From contig SMSO01000025.1 of NCBI GenBank assembly GCA_004764695.1, positions 2,279,102-2,343,101 on the forward strand: DNA of 64,000 bases, read 5' to 3'. The notes beneath the pieces were generated by a model, which ran no database searches, was not told the origin of the DNA, and saw nothing but the letters and a program-made list of their open reading frames with translations. The translations under genes and the position numbers were made by a program. This document shows positions 1-64,000 of the stretch, piece after piece; within the stretch, counting starts at the first letter, position 1; each line of letters begins with the position of its first letter. Origin of the DNA: Schizochytrium sp. TIO01 (lineage: Eukaryota; Sar; Bigyra; Thraustochytrida; Thraustochytriidae).

Positions 1-1863
1 AATTACAGCGACTTCGTCTTGCTCAAGACCTGCAGCAAATAGATTCACAAGATATTTAGCCACGATCTCAGCCTCTCCTCTATTGTATTTGGAACCCGAA
101 GCCTCAGCCTGGGCCAGCGCTTTGTTATCGAGAACCTCGGTATCATCCTCATCATCTCCCTCAATGCCCTCCTCTAAACCGCAAAACGCGGTGTCAATAA
201 ATACGAGAGTGGACCTCAAGAACGAGCATTCATCATCCACTGAGTTGCTATCATCACCTGCAGTGCCACTGTGAAGTGCCAACTGGTCAACTAGCTTTGT
301 ATGTACATGCTCCAAATCCGGGAGGGTCCTTTTTGCTACCCCAGGGTCAGCGAGAAGACGTCCGTCATACATTTCATTAGAAGACCAGTCATTGATTAAC
401 TGGTGCATACGATACTGAATACTTAGAAGGCGCACCACGCGATCACCGTACATCTCCACAACTCGATCAAACAGAGTTTTGCCCAGAACTCCCTGGGCGG
501 CTGTATGGCTCTTGATCGTTGGTGGAAGCTGTTTGTGGTCACCCGCAAGCACAACACGTCGTCCAAGAAGGATGGGAATCCAACAGGAGGCTTCAATTGC
601 TTGGGCGGCTTCATCAATAATAACGAGGTCGAAGATTTGGTCGACCTCGGAAGATCCCTTTGCAATTTTCCTAGCAATGCCCGCAGCTCCTGTGTTGGTT
701 GCTAGAACAACGTTGGAACGTTTGATAACAGAATCTACAACCGCACGTTCTCTCGTACGAAGCTCTTTACGGAGCTCTCGTGCTTCGGCTCGGAGCTCTT
801 TAAAGGGGCGTCGTCGCTCCGCTTTCTTCTTTTTGTTCGATGTAGCATTACGAGATACCATTTGACCAACAACATCACGGAGCTCACGGCGTACATCGGC
901 AACGACCTCTGATGCTTCGGCACGCTGCACCACAGCATCAAGAGAATACTGCATTACTTCAGGCATGAAACGTGCTGGGTGGCCAACGCGAACCAACGAG
1001 AGTCCTCGAAGATCACGATTGCGCTTGCGGCGCTTGGAGGCACTCTCGGCCTCAGCCTCCGCCCCAAGGCGCATAACCAAGTTATCTACTGCGACGTTGG
1101 ACGGTGCACAAACAAGAACTTTGAGATTGAAGACTTGTGCTGCCTGACGGATCAGCTCTACTACACTTGTAGTTTTACCAGTACCCGGGGGGCCATGGAT
1201 AAGCGCAACATCCCTAGAGCGCAGCGCAAATTCAATAGACTCTTTCTGAGGGTCGTTCAGACCATCATTGAAAAAAGTTAAGTTCTCACAATCCTTTGGA
1301 AGCTTATCGTGCTGCAAAGGTTCCGCCTCACCAAAGAGGACCTGTGCAGTATGGAAAGCATGGTGATTGGGATCGAGGTGTTCAAGATGGTCAAGAGCAC
1401 GGAGCTGCTTGGCGTTCGTGGCGTCGTTTGGGAGGCGGTCTAATCTCAGAGGTCTGATATCTACAATCTCTCGCAAGTCTTGGTCATCCGTACGATCATC
1501 GAAAGCAACTTCAATGCAATCTTCTGATACCTTTGCAACGATGCCACTGGGAGGCCTTGAGGTGGAGCCTTCATTCGCATTCGCATTCGCAAGAGGACCT
1601 TCGTTGGGTACCACACGCACGACATCGCCCACAGAGATGTTTCCTGCCGCCAGTGAAGATTTGCACGAGGTGAAAGTGAAAATGCTTCTACCATACATAC
1701 CTGTTCGCACGCCGTCTACCTGGAGGAATGGCGTACAGAGTCCCATCCGCGCCAAGACACGTCGGGAGGTTTTGTCTAACTGGTCCTCCGCCAACTCCGT
1801 CTCAGCGGCCCATTCCTCAGCTAAGAGCCGCCGAGTCTCCACCAACCACAAATCCCGTGACAT
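1..1863 (-). CDS. SMUBP-2/IGHMBP2-type SF1 helicase, 5' part (runs off left edge)
   Basis: An uninterrupted 621-codon frame begins at the ATG complementary to 1861-1863 and is still open at base 1, so the C-terminal part is missing. It carries superfamily 1 (Upf1-like) helicase motifs in order: Walker A GPPGTGKT near residue 224, Walker B IIDEAAQA near 416 followed by EASCWIPIL, motif III GDHKQLPPT near 445, and QYRMH near 484. The EASCWIP context and the N-terminal beta-barrel-like region before Walker A (about 1-200) match the SMUBP-2/IGHMBP2 group of 5'-3' RNA/DNA helicases, which act in translation and RNA metabolism. A basic insert with an Arg/Lys-rich run lies between Walker A and B, and a small Asn-Ala repeat lies near residue 95. 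The R3H and AN1 domains of animal homologues would be outside the window. It is divergent from the gene at 2223. Confidence 0.9.
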   Translation of the reverse strand, partial: MSRDLWLVETRRLLAEEWAAETELAEDQLDKTSRRVLARMGLCTPFLQVDGVRTGMYGRSIFTFTSCKSSLAAGNISVGDVVRVVPNEGPLANANANEGSTSRPPSGIVAKVSEDCIEVAFDDRTDDQDLREIVDIRPLRLDRLPNDATNAKQLRALDHLEHLDPNHHAFHTAQVLFGEAEPLQHDKLPKDCENLTFFNDGLNDPQKESIEFALRSRDVALIHGPPGTGKTTSVVELIRQAAQVFNLKVLVCAPSNVAVDNLVMRLGAEAEAESASKRRKRNRDLRGLSLVRVGHPARFMPEVMQYSLDAVVQRAEASEVVADVRRELRDVVGQMVSRNATSNKKKKAERRRPFKELRAEARELRKELRTRERAVVDSVIKRSNVVLATNTGAAGIARKIAKGSSEVDQIFDLVIIDEAAQAIEASCWIPILLGRRVVLAGDHKQLPPTIKSHTAAQGVLGKTLFDRVVEMYGDRVVRLLSIQYRMHQLINDWSSNEMYDGRLLADPGVAKRTLPDLEHVHTKLVDQLALHSGTAGDDSNSVDDECSFLRSTLVFIDTAFCGLEEGIEGDDEDDTEVLDNKALAQAEASGSKYNRGEAEIVAKYLVNLFAAGLEQDEVAVI

Positions 1864-2222
1864 TTTCACCATAGTGGCTTTCAGAAAAGAAAGCTTTGAC
1901 TGGCCAGGTGCTCAGTTCGCTCGCGAGTTTGGTCTCAATGTCGGAGCCTCGACCTGTTTGGTTTCTGGTTGCGGACCGCTTGCAATTTATATTATTTTAA
2001 TTTATAATTTATTATCATTTTATTCTCTTTAAATGAAGGCTATAAACAGCTTTTCCTGATGGTTAGCATCCAAAAGCGAAACTGGCGCAGTAGCTCAAGT
2101 CAAATAAAGCTTGCCGAAAACGTTTTTGAGAGCGCTCACAAAGAGCCAACGTGATTTCCCTTGACATACTCGGCCTCGTTTAGCGCGACTCAGCAAAAAA
2201 AATCGGTCTTTGAGTCGTCAGC
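1864..2222. promoter_or_regulatory. Divergent intergenic region (helicase / coiled-coil gene)
   Basis: A 359-bp spacer between two divergent start codons, so it should contain both promoters. It has an AT-rich core around 1980-2035. I see no clear TATA box or shared operator. Confidence 0.4.
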
Positions 2223-3413
2223 ATGGAGGTGCAGGAGAGGATGTCGGCTTGGTTGGAGAAGGCCAAGTCGAGAACTGGCGAGTCTTCGGAGGATCCCGTG
2301 AAGATTGCGGGCGCAGAAAAGCTCCTCAAGCTAGCACGGTGCCTAGCGATGCTTGTTAAAGCACACGATAGCCTGCATAAAAGCGCTGGCCAACTGGCTG
2401 AATATTTTTATGAGGAAAAATGTGAAATCTTGCGCAGCAAAGACGAGGCGCTGGAGACTGAAGCACGAGCCAGAGCTGACGAGATGCAGGCCAAGGTTAT
2501 CGAGATCCGCACCAAAGTCATGGAGGAGACACAAGATGATGAGCTCATGATCGCTAGTATGAATGACGCGCTAAGGATGTACCAGGAAAAAATTCAGGCG
2601 CCGGACTCAGAACTCGCAACTTTCAAAGGCATAGTTGACAAGGCCGAAGCCACACTTAAGGAACATTCGAAGAAGATGGCATCTGCTCAGAAACGCATCG
2701 AGAGGTACACAGCCAGCATTGAAAGGGAGCGGAAACGCAAGAACAATCATGCTACCAACTTCTCTCGTAAGAAGAGCTCTGTATCGTCATCGGAGTCCTT
2801 CGTCAATGACAAAAAGGATACACAACCAGTTGACGTGATGTCAAAAGGCCAAATGCAGCTTAACTCCTTTGAGCATAAGAACATGCGGAAATTTATCAAA
2901 ATTATTGCGAGTGACAACAGTATTGATACGAGGGTTTTATCTGGCCAAGGATTGACACCCTTCCTCCCTCATGAAGAGGCAAAGGCGCACGGACCAGAAA
3001 GTGAAGCTGCTTCTCTCAAGAAAGATGGGAACCTTGGTTCGAATGGGGTAAATGCTAACCTAATTGCTCTCCAACTTCCTGCTTACAGTACAGAATTTGA
3101 GTATGATGAAGGTATGCCTGATCCCGGGAAATTTGATACAAGTAAATCACCATGGACTAGACAACAGAAAATGCCCCCCGCGCCAAGCTGGATTCCACCT
3201 GAACTTGTTGATATTGAAATTGGGTTGGCTAAAGCACAGAGATCTTTTAGTAGTCAGTTGCGTGTGAAATTCATTCATATCCGAGCATTAAAAAAAGTTC
3301 AAGTTGAACTTTACTCAGGTTCCGAGATAGTATCTGATCTGGGAAAGATCTCTGAGGATTATCTTGAAAAATGCAACGCTTTACTCAACGACAAAGGGGT
3401 GCGCATAGGTTAA
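2223..3413 (+). CDS. Unknown coiled-coil protein, 396 aa
   Basis: Complete single-exon frame from ATG to TAA. I do not recognise the family. Residues about 20-190 are strongly helical and charged, with long Glu/Lys/Ala-rich runs and no prolines, consistent with an extended coiled coil; a BAR- or FCH-like membrane-curvature domain is possible but not shown. Residues 190-320 are polar and Ser/Pro-containing, probably disordered. A second helical block sits at the C-terminus (about 335-390). There is no signal peptide or transmembrane helix, so it is probably cytosolic. The start is the first ATG after the divergent spacer. Confidence 0.75.
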   Translation: MEVQERMSAWLEKAKSRTGESSEDPVKIAGAEKLLKLARCLAMLVKAHDSLHKSAGQLAEYFYEEKCEILRSKDEALETEARARADEMQAKVIEIRTKVMEETQDDELMIASMNDALRMYQEKIQAPDSELATFKGIVDKAEATLKEHSKKMASAQKRIERYTASIERERKRKNNHATNFSRKKSSVSSSESFVNDKKDTQPVDVMSKGQMQLNSFEHKNMRKFIKIIASDNSIDTRVLSGQGLTPFLPHEEAKAHGPESEAASLKKDGNLGSNGVNANLIALQLPAYSTEFEYDEGMPDPGKFDTSKSPWTRQQKMPPAPSWIPPELVDIEIGLAKAQRSFSSQLRVKFIHIRALKKVQVELYSGSEIVSDLGKISEDYLEKCNALLNDKGVRIG

Positions 3414-3769
3414 CTAAAATGTAAACTAAGAAATTTGAAATTTATAGTTGTAAAGCTTTCAAAGCATTGGTAAGATCACCGACCACTTCAGCTATTCCCT
3501 AGGCAATACAATATCACTATATATATTTCCATAATCTTAATTTTAACTGTTTTTTTGTATTGTATTTAATTCTCCCGCAAGAAATTCTTGAGAGAAGCAT
3601 CAAGCTCTCAGCTCCTAAGCTCCGCACACACAGCAAAGCTTGTCTAGGACTCAGATAAGCCTGGTTGTTTGCACATTGTTTACTATCTAAAACGAACAAA
3701 TTGAATTAAAGGGTTGCCGTGACCACTTTACTAAATTGACTATACTTCGATGTAGCAAAATGAAGAACA
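3414..3769. other. Convergent 3' spacer
   Basis: A 356-bp AT-rich stretch between the 3' ends of the coiled-coil gene and the rhomboid-like gene. It holds T-rich runs (about 3537-3560) and no coding signal. Confidence 0.5.
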
Positions 3770-4720
3770 TCAGGCATAAATGTAGCATGCGATAGAGAAA
3801 ACAACGTGAGTCGAAAGAGCTGTTGCAATAATAATTGGTGTGCCTTGGTCTACACCAGCTTTCTTGAGCAGACTGTGGGCTTGATTCTCATGAAACAGCA
3901 AGAAGAAGCATGCACCAACTAGAACTCCGGATAGAAATGTTGGTAGTCTCTGCATTAACGCACGCGGGCTGGAGATCAGTGGTCCTAGTGTAAGAATTGC
4001 CTGAATACCCATCAGACCTAGGCCATTGACTTCAACACCATATATTTGATAGCGGAAGTCCGGTGCCGTTAAGGCGGCATAAGAAATGACTGCCAGAATC
4101 GCGCCCTCAAAGCCAACAGGTTGCGGATGGCGCTTGACAATAAACTGGATTGCTCCTGTAAGAACCCCAGGAAGGAAGAAGAGTTTAAGAAATGATTGTC
4201 GACCAACGTCCTTCTGTACATCCAGTCCACTATTCACTAGGGCAGAGGCACCCATAAATGTGCCTACAAGAGAAGGCGAGTAAAAGCTTGTCACGAGAAA
4301 ACTCCAAGGTCTTGTCAAAGAAGGACGAGCAACTCGCACAGCGAAGCCAGGCTTGATTACTGCAGTCGCGAAAGACAGTACCAGTAAGACTGCAAGGCCA
4401 ACCAGATCATCCCGGACCTTATGCGGAATGAATGTACCAAAGATGCCCAGAAGCCTATTTTCGCTGACTTTATTCTTCGGAGTGATGATAGTGTAGAAAA
4501 AATAATCCGCCATTGTACTAGTTGATAAATCCTTCGGGATAGGTCCATACCAGCTCAAGGGCGAATCTCCGCTGAGCCAAAGTTCAAGGCGTTCCTTGGC
4601 GATTTCAGAAGCAGGCTGGCCAAACCAAGCGACCTCACGAGAACGATCAATGACACTCGGCCTTGTCAGAGCCAACGTGCACGCCAGCAGAGCTACTCCC
4701 ACAAACTCAATCACACGCAT
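3770..4720 (-). CDS. Rhomboid-like membrane protein with substituted active-site motif
   Basis: A 316-residue multi-helix membrane protein. The ATG at 4720 is preferred; the frame extends to 4777 only through a TTG, and the same ATG context is conserved in the paralogue downstream. It begins with a signal-anchor-like helix, then a soluble segment, then about five or six hydrophobic helices. The block RPWSFLVTSFYSPS resembles the RPWTL-T-F segment that opens the rhomboid core. GFEGAILAVISYAALTAP near residue 203 resembles the GxSG helix of rhomboid proteases, but the nucleophile Ser position is Glu. The HxxxN motif expected after RPW is also absent. If the assignment holds, this is a non-catalytic, iRhom/derlin-like member. 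An unrelated polytopic protein remains possible. Confidence 0.55.
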   Translation of the reverse strand: MRVIEFVGVALLACTLALTRPSVIDRSREVAWFGQPASEIAKERLELWLSGDSPLSWYGPIPKDLSTSTMADYFFYTIITPKNKVSENRLLGIFGTFIPHKVRDDLVGLAVLLVLSFATAVIKPGFAVRVARPSLTRPWSFLVTSFYSPSLVGTFMGASALVNSGLDVQKDVGRQSFLKLFFLPGVLTGAIQFIVKRHPQPVGFEGAILAVISYAALTAPDFRYQIYGVEVNGLGLMGIQAILTLGPLISSPRALMQRLPTFLSGVLVGACFFLLFHENQAHSLLKKAGVDQGTPIIIATALSTHVVFSIACYIYA

Positions 4721-6022
4721 CTCAGCTGCTGACCTAATCGAAGCGTAATGGAAAAGCAATACAGTTTTGGATTCCAACTTTTTTGTAGAGCCAACGCAGA
4801 GTTGTCTATCAATTTATCTGTTGATCAAATCATAATTGAACCAAGGAACCTACTTTTTTTTCTTTTCTTTTTTGATAAGTTTTTTTTGTTTCTTTTTTTT
4901 AAAATATAAATTATAAAATATGGGAAGCAACAAATCTTCATTTTGCAGACTTTTAATTGTTTTTCGCAGTTAAAGAAACTCATTCACGATTGGCCACAGT
5001 TTCTGTGAAGTGGTTATACTCATTAATTTCTTGAAAGTGCGAGCAACCAAGGCGCTAGTCATTCAATTAAGATCTTGTGAGTGATGAGAGCAACGAATGC
5101 TACCTATACACACGAATGCTCATGTTTTTGCCAGCCTAGAGTGGGAGTATAAAGAATTAGAATCTAAGAAATAGCGCATCTGTAAGTTGGCTTCTTTTGT
5201 TTCTTTGAAATACCAGATAAGCTGATATCGACGTATTGCAATTATTCATGAAATGGTACCATGATATTCGCAACCCAGCGCTCCTTAAATACATAACAAT
5301 TATGATGGAATAAAGATTAAATCAAGTTGATAAGAACATATGCGTACTTGCGAGAATGGTTCTTTATTTTAACTTCAACATGAAGCTATATTAAGACCAC
5401 GTGCACTTTAAAGTTTCAAAACTTTCGAGAATGCTGATCAGGCATTTTTATATTGTCTTCGAATAGTTTTCGACCCTCCGAGCACAACCTTTGAGATATA
5501 TTCCAAAGATGAAACATTGAGTGATCATGGCTCAGAGTAAGGTTTCTAAACCATAGTTGAGCAAATAAAGAGAAATTAAAATATAGGGATATTCAAACAA
5601 GTTAGTTCATGGACAGTGAGTACCCAAATAGATCTCTAGTACAATTGTGATTTATGTATATTGCAAGGACTAATCTGAGGAAGGTGGCTTTTGTTGATGC
5701 AAATGGATTTTAAAGAAAGTCATTATTACCACAGCTGAAGCCCGTAATACCCCGAATGTGCTACGTTTAAAAACCTCAGCAAAGCCCCAAAATCTACATA
5801 CACAGAATAGTTTGCTGATTATTCAAATAAACTTGAATCGCTGTATCTTCAGATTATCTACTTATTTTGATGAATAGCACAGACAACACCAGAAGTCTAA
5901 TGAACTGCATAGTGGCGATTGCTGAATCTCTTTTGTTGTAGAGGAAACAACACAAGTTAAACTAAGTAACTGGCATTTCTCAGTCTCTTCAAACACACCA
6001 AGCAACTTTCGATTTATCTTTC
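4721..6022. other. AT-rich spacer between the rhomboid-like paralogues
   Basis: About 1.3 kb without a supported gene. It includes a poly-T/C tract around 4853-4902. It should hold the promoter of the rhomboid-like gene at its left end and the 3' flank of the broken paralogue at its right end. Confidence 0.5.
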
Positions 6023-7059
6023 TTACTGAAATAGCAAATAGGAGTAAATGCCAACCAAAACCCCAGTGAAATAGGTTACCCTCTCCTGCTTTGAGTTTCG
6101 AGAGTCTCTCCGCAGCATTTCTCTATTGATATAAGTTAAGAATATCACAACCAGGGCAAGGCTAGCCTTGTTGTTCTCAAAGACCCGGGGTGCAGATAGG
6201 AACTCCCGGTTAATAGAGACACTATAGACCACGAGTGCCAGAATCGCGCTGTCAGATCCAACAGGTTGCGGCTGCTGCTTTTCAAGATACCGGCTCACCC
6301 CAATTACAACCCCGGGAAGGAAAAAGAGGCAGAGAAATGCTTGAGTACCAGCTGGATTGTCCTTCTGTACGATAGAACCAAACATTGAAATGAGGTTGAC
6401 ATCGTATTCATAAATGAGGGCGAGTAAAAGCTCGTTACTAGTAAACTCCAAGGTCGGGTTAATGAAGGACAGGTAATTCGCTCAGCAAGGCTAGGACGAA
6501 TTTTTTTAGCTGCATAAAACAGATATAACAACAACTGAATGCGCTTGATGTTATAGCTAACTTTATAGTGAAAAAATATTCCAAAGATGCCTACAAGTCT
6601 GTCTTCACTGTGTGCGTCCTTCAGACTAATCATAGTATAGAAAACATAGTCCGTCAGAAGAATCGTTGATCCGTTAGATATAGGTTCGTGCCAGCTCACG
6701 GGCGCATTGAGACTATGCCACAGCTTTAGGTGTTCATTTGAAGCAACTAGATATTTAACAGGCTTATCACTAGACCAGCCAAACCACGTGTTCCAACATC
6801 CATCATGCATAGTATTTAGATGTACCTGACCTTCATTCATCATGGCCAACGTGAAGTTGGTGGATAGATCTTTAGGTATAGGCCCGTACCTGCTCACTGG
6901 TGGATTTCCACCATACCAGAGACTAATGCGCTCTTTGGCAATTTCATAGGCAGACTCACCAAGCCAGGTGTTCTGACGTGCAGAATCCTCAAAACTCGGT
7001 CTTGTCACCGCCAAAGTGGCCCCCATCAGAACCATGCCTAGAAATTCAAGCACGCGCAT
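6023..7059 (-). pseudogene. Frameshifted tandem paralogue of the rhomboid-like gene
   Basis: The first part (ATG at 7059) shares MRV-EF-G, TRPS, AKERI-LW, YGPIPKDLST and SLTRPWS-LVTSFYSPS with the gene at 3770-4720. After that block homology jumps to another frame, which runs to 6023 and carries LFFLPGV, QPQPVGS-SAILA and YFTGVLVG. Alignment of the two DNAs between the TACTCGCC and CAGAAGGAC anchors shows a net loss of 7 bases here (about 6385-6435), so the frame is broken. The copy also contains an internal duplication of the TW-G...LW...PVS-PI segment and ends earlier than its paralogue. The GxSG position reads GSDS. A sequencing error or a tiny intron could mimic the shift, but the 7-base loss and early stop favour decay. 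Confidence 0.65.
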
Positions 7060-8496
7060 TGTGACAGTCATTTTTATCAAGACTTCATTGAAAAGGTTAC
7101 AGTTTTGGATTGCCAATTTACTTCATTACATATTCAAAGTTGCCTTGATCAATCTCCGAAACTATCTCCAGTATCAAGAGTTCATTAAGTGTTTCTGACG
7201 TTCTTTGTCAATTTTATCAAATCCCTCTTGATCAATCACAACTGATTGATTGTAAGTATTGGAACCTGATGAGACTAGATAGAGCATTGAAGTTGATGCG
7301 CGTATTGGTGCTAGAAGTAGGATTAATCAGTCTTATTTTCTCATAATGAAATGGACGAATGTACGAAAAGCTAGTCATGTTAGGCCTACTTACTAGCACT
7401 ATTTAATATTTCTTTAGCAAGATCAAATGTACGAAAGTACCAAAAGTCTGAAAAGTGCTCTGTATGTTTTCAAGCTCGTGAATTGGACTCACAGGAACTT
7501 AACTTTCAACTTTTACCTATGAAGATGTTAGTCGACTCGCACTCCGAAAACTAAATAGTGGTGAGCTGAGATACCCCTACTTGTGTGAGCAGTTCATGAT
7601 GTTAGCTTTGGAGTGAGCAGAGACAAAAGCAACAAAGTCATATCTTGGGCCATATTCTTAATCCAATATAAGCTGATGCTAACGTAATGCGAGAAGTGAG
7701 AACCATTACCATTACAGATGCAACATAATGCAACATAAGGCTATTGTAGGTCCAAGGAACGACGGGTTGGATTACATGCGTTCAAGTGGGTTTATTAGAT
7801 CAGAGGTGCCTATCTCTATTGTTTTATTTAATTATAAACACGGAGCTAGATATAAATATTATGCATTTTAGAATCTCAGACTATCCAGAGATACCCAAGT
7901 TGGTCAATATTCCTCGCAAACGTATCCAACGTTGCTTTTGCTCTCCGCACGCCCAAGAGCTTTACAACAAGCATTCGGTCTACTCCGACTCTGAATTCGA
8001 TAATTGCGTTTTTCTTATTTCACCATACCGCTAATAGCCCCCCTTACTATTCACCTATGAAGCAGTTCAACAAGTCGACGCGCTTTCTTTCTCACTTCTC
8101 CAATACACTATTAAAACTAGCGTGCTTCTGGTGTAGCTAATCCGAAAAACTTTGCGACGAGATGATGGTTCTCCAAGAAGAACGTGTGCCTGAGGTGCCC
8201 TATTTGCTGTATCTCAACGCCCATAAAGTCCACAACGACCTTCACTCTATGTAATAACGACAAGCGAGAAGACAAGACAAGGGGGGAAAGTAGAATTAGC
8301 ATTCTGATTTCTTCCTCCGTCTGAGTTCGAAGAAGCTGACCTTCGTAATAATTAATTAATCATAATAATAGCAACTCTGATAATATCTATAGGGCTGAAA
8401 GGTCAGATACGTAATAAGTACTTTTCCTGTTGATAAATTCGAAGCGCAGAACTCGAACGCGAGCTTTCACGGCGTCTGTCTTGGCGGCGTGGGACG
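7060..8496. other. Gene-free spacer
   Basis: About 1.4 kb between divergent genes. Only short unconvincing frames are present. The last 100 bases before 8497 are probably the promoter and 5' UTR of the GFA-like gene. No repeats of note. Confidence 0.45.
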
Positions 8497-9915
8497 ATGT
8501 CAGCAGCCGGAAGATGCCTGTGCGGCCAAGTGAGTTTTGAAATTGAGCGCGGCGTGGAGCACTGCCTTGTATCTTACAACCATGCACGAGGATACCGTGA
8601 TTGGACGGGAGCTGCGTTCTTTAGTGCCCTTCTGGCGCCTTCGAGCGTGGTGAAGATTAACGATTCGCACGGATCTCTCAAGACATACACGCAAGGACCC
8701 ACGCTGCGTCAATTTTGCGGAGCATGCGGCACACCTATTTGCTGCAAGACCTCATCTGGCAACAAGGTGGAGCTTAATCGTGGTATAATGTACCAGACGA
8801 CCGGCAAGATCTCCAAGCCTATGTTTCACATACAGTGCGCAGAAGGGCTACCTGAGGTCCTGAACGCATTTCAGGATGGTCTTGAAAGATTCCCTGCACT
8901 TCCAGACCCTGCTGCAACACAAGCTAGCCAAAAGAGGCTCCAGCAGGAGCAGCAGTCTGAGATGTCTTCCACTTTCCAAGCCCCGCATCGACAAGCATCT
9001 CAGCAAACTCCACCTCCACCTCCACCTCCACCTGCACCTGCACCAGCACAGCAGAGCTCTGGCAAAGATATGCCTTCGAGAATGACATCATCGTCATCAA
9101 CATCCACGACAAGCTCAGTTTACCCACCCCCGCCGGCGGCTCCTTCGTCACAGCCGCGGCAGTTACTCAGATTACATTCCCCACATTTGGTTGACGAAAA
9201 TGATCTTGCGAATAAAACTCATGAAATCATTAGCGTTCCTTGTGACAACATTGTGGAGCTTGTCAAGGGAGATCTTCAGAATGGCCTTGGAGGAGAATAT
9301 TCAGAATACGTGGAGGTTTTGTACAATGGCCGTGTAGGAAAGGTCTCACGCAAGGTAGTGACCTCGCTTGCAGATAGCCCTTCGTTTCAGGCGCCCCCAC
9401 CTCCGCCCCCGCCCCCATCATCATCTTCTTCGCAACAATCATGGAGTAATCAGCAGCCTAGATACCCAACAATTCCACCAAATGGATCTCGCTCACAATA
9501 TACACCGTCACAACCCCCGCCGCCCCCGACTGCAGATTCGGGCCCTGTATATGTATCTCAGGCTTACCCCAGCGCTTCTTACCCGCCCCAGAACCCGCAA
9601 AGTATGCCAAGCCCACCACCAGCAATTGGTAGACCAGGTTCAATAAGCGGATCCTTGCAACAGTCGCACCAGCAGCAACAACAACAATCGGAATTTATGC
9701 CAGCTTACCAATTTCAGGGTCCACGCCCTGGATATGTTTACAAAAATGCCGAGCGTGGCCTTGGTTACTACAAGGACGTAGCACCAAACCCACCACCTCG
9801 GCAATATCAGCAGCAACCGCAACAACCCGAACCGCCAGCTATGGGTAGTGCCCCATCGCAGAGCAACAGCGCACAAAGGTCTGGCCCTCCAGGAGTATCA
9901 GTCCGGCGCTTTTGA
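8497..9915 (+). CDS. GFA/CENP-V-fold protein fused to an SH3-like and Pro/Gln-rich tail
   Basis: A complete 472-residue frame. Residues 1-130 match the GFA (glutathione-dependent formaldehyde-activating)/CENP-V zinc fold: GRCLCGQVSFEIE at the start (C7, C9) and RQFCGACGTP at 71-80 (C74, C77). The middle zinc site, normally CHCxxC, is reduced to HCLVSYN with one Cys, so one metal site is probably lost. Pro-rich runs at about 165-180 flank a Ser-rich linker. Residues about 242-291 read like an SH3 domain (VELVKGDL...YVEVLYNGRVGKVSRKVV). The rest is Pro, Gln and Ser rich with polyproline stretches that could be SH3 ligands. Probably a scaffold rather than an enzyme. A polyadenylation-like AATAAA lies at 10091, 176 bases past the stop. 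Confidence 0.75.
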   Translation: MSAAGRCLCGQVSFEIERGVEHCLVSYNHARGYRDWTGAAFFSALLAPSSVVKINDSHGSLKTYTQGPTLRQFCGACGTPICCKTSSGNKVELNRGIMYQTTGKISKPMFHIQCAEGLPEVLNAFQDGLERFPALPDPAATQASQKRLQQEQQSEMSSTFQAPHRQASQQTPPPPPPPPAPAPAQQSSGKDMPSRMTSSSSTSTTSSVYPPPPAAPSSQPRQLLRLHSPHLVDENDLANKTHEIISVPCDNIVELVKGDLQNGLGGEYSEYVEVLYNGRVGKVSRKVVTSLADSPSFQAPPPPPPPPSSSSSQQSWSNQQPRYPTIPPNGSRSQYTPSQPPPPPTADSGPVYVSQAYPSASYPPQNPQSMPSPPPAIGRPGSISGSLQQSHQQQQQQSEFMPAYQFQGPRPGYVYKNAERGLGYYKDVAPNPPPRQYQQQPQQPEPPAMGSAPSQSNSAQRSGPPGVSVRRF

Positions 9916-10201
9916 CAAATCCTTATAACTTGTTAATTCAAGCTTTCCTTTTCCCATGTCTTTTTTCGTGGATCTAGAAAAACATTGCGTTTAAGCATTA
10001 CCATTGTGATGTCGCTAAAATCTCATTGGTGATTTGGACGGGAAGTGGAAGTATATGAATATTGAGAGGATCTATGTTTGACAAGATTTGAATAAACAAA
10101 AAGACAAATCAAATTATAAATCAAATGCCCGTCTCTGATTCTTGACTCAAATTTCTTTTAATGGATGATGTAAATACTTTCTCTTTAATCTGACAATAAT
10201 G
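9916..10201. other. Convergent 3' spacer with AATAAA
   Basis: A 286-bp AT-rich spacer between two converging genes. AATAAA at 10091-10096 suits the plus-strand gene. Confidence 0.4.
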
Positions 10202-11359
10202 TTAATCTGGGCGCGGGGTTTGGGGCCGTGTGAACGAATTAGATCGCCCTGTGTCGATTTCCTCCTCCTTCGCTTCGGGCTTAAGCACGTGAAAGGAACA
10301 CACAAGATCGCTGTCCACAAGCATCATTGCCCCAGCGTTATCGAATTGGTTGCAGTAGTTTACGGCGGAAAAAACAGTCACCAGTTTGCGTGTGCCAGGA
10401 GGAAAGAACTCAAAGCCTTCTGCAACAACTTGGTGTGCTCTTACAATAATGTCTACATCGAAAGCTTTCAAAAAAGCGTCCACCACCTGTTCGCCAAAGC
10501 AGTAAGACACACCACGGTCACTGGGCATCCAGACCTGAGAGTCTTTCGTGGGATCTGACCATAAAAGGTCACAAAGAAGTCCTTCAATAGGGACATCTGA
10601 AGGTCTTGGAATGTCATTTATATCATTGAGAGTAATCAGATCAGGGCTCAAACCTCCGTGCGTGGCAAATATTCTGTCATTAATAAGAGCTGCTAGAGGG
10701 AGTGCACGAAAAACTGAGTTCATCGCACGCCAGGAAGCTTCATCGTACTTCTGGGTGCACTCGTCCCAAAACCCATACAGTCGCGAAATTGTGGCACACT
10801 CATGGTTTCCTTTCAGCATAAATATCCTGTTTGGGTACTTGAGTTTATATGCTAATAGAAGCATAGTTGTTTCCACTCCATGTTTTCCTCGATCAACGTA
10901 GTCTCCCAGGAAAAGATATTGTGAATTAGGAGGAAGACCGCCAATCTCAAAGTAACGCAACAAGTCAAGGAACTGACCATGAATATCACCCACAATGTTG
11001 ATCGGCGCCTTCAGCTTCAGCAATCCGGGTTCATTCGTAAATAGCTCTTCAGCCCGCAAACAGATTCGATAGATCGCCTTAAAGTTAAGCCTCACGTCCA
11101 CTTCGTGAGCTCGGTTGCACGCTCGAGCCTTGAGCAGTTCCTCGATGGTTTCATCCACCATTCTTTTGTCCTCATCTGTCAAAGGGGATGTGAACGGCTC
11201 GAGGTCAACTTTACTTGGCTGATATGTTGACTTGCCGTTTCCAGATTTCGCGGCGCCTGAGGAAGAAGAGGAATTCTTTGGCATGTCTGCAGTTACCACC
11301 GTGGCAACATTCGGGCTTCCTGCGGCGGCATCTGCTGTCGATTTCGCGATTTCGTCCAT
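10202..11359 (-). CDS. PP1-type serine/threonine protein phosphatase catalytic subunit
   Basis: A 385-residue protein of the PPP family. It shows GDIHGQ, GDYVDRG, GNHE, the metal-ligand His in RAHQVV and FATHGGLSPDL, all in the right order, plus LLCDLLWSDP, typical of PP1. These residues bind the two catalytic metals and phosphate. An N-terminal extension of about 60 Ser/Ala/Gly-rich residues precedes the core. The near-invariant SAPNYC signature reads SAVNYC, a substitution beside the catalytic face. The first ATG in frame is at 11359; the frame upstream reaches 11467 only from a TTG, with an in-frame stop just before it. The short C-terminal tail is polar and carries a TRPQTPRP stretch, resembling the TPPR phosphosite region of PP1. 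Confidence 0.9.
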   Translation of the reverse strand: MDEIAKSTADAAAGSPNVATVVTADMPKNSSSSSGAAKSGNGKSTYQPSKVDLEPFTSPLTDEDKRMVDETIEELLKARACNRAHEVDVRLNFKAIYRICLRAEELFTNEPGLLKLKAPINIVGDIHGQFLDLLRYFEIGGLPPNSQYLFLGDYVDRGKHGVETTMLLLAYKLKYPNRIFMLKGNHECATISRLYGFWDECTQKYDEASWRAMNSVFRALPLAALINDRIFATHGGLSPDLITLNDINDIPRPSDVPIEGLLCDLLWSDPTKDSQVWMPSDRGVSYCFGEQVVDAFLKAFDVDIIVRAHQVVAEGFEFFPPGTRKLVTVFSAVNYCNQFDNAGAMMLVDSDLVCSFHVLKPEAKEEEIDTGRSNSFTRPQTPRPD

Positions 11360-13058
11360 GACGTTTACAGGATAGTTTTCTTTTGTGAAATGACTCTGGA
11401 TCTTGATATCAAACTCTCCGAGTCCACAAACTTGCGCGAGAGGGATCTGAGCTTGGTCAAGCTTCAAGGAAGCTTCAACGCAAGCTTATGGTGGTAGGTT
11501 TTTGATGACGATGATGGAGACTAGGCAAATAAATTCAGATAACGCAACGCTAACGCAGGCGGGGCGACGGAGTCTGCGAGGCGAGACGGCAAGCTTGGGT
11601 GAGGTAGGAGGTTCCGGGTGACGCCTATCCCCGCAAGGATGTCCGTCGCAGCGCGCAGTCCCTTGGACGCGGCGGCGAGCGTGGTTTCCCTTGCGCTAGG
11701 GATCTACTTTCTTTAAAGGGAAATAAACAAGTCACTTGATTCATTCATTCTTTTCCTCATCTAGTAGTTTTACCTATCTGATGGCTATCAATTTTACGTC
11801 TGATCATTCGTTCATTTGTACTCTCCTTAGCACTTTACTATTGAGCTGTCTTTTCTCAGCGCGCTCTTTAGATTACAAGTTTGCTCGAGGGGACTTCGAG
11901 GCAAGTGACTGCTGATTCACTGATTGGGCCTCGAGCAGCCTGTGGAGGATTATAACGTGTAGATAGGCAAAGATGTCGTCAGGGACAAGTGCCACGCTAA
12001 AGGCCTGCGTGAATTCGTTTAGCTACTTTTTGTTTCATCCAGACTTTAGACCATGCACCTCGCGCGAATTGCTCAAAATGGCTTCATTCAATACATTACT
12101 GCTCTCGGGGGATGTGTGACAATGAGCCCAAGTGGTGTTCAGGAGCTCGTTTCAGAAGGCCAGTGAATACGAGTTGTGCAGCTGCTTGATAATACCATCG
12201 TAATACAGAATGTCAGGCAATTCTGCAACTAGTCGAATGCGACTATCCACAGTTCCCATATACATAAATATATCCAAATATAGGCAGGAAGGATTGTCGT
12301 TATAGCTTGGCAGGGAATAGTTATGCTGTTCGAGTTGGACTGCAATAGAGCAAAAACGAAGTTAAACCTTGATGGTTTCCTCATCGTTGGCGTCCCGGAA
12401 CTTTTTGCTGTGGATCCATTGAACCAGAAAGCTTATCATGATGGATTGATTAGTGCTCAGCGTTCTAAGGCTTTGCATGCTTCCTTCGGTCAGCGATGAA
12501 ATTCATCATCATATCTCATGTGTAAAATTGCACCTCTCCATCTGTGCGTCATTAGTCACACTTGAATGGGAGTTCATTCGATTTAGCATATGCCGATTTC
12601 AACCCCGAGTGATGTACTTCTTGCTTGTCGAGAAACTTCATCTTAGGTCCTACTCCATCGCCTCTTCGCAGCCCACGGGAGACCCGTCTTCTCTCTGACT
12701 CAGATTATGAACTCTATCTCACAAGAGTAGATAGATAGTGCGCCACGCATCACCCAAGTTCAAGTCCCATCGCGATAGTCCATCAGCTTTGTTTGCTCGG
12801 GACCCACGTTGAGCTTTCCAATACATTGTGCCCTGAAGATTACTGGAGATGGGACGATATCCTCTAAGAAGAAAGTAGGTACGTATGTATTCTCTGTTAG
12901 GTGTGAGAGTGTTGTGTGAGCGTGTGTGTGTGTATATCAATTGCACTGGTGCAGGCGCCTATGTACAACTACACCCGCGTGTCGTGCTTGGCACTGTCCA
13001 TGCCTATGAGATGAAGACATTCCAGCACCAAATCTTCCACACGGTTGGGTGTATGTGT

Positions 13059-13070
13059 GTAGGTACCTAC
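13059..13070. repeat. GTAGGTACCTAC palindrome
   Basis: A perfect 12-bp palindrome followed directly by GTACCTACCTA. It belongs to the dispersed GTAGGTAC motif family seen elsewhere in the spacers. Confidence 0.6.
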
Positions 13071-13808
13071 GTACCTACCTATTTGCTGGTTCGGGCAGAA
13101 TGATGAAGAAGGCAGTTTGCTTGCAATTTGCACAATCGTTGTAAAACACACGCACGTTCACTAACTCATTAGCCCAGAGATCAATCTATCTATCTCTCGA
13201 GCCATACACCGTGACCTCAATCAGTGCTCAGCATTGGACCCCGGGGATAGACCAAGATAGCGAATGGAGCTATGCGTGAAGCGGGACCCCTTGGGACGAA
13301 GGAAACCTCAAGCAAGCAGTTGATTTTGGAGTGCATCTCAATCGAGGGTCTCGAACACTCCGCCAGAATTTGGATTATCTAATACGAAGGCAACAATATT
13401 CTTTAATACATTATTATAATTAAAACCCCATTAAAAACATTATTAAACATTTTTTAGATTTTTTAATTTTTTATTAATGATTTATAGGGTATCTTTAATT
13501 TTTAATTTTAATTAAAATATCACGATCATCAATTAGTCGGTGAGCGAGTCAGCCTATGAGACGGTCAGGCAGCCAGTCGGGCGCCTCGAAACCCACCGCA
13601 AAGGGTTTAGGCAGCTGCAGTCTTGCCAAAAACATTGCAGGCGCCGTCTTTTGACCAGTGCCAAGCATTTGACCTTCAAGCTGAGCGATGGATTCTCCAG
13701 CCCAACCAACTGGAAATGCGATTCTTGCAAAATCAACTCTTCTTCTTCTGTGTCCTCCTTTTAGTAGATACTAGCCGCATTAGTGTTAGCGGTAGTGCCT
13801 TAGTAGTA

Positions 13809-13860
13809 TTTGTTTGTTTATTTATTTATTTATTAGTTTATTTATTTATTTGTTTATTTG
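13809..13860. repeat. (TTTA/TTTG)n microsatellite
   Basis: About 52 bases of TTTA units interspersed with TTTG units. Confidence 0.85.
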
Positions 13861-14389
13861 TGTGTACACACTTTCGCGCCCCTGCAGGTGTGCAATCTTT
13901 TCGATACTGCATGCAAAACTTGTATCAGTGCGTTTTCCGCAAGAATCCACCTTCGTGCTGTTAATTGGAGTCCACGCTGTCTTTTGCTTAGAGAGAGACT
14001 GACTGCCGCAAGTAACCTCGAGGCTTCGATACCTTCAGAGACAGGCCGAGAGATACCTGTCGCCCGTAGCAATCGATGATGGAGTAGAGGCCGCTCGCCA
14101 TGCTGCTGAGGGCCCCTCTCGCCCTCTCGGGACCTCGTTTATGGAGAAGAGCTGAAGCACCATCGATCGCCCTTTGACTGAGTTTGCAGCAGTTCTGCGT
14201 TAATGCTTTCTTTCTTTTTATAACCTAAAAGCCTGAAAGAGCAATTGAAGGCGGACTACTTTGGTTTAGTTTAATTAGTAGCCTGAGAGGTCGTGTCTCC
14301 TCTCCTTCTCGTTGCTCGTTTGGCTTTGAATCAGACACGGATCGATTGTATATACTGCCATGAAAGAGATCCTTCAAGTTCTCTTCAAG

Positions 14390-14453
14390 TTTGTTTGTTT
14401 GTTTGTTTGTTTGTTGGTTTGATTGTTTGTTGGTTTGATTGTTGTTGGTTTGT
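14390..14453. repeat. (TTTG)n microsatellite, degenerate
   Basis: Begins as pure TTTG units and decays into TTGG and GATTG variants. Confidence 0.8.
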
Positions 14454-14614
14454 TTACTTTCTTTTCTTGCTCTCTTTCAAGGGCACAGAACGTGTTTGTT
14501 TTCCAACTCTTGCTAACTTGAACTACTAGCCAACCAGCTAGCTAACACCCTACCGAACACCGGCGGGCGTTTTCATCGCTTTCAATACCATTTTCGCAAC
14601 TTGTATTTGCTCCC

Positions 14615-14678
14615 AATGTCTTCGAATTTTAATGTCTTCGAGCTTTAATGTCTTCGAGTTTTAATGTCTTCGAGCTTT
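14615..14678. repeat. 16-bp tandem repeat, four copies
   Basis: Four exactly consecutive 16-base units, AATGTCTTCGAGTTTT with small variations at positions 12-13. The units at 14631 and 14663 are identical. The first unit contains TTCGAA. Confidence 0.9.
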
Positions 14679-14747
14679 AAAGCAAGGCATACGGATAGCG
14701 AAGTCACTTCGTCAGTCAGAGAAACAGAAGACATACATACAGACGCA

Positions 14748-14769
14748 CATACATACATACATACATACA
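14748..14769. repeat. (CATA)n microsatellite
   Basis: Five to six CATA units, preceded by a shorter CATA run near 14731. Confidence 0.8.
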
Positions 14770-15287
14770 CATTTGATATGACATGATGACATCTATCACA
14801 TGGAATCGAAGACACTAAGAGAGAGTAACCACTTAGCTGCTGCCTAGCTGGACAGCTTAGGGTAAACGCTAGGAGGGCGGATATTCCTGCGGCTCAAGAA
14901 GGGGCTATAAACTACAAGTTGAAAGCGTTGAAAGCGCCGCTCCCTCTCTCGTCCCTCGCTCGCCGGCGCTAGCTGCCAGAGGCGCTCTCTTCGCTGCGCA
15001 GGGACAGCTGAGGAGGAGGAGGGGGCCCAGGATAAGGCAGCGGGAGCCACGGCCCCAGCCTGAGCCGCGGAGCGCCACAGGCCCAAAGCCTGGCTGGCTG
15101 GCTGGGCCTCAGAGCAGACTCTCGACGGTGGATTGACCGATTTATTGATTTTGATTTGGTTGTTGTTAAATAAAGTTCACAAAATAGAGAGAATGAAAGG
15201 ATATTTTGAGCGAAGAGGAGTAGGGGTCAGATACGAGTAACGTTAGAAGTCCCTCGGCTTCTTGTTTTAATTGAAGGTGTAAGTATT

Positions 15288-15310
15288 TTTGTTTGTTTGT
15301 TTGTTTGTTT
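15288..15310. repeat. (TTTG)n microsatellite
   Basis: Roughly five perfect TTTG units. Confidence 0.8.
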
Positions 15311-15563
15311 AAAAAAGATGTTTAATTTGATTTTCTGAAGAGCTTTGCTTGGACTGTTTGATTTGCATTGCAGAACTGGTTGGCACTCTGCGAATGATCT
15401 TGGGTTTACAAATGATTGCGATGGGTGGGTGGTTACAGCAGCAGAGTGGTTCGAAGGAATTGGTCTCCACCTCGATTGGTGCTGATTGTTTTGCTTTGGC
15501 TGTGGCTGATTGATTTGCTGATTGTTTTGCTCTGCATTGATTTCGAAGGTTTACTTTTGTTAC

Positions 15564-15566
15564 TTT

Positions 15567-15602
<36 letters not shown>

Positions 15603-15605
15603 TTT
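15564..15605. repeat. (CTTT)n microsatellite
   Basis: About ten perfect CTTT units within 300 bases upstream of the AIP1 start. Confidence 0.9.
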
Positions 15606-15883
15606 CGAAGAGAAAAGAATCGAGAAGATGAAGAATGGAGAAAACATTGCTGACTGACCAAACCCGAAATCACATCAGGTTGAAGCCGTGCTATTCTGAG
15701 CGTGGGAGCTAGCTCACCGCGTCTTCCCAGACCAGATCTGTTTGTGTGAGCATATTTACGGCCTATCTGCACCTGGATTTTCCTGGACTTACGTGCTCTC
15801 TGAGACTAGGTTCGCTCGCTCAAGCTCGTCATCTTCATCTTCATCCGTTCTTGCCCTACAGCGATCCTTCTCAACAACTCAAA

Positions 15884-17701
15884 ATGGCTTCTTTCGCTGC
15901 GTCCGGCGTGAACTGCTACGCTCCTAACCCGAGTCCTGAGCGTGGACTTAGCTATGCCCTCAACTCCAGTCCTGATGGCAGCAAGCTCATTTACGGCTCC
16001 GGATACTCTGTGGTAATTCGTGATGCTGCCAATCCTCAAGATGTTGAAGTACTCGTTGGTCATCGCAAAAAGGTCAGCGTAGCCAAGTATTCTCCTGATG
16101 GTATGCTCATCGCCTCCGCGGATGCTAGTGGCACAGTTCGTATCTGGTCCTCTGTGGATTTCTCACTCAAAAAGGAATTGCCGTGCCTCGGCGGTGCTAT
16201 CTTCGACCTTGCCTTTGACGACACAAGCAAGCGCATGGTCGTTTGCGGAGACGCTCGTGGAGTGAACTGTCGCGTGTTCATGTGGGAGTCTGGAAGCCCT
16301 CAGGGAGAGCCTGCAGGCACCTCCAAGCGTGTCCTTTCGTGCGATATCCGGCCCACGCAGCCGAGTCACCTGGCTACTGCCAGTGAGGACATGAAGGTCC
16401 GTCTTCACAAGGGACCGCCGTACAAGTTTACCGGTGCCTTCGAGGAGCACAAGAACTTTGTACAGTGTGTGAGGTACTCTCCTGATGGCCAGTTTATTGC
16501 GACTGCCTCCAGCGACAAGAACATCTACATTCTCGATGCGGAATCTGGTGAAATCCATACCAAGCTCCCCGAGGAGCACAAGGGATCTATCTACGCGGTC
16601 TCTTGGTCTCCCGACTCCAAGATGCTCCTCTCATGTTCAGGAGACAAGTCTGTAAAGCTCTGGGACATTTCATCATCCTCTTGTGCTGCAACTGTCTCTC
16701 TTGGAAACTCGGTATCTGACATGCAGGTTGGATGCGTCTTCTGCGGAGAAGAAGCTGTTTCGCTCAGCCTCAACGGAGACTTGCACTTCCTCGACATGGG
16801 TTCTTCTTCTGTGCAGCGTACTATCCAGTCTCATTCAAGTGTTCCGGCCAATATTTGCCGCGACTGGAGTGCCGACACCCCGGAGGTTTACGTGGGCTCT
16901 GCAGATGGAGACGTTTTTGTTTTCCACCCGGATGGCTCTGCAGAGCGCTTTGACGGATCCCCTGGCCCGAATGATGGTATCACAGTATGCGACGGTCAGC
17001 TTTACAGCGTTGGACATGATGATGTCTTGCGTCAGGCTGACGTCTCGGAGGGTTTCAAGTTCAAGGCTTCGACCGTGCCCCTTGACACCACCCCGATTGG
17101 CGTCAGCTCTGGCCCTGGAGATGCTGGTCTTGTAGTCACCGCCACTCATTCCATGCTGATCCTTGCTCGTGACGGCAAGCGCAAGGATGCATTCTCTTTC
17201 AAGGGTTACCAGGGTCTTTGTGTCGCCATGTCTGCCGACTGTACAGAATGTGTCGTTGGTGGCTCTGACAAGGCTGCTCATGTTTTTGCAATCTCTGGTG
17301 ATAAGCTCGAGGACACCGGAATCAAGCTTGACAAACTTCAAGGACCTTGCACGTCTGCACGTTACTCCCCTACGGGTACTCACATTGCACTTGGTGACGA
17401 AGTTAAGGAAGTCACTCTTTGGGACCGCGCGACCCACGAGTGCCTCATTCGCAACAAGTGGGTTTTTCACCACAGCACTGTAACCTGCATTGCATTCTCT
17501 CCCTCTGGTCAGTATGTGGCATCAGGTTCCACCGACACTCAGGTTATCATTTGGAACGTCGATAAGAAAATGGCAAAGACCAAGATTCATCCAGCCCACG
17601 CTCTTGGCGTTGTTAGCGTTGAATGGCTTGATGACGAAACTGTCATTTCGGCTGGTGGAGACATGTGCCTTCGCAAATGGTCCCCGAAGCTCCCCAAGTA
17701 G
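15884..17701 (+). CDS. Actin-interacting protein 1 (AIP1/WDR1), WD40 protein
   Basis: A 605-residue protein, the usual AIP1 length. The frame extends upstream to 15746 only from a GTG; ATG at 15884 (AAAATGGC) begins MASFAASG, suited to the family. It is filled with WD40 repeats (for example VRIWSS, KSVKLWDIS, EVTLWDRAT, VIIWNVD), giving the two seven-bladed propellers of AIP1. The hinge-region signature MQVGCVFCGEEAVSLSLNGDLHFLD-type motif near residue 280-300 is characteristic. AIP1 binds cofilin-decorated actin filaments and speeds their disassembly, so it is cytoplasmic. Codon use is strongly C/G-ending compared with neighbours, suggesting high expression. Confidence 0.92.
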   Translation: MASFAASGVNCYAPNPSPERGLSYALNSSPDGSKLIYGSGYSVVIRDAANPQDVEVLVGHRKKVSVAKYSPDGMLIASADASGTVRIWSSVDFSLKKELPCLGGAIFDLAFDDTSKRMVVCGDARGVNCRVFMWESGSPQGEPAGTSKRVLSCDIRPTQPSHLATASEDMKVRLHKGPPYKFTGAFEEHKNFVQCVRYSPDGQFIATASSDKNIYILDAESGEIHTKLPEEHKGSIYAVSWSPDSKMLLSCSGDKSVKLWDISSSSCAATVSLGNSVSDMQVGCVFCGEEAVSLSLNGDLHFLDMGSSSVQRTIQSHSSVPANICRDWSADTPEVYVGSADGDVFVFHPDGSAERFDGSPGPNDGITVCDGQLYSVGHDDVLRQADVSEGFKFKASTVPLDTTPIGVSSGPGDAGLVVTATHSMLILARDGKRKDAFSFKGYQGLCVAMSADCTECVVGGSDKAAHVFAISGDKLEDTGIKLDKLQGPCTSARYSPTGTHIALGDEVKEVTLWDRATHECLIRNKWVFHHSTVTCIAFSPSGQYVASGSTDTQVIIWNVDKKMAKTKIHPAHALGVVSVEWLDDETVISAGGDMCLRKWSPKLPK

Positions 17702-18240
17702 AAACACAGATACATACATATATCCTGTACTTGGTTTTCTGCACAGGGTTGTCTGAAAAGGAGTGGCGCAGGATTCATTACACCTACTGAGATAACTGTA
17801 GATAACGCATTCCCCTCACTCCCCACAATTTATTGTCACTATCTTTTCTATTGAGTCTCTCAATCTACGCACCTTCGTTTCAGATTATCGCTTTGACTAT
17901 ATACATCAATCTTCTCTAATTCTTATATCTTTTACTTTTTAACTTATGAACCAAGTGCCTTCCCACCAGCAAAACAATGGGAGGTATTTTCCGTGGCATA
18001 ATCATCAGTCCGCTATCCTTATCTTCAATTAAATATATATAGTCAAAAGGATCTTCAACAAAACCAGAGACATCGTCAAGCGTTACTCACGAGCTATTTT
18101 GGTGTATTTAATTGTAGGTATTAGGCCTACATACTCGCGAATCCGAATTCGAACAGCAAAAATGAAACTTAATATTTTGGTTCAGCACTATCAATTTATC
18201 CTTTTCGCTTAATTAAAAAATGTACTTCGCAATGCTGACA
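17702..18240. other. Convergent 3' spacer
   Basis: 539 AT-rich bases between converging genes. No gene seen. Confidence 0.5.
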
Positions 18241-21200
18241 CTATTGTAAGATACAAGCTCTAGCGTTAATTACGATGTTATGGTTCTGTGAGGTCTGAAG
18301 TGATCTTTCAGAAGGATTTTTGTGTATTTCTTTTTTAACATAGTCCATCGCCATAGTCTTTAAGGAGATTGAAGCGAGCTGCAAAAAACTATTCAAGATA
18401 TGTTTGCTCGTGTCTCGATTCATGATTAGCAATCGATAGAATTTATTTACTTTCGTATTCATCATTGGCAAGTCGTAGAATTTGCGCACCTCACTAAATG
18501 ACAATTCATACATTCTGCAATTGATCTCTGAATCAGGCGTCTCCTCAATCGACTGGCGAACTGTACATTCCGTTGGATTCACCAGAAATTTGGTTGCCTC
18601 TGAAGAGATTTCTAAACAGCGAAACGAAAAGGATGAGTATGGATCTGGTGCATGATGTATGAAGACGTATGCCCTGAGCCCATCTTCTAACTTGTGGCAT
18701 TGACACTCCTCCAAGGTACCCTTTTCATACTCACAACTATCAATAGATGGACAAGGCGAATGCAAAAACGGCGATAAAGCCTTGTATGATCGTAAGCAGG
18801 CTACAAAGGCGCAGAAACTGATCCTCTCCTGGCCCATTCTCCTCTGAAATTTGGCCATCTGGTACTGAGCAAAGGCGGCTGTTGCCTCAGCATCTGCAAG
18901 CTGCTTGCGCTGCCAAGAACGAACGAGCCGATAGCTTTGGCTTCCCAACAAGACTCCATAGGTTGGTTGTTCATGCGCAAACACTGGCAATGCCTGATTT
19001 AAATAGCTCGCTCCCTCAAAATGATATTGGACTCCCGCATGGGCATAATGCGTACCAATCATAACTTGAAGCCTATGCTTCGGAATTGACGTGAAATCTC
19101 CTAATAGAAGCCTCTCGGCATAGATGCTTCCAAGATCTTTATGAAGCTGCCTCCGATAAGCTGGCATAAGGCTCTCATAAATTGGGGTTATATGACCCTT
19201 TACATCGTTGATGATATATTGATTGGAAGCAATATATCGAATGAGCTGTAAATCTTGTTGTAGAATTGTTAGAGCATATTCCACATCTGAAGAAAGAACG
19301 GATACGGTTGGGAGAGACGGCAAGATATCGGTATCAAGGCGCGTGCTTACCATTCCCATAACTGCAATAATTTTCAATACTGTTTGTATCACTTCGTAAT
19401 TCTCAAGGCCTAAGGTCAAACGAGATATATCTGCAACAAATCCGTTATGTTGACGATTGCGTAGTTCAGCATTTTGCATCGTTCGCTTAGACACATTTGT
19501 CACACGGACAACTTTAGCGTTGCCAAGAATCCCAATGTTGGTTAAAACTCTATTGTCGTCGAGGTCTCGAATATTTTCGTCTTTCATAAGAGGCAAAAAT
19601 GCTTGCATACTAGCTTCGAAACCTCGAACAAATATCTCGAAAACAATAAACCTTTGAAGTTTGAATTGAGAGCACCCCAAAAATGTATCTTGATCAATCA
19701 TGATTGTTGACCTAGTTATCCCACCATATTGCTTAGGTGTGCTCGCACGTGCTGCAAGGCTTTCAGATATTTTAGGTACGTCTCCAATTATTGCATAAAC
19801 AAATCGAGTGACACCTCCTATGAGGCCAATCTTGCTGAAACCAGATGCAATACCGATCGAGCATTGAATGTCCTTTTTATCTTCAAAGAGCTTCTGGATA
19901 CCAAATGCTGCAGCTAACGCATGGTTTTCACCCAGTGTACTGAGAACTCCGAAACTTGCACTGATCACTAACCCTCGCCCGTCAATCCAACATGCAAGAA
20001 CTTCGCCTATATATGATGTAGTGACTTCTATCACACCACTAATTAGTTGTTGCAGTTTTTCTGGAACTAATTTTATTTCATTCGAAACTATATCTGGGAT
20101 AACAACTGTTAGTATACTACAATATATTCTTTCGAGTTGAGAAACAAAGCATCCCAATGTTATATCTGAAAACACCTTGTTTGTGACAAAACTTGCGAGG
20201 CTCCCCTGTAAAGATGTATCTGCAAATGATCGGGTTGAAGTGTTGAATATCAATCCTGTGTCCTCTTCGCCAAGAGAGTCTAGAGATATGGCTCGTGAAA
20301 GGGAGTTTGAGGCTATGGACCCGCCATATGTTCCTGGCACAGCTTTAGAAGATTTGGTTTTACCAACTTTAGCAAACGTTTGCAAAGAGGGTAGTGGCCT
20401 CGCTCTTGATCCTCTTCCTTGAATTAGATCGAAATAAGGATTTTCCTGTTGGCTTAGACTAATATAATCTTTGCTTGTCAAAAGGCGTTCGTGTAGTATT
20501 TGCGTTGTCGGTTGAGTGCTACCAACGCGTAAGCGAACATGTTCGGCAGGATGTACGATTCTATCTTTCACATCCCCAATAGATTGATGGACAAGAAGCC
20601 CATCCGAGTACTTGTCGCATAATGTTGCAGTACATTCCACACAGTCACCTGAAAGAAGAACAACCCTTCGGTGCATGGTTCCAGCAATATGAATATTGAG
20701 AGTTCCGTACGCCACGACAATTTTAGGTTTAATGTGATCCTTAGCAAGTGCATTTCCTTCCAACCGAAAATTCTGAATGTTTACTAGGACTTCAAGAGCA
20801 AACAATAGTGCTCTAGATTGTGTCAATGACTTGGCTGCTCCGGGGCTTTTTGCTTGAGTTCCAAACAAAGGTTCTGTCGGAAATATAACTTTGACGGTGT
20901 CATCATAGAGCTCAACAGCATCCCCGTGAAACTTATGAACTTGTGTTATTAACATCTCCCAAAACCGGAGAAGAATATCACCATTAATAGTTGTCACTTG
21001 TGCGGGCTTTTCATCAGCTTGCACAAGCTCGCCGGTCATGTTTAAATAATTCCAATGTTTCACTTGATTAACCTGTCTAGCGAAGTCTGTCAACTTCTCA
21101 ATTTTAATGTGCACAATTGCACCAGGCATGCAATGACAGACACCTGGTCGTGCTCCTTTGGAGTCTTTATGCCATAGAATCCATCGAAGGATACCAGGAG

Positions 21201-21594
21201 TTAGTGTTTTCATCTTAATCATCGCATCACGAATTTGTGCTTGCTGTGCCAGGTCTTCAATTGTAATATATCGATTTGTAAGATTTACGCATCGCTGAAA
21301 CCTAGCTTGGAGTTGTTTTCGTCTTAGTTGCATTCTAGACTTTCGATATGCATTTTGAATAATTAATGCAGCATCTGAAATCGGCTGCCGAGAGCTTAGT
21401 GACAAGTGAGCAGGCGCAGAGCCTCGACCGATGGTTGTCTCGTGGGTGGAATGAAAAGACACCTGTCGTTTAAATACACCAGGCGGTGGCTTGTATATAG
21501 TCTCTGGATCTGCCTTTGCTGTGCCAAGAATAGCGTTCGCAGTTTCCTCATTTTCAAACTGAGAATCAGCGCTGCTCTCGTCATTATCGATCAT
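18241..21594 (-). CDS. Soluble adenylyl cyclase (ADCY10)-like protein with IQ motif, probably non-catalytic
   Basis: A 1117-residue single-exon protein. An IQ-type calmodulin-binding motif, IIQNAYRKSRMQLRR, sits near residues 78-95. Two class III cyclase homology domains follow at about 155-330 and 485-620. In the first, VHIKIEKLTDF replaces the usual DIxGFT, losing the first metal-binding Asp. The second has WIDGRGLVISASFGVLS and SIGIASGF-KIGLIGG-TRFVYAIIGD, closely paralleling the C2 domain of soluble adenylyl cyclase (DKGC-FG-PG and SVGVASG-VGHTVRHEYTVIG). The C-terminal 400 residues are helical, resembling the TPR-like tail of ADCY10, but the intervening ATPase module is absent. It has no membrane helix, so is likely cytosolic or flagellar. 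A pseudo-cyclase scaffold is the best reading; weak activity cannot be excluded. Confidence 0.7.
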   Translation of the reverse strand: MIDNDESSADSQFENEETANAILGTAKADPETIYKPPPGVFKRQVSFHSTHETTIGRGSAPAHLSLSSRQPISDAALIIQNAYRKSRMQLRRKQLQARFQRCVNLTNRYITIEDLAQQAQIRDAMIKMKTLTPGILRWILWHKDSKGARPGVCHCMPGAIVHIKIEKLTDFARQVNQVKHWNYLNMTGELVQADEKPAQVTTINGDILLRFWEMLITQVHKFHGDAVELYDDTVKVIFPTEPLFGTQAKSPGAAKSLTQSRALLFALEVLVNIQNFRLEGNALAKDHIKPKIVVAYGTLNIHIAGTMHRRVVLLSGDCVECTATLCDKYSDGLLVHQSIGDVKDRIVHPAEHVRLRVGSTQPTTQILHERLLTSKDYISLSQQENPYFDLIQGRGSRARPLPSLQTFAKVGKTKSSKAVPGTYGGSIASNSLSRAISLDSLGEEDTGLIFNTSTRSFADTSLQGSLASFVTNKVFSDITLGCFVSQLERIYCSILTVVIPDIVSNEIKLVPEKLQQLISGVIEVTTSYIGEVLACWIDGRGLVISASFGVLSTLGENHALAAAFGIQKLFEDKKDIQCSIGIASGFSKIGLIGGVTRFVYAIIGDVPKISESLAARASTPKQYGGITRSTIMIDQDTFLGCSQFKLQRFIVFEIFVRGFEASMQAFLPLMKDENIRDLDDNRVLTNIGILGNAKVVRVTNVSKRTMQNAELRNRQHNGFVADISRLTLGLENYEVIQTVLKIIAVMGMVSTRLDTDILPSLPTVSVLSSDVEYALTILQQDLQLIRYIASNQYIINDVKGHITPIYESLMPAYRRQLHKDLGSIYAERLLLGDFTSIPKHRLQVMIGTHYAHAGVQYHFEGASYLNQALPVFAHEQPTYGVLLGSQSYRLVRSWQRKQLADAEATAAFAQYQMAKFQRRMGQERISFCAFVACLRSYKALSPFLHSPCPSIDSCEYEKGTLEECQCHKLEDGLRAYVFIHHAPDPYSSFSFRCLEISSEATKFLVNPTECTVRQSIEETPDSEINCRMYELSFSEVRKFYDLPMMNTKVNKFYRLLIMNRDTSKHILNSFLQLASISLKTMAMDYVKKEIHKNPSERSLQTSQNHNIVINARACILQ

Positions 21595-23056
21595 TGTGAT
21601 GTTGTTTGCCTGAATTCTCCTTCAGAGTGCTCACTGGTTCATCGAAGTAACTAAAAGCTCAAAGTTCTTCTGGAGTAATAAAGCGCCCTACTCAAAGTCC
21701 TCTACAGGACCTTCCTGATTGTCTTTGCGTGCAACTTGCGGCTTGTAAGTTGTTCCACCTCATAAAATTGTCACATTAGGTTTTGATTGCAAATATCTGT
21801 GCGTCTACGTGCGTACTATACTTGGTTCTTCACCAGATGGAAGAAGCAGGGGCTCGTTCTATGTACCATCGTTAGTACTTCTCGAACTAGAAAAAGTTGC
21901 ACATTCTACAACCTTTAAAAATAGGCAATTTTAAAGATTTAAAAGCTGCTGACAAGGCAAACTAACATTATAGAAAATATACAGGGTTGCGCGTAAGACG
22001 AAATAGCATATATAAATAAAGATTGTTTAATACTGGATTATACTGATTTAAAAATTATGTTTGCTTGTATCATCTCAAGGCATTAGGAAACCCAACTGGA
22101 GCGAATTTCAACACCAGAAAGTTCCGTTGTAGGTGATCACCCTGTGTCCAAATTTCTTCCCAGACCATTTTTCCTTTTTAAGAACATCTAAGGTAGCTTT
22201 TTGTTACTTGCTTATAATAAAAATATATAATAATAATAATTATTATTATTCAAGTTAGTCAATCAAAATAATAGGAAAACACTTTAAAGTTCATAGAAAT
22301 AAAGTTTTTTGCTAAAATATTGTTTTTAACTCAATAAAATTATTTTTAATTACATTTAAGTCAAACGAACTTCGTTGTTAATTTGGGACAAAGAAACTTC
22401 ACATGAGTTACCTGGCTCTCCATGTGTAGACTGGCATGGCTCATATGAAGGTATTTTTGTTTAGGAATCAGGAACCCTAAATTATATCCATTAATAGAAG
22501 TTGATAGATTCAAAACTTGACTTGAGCAATAGTTCTAAAAAATTATAAAGTATTACATTCGTAACGGAAACATAATTCAGGTTATTGTTTTATTGTTTGA
22601 AGAGTATTCTTTCAAAAGAATATTTTCAATAGCTCTCTCAATGTTTCTGTCATGAAAGTGATTGAGAACTGATGCTGCACTGCTCGTCGCACGTCAAATA
22701 TTACATAGGCCTTAATTTGAAAAAAATCTACTACTACAGGACTCAAGTAAGGTAGGCAAACAGCCTTGCTGCCAATAACGAAAAAAAGGAGAGTAAGCAG
22801 TGCATCTTTCAGAGCAGGTCAGCGGACAGTTGTTACCTGAGATAAATTGCAGATCGCACAGAATTTCGATCTAGGTAATCTATCAAGGTCAACAGAAGAA
22901 GAATCTGAGAGATGACACGAGACATCCCCCCAGAATGAACTTTAGCAAATGAAGTGTTTGGAGGAAACTCCTGACTTAACATGTTGCTTCATTATTCGAT
23001 GTTCTTGAAAGAACAACTTAAAGAAAGAGAAGGAAAAAGTTGTTTTGCTTCCCTGT

Positions 23057-23412
23057 GTGCTTCTATTCTAACGACTGATTGTCTAAACTGTCCGCGGACA
23101 TCTGGTAAAGATGATCTTGAGCCAAGCAGTGTGCAAGAGAAGCTCGTGCTTCTATTCTAACGACTGATTGTCTAAACTGTCCGCGGACATCTGGTAAAGA
23201 TGATCTTGAGCCAAGCAGTGTGCAAGAGAAGCTCGTGCTTCTATTCTAACGACTGATTGTCTAAACTGTCCGCGGACATCTGGTAAAGATGATCTTGAGC
23301 CAAGCAGTGTGCAAGAGAAGCTCGTGCTTCTATTCTAACGACTGATTGTCTAAACTGTCCGCAGACATATGGTAAAGATGATTTTGAGCCAAACAGTATG
23401 CAAGAGAAGCTC
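23057..23412. repeat. 89-bp tandem repeat, four copies
   Basis: Four head-to-tail copies of an 89-base unit starting at 23057, 23146, 23235 and 23324, directly abutting with no spacers. The first three appear identical; the fourth carries about six substitutions. Each of the first three contains a perfect 12-bp palindrome TGTCCGCGGACA, broken in the fourth (TGTCCGCAGACA). The unit is non-coding. Confidence 0.95.
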
Positions 23413-26400
23413 GTGAATCAAAACCATTATTCAACCTTTCAAAGACTTCGATGAATGATTTTTTAATTTGCTACGTGTTATAAAGTAATGATATCTATAG
23501 CAACCTGACTGCCATTAGGTTGTACATACACACCTTTCTATGGCAGCTATTCTAGATGTTTGGTTGCTTCTCACATTCCAAAAGGTAAAAGTTCCAGGCA
23601 TTGTTCGGGTTTAGTATAGATCACTGTGCGTTTGATAAGCTTCTTGCTTCGCTGTGTACCCGTATCTGGTTGTTGGCGAATGCTTACATTGCATGAATTT
23701 AAAGTAGAGCAAGAGCGCGAGGCAAGTTTTAGTTCATTGATCAGGGTGAAAATTATGCGCTCTAAAGTATCATGATTAGAGTTGTGCAAGACAAAATTCA
23801 TGAAGCGCCGATTCACCATATTTTTTTTTAATTTGACTATATTTACTATATAGCATAGTGTCGAGTCCTAGTGCTTCTCGTTGTCGAACGAGGTCTACAG
23901 AAAGGCAAGTTTCGTCGAGACCAAGAACGATTTAAGACTTACAACAAGCAAATTTTGCACGCGTACAGTCAGAGATTCGCATTTGTATATATCAAGCAGA
24001 AAGGATAACCATTTGATTTTCGTTTGAAATGTAGTCTTTTAGAGTTTATAACTTCCGTGCAACTGCACTTACTGTAGATGCATGTTCGCTAAAAAATAAA
24101 TTTTAAAAATACAAATGATAATTTACCATCTTGTTGAATACAATCTAGCTAGAGTTGCGATATCAGCAGTACTACTTTCAATATAGATTTACTATCACAC
24201 TTGATACTTCACAACTGGGAATTGTCATACAAAATGTATATAATGAGAGAGTAACCTAGAAATAGTACTAAATTAGTTTCACAAGAAAGATCAAAGGAAT
24301 AAAAGGGGTTCGTTCAAATGAAACACTTAGTATTAAACACTTATGTCTACTGGCTCAATCTTCATAGATACTGAACATCCATAGTGGTTATTCTAACGTC
24401 TAACCTTTTGAAATAATGATTGACAACGAAAACACTGTCGATTTTTCATTGGCAATTATGACAGCAGAATTCATTTTTATTTATATTTGTTAGCGAACAC
24501 TCATATTTCCTATAGGCAACCCGTATGTACTCTTTCTATACAAATTATACTTCACTTGAGACACAATTAGAATTACCACCATTGCGGCGTAGCTTTCGGA
24601 TTTCTTGTTTTCAGAAGGATTTCTTGTTCAGAATAAGATTGGAGCAAAGAATGAAAGCGTAGATTTTAATGTTAGCAAATCTATTAGAACTAAGAAATTG
24701 GATGCCACCTAAGACTGATATTGCTGTTTTGGTGATAGTATGTCTAACTGAGACGGTCCAAACTTCAATTTTACATGTGGTTTTGTATGCTCTTGAGAGT
24801 TTGACTTTCATGTTTACTTCAATGCTGTCTACAGTGAAGAAAAACTAAACTTCAGCTGGATGTTGGATTCAGAGCAACTGGAGATTAATGAAAAGCTTGT
24901 TTATAACAAGCATTCAATAGTGCATGAATAGACCTTCCTGCAGAATGTTTTAAATCGGCTAGGGATGAACTGGCGAGATGAAGGCAAACAAAAATACTTT
25001 CGGATAACTTTGGAACAGAGTCATCATAAACCTAGAGATAGAGATTTGCTATCCTGCGAGTTTATAATACATGGCGTACTTTAAACAAACCTTATCTGTA
25101 TTTTTATATTACTGCTAACGTCAATCCCTGACCAGTTAGAGGTTGACTGTGACGATGACAGCTAGGAACTTGAAATGTATGATTAGACTCGAGAAGACAC
25201 TATATACTTAAGCTTATTGATCTGACCTTGGAAATAAACACCAACGTGGACTGATTCAAATTTTAATTAGGAGACTAAGACAGACTTTGATCTCTATTAC
25301 GCAAACTTTAATGGTTCGGTTAACTCCCATTCCTTCCTTCATCACCAATTTAAGTTTGTCCCTACGTACTCACTTGAGTATACTATGTGTTTTACCTTGG
25401 ATCTTCTTAGCGTTACACCTTGAAGCTAATAGTCCAGTTTTGGCTTAGATAATTTTTCATATGTAAGGAGTTATAAAAATGTGCCAAAGATTTTGATAAT
25501 ATCTTGTCAAGATAGTTTTTCGATTGGTAATCTCAACAGTTTCCAAAAAGTGAAAAGGCTCGTCTTTTAAGTCTATCTAGTCTCCTCAGCCATTAGTTTA
25601 AGTTTTACCTTACCCATGCTCACTCTACTGGATAGGTGGATAGTTAGTCAACCTTTCAATCTTCAGTTCCTTGGCTCCAGAACCATGTCTCGAAGTGTCT
25701 AGTTATATACGGTGTGGCTCCTAATAATTTAGGACGTACAATAGTGTGCCAAGGACTCTGGCACTATACAGGCATCGATCCATGATCCTATAACCTCCGA
25801 ACTGGTCTTCATGTTGAAGTTGTGGAGTAAAACCATCATCATACATTATGCCTCGGTATTAAGCTTGCGTTTCATTGAATCAACTTAGTTACGTATAAAG
25901 TCCCGATGAGATTTAGTTCGTGATCTTTATCAATATTGACTTTATATAACTACATTTTGCACCTACTAGATATTTACGTAGAATCGTTGCCACATTGATG
26001 AAGGCATTGGTAGCTGAACATTGAACTTTTAAAACATTCCCATTATATGAATTGGTATATTTCAGTATCAATGAGAATGCATTAATTTGCTGTTGGCTCT
26101 AGCTAGGTCTGTCCGCGCAGTCACTTAAGCACCTCACCACCGTTAAATTAGTTATACCTTGAGCTTTTCAGGCTATATAAACAAGGGACCATAGGGTGCC
26201 CTTAATTTGGGCTCTACATTCATTCGGTTGTGTTCATAATTTTTTATTCATTGCTCCTGTGGCAGCCTAAACTGACCGCTTTGCGTACAAAACACGTAAG
26301 CCACATCTACAATGAGCACAGAAGATGAATCTTGTGCAGCAGTTTTGTCTGCCTTTCATAATTATTGAACTATTATGTATTTATTCGACGACTTCTATAG

Positions 26401-26736
26401 TTACTCATGAAGTATCCCATAGAAATATTAGAGCTGCGGATGCATCCTGGTATGTGGATTTTGAAGTAGTATAGAAGCATTCCATCTAACAACATCGGTC
26501 AGACGTTGCGACGATGCCTGGTCCTTTGAGAATCTCTTAGATGTGTAACCAATTCGTAGTCGTTCAGTGAGATTGAATCTGAATCGCTACGGAGGAAATG
26601 CAATTATTTCCCTGTACGTTCAGTTATATAAGATGTCGGGCAGGGCACTCTCTATTTAAAACGAGAGTTAGTTACCTTTTAGGCAAGCCAACAAATAGAA
26701 TAAAATAGGACAAGACTGTGTTTGATCTATTTAATC

Positions 26737-26750
26737 TGTATAAGAGACAG
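26737..26750. other. Tn5 mosaic-end-like 14-mer
   Basis: TGTATAAGAGACAG is identical to the inner 14 bases of the Tn5 mosaic end used in tagmentation libraries; extended to 19 bases, 16 match. There is no transposase nearby. Probably chance or a library artefact. Confidence 0.4.
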
Positions 26751-28416
26751 GGCATTGAAGAAAAGAAAGGGGGCATCAATCTGGTAGCCTCGCCGAAAAA
26801 AATGCTCCGTGGCTCCGACTCCTACAAAAATAACCGAAAAGGTTTCATGATGGGCAAATAGAGCACACCTAGGAAAGTGCTGACGATATACCAATTCAAG
26901 AGCAGGTATGGTATTCAAGAGAAGGCATCCTTGAAAGAATGTGTTTCGGAACCAAAGATAGGGTCAAAAGCTTGTTTCAGAGCATTTGCTAATTTCGTAA
27001 ACTACCCCTAGATCAAGCATTTCGTAGAGCTTTACGAGCTGAAGATTCTGCATCCCGATCGTGTTAGCGAGGGTTCACGCGCAAGATATGTGTTATAGAT
27101 TGGGACATATATATAGATTAACAGAACCAATATACTTGCTTCGATTCTTTTTGAACCTATATATAATGTGACATTTGTGAGCATCGTTCAACTACGCGCT
27201 GTCACACCTTAGTACGTAAGAATGCGCAAGAAAGATTTCTTTTTTGTATACCTGGGTGTAACATTACACTTCTAACGAGCCGTTACTGCTCTTTGGTCGA
27301 TGAAGTCGCAACGTAGGTAACGCAATCGAAGTGCCAGCTGTACAGGAGTATTGCATATGTATATATAGAAGCATAAAAGATGAGACATCATGAACTTTCC
27401 TATTCTGCAATGATCAATATGCATAGTGAAGGAAAGCATGGAAGGCATCATAGGCCAGATTGTCCGGTACCTTTCTTTTCTCTGTTTTTTTTTTTTTTTC
27501 GTTTTTATACGTATTTCTGAAGTAGGCAGTACCTACCTACTGCTGGAAAGTTACCATGCTCAGTTCTTTATTGAAATCCTTATCCTTGTGCCCTCCAATA
27601 AGCTAATTGCGAACCATTAGTGCCTGCTATCTCGGACATTATTGCACGTCCTGCAAGGCATAGGTCTTGATACATCTGTAACCGTGCAGCTCCGGAGTCA
27701 TGCCTCCGGCGTGATTACCTTAGAATCCAACTTAGTCTTAAGCCGAGGTTAAGCAGTTGGCACAGTAGTCTCAACCTACCAGACAACGGCTCGGAGGATT
27801 CTAGTTTAAAGCATAGACGTCAAGTTGGGACAACTTGTGGAAATGTCGAAATCGGGAAGGTAGAAAAGAGGTATTAATGGCTTTTGGGAAAGCTTCAAAT
27901 AATGATATAGTTCAATTCATCAGAAAATTCTATAGAGCTTCTGAATACAAAGTCATATCTCCCAAGTTTCATATTTCAAATTGTAATATGCAAGGGATAA
28001 ACTTGAATGTAAATGTGTCAATGAGTCAATGTGATTTCTGTAGGGGAGGCCTAGTAGCTTTAGTAGCCGTAGTAGACAAGTGTTATTAGTTTTTGTTAGT
28101 TTGCGTGGGGCCAGGCGTGAGCAGAGTGGTAAGTTTGTAATCGGCATGACAATTGTACCACCAACTTGTAGTTTTACAAATCACACTAAGACAAAGACTT
28201 TCAGGGCAGAATATTTCATCTCTCAAACTTAAGACTTTAAAAGGGACGCTTATACGAAGCAATGCTATAACTAGTAACGTGCGCAGCTCTAAAAGAAGAG
28301 TAGGTCCTTTGCCACATGTGCTTCTGCTGGAGATAAAATTTGTGGAATACAAACTCCAAACAGGAATATCATAAAAACAACTCTCGACTATTTCGAAGCT
28401 GTTTACGGGGTACCAC

Positions 28417-28494
28417 ATGAGTTATGGTATTGGTTTGGTGGATTCTCATTTTGTCTTGGACGTGTGCTGTCCAACTTGTGAATGCAAGAGATGA
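28417..28494 (+). promoter_or_regulatory. Overlapping upstream ORF at the receptor start
   Basis: An ATG in good context (ACCACATGA) lies 7 bases before the receptor ATG in another frame. It opens a 25-residue ORF ending at 28494 inside the receptor coding region. If transcripts include it, ribosomes would reach the receptor start by leaky scanning, giving translational damping. Confidence 0.45.
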
Positions 28495-30517
28495 CTTTGC
28501 GCGAGGAAATTGTGTGCTGTACACAAGCAGTGGCAACGGAACGGGCTTTTGCGATGAAGTTTTACAAGGGCGGCAGTACATGCTTGGAGAAGCCCTTGAC
28601 TTCGCAAGCGTAGAGGCGGGTCTTTCTCTCTATGCAGAAGAAATTCTTGAGAATATTCCTGATAGCTCTGAATGTGGAGCTGCGCTAAAAAAAGCCTTAT
28701 GTTTAGCAAATTTCATGCCTTGTGACATTGCGTCTCAGGAGCCACGTAAACTTTGTAAATCATCGTGTAAACAATTATCAAACCACTATTGTCCAGGCAT
28801 TGGAGCTTGGAATGAATCGATGTCAGTGCTTGACTGCGACGGCACAGTGGAGGGAAATGATCTTCTATATCTTCACTATCCACGTGATCTCGGCCCAACT
28901 TTTGCTTTCGCCCATGATAAAGAAACCATATATCGCTCACACGATCACTTAAGTGTTTGCATTGATCTTGACCAAGATCTCGAAAACATTACACTGTACG
29001 AAGAAAGATTTGTGTGTCCTGAGCCTTTTCTGACAAGGCACTATCCGGCACTCAAGCAATACGGTGAAGTGGGGTTTTCTACTCCAGATGATTCTTCATA
29101 TTGTAGCACACTAGACAAGAATAACATGCACGACCCAGCTAGATGCTTTGTTGCTTGCGAGTTACCATGCCCATATGGTTATACATTGCCTCAATATTAT
29201 GGGTTATGGATTGCGGAATGGCTCCCCGGCGTTATTAGCATTCCCTTTAATATTGCAATTATTCGTACCGAGTCGCGACGAATTCGACGCCGGAAAAAAA
29301 GATTTGCTCTAACTCGATGGCGATTTGTTTTGCAGAGTTACATGATTCACGACGCAGGTATTATTTCTTTGGGGATAGCGCTTATAGGCAGTGTCCCTTC
29401 GCTGATTTTAGGTCCAGGGATACGTTGCGCAGGGTATGATACATATTCGTTGTATACCAATGTGGATGGCTCACCTTATTGCAAGTTTGGATTGTTGCGT
29501 GAAGACTTAACCCTAGCACTTTTATGTTTTCTACTGACTATGCTGTACTTTACATTTTCGCAAGTCAGCGCCATGCAACATGGAAAGGCACTTTCAGCGC
29601 CTCGACGACGTGCATCAATCATGTCCAAAGTACGAACATATGCACTTCCTGTCTTGCTGGCGATTGCAACTTTATGTTTACAGGGTGATGCACTCTATGG
29701 TGCCTCTGTTGCGTATCGAGTAAGGCATGGTGGAGGCATTGAGGGAACATCTGAGTACACGCTTCATACTTTACGTTATCAATTTGCCTGTGGCTCTTAC
29801 TTTCGTGAGAAATGGCAAGAAAATCTCCTTGTCAATGCACCTATCTTAGTTGTGAGCTTTTTGGTTTTCTGGTTCTGTGGGCAAATTCTTCAGCGAATTT
29901 ATCATCTCCACGGAAGTCTTAAGGTAAGTGCAGGTTCCACAGCCGTGGCTTTTCGCGCTCTCAATCGTGTTGCAGGTTCTGGACTTCGTCTAGCAATGTT
30001 CATGGTCCCCTTATTGGTGCTCCACTCTTTGGAGGTGTTCTTAATTTACAAAACATCTCCAATGGAGGATATCGCAATGGCGGTTGCATATCGAAACGCG
30101 TGTGACAAGTATCTTGCAAATTCTTCTAGTGTGGACTTCACTACATATGAAACTGCATGGACGACCAAAATTATAGCAGACTCTTCGTTTAAACCTGCAA
30201 GTTTTTGTACCGAAGTCGTTAACAGCTTTCCAGCGTACAGCAATCTAGTATTACTTACTTTAACTCGCTCTCTGCCTGCATTGATTTTTGCATTTAGCTT
30301 CAAAACCAGCCTGAAGTCCATGTTAAAGTCGTTTTGCAAAAAGAAGCATCATTTGATGGGCGCTAATCCTTTAACACGTCGTAGGTGGAAGCAGAGTCTA
30401 TCAACATCGACCTCGTCCCGGATTCATCCAACGAGCTTAACCTCTGAGGATAACATCAATGAACCAGTCCGGCCGATGGCTAAACACAACGCCAGGAATA
30501 GCCACAGCATAGATTAA
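28424..30517 (+). CDS. Frizzled-like seven-transmembrane receptor
   Basis: A 697-residue protein with a signal peptide (1-21), an extracellular Cys-rich domain, seven hydrophobic helices and a basic cytoplasmic tail. The Cys-rich region has nine Cys between 30 and 138 and the Frizzled-type ending CKSSC...YC...W...LDCDG. Helices lie at about 262-282, 307-328, 364-384, 403-426, 466-488, 522-545 and 605-625. This matches class F (Frizzled/Smoothened) architecture, as also found in Dictyostelium. Immediately after helix 7 comes K627-T-S-L-K-S632: the Dishevelled-binding KTxxxW motif is present except that the Trp is Ser. Wnt ligands are not known in protists, so the ligand is unknown. The tail is Ser/Thr and Arg/Lys rich. 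Single exon. Confidence 0.85.
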   Translation: MVLVWWILILSWTCAVQLVNARDDFARGNCVLYTSSGNGTGFCDEVLQGRQYMLGEALDFASVEAGLSLYAEEILENIPDSSECGAALKKALCLANFMPCDIASQEPRKLCKSSCKQLSNHYCPGIGAWNESMSVLDCDGTVEGNDLLYLHYPRDLGPTFAFAHDKETIYRSHDHLSVCIDLDQDLENITLYEERFVCPEPFLTRHYPALKQYGEVGFSTPDDSSYCSTLDKNNMHDPARCFVACELPCPYGYTLPQYYGLWIAEWLPGVISIPFNIAIIRTESRRIRRRKKRFALTRWRFVLQSYMIHDAGIISLGIALIGSVPSLILGPGIRCAGYDTYSLYTNVDGSPYCKFGLLREDLTLALLCFLLTMLYFTFSQVSAMQHGKALSAPRRRASIMSKVRTYALPVLLAIATLCLQGDALYGASVAYRVRHGGGIEGTSEYTLHTLRYQFACGSYFREKWQENLLVNAPILVVSFLVFWFCGQILQRIYHLHGSLKVSAGSTAVAFRALNRVAGSGLRLAMFMVPLLVLHSLEVFLIYKTSPMEDIAMAVAYRNACDKYLANSSSVDFTTYETAWTTKIIADSSFKPASFCTEVVNSFPAYSNLVLLTLTRSLPALIFAFSFKTSLKSMLKSFCKKKHHLMGANPLTRRRWKQSLSTSTSSRIHPTSLTSEDNINEPVRPMAKHNARNSHSID

Positions 30518-30740
30518 AAAATAGACTACATAGTACCTCGGTACTGCATTTCATATTGCTCTTTTGTAAAGGTACCTTCCCTACTTACCTACCTACCTAC
30601 TATATCATTTATTTTAAAGTGATCTGCAATTAAAAACCTTTTTTTTTACTACCTCAGTATTACTAGTAGTGTCAGTGCCTAGGTATTTCTGCCTCAAAAT
30701 ACATACTTCAAATTGAAGAGGAAAAGCATCTTTGGCCACT

Positions 30741-30772
30741 CTCACTACCTCTAGAGGTAAGTAGGTAGTGAG
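30741..30772. repeat. Inverted repeat with nested palindrome
   Basis: Ten-base arms CTCACTACCT (30741-30750) and AGGTAGTGAG (30763-30772) are perfectly complementary around a 12-base loop. A second perfect palindrome, ACCTCTAGAGGT, is nested at 30747-30758. Confidence 0.8.
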
Positions 30773-31870
30773 AAGCTGCTCCCATCAGCGCTCCTATCAG
30801 CGCTCCTATCAATCCTTTTGCTTAGGTCAAGAAAGTATCAGAACACGATCTCTAGGAATAGTCAATTTTCTACAGTGCTAGGTACTACTGCCTGTGAGCT
30901 TACCTACCAACCTATCGACAAAAGACAATTCAGAAAGATAAATATAAGACTTAAAGAAGATAATGTATAACAAGCAACGACAGTAAGAAAGGTTGAAAGC
31001 TTGTTTGTTTGACAGTTTGCGATTGATCCACAGAACTCACATCTGATATTTGAGATGAAAGGTGCAGGTGCTTTCAACTCGTGGTTCTCCAACCTAAACT
31101 CGAAGGAAACGCAGAGAGAGCCGCCACAGTTCTAAAAAATTTGGTTGTTGGGTCTTAATCAAAAAGCGTTTGGTACTTTCTCCGTTATTAGTTTTCACCA
31201 TGACTCTTTTCGTAATGTATCTCTGTTCTTTCCTTGTGCTGAAGTTAGTAAACCATTGTAGTAAGTAGACAGGAGCCTGAAGGCCTTCACCTCATGCTTG
31301 ATTTCTTCTGTACAGAGGCAGAGGCTTCTCTCATAGTATCCACTGTATCGATCCGTGTCATGGTCACTGCTGGGTGAACAGTAGTAGGCAGACACCCTTC
31401 AAGTCCCTCTCGATTCGGCGCTTTCTCTTTGGCAACAAGCAAGCTTTAATAACTTTGCGTAAGAATGTCTGCATTGCAATTTGCGATTATCGCTTCTCCA
31501 CCCACCGCCAAAGGAGACCTTTTCCCCTTCTTTGCCCCTCAAAACCAACTAATTCTGATACAAACTTTACATGGTCGCACGACTTCACCGGCGACTTCGG
31601 AAACATAGGAGCTAAGTAAGTAGGAGGTAGGCAGGTAACTAAAGGTTTTGGACGAAGAAGCGATCCATCAATTCATAGACAAAGCCATCAAAGAACGCGA
31701 AGGAAAGCGCGCAAACCAAGCGACTGCAAATGCGTACTATGTTGTATATACATGCATACCAGTAACAAACAAACCAGCTAGCTAGTAAAAGGCATTACTG
31801 CCGATGTCACGAAAGAAGCCAAAGAACTTCGATTTGAAAGGCCTCGACAGGAGAGCACGAGCTTCATTTA

Positions 31871-31905
31871 TGCGTATGTATGTATATATGTATGTCTGTA
31901 TGTAC
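31871..31905. repeat. (TATG)n microsatellite, imperfect
   Basis: TATG units interrupted by TATA and TCTG variants. Confidence 0.7.
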
Positions 31906-32473
31906 AAATAATCCTCGATGGGCTTATTGAACGCAACGACGTCAAGTCCTCGTAGAGAAGTAAGTAAGTAAGGAAGTGAGTGAGTGAGTTTTCATGTTCT
32001 GTCGATGAAGGGTAAACAGAAAAGAAAAGGCAGCATCATCATTACTTTGATGGTCTCATGAAAATAGCCTACCAGTAAGAGGTAGAAAAATGCAATGAAT
32101 GCATCCTTGCGTTTCCCATGACCTTGACGCAAAACCTTGATGAATTGACGAATACCCGTGCAGGATAGAATGCAAGTCTAGGATACTGACGCCAAAGTCG
32201 ATACTATCGAAGTTCATTGATGAGAAACTTCAATTTATTTTTATTTTTATTTATTATAAATGGATGTGTTAGCTATCTATGTATTACATCTCTTATTCCA
32301 TCTTACATTTTCTCTTCAAAGCCAACGTGTAGTAGAACCACTTCGCAGCTCCGAAGCAGTCTCGCTGCGCAAGTTATCTCGCACACATACGTGCCGTGCT
32401 CGAGCTTAACTTTCGCCCTCGTGCCCACTTCCTTTGTCTTATCTCCAAACCTCAAAGCTTTCCATCTTCCGTC

Positions 32474-33361
32474 ATGCTCAAGATCGACTGCGTCAGTGTG
32501 GCGAATCGCGTGTTGGCCCGCGCTCGCCAACGCGTGGAGGGATTGGACCTTTCCTCTAAGCGTGTCTGCGCCGTCCAGATTGGCAGTGAACAACAGGCGT
32601 GGTACGTGAATGCCCGTCGTCATGCTCAGCGTACTGCGTTTCGTGAGCTTGGCGTTTCGTGGGAGCACAAGCAAATGTCATCTGCCTGCACCGTGAACGA
32701 GGCCTTGAGCACAATTGCCGCTCTCAATAACGACACCTCTGTTGCCGGCGTCGTTGTCGTTCGTCCTGTTCCTGATTCCCTGCCCATCAAGCTTTTGCAG
32801 CAGGCTGTGCACCCTCTCAAGGACATCGAAGGTATGCACCCGAACTCCATCGGCCGCGTGGTCTATGGCAGCAAGCTTCAGGGCGCCATCCTTTGGCCTT
32901 GTACTGCTAAGGCCTCAGTTGAGGTCCTTCGTCAAGGTCTCCTCGATGCCGAAGGCCGTGATTCTCTTCAAGGTGTTGAAGTTCTCGTTGCTGGCAACTC
33001 TGACGTCCTTGCCAAGCCCGTAGTTTCCATCCTTCATGGCGAGGGTGCTACTGTGACCATTTGCCCACCGAATGTCGCCAACTTCGCTGCGTACACGAGA
33101 TCTGCCGACGTTGTAATTGCGAGCTCTAACTTGGGTTTCAAGGCGCTCCACGGAGATATGCTGAAGCCGGGAGCCATCTTGATCGATTTGGGAATGAATG
33201 TGTCTGATGGCATGTTTGAGGGAGGAGATGCGGACTTGGCGTCCTGTGAGGGTCACATTAAAGCATACTCGTCGCTGTCGCATGGCATTGGAAGGGTCCG
33301 GTCGGCAATCATGTGCGACAACCTGGCACAGGCGATTGTAGAGCAGCAGAAGTGGGTCTGA
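32474..33361 (+). CDS. FolD-like (methylene-THF dehydrogenase/cyclohydrolase fold) protein, active site altered
   Basis: A 295-residue protein, the normal FolD length. The first ATG is at 32474; the open frame reaches 32396 only from a GTG. It keeps the fold signatures: YVNARR at 44-49, PVPDSLPIKLLQQAV, HPLKDIEGMHP, VLVAGNSDVLAKPVVSIL, GATVTIC and a C-terminal GIGRVRSAI. Family members interconvert one-carbon tetrahydrofolates using NAD(P). Against human MTHFD1, the catalytic Lys56 is Arg48, Gln100 is Arg97 (VVRPVP for V-QLP) and Asp125 is Glu119. The folate-site triad is therefore all substituted while the fold and Tyr44 remain. Either specificity has shifted or the protein is non-catalytic. 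Codon use is C/G-rich, suggesting strong expression. Confidence 0.85.
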   Translation: MLKIDCVSVANRVLARARQRVEGLDLSSKRVCAVQIGSEQQAWYVNARRHAQRTAFRELGVSWEHKQMSSACTVNEALSTIAALNNDTSVAGVVVVRPVPDSLPIKLLQQAVHPLKDIEGMHPNSIGRVVYGSKLQGAILWPCTAKASVEVLRQGLLDAEGRDSLQGVEVLVAGNSDVLAKPVVSILHGEGATVTICPPNVANFAAYTRSADVVIASSNLGFKALHGDMLKPGAILIDLGMNVSDGMFEGGDADLASCEGHIKAYSSLSHGIGRVRSAIMCDNLAQAIVEQQKWV

Positions 33362-33528
33362 GCGGCGAGGACGCGTGTATAATATACTTGGGTGCTGTGG
33401 CCTACGTTCATTTGTGCGCGCGCGGTTACTTGAGAGAGGCTCAAGTAACGCCAAAGTCAAGAAAGCTGCTGCAAGAATGAAGAAATGCAAAATTAGACAA
33501 AACATAGTAAAACTAAACTAAACGTAGT

Positions 33529-33548
33529 AAACAAACAAACAAACAAAT
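33529..33548. repeat. (AAAC)n microsatellite
   Basis: About five AAAC units. Confidence 0.75.
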
Positions 33549-34091
33549 TACAAACATACCTACCGCTTGGCAAACTATTCATTCGTTTATGCGAGCGATT
33601 ATAAAATGCATGTATGGCGAGGAATGAGGAGGCATAGGCAGAGCTCTTTATCCCTTGCCTATATCCGTCATCATCCATCTTTCTTTTTCCAGTGAAGGCA
33701 AACACTTTGCTTTTTGAACGAGTGTATCAGTCGATGATATTTTTCTAAGACTAATATCCCGCCACATTTAAGACTTGAAAAAATAATCACCTCTCGTTAG
33801 ACCAGCTCCTTTATGACTGGAACCATGTGTGTAGTCTGAGTGGATCATATTCTCTTTTAGTTGCGCTGAACAGGTCTGGTACCGGTACTGTCCAACTCCG
33901 TGAGTCACAAATAACTTCGTTATTATTGCAAGTCGTAAAAACTGCTCCCTATGGGTCATCAAGAAGGTGTCTCAGTATAAAATCATGAGTTTACCTTGCA
34001 ACCACCTTTCGTTTAATAAGCAGGCTTGGCTTCATGCAGCTAGTGACATTTGTGAAAGTAAATTGTACTACCTAACTAATATCAAGTTTCT

Positions 34092-34107
34092 TCCTACCTA
34101 GGTAGGA
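34092..34107. repeat. 16-bp perfect palindrome TCCTACCTAGGTAGGA
   Basis: A perfect palindrome followed at once by AGGTACCT (another palindrome) and CTACTGCC, making it the most elaborate member of the dispersed GTAGGTAC motif family. Confidence 0.8.
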
Positions 34108-35849
34108 GGTACCTACTGCCTCAATCGATCTCCAAAACTTTGTTCTCTCCAGAACGGGTACGATGCACTACAGCTTAAAGAAAAACATTAAAAGTACAAG
34201 CTGGCTGCAGTAAGCAATGGAATAACATCCGAGCCCGTCCCTTGCCTGGAATATGCTGCTCACCTTCCATTTTATTGCGATGTCACAACTTTAACCTCAC
34301 ATTCTTCTGAAGCTATCAGGTAAGTACCTACCTACCTACACACCCTTCGAGCAGCAACAGTGCATAATGGTGGATTGGTGATCATCATGGTTCATGACAC
34401 GAGTGTCCTCGCATTTGTGTGCACGCTCGAGCTAGCATTGAACTATGTTCCAGGCAAGTAAATTGTCACTATTCTAATTAAAGATCACGAAAGCCCAGAC
34501 TCTGGCTTCTGCAACCATAAGCAACCTTGTACCGGTTCTCAGTAGTTAGGCGCCTCTATATAGGTCCATCGACCTGAAGCTTGAAGCTACTCTCACTCTC
34601 CTTCATAATTGTAGTTGCATCTCCAGTGCACTAGGCTTTGCAAAACCTCTCTTCTATGATGTCCAAAGTTCTAATATTCAATGTCGAGCCCAAAGTACTA
34701 ATATTCAATATCGAGCCCAAAGCCGGAAACGTGCTGTTATCGCGAGCTTTCGCGATCACGATGAAATGCCCCATCAATTGCTAACATTGTATTCCCCAAT
34801 ACAAAACACCATAAGAAAGAAGTTTGGCCTGTGTATATACATTTCAGCTGGCTGTGCAGGTAATATTGCAATTGTGAGCAGAAACGCCCTCTGCTCGTGC
34901 TGCTTGATGCTGACAAGGCAGGGATAGAGGCACTGTCCTTGAGAAATGAAGTTGTTTTCACGAAGAAGTCGAGATCGCACAGCGTAGCTTGAATTAATCG
35001 ATGACAGTTTAATGATTTTTCATTTTCAATATACTTAGGTACTACTGCATATAAAGAAGACTTATCATCATAGGAAAAAGAAAAAGGGAACAAAAATCAG
35101 CAGGTACTAAACAAACAATCTCCGCGAGGAACAGGTAGGTATGGCGGATGAGTCTTTTATAAACCGATCCAAGCCCACTGAGATGGACTCAAGCAAGCAA
35201 GCGGCAGCTTCAAAAGGAAATAAGCTTGCACACCTTTATTTTATACAAACGCACGACCTGAAAAATCACAATGCAAAGAAACTCGAAGATTAGCGGAGAC
35301 GTCTCTACTGCGAAGTATCTAACTCCTAAGCACTGCGAAATATTTCTCAGAACATTGCGCCATCATCGCACACGTGCGCTCTCAGGCCCAGTGGTGGATG
35401 CCTCACATCCCCACTGGAAATTTCATCCCTCACATACGCGCAATCGTGAGCACGTTCAAGGAATGTGGAGGCGGACGTTGCACACGGCAAATATATGTTA
35501 TGAGGTTAATCCGAGAGGGGTAAAATAAAATTGAGCCCAGTGTGCAATGTTTGAGGCTAACACTCGGGGTAATATAAGCAGTTGGGCCAGCTGGCAGGTC
35601 GTTGAGTAACAGTCGCGACGATCTCTCGCTCTCATATCCATTCCGCAATCACTCACCGCGCAAACCTTCTTTGCGCGTACGTCCCGCTCGGATCGTAAGT
35701 GGACACCACCGTGAATGGATCGCCAACGCCGTAGGACGGTCAACAGCTTGGTGCTTCTTCACGAGCTCTCGCGTGAGCTTGGTACAGCATTGATATCTTG
35801 CCAAGGAGCCGTAGTTTCTTTTCTTCTGTCTGGTTGCTAACTGATTATC

Positions 35850-36038
35850 ATGACGTTAGAGGATATCGTGCACCCTCATGTGGTGGGCACGTGCGGCTCT
35901 CTGCTTGACGATGGGGCTCATGTGACTGTTGCTGTTGAAGTCAAGAAGAAGCTAGAAGAGGCAAATGTTGGAATACATAATTTCACCAACAGACGGGGAA
36001 ATAGCAGAGGACTGACACTGAATACATTTTGCTTTTGA
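35850..36038 (+). CDS. Possible small ORF, 62 aa, unknown
   Basis: ATG to TGA. The first 35 residues (TCGSLLDDGAHVTVAVEV-KKKLEEA) look protein-like, while the rest looks random. It could be the relic or first exon of a larger gene. It lies 155 bases before the four-exon gene on the same strand. I do not recognise it; no motif. Confidence 0.22.
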   Translation: MTLEDIVHPHVVGTCGSLLDDGAHVTVAVEVKKKLEEANVGIHNFTNRRGNSRGLTLNTFCF

Positions 36039-36192
36039 CGAATTTGTTGTTGTGTGAACGCGTTGATGCTATCGCTCTTGCGTGCTTATATGTCTCCATA
36101 TTTATTTGATTGTGCGAATTAAAAATGGATGGGCGATGAATATACAATTGTGGAAATGAATACCTTTATGTCGACAGACCTAACAAGCCAAA

Positions 36193-37460
36193 ATGGGCCT
36201 CGGACAGCTTTTCTACAACCCCAACCTTGACTGGCACGCCAATGCCGTCATCTGGTGGACCTGGGAGTCTATTGTGCACCACATGTACTTCATTGTCCTC
36301 TTCGTAAGTTAAAGACTTGAAATATTAGTGGTGGTGTCAAGGGCAACTTAGGCTACTTGAAATCGCTCGAAGTGAACTGTCGTGCATACTGACACTGTTT
36401 GCGGGTCTAAAATAATTCTTTATAATAAACAGGTCCAGCGCCAGTTCTCCAAGACCTGGGAGACTGGTGAACTCTGTAAGTGCTATCCTCATTCACAATT
36501 GTTTTTGTATCTGATTGGCATCTAACGCAAAATGCAACGCATAAAATGTAATCCTTTCAATATAACAGGGCGTCTCAACATGGAGAAGGAGTGCGCCTTC
36601 TTTTCCAACCTCTTCGTAAGTGAAAAGATGTTTGTTGGTTTTGCTTTTCAGTCAAACCAAAATTGAAATACAGGACTAACACATTCTCCTTCATTTCTTG
36701 TATGCATGATGTCACCTAAAACTGCTCTGGATATGTTCAATGGGATTTCAACAAATAGGGTGGCGATGCCCGCCTCTGTGCTGATTCCACTATGACCCTG
36801 TTCTCCGGAATCTGGTTCGACACCGATAAGCCTACCCCTGAGCAGAAGAACTGGGTTGGCCGCATGGTGACCAACTTCCAGCACAGTGAGGCTATTCTGC
36901 ACTTTACCATTGTCATCTTTGGACTCATCATGGTGTTCTACCTTGCTTTCCAGAACAAGAACGTTAAGGCCCCCGCCCTTATCCGCTGGATCTTCTTCGC
37001 GGCCCTCTTCTTCGAGACCTACACCATGTGCTGGCCGTACCTCTTCCTCTTTGGCTGGGCCTGGGATGGTGTCACCCCGAACCCGCGTAACACTATTGTT
37101 GATACCCTTGTTTCTCTCGGCTCTGAGGACCCGTACATGGATGGCATCCAGATGGGTGCCTCCCTCATCACCATGTTCTGGGTTTCTGTCATTGTCCTCA
37201 TCCTCGACGGCTGGGCCATGTACCGCGCTGGTGAGTACGCCATGGGACGCTCTATGTCCTCTCTCATGCTCCAGTGGCTCATCTACGGTGTCACCACCTC
37301 TTACTTCTTCTACTACGCCAACGAGTTCTTCAAGCCCGGTGCTCGCGGCTCTGAGGGCACGGCTACTCTTGCTACTCAGACTCTTGACTGGCTCCACGGC
37401 CTCTACGGCAACGAGGGTCACATCTCTATGCTCGACGTGGCTAACCTGCACAAGAAGTAA
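36193..37460 (+). CDS. Four-exon polytopic membrane protein, 300 aa, unknown family
   Basis: Exons 36193-36303, 36433-36475, 36569-36615 and 36759-37460 join in frame (phases 0, 1, 0). All three introns (129, 93, 143 bp) begin GTAAG and end in AG followed by G. The protein starts MGLGQLFYNP and has five likely membrane helices near 17-38, 110-130, 137-168, 200-222 and 236-258, with no signal peptide. Trp, Phe and Tyr are abundant in the helices. I do not recognise the family. Codon use is very strongly biased to C-ending codons, as in highly expressed genes. The ATG at 36792 inside exon 4 would give a shorter frame, but the upstream exons clearly encode matching protein. The cluster of introns at the 5' end is typical of intron-enhanced expression. 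Confidence 0.85.
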
Positions 37461-37856
37461 AAGTAAACAAGGAAAAACGAATATGCTACACAAGAACTTA
37501 GTATCTGATTGCAATGGCTTTTATTACTACGTGTGATCTCCACTGCATGAACAATCACAACAAGATCGGATCTACTAATCTTATTTTCTTTCTTCTTGGC
37601 ATAGAAATATCAACCCTTACTGCATCATTTTAGAACTTCACAAGTAATAGTTAGCACTTGCAGCAGTCGTTGCAAATGCTAGTTTCAAGCTCTGCATTGC
37701 ATCACGTGATTTGAGCATAGCTAGTAGAGGGTTGGAAATAATGTTTCCCTTTTAAGAGCTCGATGGAATGGATATCCTTGACTCTCACTTCCATGCATTC
37801 TTGTTAATCCAACATATTGCTAAAAAGCATATGCGTTTCTCTTTCATTCTCATAAA
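37461..37856. other. Convergent 3' spacer
   Basis: 396 bases between converging genes; AT-rich, no gene seen. Confidence 0.5.
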
Positions 37857-40800
37857 CTACTTGTAATGCTGAAGCCAGCGATTTAGTATAACAGTAAGAT
37901 TTTCGTGTCCTGCACTTCGTGCGACGTCCGCTGCAACTTGCCCGGCGGCGTCTTGAACTCGAGGGTCCGCCCCGTGGAAAAGTAACAATCGAATAATCTC
38001 ATTTTGGCCTGCTGCAGCGGCGACGTGGAGGGGAGACCGACCTTGAAAACGAACATTAGGATCCAGCCGCTGCATTTGAAGGAGTGACTTTGCTTGCTCT
38101 ACATTTCCATGTTTAGCATACATAAAGAATGCCTCTATTTCAGCGTGATGTAGCAGCTTCATTGACTCCTTTCTCTCGAGTTTTGCTGACAACTCCCTCT
38201 TAGATTTTCTACCTGACAACATTGGTCGAGCACAATGCTGGTCTCTGAATTCTGTCACATCAGAAGTGACAGTTTCTAAAAATGATAGGCTTTCATGTAT
38301 TGAATCCTGATTCTCTGCAAAATTACGGGTGTCTTTTGTTCCGGCACAGTTTTTATCTTCCTGAGAAAGTTTAGTATTAAGTGAAGAAGAGGATCCAAGA
38401 CTGAGGGTGCTACGTTTCCTATTGGTTGAGGATGCCAGCTGTGCGTTCTTGTACGATGAGCCTGCTGATTCATTTTGTTGAGAAACGATGGGAGCTGGTA
38501 TGAATACCATCCTGGAGTCAAATTTTGAAGATGTTTTTGAAAAGGAAGGCAGCTTGGTTTGTCGTACAGATGATCGCTTTCGTACATTTCTCGAGTTTTT
38601 CCCCAATAACCTTCCAGTGGAAGCAGATGAAGAAAGCTTGTTGATGTTCCCGGATGATACCTTGGTTTCTGAAATTAACGTTTTAAAAGTTTTGGACTTT
38701 GACAAACTTTTGCTTGTTTTTCGAGAATCTGTATCTTTGCTCTGCTTCGGCACTGATATTGATACACTTTTTTTCTTTGATTTTGCGACATTTTTAGACT
38801 TTTTTGAAGACTTGGGCTTCGCATTATTCTTTCTCAGTTTTTTGCTTTTAGGTGATTCTGAAGGGTCATCATCAGCCTGGTCGGCATCTCCTATCCCCTG
38901 TTCATCTTTACGTACACTTGAGGTAGAATTGTTTTCATCGTCCTCTTCAAGCATTGTTTCTAAAGAAGGCGTGCGCATGGTCAGTGTCTTTCTAGGAGCG
39001 TCACTTACTCCACCTTCCACTTTACTTTCCACTTCAGTTCCAGATTGAGATGCTTCCATCCTAGGAGAGTGAGAGCGGTCTTTTCTCTCCATTACAGACT
39101 TTATTCCAGGCATGCCAGTTGACTCTGCATCCCCACGGCCAGTCACATGAGCTGGATTAAGAATTCCCAAGACACTTTCTGAAGCTGTGCCGTTGCGATG
39201 GAACTGCTGTACTACCATGGGGGATGATTCGTCATATACACTGTAACTAAGACGTCGTAACATGCGACCAGCAGCTGATTTGACCTTACTAAGAACTTCC
39301 TGGTCTAGACTCGCAAACATTTCATTATCCCAAGCGTGGCTAGGGTTGTGCTTTGCAATTTCACAAGAAACGCATGCAAGATCAACACTATACACTTTGG
39401 TTTCTCCATGACGATCACAATGCCCAAATCCCTGACTCACAGAAAACGAGAGCTCATCCAAAGCCACCTCCCGAAAAGCACGGTCTGCCATAGCTACAAA
39501 TTCCTCCCAAGTAATTAACCCTGACCCATCAGCATCATATCGAGAGAATTTTTGGTTTGTTCGTGCTGACTGACCAATCCAACTACAAAAGTGAGCATGC
39601 ATATCTCGCAATGACCAATCCGCAAAACTCTTAATGTAAATATCGTGTGGTTTGTCTAACAGTTGTCTTTGCTGAACATATGCACGAAGCTCAGCGGCAT
39701 CAATGCGACCACTCTGGTCAATATCAATACAAGCCCAAATTCTAGTATAGGCACGATATCTCAAGTATCGTCTCATGACAGCTTCTTTTTTTAACCGGCG
39801 CGAAAAGAGGCCAATAGACCAAGCAGAGGCAGAGGCATTTGCTGTTGCTGCGCTGTTGTCTGGTTCTGGGATCCCTTGTAGACCCAAATTAGCACTTTGT
39901 TTCGATATTTCGTTCAAGCGATTTTCAATGTATGCTATAAAAGACTCCTTTGTAAAAACCATGCACTCAGACGCACGGCGCATAGCAATATGCTTCAAGT
40001 CCAAGTCAGAGAAGTCGGATTCATGGAAACTATGGTGTTGCGCGTTTAAGGTTCCATCTTGCAAGAGGGCAACTAGCGCAGACCAATCAACAGAATTTTT
40101 GTCGACAAGCCCCGGTGCTTGATCTGCCTTTCTTGCTCGCTGCATTGCCTCCTGAATAAGCCTAGTTCGTGTTACGGGGGCACCGCCGCAGCTTTGCGAG
40201 ACCTCCATATAGAAATTCTGAACGTGTTTCCAACCTGCCTCATTTTGTGCAGTGTGATCCTCTAAAAGGGATCTATTGGTTCGCTGCCGAGATGCCTCGG
40301 CTACAATCTCTTTAATTACTTGTTGGGTTTCTTCTCTTACGTCTCGACTACGCGTTGGTCTCTTTGACCCAATAAAGTGGCTATGCTTTTTGGAAATCGC
40401 GTTTTCATTTTGTACTCCTCCAGAAGCTTCAGCCTCTTCCCCTATCCTTTCATGTTCATTTACAATACTGCTAAGCCAAAACTCTGGAAGAGGTCGAAGG
40501 TCGAAATAGTTTGGAGGATAGTGCAAAACTGCGTTATCAACTGTGAGAGGAAGACCCGTGTCAAGTTGACCAAGCTGAATTGGATCTCGAATGATACCAA
40601 TGGCACATCTTAGCGTAGGCTTCTGTCTCTCGACTTCCGCATTCAGGCTATCTTCAACTTTGCCATTCTCCACAGTACTCAGCTTTAAGTTAAAGTTCAC
40701 AAGGCTGTGTGAACTAAATGATGCCAAGAATCGGGTTAAAAAGAGCTCCCCAGTGAAACATCTTTTCCCGTCAACCAAGACATGGAGTCTCCATGGCTGC

Positions 40801-43481
40801 ATGAAAAGCTGCTGAAGGCCCGAACGATTTGATGCAAAATAGTGTACTCGAACTTGACGAACATTGCATGACTCGCGCTCTAACGCTTGCTCAGTAACCT
40901 CTACATCAACAGGGCCAGCCCAAGGGTGAAAGCTATATTGAATCTTGAATTTCCCTGAAGGTGCATCTTGAATATCTTGAAGAAACACAGCAAGTCGATA
41001 TTGTACTCGAGTCGAATCTGGAATACTTTTGGGTTGACGCGACTCAAAGTCGGCCATTGCTCCTGCAGTTGTGCTTGTTAGCCTTGCGTTCAGTGATGCA
41101 GGTTGAAAATGGTCTTCAATTGATCCAGAGTAAGAGTACGCCACGCGTGATCCTGGCTTGGCACCATAACAAGGTGCCCCGGGGGTAACAATATCATTTA
41201 TTACCATTTTTCTATCCGTAGCACTAGTACCTGGAAGCCAAGAGATACCAACTTGTTTGCCTAATTCAAGAAGGTTTTCGTTTGCCTTCCAAATATTATG
41301 GCACAAGTCACAAACCTGGAAAGAGTTACCAATGACTGCAGATGATCCAGGTTGCAATTCAGAAGAGTTGAAGCGTTCGTCAACTTTAGCAAAACTACAG
41401 TTGTCAAAGATTTTGACCCTTTGACCTCGGAGCAAAAGCTGCTTGCGCAACCCTCTTGCAAGAACAGTTGTTAGTTCGAACGGCATAAAGTTGGTGGTTT
41501 CATGAACTGCATTTTTTTGGCTAGGGGATCTAGCAACTGGGGACTTGAGGCCGTCTCTTGCAGGTAGAGCTCCCATTTGCGGTGAAATTGGGCTACCTGG
41601 AAGTGAGCCTATCTCCTCTGTTTTCATTTGGTTGACTTGTTTTGACTCTGGTATGAAATTGCCTATCGTGTTTTCGAGGTCAGGGATTGACTCTAACTTT
41701 TCATTTTTACTGCCAATAGGGCGGTTGCACATTGAACAAGGCCTAGACAAAGGCCCCCCAATGACTGCCAAGGCTTTTGCTCTTTTCGTTGCATGCATCT
41801 GTCTGATGAGATGGCGCCTTTGAATTACCTGTGCTTCCTCTTCCTCTGAATCATAATAGTCACCTTGTTCAGCTCGGCGCTGCTGAATTGCAAGCTCAAT
41901 TTGGCTTGCCTCGCGGAAGGCCTCACTTGTAAGCTCAAATCCTCGAATACTAGTCAACACCCATTCATTCTTTGACGATCTCACAAAATCACATTGTAGT
42001 TGCTCAAAACCGAAACAGCTTAAACCATAATCGTAAGAAATTGATGCTTCCATATGTTTGACTAGATTGTCAAGAGCTTCAGAAACTTCCTCTACTGCTG
42101 AGTTTGCCACTCTAAAAGTGGATGTTCGATCTTTATCGGCTGCACTGGGACAGAACCACGCAGAAAGTAAGCGCTCCTCCATGAAATGCTGTGCTCGAGG
42201 TGCTGAGGACTTGACATTCTTTGTAAGGTCTTTCGAGGTCAGGGAGCCCGCATCATTCTCTTCAAAAATACCCGCTCCTTCACTATTCTGTACAAACCTT
42301 GACGCATTTATATAAGAACGAACACCTGCAATATTCACAACAACTGCAGGTCGATAGCGGCGCCATGTGGCCCGGTACACGGAAGGTTTTGCTCCTTTAG
42401 GTTTAATAAATCTCTGGAATATGCAGACATCTGGACGTTGCTCAAACTTGCTCAAGAGTGTCGCACGATTGACTGCCCGTGTTTCTGTGCCTTCAAGATG
42501 CCTCCACGAAGCCAATTTTAGGATTGCAACAATGGGCTCTCTCTCCTCACCAATAGGCTTTGCACGTTCCGTCCAGCGTCTAGATAAGTTTTCTTCCCAT
42601 TTGTCAGAATCAAGAGACTCCTTGATGATGCCTTGAGATTTAGCGTTGTATCTCAAAAGCATTCGCTTTCCGCGCCTTCCAAAAATCGCTGTCTCAGGTA
42701 TACGAATATGCAATAAACCATCTCTGGTCTTAGAGGAGGATGACGATGATGCCCCGGCTTTCGTTGGGCTCGCTGGTCGGCCAGGAGAACCCAAGTCACG
42801 TTTTGACATCCGAAGTGGCCTTAAATGAAACAACATCTCTGGACCTGGGGCAAACGGCAATAGTTTGTAATAGGAATGATTTGCATGCACGCGCCATGGA
42901 TTATTTTGAGAGCCGAAACTAGTTCCTGATACGACATGACTATTTTCTCGATTGAGATCATTGTCTTGCCTTGTCACATTATTTTTTTGGGGGCTATGCA
43001 AAGGCTTACGGGGATGTAAAGCGAGATGCAATCGCTCTTGCTCATATTCTGAATATATATGATGGTTTTGACGAAACGAACTATCTTGATCCCCATCAAG
43101 CTGATCATCATCGATGGGGTCATCTGGTGCTGTCAAGAAAATGCTTGATGGCCGTTTATCAGAGGATCTGCTGCTATTTTCGCTGGCTTGGTCCAGGTGC
43201 TTACTGGTTGATTCGCTTCTCTCGCTCCCAGTTGGACTCAATTGTACGCCCTCATGCCTTGCAGAGGATTGTTGAGATGCGCAATCTGCATATTCATCAG
43301 AAAGCTGTGATGTACTTGAGTTAATACAATCTGAATTCTCATCTCGGGAGCTTTCTTGCTGAGTCTTTATTGGTATAGTGATATTGCAATCTCGTTTGCG
43401 TTCTTTTCGCTGCTCCGTAGCGTAGTTTGACAGAACTGTCTCATAATGTGATTCCTCGCCAGCTTCTTCTGCCACAGACAT
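37857..43481 (-). CDS. Large EF-hand and ankyrin-repeat protein, 1874 aa
   Basis: Single exon; the first ATG is at 43481 (the frame reaches 43529 only from a GTG). The N-terminal 250 residues are Ser/Asp/Gln-rich and probably disordered. Residues about 290-520 form a folded module with QRFIKPKGAKPSVYRATW and LQCDFVRSSKNEWVLTSIRGFEL, a pattern I associate with large protist proteins but cannot name. Two CxxC pairs (CSMCN and CDLCH) probably bind zinc. Two EF hands lie near 1250 (DIDQSGRIDAAEL) and 1315 (DADGSGLITWEEF), both with full calcium-ligand sets. A Lys/Ser-rich low-complexity region follows at about 1570-1650. Two to three ankyrin repeats (SPLHVAAAAGQNEIIRLLL-HGADP) end the protein. 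Likely a calcium-responsive cytoplasmic scaffold. Confidence 0.8.
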   Translation of the reverse strand: MSVAEEAGEESHYETVLSNYATEQRKERKRDCNITIPIKTQQESSRDENSDCINSSTSQLSDEYADCASQQSSARHEGVQLSPTGSERSESTSKHLDQASENSSRSSDKRPSSIFLTAPDDPIDDDQLDGDQDSSFRQNHHIYSEYEQERLHLALHPRKPLHSPQKNNVTRQDNDLNRENSHVVSGTSFGSQNNPWRVHANHSYYKLLPFAPGPEMLFHLRPLRMSKRDLGSPGRPASPTKAGASSSSSSKTRDGLLHIRIPETAIFGRRGKRMLLRYNAKSQGIIKESLDSDKWEENLSRRWTERAKPIGEEREPIVAILKLASWRHLEGTETRAVNRATLLSKFEQRPDVCIFQRFIKPKGAKPSVYRATWRRYRPAVVVNIAGVRSYINASRFVQNSEGAGIFEENDAGSLTSKDLTKNVKSSAPRAQHFMEERLLSAWFCPSAADKDRTSTFRVANSAVEEVSEALDNLVKHMEASISYDYGLSCFGFEQLQCDFVRSSKNEWVLTSIRGFELTSEAFREASQIELAIQQRRAEQGDYYDSEEEEAQVIQRRHLIRQMHATKRAKALAVIGGPLSRPCSMCNRPIGSKNEKLESIPDLENTIGNFIPESKQVNQMKTEEIGSLPGSPISPQMGALPARDGLKSPVARSPSQKNAVHETTNFMPFELTTVLARGLRKQLLLRGQRVKIFDNCSFAKVDERFNSSELQPGSSAVIGNSFQVCDLCHNIWKANENLLELGKQVGISWLPGTSATDRKMVINDIVTPGAPCYGAKPGSRVAYSYSGSIEDHFQPASLNARLTSTTAGAMADFESRQPKSIPDSTRVQYRLAVFLQDIQDAPSGKFKIQYSFHPWAGPVDVEVTEQALERESCNVRQVRVHYFASNRSGLQQLFMQPWRLHVLVDGKRCFTGELFLTRFLASFSSHSLVNFNLKLSTVENGKVEDSLNAEVERQKPTLRCAIGIIRDPIQLGQLDTGLPLTVDNAVLHYPPNYFDLRPLPEFWLSSIVNEHERIGEEAEASGGVQNENAISKKHSHFIGSKRPTRSRDVREETQQVIKEIVAEASRQRTNRSLLEDHTAQNEAGWKHVQNFYMEVSQSCGGAPVTRTRLIQEAMQRARKADQAPGLVDKNSVDWSALVALLQDGTLNAQHHSFHESDFSDLDLKHIAMRRASECMVFTKESFIAYIENRLNEISKQSANLGLQGIPEPDNSAATANASASAWSIGLFSRRLKKEAVMRRYLRYRAYTRIWACIDIDQSGRIDAAELRAYVQQRQLLDKPHDIYIKSFADWSLRDMHAHFCSWIGQSARTNQKFSRYDADGSGLITWEEFVAMADRAFREVALDELSFSVSQGFGHCDRHGETKVYSVDLACVSCEIAKHNPSHAWDNEMFASLDQEVLSKVKSAAGRMLRRLSYSVYDESSPMVVQQFHRNGTASESVLGILNPAHVTGRGDAESTGMPGIKSVMERKDRSHSPRMEASQSGTEVESKVEGGVSDAPRKTLTMRTPSLETMLEEDDENNSTSSVRKDEQGIGDADQADDDPSESPKSKKLRKNNAKPKSSKKSKNVAKSKKKSVSISVPKQSKDTDSRKTSKSLSKSKTFKTLISETKVSSGNINKLSSSASTGRLLGKNSRNVRKRSSVRQTKLPSFSKTSSKFDSRMVFIPAPIVSQQNESAGSSYKNAQLASSTNRKRSTLSLGSSSSLNTKLSQEDKNCAGTKDTRNFAENQDSIHESLSFLETVTSDVTEFRDQHCARPMLSGRKSKRELSAKLERKESMKLLHHAEIEAFFMYAKHGNVEQAKSLLQMQRLDPNVRFQGRSPLHVAAAAGQNEIIRLLLFHGADPRVQDAAGQVAADVARSAGHENLTVILNRWLQHYK

Positions 43482-44006
43482 TGACCGTGAAGGTTGCTTG
43501 TTCCAATGAGGTTTCTTTTGCAGACGCACGCCCCCGATCCCTCAAGAGCTACTACGATGTTGCGTATTTGTTTGCCTAGACGATCACTCTTGATCTTGTC
43601 AATTCTGTCAATCGCAACTTCTGTCTTGCCTTTGTCCTGAAGCACTTGGCATCCGCAAGCAGGCGCCCGAGCTCCTGCTAGCCCGATATTAACTATTCCA
43701 TCCCGCTTTAGTACAAAAAGAAATGAGCTTCTCTCACCAAATCGCGGTACCCTACGTACCTATATACCTCATAGGGCCGTTACGGTCCATCTTCAGAATT
43801 ACATTTCTAAACTAAAAATAGGCAATTATCTCTCAGAAACCAGCACATTTGCCTATGTGCTTCTATTACAAACCTTGGAGTATACTGTCTGTATACTGTC
43901 TGAAAGAGGCGACCGCACACCTATGGTGTTCTATAGTTATAGGTAGATAGTGGTCGGTATGCACCAGTGTAGACAATCTTAGTCATTACGCTCCCAGGAC
44001 AGAGCG

Positions 44007-44315
44007 ATGAACTTGACAAACTTGAACCCCGCGGCGAAGCTCCGCCGCGAGCTGTAAAGCTGCTAGAGGCTGGGCAGGGCCGCAACCATCTACTGGACAC
44101 GACCTTCAGCTACGGGATTGGGTGCATAGTTTAGACGGTACCTCTGGACGGGCAGGAGGTATACAGCGACAGGGCCGTCCACTACTGATTTATGGCTCGA
44201 ACACTCCAGGTGTACAAGCAGAGGCTCGAAATACACAAATCCGCGGTCGCCCTTACTGCCGCCGGGAAGGGTTCTTGCTTGACGAGCGAGCTTCAGACCT
44301 TCGTGTATCGTAGGT
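44007..44315 (+). pseudogene. Possible decayed coding segment
   Basis: Starting at an ATG at 44007, 16 codons read well (LNPAAKLRREL) and then meet TAA. Shifting frame at that point restores protein-like sequence (VKLLEAGQGRNHLLDTTF), consistent with loss of one base; later stretches in the same shifted frame (VPLDGQEVYSDRAVH, ARTLQVYKQRLEIHKSAVA) are broken by two stops. GC content is higher than the flanks. The parent family is not recognised. It could alternatively be GC-rich untranslated or regulatory sequence. Confidence 0.35.
44030..44049. repeat. GC-rich hairpin, 7-bp stem
   Basis: CGCGGCG and CGCCGCG flank a 6-base AAGCTC loop. It lies in the putative gene relic and may simply be the LNPAAKLRRE codons. 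Confidence 0.6.
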
Positions 44316-44465
44316 GTGACTTAATCTAAAGCCGTCTGATCTTGCAAGCGTATACACCTTTGTGCGTTATTTGCCTGTTTTCTTTGAGTTCGCTATCAAT
44401 ACTGACACAACTCAATTGTACATCTTGAAGTGAGTGCCCACGCAGCAGTCTAGGCAGTGTCAGCC

Positions 44466-45137
44466 ATGGGTACTCTCTCTACTGTCGAGCAACATGCCGC
44501 AGCAGTGTTTGTAAACGCTCGAAAGAGTGCTCACCATGTTCTGAAGAAACATTCGCTTCACAAAAATCATCAGTATGATGCAAATTGTACGAATAATTCT
44601 TCCTCTGGGAGGACCGGGCATCCAATTGGGAGTATTGTATCAAATGTTACATTTTCAAGTTTAATGGCTTGTCTGTCATTTACTCTAATAGTTTTGTGCA
44701 TTTTCTTTGTGATGAATTCTTTCGCAGACTGGCTTATCACTCTGCGAAATCAGCGTGCCGAAGCTCGAGCAGAGGCACAGAGACTCCTTGAACAAGCCCG
44801 CAAGGATCACCAGGAATCCGTTGTAGAATTCCAAAAGACGAGCCTTCAGCATCGTCAAACTGCTCAGAAAATGCTTCTGCAGTGTGTAGACATATCTTCT
44901 CCGCATGAGGAACCCGAGCGTCGGCGGAAATGTAGAAATCTCGAACAGGAGGAAGACTGTATTGGTAAACTTCCTGTTGAAAATGATCTCCTTCGATTCA
45001 TCGTGTCCACGTCTTCAGTGCGGGAACTCTTAGTCCAATCTGGACGGAGGGAGGCTCTGCAGACATCAAGATTTCCGTCTACAGCATTGCAGGTCAAATC
45101 ACAGGTGATTCGCCCACCAGTTCGCCGTCGCTGGTGA
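44466..45137 (+). CDS. Small single-pass membrane protein with coiled coil, 223 aa
   Basis: ATG at 44466 is the first ATG; the frame extends only three codons upstream to a GTG. One strong transmembrane helix lies near residues 64-87 (SLMACLSFTLIVLCIFFVMNS). An Arg/Glu/Ala-rich coiled coil follows at about 90-140. The C-terminal region is charged and ends in PPVRRRW. There is no recognised domain. The topology, short N-terminal side and coiled coil after the helix suggest an organelle- or vesicle-membrane tether, but this is inference. Confidence 0.65.
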   Translation: MGTLSTVEQHAAAVFVNARKSAHHVLKKHSLHKNHQYDANCTNNSSSGRTGHPIGSIVSNVTFSSLMACLSFTLIVLCIFFVMNSFADWLITLRNQRAEARAEAQRLLEQARKDHQESVVEFQKTSLQHRQTAQKMLLQCVDISSPHEEPERRRKCRNLEQEEDCIGKLPVENDLLRFIVSTSSVRELLVQSGRREALQTSRFPSTALQVKSQVIRPPVRRRW

Positions 45138-45609
45138 TAAAATCAGATGCAACCACCAAATCAAAATTGAACCTGGATTTGTCGCCTCAAATCACATGTT
45201 TTCTTAATTTAAGTTCTTGTTTAATACATGCAACCATTTTAGAGTTTGCTGCTATGAAATCTTATACCTAGTAGTTTTTGTATCGTCTGGTCTCTCTCAC
45301 ACAGATTTGCTCTAGGTCAAAGGCTGTCCACTGTCAGAATAGACCACCAACCAGGACGTCTACTATACCCCTATAAATAGCTTAAGTAGTCATATAGGAG
45401 TGCCATTATGAAGGTTTTGAGATAGAACAGAACAGCATCTATATCAATCAAAATACAGGCCAAGATACAGTTACGCGTTCTTTCCAAAACATGTAGATTG
45501 CCCTACTTTTCTTCGGTAGTTAGGCATTGAAAATAATCAAGTGGACCTTCAAAGCTTCTTCTTTCTTACGCCGGTAGCACAGGACTCGCAGCAAGACACC
45601 TTGGGAAGA
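45138..45609. other. Spacer between tandem genes
   Basis: 472 AT-rich bases; should hold the 3' end of the membrane protein gene and the promoter of the WD40 gene. Nothing else seen. Confidence 0.4.
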
Positions 45610-46860
45610 ATGGAGGTTGACGAAGGCTCGAGTTTACATACTGTAGAGGCCTCTAGACTATGCGAAACTCAAAATGACCCAGCTGTGACTTCTTCTCGCG
45701 AGGCGATTGCAGAGCGCATCTTGCACATGCAGTTGCGCAAGATCGTTAAGGAGAACCACCTTGCACCCGTGGAGATGCTCCTGTACCATCCTAAAGAATC
45801 AAATCGTCACATGCTGGCCACTTCAGGAGCTAATATGGTGAGTATTTACGACAACAATCACTGCGGTGGTCATCTTGACCTTTCGTGCTTTCTGCAGAAT
45901 GTTGAGACTGAATATGCCAAGGGTGGCGCTGTCACTTCAATCGCATGGCTACAGCAACCTAAAACATGGGAGAATGAGGCTCTTCTAGCATTTGCTGGAG
46001 TTGAAGGTGAGGTCAGTGTCATGAGCGTAGCTAATTGCCGAGTCGTGGGGCTTTTCCAGGGCCACAGCGGTCGGGTTGTCGATATTGCAGCTCATCCTAC
46101 ACTCCCTGGTGTTGTCCTTTCTGCTGGAGCGGACGGCACAGTACGCATGTGGAATGGCATGCAAGAGCATGACTATGCAACAAAGGAACAGGAGTCTCGT
46201 CCTAAGTGCCTTGCAGTTTTCAACATTGGGCCAGGTGCACCTACTAGCGTGGCTTGCCATCCGCACGGGGAAAGTTTTGTTGTAGGTTACGAAAACGGCC
46301 GCGTGGCGTTTTTTGATGCAAACATGATCGAATGTTGGACAAATGCCACTATCAAACCAGAATCAGAATCTTCAACTTCTGCATCTATCTTGCCAAGAGA
46401 CGTGCAATCTCGGGATTTAATCCTTGCTGGTAAATCTTGCATCGACTGTCTTGAGTTTGTGGAGGAGCTGCGTGTCGCAGCGCTTGACGCAGACGGCCAG
46501 CTTTACATCATCAATTCACACTCTGGAGAGATAACACAAATGTCTTTGCCTGAATCCAGTGCAGCTGCTGGTGTAAGCCGTCCGCTCCATCGTCGCACAA
46601 GATTTGGTATTTCGAACTGTCGTAATTTTATTTGCTGTGGAAATGACTGGGGCGAAGTTTACGTATTCGACCTTACTGCTGCGAAGAACATTCATATGAT
46701 TGGCATGCCCCGTATCCGAAGCCCTGTGACGTCTTGCCATTTTATCCGAGATTGCTCTAGCATTGCTATTTCCACTGCTGACTCAATAATCTGGCGTTGG
46801 GACTCCGTTCTTCCCGAAGAATCTACCGCTGTGCCAATCGAGGAAACCGAGTCAGCTTAG
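45610..46860 (+). CDS. EED/ESC-like WD40 protein (Polycomb repressive complex 2 type)
   Basis: A 416-residue seven-bladed WD40 protein. The first ATG is at 45610 (the frame reaches 45541 only via a GTG). It follows the EED pattern from start to end: an entry KIVKENHLAPVE like the KEDHxxPLF of EED, an ATSGANMVSIYD strand, AVEG-type blade 2, FQGHSGRVVDIAAHP, LSAGADGTVRMWN, and a final blade with FIRDCSSIAISTADSIIWRWD, closely like the C-terminal SRDSSILIAVCDD-SIWRWD of EED. EED binds trimethylated histone H3 and activates the H3K27 methyltransferase E(z) in the nucleus. AATAAA at 46917 lies 57 bases past the stop. A different WD40 protein remains possible. Confidence 0.72.
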   Translation: MEVDEGSSLHTVEASRLCETQNDPAVTSSREAIAERILHMQLRKIVKENHLAPVEMLLYHPKESNRHMLATSGANMVSIYDNNHCGGHLDLSCFLQNVETEYAKGGAVTSIAWLQQPKTWENEALLAFAGVEGEVSVMSVANCRVVGLFQGHSGRVVDIAAHPTLPGVVLSAGADGTVRMWNGMQEHDYATKEQESRPKCLAVFNIGPGAPTSVACHPHGESFVVGYENGRVAFFDANMIECWTNATIKPESESSTSASILPRDVQSRDLILAGKSCIDCLEFVEELRVAALDADGQLYIINSHSGEITQMSLPESSAAAGVSRPLHRRTRFGISNCRNFICCGNDWGEVYVFDLTAAKNIHMIGMPRIRSPVTSCHFIRDCSSIAISTADSIIWRWDSVLPEESTAVPIEETESA

Positions 46861-47347
46861 ACCACTGATGCGAAAAATCAATCTAAAGAGAGCTGCATTG
46901 CACTCTTGCCTGCCAAAATAAACTACGATGCTGCTAACCCAAATTCATACACGATTCTGCAAGTAGCAACAGCTTTGAAATAGCACTTGTTACGAATTCA
47001 GCATTTAACATTGTCGAATGCTAGGAATTCTCTTCGATCGTGCTCCTGAACTCTCACATGTAAGACCCCTATTCAAGCCCATTTTTTCTTATACACTCCC
47101 TAGATTTCCCAAGTCTTAGCAATCATTAATACAGATTGACAATAAACCACTAGTCTTTTCTCCTTTTGTTTTGTGTCTAACAACCACTAATATACTACTA
47201 AGATATAGCTAGTAGCACATAAACGGACATCTCTGTGTTCTTTGAGGACTAACAACAAAAATAACAACAACAACATGATAGTTCTTTCAACCAAAGGTCA
47301 AATGCACAGGAGGGCACAAACCGCTTCAAGATACATACGAGAAAAGT
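46861..47347. other. Spacer between tandem genes
   Basis: 487 AT-rich bases with AATAAA at 46917 near the left end. An ACAACA-rich run lies near 47250-47275. No gene seen. Confidence 0.5.
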
Positions 47348-50300
47348 ATGAGGACAGGCGAAAGCTCGGATGTGTCAATTCTCCTTGCACAACTTGAGGC
47401 TTCGGTGGCAAGACTTGAACAAGGCACTCAAGAGCTAAATGAGGACATCGACCTTACAGACGACGAAGAAGCCCAAAATGGCGCGGTCCTTCGAGAGTAT
47501 GACGGAACAAAATGGACATTCGAGGGAGTTGTTCAACAAAACAAAATTCAAGAAACCAATCATGGATTTAGGCGCAGCCTCAAGAGATCCAACTTAAATA
47601 ATGATGATAAAGAGAGAGGTCCAGCAAAACAAGGCCATTTGCAAACTGAGTTGGAAGATCCTCTAGCACGCTATAAGACAAACAACAAAGCTCACCCTCG
47701 CGAAGGTTTTTCTACACCAGCCCCTGGACATTATAATCCAGAAATAAAACTAGTCAAGCCTCGCCCACCATCAGTTAAAATGATGCTTCCGAGCGGCAAA
47801 AGTCGAAAGCGACAACCTCTGACCTCTCCCTCAGCGACCTTGCCCACTCAAGAGTGTCTTTCCAAATCTCTTGCGGCATCATCTCGAATTCGACGAGCGC
47901 CGGGACTGAGATGGGTTAAGTCAAGTGAAGAAGACAAAAAACAAATGAAACCTGAAAGAAAGGAGACACCAGGCGTTGGGGACTACAATTTGCAGCATAC
48001 TCTCGTTGAGAAACGTGTCAAAGGCGTTTCTTTTGCCAAACCTCAAGCCTTATTATATAAGAATAGCTGTGGGAAAGAAGATGATGCAAGCAAAACAGAG
48101 GTATATGAGAAAATTCAGCAACTAGGTGACCAACGTAATGCCGTGAGTTTAGAACCTTCATATCAGGCTATAGAACCACGGGTAAAAGGGGTGACCTCGT
48201 GGCGGACGCCGAGCCAACTAGTATACGTTGGATGTAGCAAAACAGCATACAAAAGCAGTATTGATACCCCCAATGCAGGACCCACTATCGAAGAAACCCA
48301 AGCTGAGGAAGAAAGTAATGTATTCAAGGCTTGGGAATCTGTTCAGCCTCATGTTGCAGCTGTCGCTTGGGCTGCGCCAGCACAGGATCGGTATAGACCT
48401 AGACATATGCCAGACAGTGGAGTGGATGGACAATTACAAACAGAACAAAACCCATTGAGCTCTATTGATCGGCGTGTAGAGCCAACCACCATGCAAAAGT
48501 ATACTCCGGTATCAAGTGGATTTGCACCAGCCGTGCCACCATCAAAACAGTTGCTTGCAAGACAAACTCGAGATTTAGTGACAAGTTCAAAACTTGGGCC
48601 TGGCGCACACTATATAGCTGAACAATTTTCTACTTTCGGGAGAGACTGTGTAGGGCCAAGATTTGTGGACCCAAAACAAACGACAAAACGACGACGCCCA
48701 TTCTCTTCCGAATTCGACGCTGACGAAAGTCCCGCAGTAGGAACATACAATATCAATGATGCAAGTGTTTCAACGCGACGACGTGTTCAAGGAGGCGTTA
48801 GCTGGGCAAAAACCTCCAAACGTTGGGTCAAGCAAGCTTCAGAAAAGACCAAAACGTCTCAGCATCCAAATGAGCAGAATGAAAATATTTTCTTGAATCA
48901 ATCAACTACACTTTCATCACCGGGTGCATGTGACAACGATTTATTGTCCATACATAGTTATGATTCTGATTTATCATCCTCTTCTGATTGGGCTGAGGAG
49001 AAAGATGCTCGGCAAGAAGGTAAATATAATGAAGACGAGAACGACAATGATGAGTCTACTTGGTCAGAATCAGAGCCAGATTCTGATGTAGGCATGGATG
49101 GCTTGGCCCAAAAACTTCTAGCTTCTCCTCCGAATTGCCAATCTAACGGAACCAAGGGCCCTCCTCCATCTTCATGGGCTCGGAAGTCATTTCAGGAGGA
49201 AGCAGATCCAAGACGAGCTTTGATCCTCCAAAGGCACTTAAGGCAAAAGAGAAAAGAGAAACGTGGTCCTGCTCGGATTTTAGAACCTAACCGAGAAGCA
49301 ATTGAGCCTCGACGTTCCACACATATTATTTCCATGAAAAATGGAGAGCAATCCCGAGCAAAACAGCTTAAGCAGAATGCCATCATCCAAGAGAAGGTGC
49401 TTGCGGTGACTATGAAAAAGTCTTCTCGCGCAAATAAATTGCTTGCAGAGCTGGGTATCGATATCGATGATTTAGATTATGACTCCCGTATCAATTTAAA
49501 TGATACTGAGCTACAGGATCCAGCAAAGATCAAAGGATTTGCCTATCGGATACCGAGCGAGCTTCCACCTCAAGCGATTGAAGCTCGCACACGCCGAGAA
49601 CTTGAAGAACAATATCGTGGACCTGGAACTTATGGTGGAGCAGCTGCACACAAAGCTTGGTTGCCTGAGGACGATTCTGAGAATGCTTATATGGGCCGCT
49701 TTACTGGCCGTGAACGCATTCATATCTCAAAGAAGGGGAAAATTACTACTGTCGAATTTGGAGCTGTACATGCAGAGCAGGAAGCTTCTGAAGATGCTGA
49801 CTTAGGCCCAGGACACTATTCAGTTCCCACAGGAGTTACGCGCTTTGGCGTTGAGAAAGTTCGTGGCCCAGACATGGATCGCATGCTGACTGGGAGTCGC
49901 TGTGCTGATCAGAGTGAAGAGATTCCGGATGAAGGTGCCATTTTAGAGCTCAACGCACCACTAGTGAAGGAGAGATTGCGAAAGGTAGCTCCTGGCGAAC
50001 GTGGCTTCACCTTTTCCAAATTGAATTATGCGAAACGAACCTCGACAGATAGTGAAGATAAAAACGAAGAAGGATATGTCTTGGATCTTGCACCTGACAG
50101 GGAGAAATTTAAGTTCGAACGAACTCAAGGGATTATTCCTATGGACAAGATGCCTGAGCGCTTCCAGTTTAGTAAAAAAAATGGCAAAAACGAGATTGAT
50201 TCTGTAGGGGGGGTTTCCGAAGAAATACAACTAGACCTTGATGCAGAACGAGGTCGATTATTCATAGGAAAACGCTCGCAAACAGCTAATTTGTCAGCAG

Positions 50301-51715
50301 GACCTTCACGTAATCTTTTTCCTGATAAAATGAGTAATAACTTCTCGATAGAGGAAGGGGATGAAATGATGCCTGCTTTCGCAGATGAGAGCACGAAAGA
50401 TTCTCTTGCGGACGCAAAACAAATATCAACGGGCAAATATCATGCTGAATACCTCAAGCCACGAACAGTGAGATTTGTTTCCGACTTTAGTAAAGGTCAG
50501 GACCGGTTCCCAACTGCTGCAGATGACCACGAACCTCCTTTGGAATACGATATAGAGGCGGGCCTTAAATCAATAAAACCGAGAGTAATTTCTGCGATTG
50601 TAGATATGGGCAGACAACAAAATTCTAAACTACAGGAAGAAGATCGCGAGAAATATCAAGATGCTGACTATGCCGGGGCGTCTGAGGCTGACCGGTACTT
50701 AGGAGGCAGGAATTCAAAAGGTGTACAGCGACGAAAGACAGCTCATAAATCCTCTACTGTGGACATGGCGAAGATGACTAGTCGAGCACATGCTTCAAAG
50801 GATCACAACAAGGACGCTATTCAAGCGGACTTGGATCTAGATGTTGAACGAGGCGAGGCTTGCTTGCGTTCTAATATTGCTAAGGGCGTACTTTCTATGA
50901 AAAAAGTACGCCCCCGGTGGGCGGACCAAGCGAAGGCTGAAAATAAAGAAAATTGTATTGACTTTGTGGATATAGAGGCTCTTGAGCGTGGGATGGAACA
51001 ATTGACAATGTTTGGTAAAAGCATACATCCTAAGCCAAAGGGAAATGTCGATATGAGTAAACGCACTGGACGCCAAGAAAAGGAGCTTCCACGAGATGAG
51101 CTTACTGAAATCGATGCCAGGGCAGCTCGCGACGCGCCATCGCAAAACGTTCGCGTCACTGGCGGAGTTATTCCATTGGCTCAAAGGACAAACTCTCCCA
51201 AGTCTGGATATGCCAGAGATGTAGCAAAGCAAGGAGATATTCTCGAGCTCAATCCGGACCCAACACCACTTCTCAAGAGAACAGACATTGCATTGGCAAT
51301 GGACGGGCAGGTTGGTCGTCATGATTATTACAATAAAGTTGAAGATACTGAAAGCATTACTTGCGTTGATGGGATGACCTCTCCACACAAACCAGATCTT
51401 CGTGCGGCAGAGAGTTTTCTTAAACCGCGTGTCATTGGAGGAGCAGTTGGTTTAGATAAAGAAGTTCCAAAGCCAGTTCTAGAAAAGAACAAACGCTCTG
51501 AAGCAACAAACCAAATTAAGCTGAGGCAATCTGAAGCAGCACTGTATTCAGAAAAGAAGCTTCAATTAAAATTTTCGAGAAAAGAAGAGTTAGCTCGATC
51601 CACTGGAGAATGGGCTGAAAAGGAAAAGAGGAGAAAAGCTAGAGCTGCTGCAAAGGCTTTGCAACCCAAACTTAAATATGGTAATCCTATTCAAAGGGCT
51701 CAAAAGGTCTTATGA
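47348..51715 (+). CDS. Sperm-tail PG-rich (SHIPPO/STPG) repeat protein, 1455 aa
   Basis: Single exon with ATG at 47348. The first half carries STPG repeats: PAPGHYNP near 122, TPGVGDYNL near 207, LGPGAHYI near 417, SPAVGTYNI near 462, YRGPGTYGG near 756, LGPGHYSV near 819. Such repeats line axonemal microtubules, so the protein is probably flagellar. A second repeat family, about 60-90 residues long, fills the C-terminal half: acidic DLD-ER or DIEA-G segments followed by a basic KPRV-G or RV-GG-I segment (near 955, 1060, 1155, 1200, 1260, 1310). An acidic Ser/Asp/Glu region lies near 540-590. Its last 29 bases overlap the end of the gene on the other strand. Confidence 0.82.
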   Translation: MRTGESSDVSILLAQLEASVARLEQGTQELNEDIDLTDDEEAQNGAVLREYDGTKWTFEGVVQQNKIQETNHGFRRSLKRSNLNNDDKERGPAKQGHLQTELEDPLARYKTNNKAHPREGFSTPAPGHYNPEIKLVKPRPPSVKMMLPSGKSRKRQPLTSPSATLPTQECLSKSLAASSRIRRAPGLRWVKSSEEDKKQMKPERKETPGVGDYNLQHTLVEKRVKGVSFAKPQALLYKNSCGKEDDASKTEVYEKIQQLGDQRNAVSLEPSYQAIEPRVKGVTSWRTPSQLVYVGCSKTAYKSSIDTPNAGPTIEETQAEEESNVFKAWESVQPHVAAVAWAAPAQDRYRPRHMPDSGVDGQLQTEQNPLSSIDRRVEPTTMQKYTPVSSGFAPAVPPSKQLLARQTRDLVTSSKLGPGAHYIAEQFSTFGRDCVGPRFVDPKQTTKRRRPFSSEFDADESPAVGTYNINDASVSTRRRVQGGVSWAKTSKRWVKQASEKTKTSQHPNEQNENIFLNQSTTLSSPGACDNDLLSIHSYDSDLSSSSDWAEEKDARQEGKYNEDENDNDESTWSESEPDSDVGMDGLAQKLLASPPNCQSNGTKGPPPSSWARKSFQEEADPRRALILQRHLRQKRKEKRGPARILEPNREAIEPRRSTHIISMKNGEQSRAKQLKQNAIIQEKVLAVTMKKSSRANKLLAELGIDIDDLDYDSRINLNDTELQDPAKIKGFAYRIPSELPPQAIEARTRRELEEQYRGPGTYGGAAAHKAWLPEDDSENAYMGRFTGRERIHISKKGKITTVEFGAVHAEQEASEDADLGPGHYSVPTGVTRFGVEKVRGPDMDRMLTGSRCADQSEEIPDEGAILELNAPLVKERLRKVAPGERGFTFSKLNYAKRTSTDSEDKNEEGYVLDLAPDREKFKFERTQGIIPMDKMPERFQFSKKNGKNEIDSVGGVSEEIQLDLDAERGRLFIGKRSQTANLSAGPSRNLFPDKMSNNFSIEEGDEMMPAFADESTKDSLADAKQISTGKYHAEYLKPRTVRFVSDFSKGQDRFPTAADDHEPPLEYDIEAGLKSIKPRVISAIVDMGRQQNSKLQEEDREKYQDADYAGASEADRYLGGRNSKGVQRRKTAHKSSTVDMAKMTSRAHASKDHNKDAIQADLDLDVERGEACLRSNIAKGVLSMKKVRPRWADQAKAENKENCIDFVDIEALERGMEQLTMFGKSIHPKPKGNVDMSKRTGRQEKELPRDELTEIDARAARDAPSQNVRVTGGVIPLAQRTNSPKSGYARDVAKQGDILELNPDPTPLLKRTDIALAMDGQVGRHDYYNKVEDTESITCVDGMTSPHKPDLRAAESFLKPRVIGGAVGLDKEVPKPVLEKNKRSEATNQIKLRQSEAALYSEKKLQLKFSRKEELARSTGEWAEKEKRRKARAAAKALQPKLKYGNPIQRAQKVL

Positions 51716-52604
51716 GTGCACACAGACTAAATATTTCAGGGGTCAGTTCGCCTGGAAAGCAGTTGTCTCTTCTTGCATAGAAACATCCTGATGAATCCAA
51801 AATAAAATATGAACCAAAACTTGCACCTATATCATGTGGTGCATTTGCAAGATCCTTGAAATAGCGAAGCAACGATGGTGCTGCACTACCGTCAACAGCT
51901 AATGGCCGGCTCACTTGAAAGTTAAGGTCGAGTCGCTCCATCACTTCTCGCGTTTTCCGCAATGATTTAGCTTTATCTGCCCTTGAACGTTTCTTCCACA
52001 ATAAACCCTTTTCCTCTACCTGAAGCACTAATACGAGAAGTGAACTTTCGAAGCGTTTTTGCAATTCATTAAGCTCTTGGACGTGTAAGGACAATACTTC
52101 ATCATCCTCATTATTGGCTAGGGAATTTAGATTACACGCTGTAATTAGCACTACGCGACCGCGGGTCCGTCTTAAGTCAAGAATCTGCTCTTGGGCAGTC
52201 TCTTTGCCTCGTCTCCGTACCATTGTAATCAGAGGCCGAAGTTCTGCAGCTTTGGTACTTGAAAGATGATCTCGGAAAACTTTAGCTTCATCTCGGTGCT
52301 GTTGCAAAACTCCTTCGTCATCTTTTGTCTCATCTTCAGATTCTTTTGCATCTTTCTCAGAGTCATTTTTTGTTTCATTCTGACCGGACTGGTTTTCATC
52401 CTCTTTTAGACTGTCCCTTGGGGCTTCTTGACTTTTCGCCTTCTTTTGCTCACTCTTGCTCTTGTCAGCTTTGCTTGCTTGTTGAGAAGACTTTTTCTCC
52501 TTTGCAGTTTGTTTGCGCGAAGTCTTGAGGTTCGCTGCATCTGCACTGGAGGTTGTCACCTTGCTAGCCAAGGCTTTGTTTGTGGGAGAACGAGTAGTTG
52601 GCAT
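51687..52604 (-). CDS. Glutathione-peroxidase-like protein with charged N-terminus, no peroxidatic residue
   Basis: A 305-residue protein from ATG at 52604. The first 100 residues are Lys/Ser/Glu-rich and probably disordered. Residues about 145-300 follow the glutathione peroxidase (thioredoxin-fold) pattern: RGRVVLITACNLNSL, LNELQKRFESSLLVLVLQV, F-VSRPLAVDGSAAPSLLRYFKDL and GSYFILDSSGCFYARR, like the GPx VVLI-NVAS, L-L-KY...GL, VNG-A-PL-FLK and KFLVD-G-V-RY. The usual Cys or Sec after NVAS has no equivalent; the only nearby Cys sits three residues early. It may be a non-peroxidase. The final 29 bases overlap the PG-repeat gene tail to tail. Confidence 0.6.
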   Translation of the reverse strand: MPTTRSPTNKALASKVTTSSADAANLKTSRKQTAKEKKSSQQASKADKSKSEQKKAKSQEAPRDSLKEDENQSGQNETKNDSEKDAKESEDETKDDEGVLQQHRDEAKVFRDHLSSTKAAELRPLITMVRRRGKETAQEQILDLRRTRGRVVLITACNLNSLANNEDDEVLSLHVQELNELQKRFESSLLVLVLQVEEKGLLWKKRSRADKAKSLRKTREVMERLDLNFQVSRPLAVDGSAAPSLLRYFKDLANAPHDIGASFGSYFILDSSGCFYARRDNCFPGELTPEIFSLCALIRPFEPFE

Positions 52605-52923
52605 GCCTCAAAGCCAGCTCCAGTTTGCGGGTGTTTTGCTTCTGTTCGTTGCTTGACATGCAAACCTTGGGACTCTTTCGTTTTTCTACCGGATAAATAA
52701 AACAATAAGAACTTAAAACTTTTAAACTTTGAAATTATCTTAATTGAATCTATATATAATACGAATTCATATGAGAGCCTAAATTTCTGTGGTTGAAAAA
52801 CAGTTGAAGCGTGGATAATCTTGCAGACACAAATCATGCGGTGATCAACCACGCCAAGACATATTATCGATTCATAAATTCAAATATATGTTCGGGTACA
52901 ATTTTAAGAATAAATACAAAAAT
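52605..52923. other. Spacer between tandem minus-strand genes
   Basis: 319 AT-rich bases containing the GPx-like promoter and the 3' flank of the RBR gene. No gene seen. Confidence 0.4.
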
Positions 52924-55900
52924 TCACCTGAAAGAGCCACTACTTGTTGAAGCAGTAACCAGAAACGGAGGTGTTGATACAGAGAGGACAGGGTGGGGAG
53001 CTGTCTGAGGTAGAGGTGATGCCTCACAGGCCTCAAGTCGAATTGAAAGTAGCAATGGCTGCTCATTGTTGTAATTCTGGAGGCTCAGTCGTGCAAGAGC
53101 AGGTAAATGTACATGGCAAACCCCAGTATCTTCCATCTCTTGGGATGACTTGTAGACAACCTTGCCACGTTGCATCAAAACAAGACTTACTCGAATACAA
53201 ACAAAGCTAGGGGCTCCAGAACAGCGGCTTTCCCACCATAATTCCATAGATGATGGGCGATTCAAGAGCATAGGCACTGTTTGCACTCGGCGTGGATCAT
53301 GGCGAACTGGTTTGATCAGTGTTAGGCATCGGAGGCCTAGCGCATCATCTGGTTTGCACATTGAAATAAACGGGAGTGGGGATGTAAGTGTAGGAGCAAG
53401 CGTTGCAGCAAGGCGAGATCTCTGAATTTCTTCGTGAGTCCTCGGAGAAAATAGGCTAATAGGATCAACCAGCGCGGATGTTGGTTCACTAGATTCAGCA
53501 GATACACTTTGTGCGCGACGGGAGTTTTCTCGCTGACGGCGAATTTCGTTCGCCTCAGCCTCGTCCAAACTGGCACGGCGAAGGATCGTTTCTTCAAAAG
53601 CTGCTAGGACCCCTGCATCCCCTTCACGCGGAGAACTAAGAGATATCATAGACTCATTGTCGCTCTCATTGTTTCTGTCAGCATTGCTATCATCAGTTGA
53701 GCTTTCATTTCCGTCAAATGCCACTAAGCGGGGTCGGCGCAAAGGCATGCTCACAGTATGGTTGGAGCGGTAATTACGAAGGCTTTGCGCTGGAGATGTC
53801 TGCCCCTCACCGTCTTCCTGATGCTGGTCATTTGGCTGAATATGCCCAACATCCCCATTTGTCGGGGAGGCAGCACGCTGATTATGACACATCCTGCATC
53901 TGTGGGTTGTTATCTGGGGATTCCAAAAGGTACAGCGAGAACATTCCCACCCAGCAGGTTGTTCGGATTCCCGTCTGGGCAATGTTACAGATGGGTCATA
54001 AGATTGTGTTCTCCGACGAGGTTGAATGTCACGCGAAGTCTGGGCTTGGAGTGCCTGCCTTGACCCATAAAATAACGCATTTCTTCGACGTCGAAGCGGG
54101 GGGAACACAGCATGCTCCTCCTTTTCGGAATACGTTTGTAAATGGCCACACGGTTTACACATGACAACGTTGCATGTTTGGCAAAATCCCACACTTCCAC
54201 GAGTGTGACGACAACAGAAATCGCATTCAAATGAACCGCAAGAAAGATCCTTATCAAATATCAAGTCATGTCCTGATGGACACTGGAAGACCCCTTCGAA
54301 GTTTCGATGGGTTTCCTTGTTCGAACCTTCCTCCATTATGATACTATTTTCATGAACTTCCTCGACATCATCAAGGGGACTTGCTCTATTCTCAGAAAAG
54401 GTATCTTTTTCTTCGGAGTCTCTGCCCTCTAATACCTCCAAAAGTGCAGCTTCTTCCAAATCTTCGGGTGACGCAGCCTCAGGATATCTGCCTTCAAGTA
54501 CTTTGCGTTCGCACTCAGGGCAAACGAGGTCAATTCTGCCAACGACATCTTTCTCTTGTGAAGGTGGTTTTGCAAAGTGTCTAGTGTACTTATTAAAGCA
54601 GGCAGCCGGTCCTGCACAGGAAAGACTACTTGCAGCACATCTGCATGGACTCTCATATTTTTCACTTAAAGAAAGTTCTGCACTGCATCCAATACAGCGT
54701 CGAACTTGCTGGAATAGACCATGTCGGTATCTTGTGAAAAAGTTACGGATTACAGTATTTGAACATGCTTGACATGCCGACCCACTCGTATTTTGCCATC
54801 CACAAAGGCTGCATACCCACTGCTGATCAGCGCTTACAGGAGTGATCCTTACATCAGCGCTTTGTAATAAGCTTGGCACGTTGTTGAACCCTGAGATAGG
54901 ATTTGCCAGCTGGTGTAGCATAGAATTTAACTCCCTTGCAAGACGAGACACTTCTTGCATCCGCTCTAAGGTTTGGCAGCATAGAGAAGCTAGATCTTGT
55001 TCGATGGGAATAATTGCCCGGGCAAAATGGAGCGCCTGAACTGTTCTGTTTCTCCGATCTTTAGAGAAGCGCCAAGCTTTCACATTCTTGCGTCGGGACG
55101 GAGAATTGGAAATGCTGCTGTTTTGTACATGCCCAACATCAAAAAGCTCCAAGGCGATCGCAGGAGTCTCGATAGTCTCTTGCAAACGCTCTGCTACTTG
55201 AGCCAGGGCACCAAGGCGAGCCAAATATAAAGCTCGGTGCGGACCATCGATAAAAAATCGATGATTTCGCTCAAAATTGGGCTCACTCCCTGCCAAATAG
55301 ATCCATTCGCTACTCGTGCTGGGAGCATTGAGAAAGAAGCCCACAATTGTACCCCACTTGAGCAAGCCTTGACACTCACATATTACACGCATAATGTACT
55401 GAAGAAACTTTACCAGGCGACGTTGAGGTGCAAGCAAAAGAGAGTTCTCCAGAACATGATTGAGGTCTTCATGAAGGTGATTAGTCCACTCAGCATTATC
55501 ACTGTATTGAATATACTGACGTAGTACATGAGCTACTCGTCTACGTAGGTCTTTGGCCTTTCTAAACGCCTCCTCCTGTTCTGCATGCTTCTTTCGTTCC
55601 TCAAGGGCCTTTGCGCGAGATGCGGAAAATTCGTTTTGGACTTCTACGCGAGCAGCCCGCTGTCGCTCGGCTATTTCATCTGGCTTTTCCTCTGTGATTT
55701 TGCATCGAAAGAATCCTCCAGTTTCAGCTCCATGTTCAGCCCAAGAACCAAGGCATGCCCAGCAGAACTCATATTGGCATGAAGTGCATTTCATATGGTT
55801 GCAGCCTTGCATTTTTTCAATCGGCACTTTGCATTTGGGGCACGGTCGTGCATGGTTGAGAATCCATTTCTTTGCCATAACCTGTTCCTGTTCCTGCCTC

Positions 55901-57696
55901 GGGGCAGCTTGTACGTCGCCAGCCTCTTCTGCTTCGAGCAATGCACGATGCCAAGCCTCCACTTGCTCACAAGTCGCAGGGGCATGAGCTGCATTACCAC
56001 AGTCAAAGCAGAATTCAAAGCCACACAGACACTGCACCGAGCGATGATGGCATTTCTGAGACGACGATTTTCTAGGAAGATCTGCTGTCTCCGAGAGCTT
56101 CCATTCAACAGCATTTCCACAACCTTGACGAGGGCACCAGCGCACTGATGTGCAGGTGTCTACAAAAGCATCCGTATAAAAGCGATCAAAGCGTCCACAT
56201 AACTCTGGTGTCTCAGCGTGTTCGCGAATAAACGCTGGCGACGCCTTTTCATTGCATGTAGGTTCCATGCAGGTTGTTGATAGGCATTCCTTGCCTTCCT
56301 TTATTCTGCACGAAATATAACCACTCCAGCAGTCCTTACAAAAGGCATGCCCACAACGAAGCATCGAAGCCATTTCTGGAGAATCAATCGTTTCGAAGCA
56401 AATTTTGCACGTGGTTGTTTGAAAGCTTTCAAGCCCAGAATCAGCATAGCTGATTTCTTCCTTTTCTTCATTAGTATCTGTCAAACTTATTTTCCGTGCG
56501 CGCGCGCCCGAGCTGCAATCCTCGATTTTTTTGTTGGAGCATGCAACAGCATGAATTGCAGCTTCAAGATTCCATTCACTGTCACGCAAAATCTCTTCTG
56601 CAAAACTTGGATGAATTGGAAGATGGTGCTGTTTTTCTGTCTTTTCAAGATGTCCAGCAAAAACTTCAACAAGCTCCTGGCGTCGGGTAGTAATATCCTC
56701 ATGACCACGATGCACGATGAAGTCGTTGCTAGTCAGACGATGGTGCATTGCTCTAACCAATGATGAACCGGATTCTCGAGAAGAGAACGTAGCCGAGTTC
56801 TTTAGTGTAGAAGGTGAGAATTTTTCACTATGAACTTTGTGCTGATGGTGCCCTGGTGATTGAGACTTCGGAGAGCGCCCATCTAACCTTTTGCTGTTTG
56901 TGCTGTTGCTTCCAAAGCTGAGCATACGCAAGAACGAAGGGCGCTTTTTGGAAGACTTAGACTTTCCTTCATTACTGTTTGGTATTGCTGTTGTTGTAAT
57001 AGATGGAGAAAAGGGCTCTGCTGCGCGTTCTGTATGCTCAGTTGCATTCTCAAATTTAGGGTGAATCATCACTCTATTGGATTTGCTTGGGTCGGCCGTT
57101 ATCATATTTCCAGATGGTTGGCCATTCGTGAAGGCAATTGTTGATGTACGCAAATCAAAACTGCGAAGTGCGCTTACCCATTGATCTCGTTCATCAAGTG
57201 TAGCACAACGCAGACGAACAAGAAATAAGCCCCGGTAACGTTGAACAGATAAAGTCCACTCATATCCTTGATTTTGGAGGTCCTCTGCCTGAGCAAACTC
57301 GCCAGGGCGCCTGCGAACAGATGCAGAAAGTGAGACACTAACACTTAAAGTAGGTTCCGACAGGTCAAAGTGCATTTCGCTTCGTATTTTACGCCAAGCC
57401 CCCTTGTTTTGCATTACTCGAGGTAGGACCTGTTGATTATTTGCAAGATCTGTGGGAAATATCCCTAACGTATTACCATGGAGCACGAGAAGTTGATTTT
57501 GCCAAGTAGCACTCCTTTTGCCAGAAAACTTCATTACTTGCAAGACTCCAATTTTTGCAGGAACGCGCTGCTCTAGCATTTCATGCAAAGTCAAGTACTT
57601 GGGCAACTTACGCACCTTGCTTGCCTTTTGAGAAGAGCCGCGAAAACCTGGGTTTTGCATCGTGTGCAGTCCACCCAGCTCTGGTTGACGCAACAT
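52924..57696 (-). CDS. RBR E3 ubiquitin ligase with PH-, UBA-like and RanBP2-type zinc domains
   Basis: 1590 residues, single exon; the first ATG is at 57696 (upstream frame only from a GTG). A PH-like domain spans about 25-185, ending in LDERDQWVSALRSF. A UBA-like segment (FAEEILRDSEWNLEAAIHAV) lies near 375-395. The RBR core is complete: RING1 CKICFE...CGHAFCKDCW near 428-450, IBR CLCGFEFCFDCGNAAHAPATC near 560-580, and RING2 CPKCKVPIEKMQGCNHMKC near 617-635, where Cys in GCNHM corresponds to the catalytic Cys of Ariadne-type ligases. A helical region follows (about 680-790). RanBP2-type zinc fingers WVCSLCGWQN near 960 and WECSRCTFWNPQ near 1250 flank further Cys clusters. The C-terminal 150 residues may be a beta-sandwich. 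An unusual combination; it presumably transfers ubiquitin at a membrane. Confidence 0.88.
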   Translation of the reverse strand: MLRQPELGGLHTMQNPGFRGSSQKASKVRKLPKYLTLHEMLEQRVPAKIGVLQVMKFSGKRSATWQNQLLVLHGNTLGIFPTDLANNQQVLPRVMQNKGAWRKIRSEMHFDLSEPTLSVSVSLSASVRRRPGEFAQAEDLQNQGYEWTLSVQRYRGLFLVRLRCATLDERDQWVSALRSFDLRTSTIAFTNGQPSGNMITADPSKSNRVMIHPKFENATEHTERAAEPFSPSITTTAIPNSNEGKSKSSKKRPSFLRMLSFGSNSTNSKRLDGRSPKSQSPGHHQHKVHSEKFSPSTLKNSATFSSRESGSSLVRAMHHRLTSNDFIVHRGHEDITTRRQELVEVFAGHLEKTEKQHHLPIHPSFAEEILRDSEWNLEAAIHAVACSNKKIEDCSSGARARKISLTDTNEEKEEISYADSGLESFQTTTCKICFETIDSPEMASMLRCGHAFCKDCWSGYISCRIKEGKECLSTTCMEPTCNEKASPAFIREHAETPELCGRFDRFYTDAFVDTCTSVRWCPRQGCGNAVEWKLSETADLPRKSSSQKCHHRSVQCLCGFEFCFDCGNAAHAPATCEQVEAWHRALLEAEEAGDVQAAPRQEQEQVMAKKWILNHARPCPKCKVPIEKMQGCNHMKCTSCQYEFCWACLGSWAEHGAETGGFFRCKITEEKPDEIAERQRAARVEVQNEFSASRAKALEERKKHAEQEEAFRKAKDLRRRVAHVLRQYIQYSDNAEWTNHLHEDLNHVLENSLLLAPQRRLVKFLQYIMRVICECQGLLKWGTIVGFFLNAPSTSSEWIYLAGSEPNFERNHRFFIDGPHRALYLARLGALAQVAERLQETIETPAIALELFDVGHVQNSSISNSPSRRKNVKAWRFSKDRRNRTVQALHFARAIIPIEQDLASLCCQTLERMQEVSRLARELNSMLHQLANPISGFNNVPSLLQSADVRITPVSADQQWVCSLCGWQNTSGSACQACSNTVIRNFFTRYRHGLFQQVRRCIGCSAELSLSEKYESPCRCAASSLSCAGPAACFNKYTRHFAKPPSQEKDVVGRIDLVCPECERKVLEGRYPEAASPEDLEEAALLEVLEGRDSEEKDTFSENRASPLDDVEEVHENSIIMEEGSNKETHRNFEGVFQCPSGHDLIFDKDLSCGSFECDFCCRHTRGSVGFCQTCNVVMCKPCGHLQTYSEKEEHAVFPPLRRRRNALFYGSRQALQAQTSRDIQPRRRTQSYDPSVTLPRRESEQPAGWECSRCTFWNPQITTHRCRMCHNQRAASPTNGDVGHIQPNDQHQEDGEGQTSPAQSLRNYRSNHTVSMPLRRPRLVAFDGNESSTDDSNADRNNESDNESMISLSSPREGDAGVLAAFEETILRRASLDEAEANEIRRQRENSRRAQSVSAESSEPTSALVDPISLFSPRTHEEIQRSRLAATLAPTLTSPLPFISMCKPDDALGLRCLTLIKPVRHDPRRVQTVPMLLNRPSSMELWWESRCSGAPSFVCIRVSLVLMQRGKVVYKSSQEMEDTGVCHVHLPALARLSLQNYNNEQPLLLSIRLEACEASPLPQTAPHPVLSVSTPPFLVTASTSSGSFR

Positions 57697-57974
57697 TATA
57701 AAGCAATCCCTTTCCACTCAATGTCTGATTGCGCTCTACGTCGCCTAATCTATCGAGAGTTTGCTAGCTTGGGCACTGCCAATATTCCTTCGCTTGCTGT
57801 TCTCTTGCAGCTTGCTCTCGCCAGAGGTCAAATTGCAATGTATTGGATGAGCTCAACCTGTGTTGTTGCTGCTGCTACACAGTGCGAATATATGGTTCTG
57901 CCCTCCGCTTCTATTTTCCTTTCTTCGGCCTCGCGAGTTCTTCAATTGCTGCTTCCTAGAGGTTTCTTCCCAAG

Positions 57975-58000
57975 AAAACAAACAAACAAACAAACAAACA
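57975..58000. repeat. (AAAC)n microsatellite
   Basis: About six AAAC units. Confidence 0.85.
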
Positions 58001-58382
58001 ATAAAGCAGTAGTGCGCCAGGCCGCGTTCTCACGATTGCAATCTTGCTTTTGCCAGCAGTAGGCTACCCAGCTAGTCAGACCGTGTCGAGAGCCGAGCAC
58101 ACCTCGAGATGCAAGCTGGCAAGCCAGCCGCTCGTAATAATCCTTTTTCGGATCTATCCCGCAGTCTGCCAGCCCCAGCCTCGCGGCAGTCCCGTTGTCT
58201 CGAAACCCTCGCCTTTGCGCAAGTTAGTTACTTACTCAACAACCGGGAGAACGAACGAGAGTCCCCTATAACACACCAAAACAAAGCCAAGAGCAGATTA
58301 AAACAAATTTAAAGAGAACGCCTTTCCCCTACCGCCCCTTATACCCCCCTTAGCGCCCCTGCTTCTGAATTCTCGCTTTAAC

Positions 58383-58416
58383 AAAAAAGAAAAAGAAAAA
58401 GAAAAAGAAAAAAAGA
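58383..58416. repeat. (AAAAAG)n purine tract
   Basis: Five to six AAAAAG-like units. Confidence 0.8.
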
Positions 58417-59740
58417 ACGTTTCCATGTCTTTCAAAAGTGCACTACTAACATAAACAGTAGCCACGGCTACATAAGCAATGGAAGGAATCGAAACCTCCT
58501 CTGCTAAGGTATGAAAGACAGGGGGCGCCACATTGGTTCTCTAGCGGCGCCTAGGGGCTGCCTAGCGCACCTGGTCCGCCTCGTTGTCGGGAGGCGCAAT
58601 TTAAGGGGCGCCGTTTCGCTCGGTTTCATGGGTCGAGGGGTCGTGGTTTGTTTGTTTGTTTATTTGCTCTTGAGGCTGGCCAAGGCAAGCCTGGCAGCTC
58701 TCCTGATGAAGGGCTCGCTGGGACTGACAAGCGGCGCCTGGAGCCCCGAAAAGCCGATTGCGAAGCTGCCTGCCACCTCGGAATGAATGCCACTGCTGCA
58801 AGCAAGCGTGCAAAACTACGAAGGTGGTTTCAATGAAAGGGAGAGCAATGTGGAGTACCTCTGTTTACAGAAGCACAAGGTGCCTTCCTGCTTGGCCTTC
58901 CTGCCTATGTATGCAGACAGACAGAGCTACCATGGATGGTGCGAGCAAAGATGTTCGTTTCGTCTATAATAGACGCCCTGGAGGGAAGCAAATGGAGCGC
59001 CGAGCAAGCATAGTCGTCGCTAATAGGGCACTAACAGCTGACTCGGTGAGGTGGTGGATTTGGCGCGCCAGCCGAGATGGAGTTTCACGACGCAGACAGA
59101 GTGCTGCTGGGCTCGGAGGTTTCGTCGAGGCGTTTCTCACCTTGCTGTTATTTGTTTTTTTGGGGGTTTTATAAGAAATTATGACTTGTAGAAAAGAATA
59201 ATAGTAGAGGTGGATGAAATTAGTTAGGCTTTCACCAGACGCAAGCGCGGCCCGGTATTAGTCAAGTTCTGGAGGTGAACTTTGAGTACCTGTCTGATGC
59301 TATAGCGATCCGAATCTGAAGGTTGACATGCAAAGGCGTTGTTTTGTTGGTCAGTACAATGGGAGCTGAAATAGAGTAATTTGAGATATACCACCGGCGT
59401 AGGCAAGTGTTATGTGAGCTGCATATGAGTTTTCGGGTTAGATCTGACCATCTCAAAACTTGGAACACACCAAAATTTGCAGCACCTTTAGTGCGGCAAC
59501 AACATAAGCGTGTTTGTATATATGAGTGCAATGTACAAATCTCGGGGTGTTGGAAGAGCATTGGAATAAACAAATTGCAGCTAAATTGGAATTAAGATAT
59601 TTAATTAAAGACAAGCGAATGGAACTCAATTTGGTTCAAGATGTGAGTCGCTAGTTGAAGACCTGATGTACAGAGGTTAAAGCATCATGATTTGTAATTT
59701 AGCATGTATCTAGGTATAGAGATATAGAATCTGAACAGTC

Positions 59741-61639
59741 TTACTGTTCAGCATCGGCGTCGTCTTTGTCTTCATCATCTCCAGACGCGCTTGCATCTAC
59801 GTCAGCATCAGCATCAGCAACATCCTCATCCACATCTTCGTTGGCTTCCTCAGCACTCTCACGAGCAGCTAGAGCAGATTGCAAAAGGCGCTCACGGAAT
59901 TCTGCATGATCCTTAACAAAGAAATGTTGGTCAAGCCCCTCGGGTAAAGAAAAGCGGGGGGGCTCGGCACCGGCAGGGATTCCTTCCCAAGCCAAACCAT
60001 CCGGAACTTGATGGACACCGAGAGGGATGGGTCCAGAAGAAGTTGTCTCAGTTGATTCCGATGATGATTTGCCCTTCTTGGACGGGCTTGCATCCCCAGC
60101 AGGAAGGTCAATCACTGACGGCCAATCAACCCCGCGCGATGCGCGTGGGAAAGGCGCACACGGTCCTAAGCGACGGCGCTTACCAATTTTAGCAACATCC
60201 TGGTTCCAGAATCCAACAAGCAATGTTAAGCGATGGGTTACTTGAGTTGGGTCACGAAGCTTGGTTTCTGCATTCCGAGTCCGCTTTGCAGACTGAGGCG
60301 GCCGTCCTGGCAATACACCATGGAGACGATCACCTGGGAACATCAGAAAGCTTCCGTTGACCGGGTTTGCGACATAAGCACGAGTGGCGGGTTCGACATC
60401 ATCCACGCGTTGGTCAAAGACAACAGTAGGGCCAGCACCAGCGTTGTCTCCTGTGAGATAGGTGACAGAGCTAACCACAGGGTGAAGGATGGTAGCATCC
60501 TTGCCGTTCAGAGAGTTTTCCTCAGTGTCAAAGTGCAGTTGGTGTCCAAGGTTACGACCACTCGGACGTGAGTGAACCCACCATTCTGCACCAACAATGT
60601 CATCACGACCTACCAAAGGAAGAAGCTCTTGAATGGCCTTTTCAACAAGGTTAGAAGGTTTTTTGGTAATATCATACCAAAATGAGAAGTAGGCACCATC
60701 GGCATAGTTTGTGCCTTCCCAGAACGGGGAGGAAGGTGAAAAGGACGAGCACAGCGCCTTCATGAGGTCAGCATCAAGAGCATTCTTCAAAAGTCGCACA
60801 GGGGCATCTTCTTTGGCTGTTTTCGGTCCTCCTAGCTCAGGATTTTGACCGACACATCTCCAGACCTCAGGGCCAATGCGCCACTTAACTGGGTACTTTT
60901 GCAAGTAAGGAATAGCTTCGTCAAAGTCTCCCCACTGGTGATGCATAAGCGCTAGAAGGTATGCTGCTTGTTCTGCACAGCTTTCAACCGGAGCGTCCAC
61001 CCAGTGCTCAATCCATCCATTTCCTTCACCTTCTTCCTCTTCTTCCTCCTCTTGATCTTCTTCCTCCATCTCGTTGCTGTTATCCTCGTTCTTAGCCTTG
61101 TCATTCTCCTCGTCATTCTCATCCTTTGCATCTGCGGCTCCAGAATCGGCTTGGGGCTTCTTTGGGGCATTACCAATTTCCGCTTTAATCTTGCGGAGGT
61201 CTTCTTCTTGGGCCACGAGCTTCTTGTATAGTGTGATAGCTGTGGTGGGATTACCATGCTCACGTTCGATATTAGCCAAGTTCAGGCGAGCCATGACTGC
61301 TCCATCCCACCATTCCAAGGCACGTTGGAACCACTCACGAGCATCCTCAAAATCCCTGTTGTCCAAGAAAAGCCCTCCAGCACAGTTCGCAGCAGTAGAT
61401 GCAATTACATGAAGAGGAGGTTCTTCGAGGCTCGCAAGATCGTTGTAGTCCATGCCTACGTCCTTGCGCTTACCAAGCTCTTCCAGAGCAACATCTTGGA
61501 TCAATTCATAGGCAGCGAATGCCTCGCTAAGTTCACCATCATCTTCATGTCCTTGAGCTGTCATAAAGAGCTCGTAGGCGCGGTCAGCGGTCACATCCTC
61601 ATACTCCTCAACAGATTGTTGGTCCTCGCTGCCACTCAT
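59741..61639 (-). CDS. TPR-containing 2-oxoglutarate/Fe(II) dioxygenase-like protein, 632 aa
   Basis: The first ATG is at 61639 (TTG three codons upstream). The N-terminal third is TPR-like: DRAYELFMTAQGHEDDGELSEAF, ANCAGGLFLDNRDFEDAREWFQRALEWW, ARLNLANIEREHGNPTTAITLYKKL. A Glu/Asp-rich run follows near 190-215. The C-terminal half is a double-stranded beta-helix dioxygenase domain: HFDTEE near 369-371 supplies the HxD metal ligands, GDRLHGVLPG near 440 the distal His, and HRLTLLVGFW near 470 the Arg that binds 2-oxoglutarate. A Ser/Lys segment and an acidic tail end the protein. It is likely a prolyl- or lysyl-hydroxylase-like enzyme on an unknown protein substrate. No signal peptide, so cytosolic or nuclear. 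Confidence 0.78.
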   Translation of the reverse strand: MSGSEDQQSVEEYEDVTADRAYELFMTAQGHEDDGELSEAFAAYELIQDVALEELGKRKDVGMDYNDLASLEEPPLHVIASTAANCAGGLFLDNRDFEDAREWFQRALEWWDGAVMARLNLANIEREHGNPTTAITLYKKLVAQEEDLRKIKAEIGNAPKKPQADSGAADAKDENDEENDKAKNEDNSNEMEEEDQEEEEEEEGEGNGWIEHWVDAPVESCAEQAAYLLALMHHQWGDFDEAIPYLQKYPVKWRIGPEVWRCVGQNPELGGPKTAKEDAPVRLLKNALDADLMKALCSSFSPSSPFWEGTNYADGAYFSFWYDITKKPSNLVEKAIQELLPLVGRDDIVGAEWWVHSRPSGRNLGHQLHFDTEENSLNGKDATILHPVVSSVTYLTGDNAGAGPTVVFDQRVDDVEPATRAYVANPVNGSFLMFPGDRLHGVLPGRPPQSAKRTRNAETKLRDPTQVTHRLTLLVGFWNQDVAKIGKRRRLGPCAPFPRASRGVDWPSVIDLPAGDASPSKKGKSSSESTETTSSGPIPLGVHQVPDGLAWEGIPAGAEPPRFSLPEGLDQHFFVKDHAEFRERLLQSALAARESAEEANEDVDEDVADADADVDASASGDDEDKDDADAEQ

Positions 61640-62512
61640 CGTGTCCAATCTATTATGCCTCTACACCCTTTTCAAGGCTCCAAGGACAGTGTTCAACCAA
61701 TGAAAGCGAACCTCAAGCAAGTACTTTGGTCCGCTTAGAAGGTGCTCTAGACCTCGCCAGCTACACCTAAAAGTGGACCTTTGCCGAGGAGATTCTGCGT
61801 GGAATCAGAATGGGAACTACAAGGACGCCACTGGCGATCCTGATTTACTCCGTTTGTTCAAAGAGGGACAATTAGGAGTCACCTAATGCGGCCTATCTCT
61901 TTAAGATTCCGAAAAAGGGTTGTGCACACTGCCGCAAAAGGGGTTGTTCAGAATAGAAGAAGAAAGGTTTCGCTGCTTTGCTCGGCTCATTAAGTAAGTC
62001 CTCGATCTAAGTTAACAAGATCGTCTCCATGGAGCCAAAGAAATCACAAATGAGGGTGTACTGTGCGAATCAACCTCAGACGAGGACGAAAGCTCGCCAC
62101 GGAGCAAATAAAGAAGCTCACAAGGGAGTGCAGAACGATGGTCCTCAAACTTTGAACAATTTCTCATACTACCTACTGCAAAGAACATTGACCTATTAAA
62201 GCAAAACATTTCAGATTACTTTCAACGTTGATGAAAAGACATAAAAGGTTGCAAATGACCTCTCAGAATGGCTTTGACATTATTTAAGAAAGTGGACCTC
62301 GTTTCTCGTTTCCTGAATTCATAGCATTTTCCTGTCACGTAGAGAATTGACTGATTTGTTTCCCTTTGATGTACTTAACTAAATACTCGTATGTATGTAC
62401 TTAGTTTGTACCTATTAACTTAGGTACCTACTTTTAAGATGATGAATGATCCCTTAAGCAAAACAGCTTTTGAGATTGGCCCCGACTAGAGCGCTGTTAA
62501 AAGCAAGGGCTC
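61640..62512. promoter_or_regulatory. Divergent spacer (dioxygenase / IDO)
   Basis: 873 bases between divergent starts, expected to hold both promoters. A TAGGTACCTA palindrome lies at 62421-62430, 83 bases before the IDO start. No TATA box is clear. Confidence 0.45.
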
Positions 62513-63661
62513 ATGTCTGCCTCATGCCTAGTAACTCGAGCTACGCTAGCTGAAAGGTGGGATCTGCATGAAGTGGGTTGTTTTCTGCCTCTTGACACAC
62601 CAGTTTGCCTTCCTGAGGATGTTTTTGCAGGATGGGAGACCATAGTGAAGAACTTGCCTCAGGTTCGCACAAAGACTCGTGGTGATCTTCTAGAGCTCAT
62701 TCGAGCACAGGAGGCAGCTGCTGATGATGTGGAGACTTTCTTGCATAGCTGCGAACCAAGGTTCTTGCGCAGAGCTCATGTGGTATTTGGGTTCATCGCG
62801 CAAGCTCTCATTCACGGTTTCAACAAGAACCCATGGAACTTCGCAGTAGATGAGGTTCCAGTGACCCTCGCTGAGCCGTATATGGTTGTCAACCAGAGAC
62901 TTGGCTTGCCAGGGATCACTTGCGCTTGCACCTTTGACACTTACAACTGGACGCTACGCAACCCAAAGGACGGAATTCAACTTAGTAATATGAAGAGTGT
63001 CTCCCGCATGACTTCAGAATCCGCGGAGGTGGCCTTTCATTTGACGAGTACAATGCATGGAATTATGGCTGATGCCTTGTTCGATCTCCTCCTGTGCCCC
63101 GAGGCGATCCGCAACAAAGATGTGATCTATTTGAGACAAACCATGCGTAAAATTAGGCGTGGATTGTTGCAGTGCATCAAAATATTCAAGTATATGGTCA
63201 AAAATCTTGATGGAGATTCTTTTGACCGCTACCGACCCCTTTTGCAGGGATGTTATCCTGTTGGTGCGAGGTTCGCACGTCGCAATGACGTAGATCCAAC
63301 CATTGTTTGTGCCAAAGGGGCGAGTGCTGGTCAAAGCGCGATGTTCTTTTTGCTAGATTCTGCCCTCCAGGTTCAGCACAAGGGCAGTGCCGCGGCTTTT
63401 GCAGAAGAGATGCTTTCTTATCTCCCCCGTCAGCATCGAGAGTGTGTCTTAGATTTCAAGTCACGCCTTGCAAAGTCGGGTTCTTTACGTGAAGTTAAAG
63501 GACTTGAGCCTGAGTATAGGTCTGCACTGCATGCCCTCCTTGCGTTTCGAACCTTCCACATGAAGGCCGCCATGCACTTCCTTGGCAAAGTCGTCACCGG
63601 CACCGGCGCTTCTGATTTTCGAGTGATGCTGCAAGAAACAATTGAAGAAACACGTTGCTAA
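62513..63661 (+). CDS. Indoleamine 2,3-dioxygenase (IDO) family heme protein
   Basis: A 382-residue single-exon protein with ATG at 62513. It follows the IDO family throughout: FLPLDTPVCLPEDVFAGWE at the start, EPRFLRRAHVVFGFIAQALIHG, GASAGQSAMFFLLD near 270-283, YLPRQHRECV, and FRTFHMKAAMHFLGKVV near 345-361, in which His349 is the expected proximal heme ligand. IDO opens the indole ring of tryptophan to N-formylkynurenine, the first step of the kynurenine route to NAD. Cytosolic. The length is slightly below fungal and human IDO (about 400). AATAAA at 63833 lies 172 bases past the stop. Related myoglobin-type proteins share the fold, so oxygenase activity is inferred. Confidence 0.88.
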   Translation: MSASCLVTRATLAERWDLHEVGCFLPLDTPVCLPEDVFAGWETIVKNLPQVRTKTRGDLLELIRAQEAAADDVETFLHSCEPRFLRRAHVVFGFIAQALIHGFNKNPWNFAVDEVPVTLAEPYMVVNQRLGLPGITCACTFDTYNWTLRNPKDGIQLSNMKSVSRMTSESAEVAFHLTSTMHGIMADALFDLLLCPEAIRNKDVIYLRQTMRKIRRGLLQCIKIFKYMVKNLDGDSFDRYRPLLQGCYPVGARFARRNDVDPTIVCAKGASAGQSAMFFLLDSALQVQHKGSAAAFAEEMLSYLPRQHRECVLDFKSRLAKSGSLREVKGLEPEYRSALHALLAFRTFHMKAAMHFLGKVVTGTGASDFRVMLQETIEETRC

Positions 63662-63894
63662 CACGGGCGACTGGGGAGGTTGCAAAACTCACGTTTAGTA
63701 GAACAGGATGCCTCAATCCATCCTGGCTTGATTTCCTATCATTATTTGGGTATTTATTATGGGCAAACTATTAATTCTTTATGGGTAGTAAAATTGAATC
63801 GTAGCACCTGTTTTCGCGACTGTTAAAAGAGCAATAAAATAACAAGAATACAAAATTATGAATATTTTGCTGTATATGTCTTATGAGACTATAA
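63662..63894. other. Convergent 3' spacer with AATAAA
   Basis: 233 AT-rich bases between converging genes, with AATAAA at 63833-63838. Confidence 0.4.
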
Positions 63895-64000
63895 CTAGTT
63901 TGTCCACTTGATGATGAGAATGATTGTAAAGATGAGAATGAGAACTACAAGGATTGCAATACATTTGATGGGGCGCGTACTCTTGGAGTACTTTTCCGCC
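63895..64000 (-). CDS. 3' end of a tail-anchored membrane protein (SNARE-like), cut by right edge
   Basis: Only the last 34 codons and the stop (63895-63897) are visible. They read as a basic juxtamembrane segment (EKYSKSTRPIKC) followed by a 20-residue hydrophobic helix (IAILVVLILIFTIILIIKW) and TN before the stop. A single helix at the extreme C-terminus after a basic stretch is the hallmark of tail-anchored proteins such as SNAREs. No SNARE motif is in the window, so the family is a guess. Confidence 0.6.
   Translation of the reverse strand, partial: AEKYSKSTRPIKCIAILVVLILIFTIILIIKWTN

Follow-up and report, generated by a model that had tools for sequence, protein, structure and literature searches.

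A putative diverged Frizzled/Smoothened-type receptor with an Fz cysteine-rich domain in a thraustochytrid

Smoothened (SMO) and Frizzled, the class F GPCRs (PF01392 and PF01534), share one order of parts: signal peptide, Fz Cys-rich domain (CRD), Cys-containing linker, CxxxC hinge, seven helices (7TM) and a Cys pair in ECL3. That protists have Frizzled-like receptors is in itself no novelty: examples from amoebae and fungi have been published. The Fsl/Fsc receptors of Dictyostelium and other Amoebozoa join a CRD to a diverged Frizzled-like 7TM part, have expanded within the lineage and mostly lack KTxxxW (PMC10445921), and chytrids encode non-animal Frizzled family receptors with about 40% identity to animal Frizzleds (PMC3251606). 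A recent survey places the origin of the Frizzled family in the opisthokont–amoebozoan ancestor (PMC12716839), and PF01534 matches in a bicosoecid stramenopile are already in print (PMC5447177). In the literature that we searched, no description of thraustochytrid Fz-7TM receptors was found. Here we analyse such a candidate, P0001, which has the class F order of parts. Going by the published description and not by sequence comparison, P0001 resembles the Fsl/Fsc receptors in its CRD plus diverged 7TM build, its expansion and its lack of KTxxxW, but comes from a different supergroup; its identity to animal Frizzleds is far lower than that of the chytrid proteins.

P0001 is encoded in the window, the whole 64,000-nucleotide stretch of DNA analysed, by a stop-free frame of 697 codons already described from the sequence alone, a length far beyond chance expectation (Table 1). 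The gene is real because relatives exist: another locus of this genome, on contig C30, matches residues 206-644 with 30% identity (E 2.6e-45) and the N-terminus more weakly. This paralogue appears to be split by one 106-bp GT-AG intron (L014 2018-2123), and its exon 1 encodes an Fz domain (Pfam E 1.3e-6). The sequence-only reading had described seven helices and a Cys-rich domain, and both are present in the open frame, with hydropathy placing seven helices after the signal peptide (approximately residues 256-280, 303-329, 353-381, 403-424, 464-494, 515-546 and 606-628) and the CRD carrying the motif CKSSC...YC...LDCDG (C111, C115, C123, C138). It had also supposed a probable protist host. Consistent with this, the genome (64 Mb, 37 contigs) encodes on contig C4 an omega-3 PUFA synthase (TIGR02813 above cut-off), a thraustochytrid hallmark among eukaryotes that points to such a host, and SAR-type DIX proteins are also present.

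Table 1. Features of the candidate receptor gene, in window coordinates
Feature	Position	Strand	Basis
Intronless gene, 697 aa, putative Fz-CRD and seven-helix receptor (P0001)	28424..30517	+	Open reading frame; paralogue match E 2.6e-45, residues 206-644
Signal peptide (predicted), residues 1-22	28424..28489	+	Hydropathy maximum of 2.08, residues 1-19
Fz cysteine-rich domain, residues 30-179	28511..28960	+	Pfam Fz; family profile against PDB; Cys spacing
Candidate ten CRD cysteines: C30, 43, 84, 93, 100, 111, 115, 123, 138, 179			Tenth (C179) putative
Linker/hinge, residues 198-249: FVCPEPF and hinge Cys 241, 245, 249 before helix 1	29015..29170	+	C198 in 4/5, C245 in 5/5 relatives
Helices 1-5 with ECL1 Cys335, helix-3 Cys353, ECL2 Cys456	29189..29905	+	Hydropathy; C353 and C456 unchanged in all five relatives; SMO register in the profile alignment
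Helix 6, starting GLRLAMF, Arg522 at SMO R6.32 site	29966..30061	+	hhalign register
ECL3 with Cys560 and Cys595, SMO ECL3 Cys-pair layout	30101..30208	+	C560 invariant in five relatives, aligned to SMO FRDYVLC cysteine; disulfide putative
Helix 7, residues 606-628	30239..30307	+	Hydropathy
KTSLKS, residues 627-632, at KTxxxW place; unconserved in relatives	30302..30319	+	Position after helix 7; family alignment

As judged by its sequence, the N-terminal domain of P0001 is an Fz domain. Pfam Fz (PF01392), the search proposed by the sequence-only reading, matches residues 77-139 with an E-value of 8.6e-5, which is significant although the score lies below the curated cut-off (23.5 versus 32.1 bits). 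A profile built from six family sequences and compared with the PDB matched the CRD of ROR2 at 1.2e-6 and that of FZD10 at 0.015; searched singly against the PDB, neither P0001 nor P0006, a CRD-7TM relative from the same genome, recovered relatives. Cysteines 84, 93, 100, 111, 115 and 123 are spaced 9-7-11-4-8, and four neighbouring spacings are the same as in FZD4, which has 9-7-11-4-7 (C90, 99, 106, 117, 121, 128).

The seven-helix part is more diverged. PF01534, the Frizzled 7TM model, gave no match to P0001, so that its 7TM part, unlike those of Smoothened and Frizzled, escapes detection by this model, and no other Pfam family matched this part, including Dicty_CAR and 7tm_2. For a profile comparison, P0001 was aligned with the CRD-7TM proteins P0002, P0006, P0007 and P0008 of the same genome, and the result was compared by hhalign with a class F set of SMO, FZD4, FZD1, FZD7 and P0004, a PF01534 receptor of this genome, against a null of 100 local column shuffles. 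The class F sequences were verified on PDB chains, fully except for a short piece of the FZD4 linker that was verified in part. With the linker included, the five-member profile matched class F over 288 columns at E 4.9e-5, with 0/100 shuffles scoring as high, and when P0004 was removed to leave animal class F, 1/100 did so. Reduced to the helices, the profile was equalled by 0/100 shuffles with P0004 and by 2/100 without it. By contrast, helices-only comparison with class B and cAR receptors stayed at chance level (29/100), as did P0001 taken as a single sequence against class F (35/100). These comparisons weakly suggest a link between the P0001 7TM part and class F that is specific but depends on the family profile; the link is strongest when P0004 bridges the two. 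AlphaFold models built from single sequences, one for the entire protein and one for the isolated CRD, reached pLDDT values of 40.6 and 35.3, too poor for a fold search.

The positions of conserved cysteines agree with this link. C245, C353, C456 and C560 are invariant in all five family proteins, and together with C198 these family-conserved sites (linker, hinge, top of helix 3, ECL2 and ECL3) occupy the class F disulfide places. Extracellular cysteines of P0001 comprise C335 in ECL1, C353 in helix 3, C456 in ECL2 and C560/C595 in ECL3, which may pair as in class F, and the ECL2 cysteine lies out of register in the hhalign alignment to class F. The linker motif FVCPEPF is comparable to FSCPRAL of FZD1 and hinge cysteines 241, 245 and 249 to GCGIQC of SMO; C198, C241 and C245 are common within the family and align to the SMO hinge, and P0006 has a hinge (SCQVQCPHPLYSNADYEHM) closely similar to the SMO one (GCGIQCQNPLFTEAEHQDM). 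Helix 6 begins GLRLAMF in P0001 and MLRLGIF in SMO. At the R/K6.32-W7.55 switch, R522 aligns to SMO R6.32, a likeness to class F, but Phe occupies the Trp7.55 site; the Arg is kept in P0007 and absent from P0002 and P0006.

P0001 is not an isolated receptor in this genome, which encodes at least five Fz-7TM genes (P0001 and at least four CRD-7TM relatives) together with P0004, the one receptor above the PF01534 cut-off (34 bits). P0004 (1174 aa; L015 790-4311, contig C34 about 1449-1452 kb) has FZD1 as its best PDB match, aligns to class F by hhalign at E 1.5e-6 and carries an Fz-like linker, SCPEPLVVP...CCALPC, after a long N-terminus with a weak Fz match, making it the clearest class F candidate in the genome. 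Both P0004 and P0001 have an apparently Frizzled-type 7TM part and linker, but PF01534 scores above cut-off in P0004 only. The model also matches the cAR-like protein P0005 of the same genome; PF01534 therefore does not cleanly separate class F from class E, and published PF01534 matches outside Amorphea need care. No relatives of P0001 were found among viral contigs and phages. Fz domains also occur in other settings. One 618-aa frame, P0009 (L018 2309-4162, contig C24 about 5426 kb), joins an Fz domain and a magnesium transporter of the NIPA type (Pfam 1.1e-26), a combination of which we know no other case, and P0010 and P0011 (L017 322-3321, L020 2225-3058) carry Fz domains on single-TM proteins, one with a predicted long intracellular coiled-coil tail.

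The sequence-only reading had emphasized a KTxxxS motif, interpreted as a KTxxxW sequence altered in a way that in animals would weaken Dishevelled binding. The observation is correct: KT directly follows helix 7 in KTSLKS, with Ser632 at the Frizzled Trp site. The interpretation is not supported, as the four aligned relatives from the same genome lack KT at the site; in P0006, KT lies one residue off, with xxxR after it (KTAYNRR). With no relative showing KT there, a conserved motif that could have lost its Trp is lacking, and the relatives do not bear out KT as a mark of a Frizzled C-terminus. SMO likewise lacks KT after helix 7, reading ATLLIW, and KTXXXW is retained by just two of 14 Fsl receptors in Dictyostelium, FslJ and FslK (PMC10445921). 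Two DIX proteins were found in the genome (L023 and L024, contigs C36 and C30), one DIX-only and one a DIX-DnaJ protein with a C-terminal DnaJ/auxilin-like part. Both architectures match the published SAR types ATHOS and DARTAGNAN (PMC12077222), and no Dishevelled was detected. The Wnt domain (PF00110) had no match in the genome, in a search run without a positive control. A receptor of the Wnt type whose Dishevelled binding disappeared with the change from Trp to Ser would account for KT and Ser standing where Frizzled has KT and Trp, but given the unconserved KT, the DIX proteins that are not Dishevelled and the unmatched Wnt domain, we consider it very improbable. Because the relatives and SMO lack KT, most Fsl receptors lack KTXXXW and the DIX proteins are not Dishevelled, the Trp-to-Ser change has no demonstrable meaning.

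P0001 is probably a class F-like receptor with seven helices, a diverged thraustochytrid form of the Frizzled/Smoothened type. The earlier Frizzled-like assignment is thus partly supported, as that of a diverged receptor: the CRD is clear, the 7TM profile match is weak but specific to class F and in the correct register, and the class F disulfide cysteines are present, set against the divergence of the protein and the missing PF01534 match. The same missing match, extending to every Pfam 7TM family, and the genome's habit of fusing Fz domains to unrelated membrane parts (P0009, P0010, P0011) would also suit a true Fz CRD shuffled onto a thraustochytrid-specific 7TM or a cAR/adhesion-type receptor, with convergent or residual resemblance to class F; this is unlikely, since the 7TM-only profile favours class F and not class B/cAR, and the linker and ECL3 cysteines agree with class F. 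A narrower version of the class F-like explanation, in our view rather unlikely as well, makes P0001 Smoothened-like: sterols or other lipids would be sensed by the CRD or by a pocket in the 7TM part, and a peptide ligand would not be required. The P0006 hinge and the ECL3 Cys pair are closer to SMO than to FZD, but P0001 alone is not significantly close to SMO.

As a class F-like receptor, P0001 would sit in the plasma membrane with its CRD outside, where the domain would bind a ligand other than Wnt, with a lipid, a sterol or a secreted protein as the most plausible choices, and rearrangement of helices 6 and 7 would signal to heterotrimeric G proteins, not to a Dishevelled. More tentatively, and with somewhat less than even confidence, we suggest that class F receptors with Fz CRDs predate the split between SAR and the amoebozoan–opisthokont lineage, that thraustochytrids kept and diversified Wnt- and Dishevelled-independent forms, and that the CRD-7TM architecture arose long before the Wnt pathway. 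The stramenopile CRD-7TM set and PF01534 receptor would push class F towards the eukaryote root or require gene transfer, and would also mean that the receptor architecture came before Wnt and Dishevelled and works without both. Such a set in a stramenopile is less expected under the amoebozoan–opisthokont origin proposed by surveys, and the surprise is moderate because bicosoecid PF01534 matches have already been published (PMC5447177).

In line with the proposed G-protein signalling, the genome contains 13-14 full-length G-alpha matches. Two G-alpha frames score identically (C30:1602726-1603772 and C8:834-1880), one of them near a contig end, and G-alpha genes form a cluster on contig C30 (1577-1603 kb). 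Elsewhere in the window, positions 36792-37457 (+) encode a 222-aa multi-helix membrane protein without a Pfam match, and two similar neighbouring rhomboid-like membrane frames lie at 3770-4720 and 6304-7071 (-), the second of which looks shortened and diverged.
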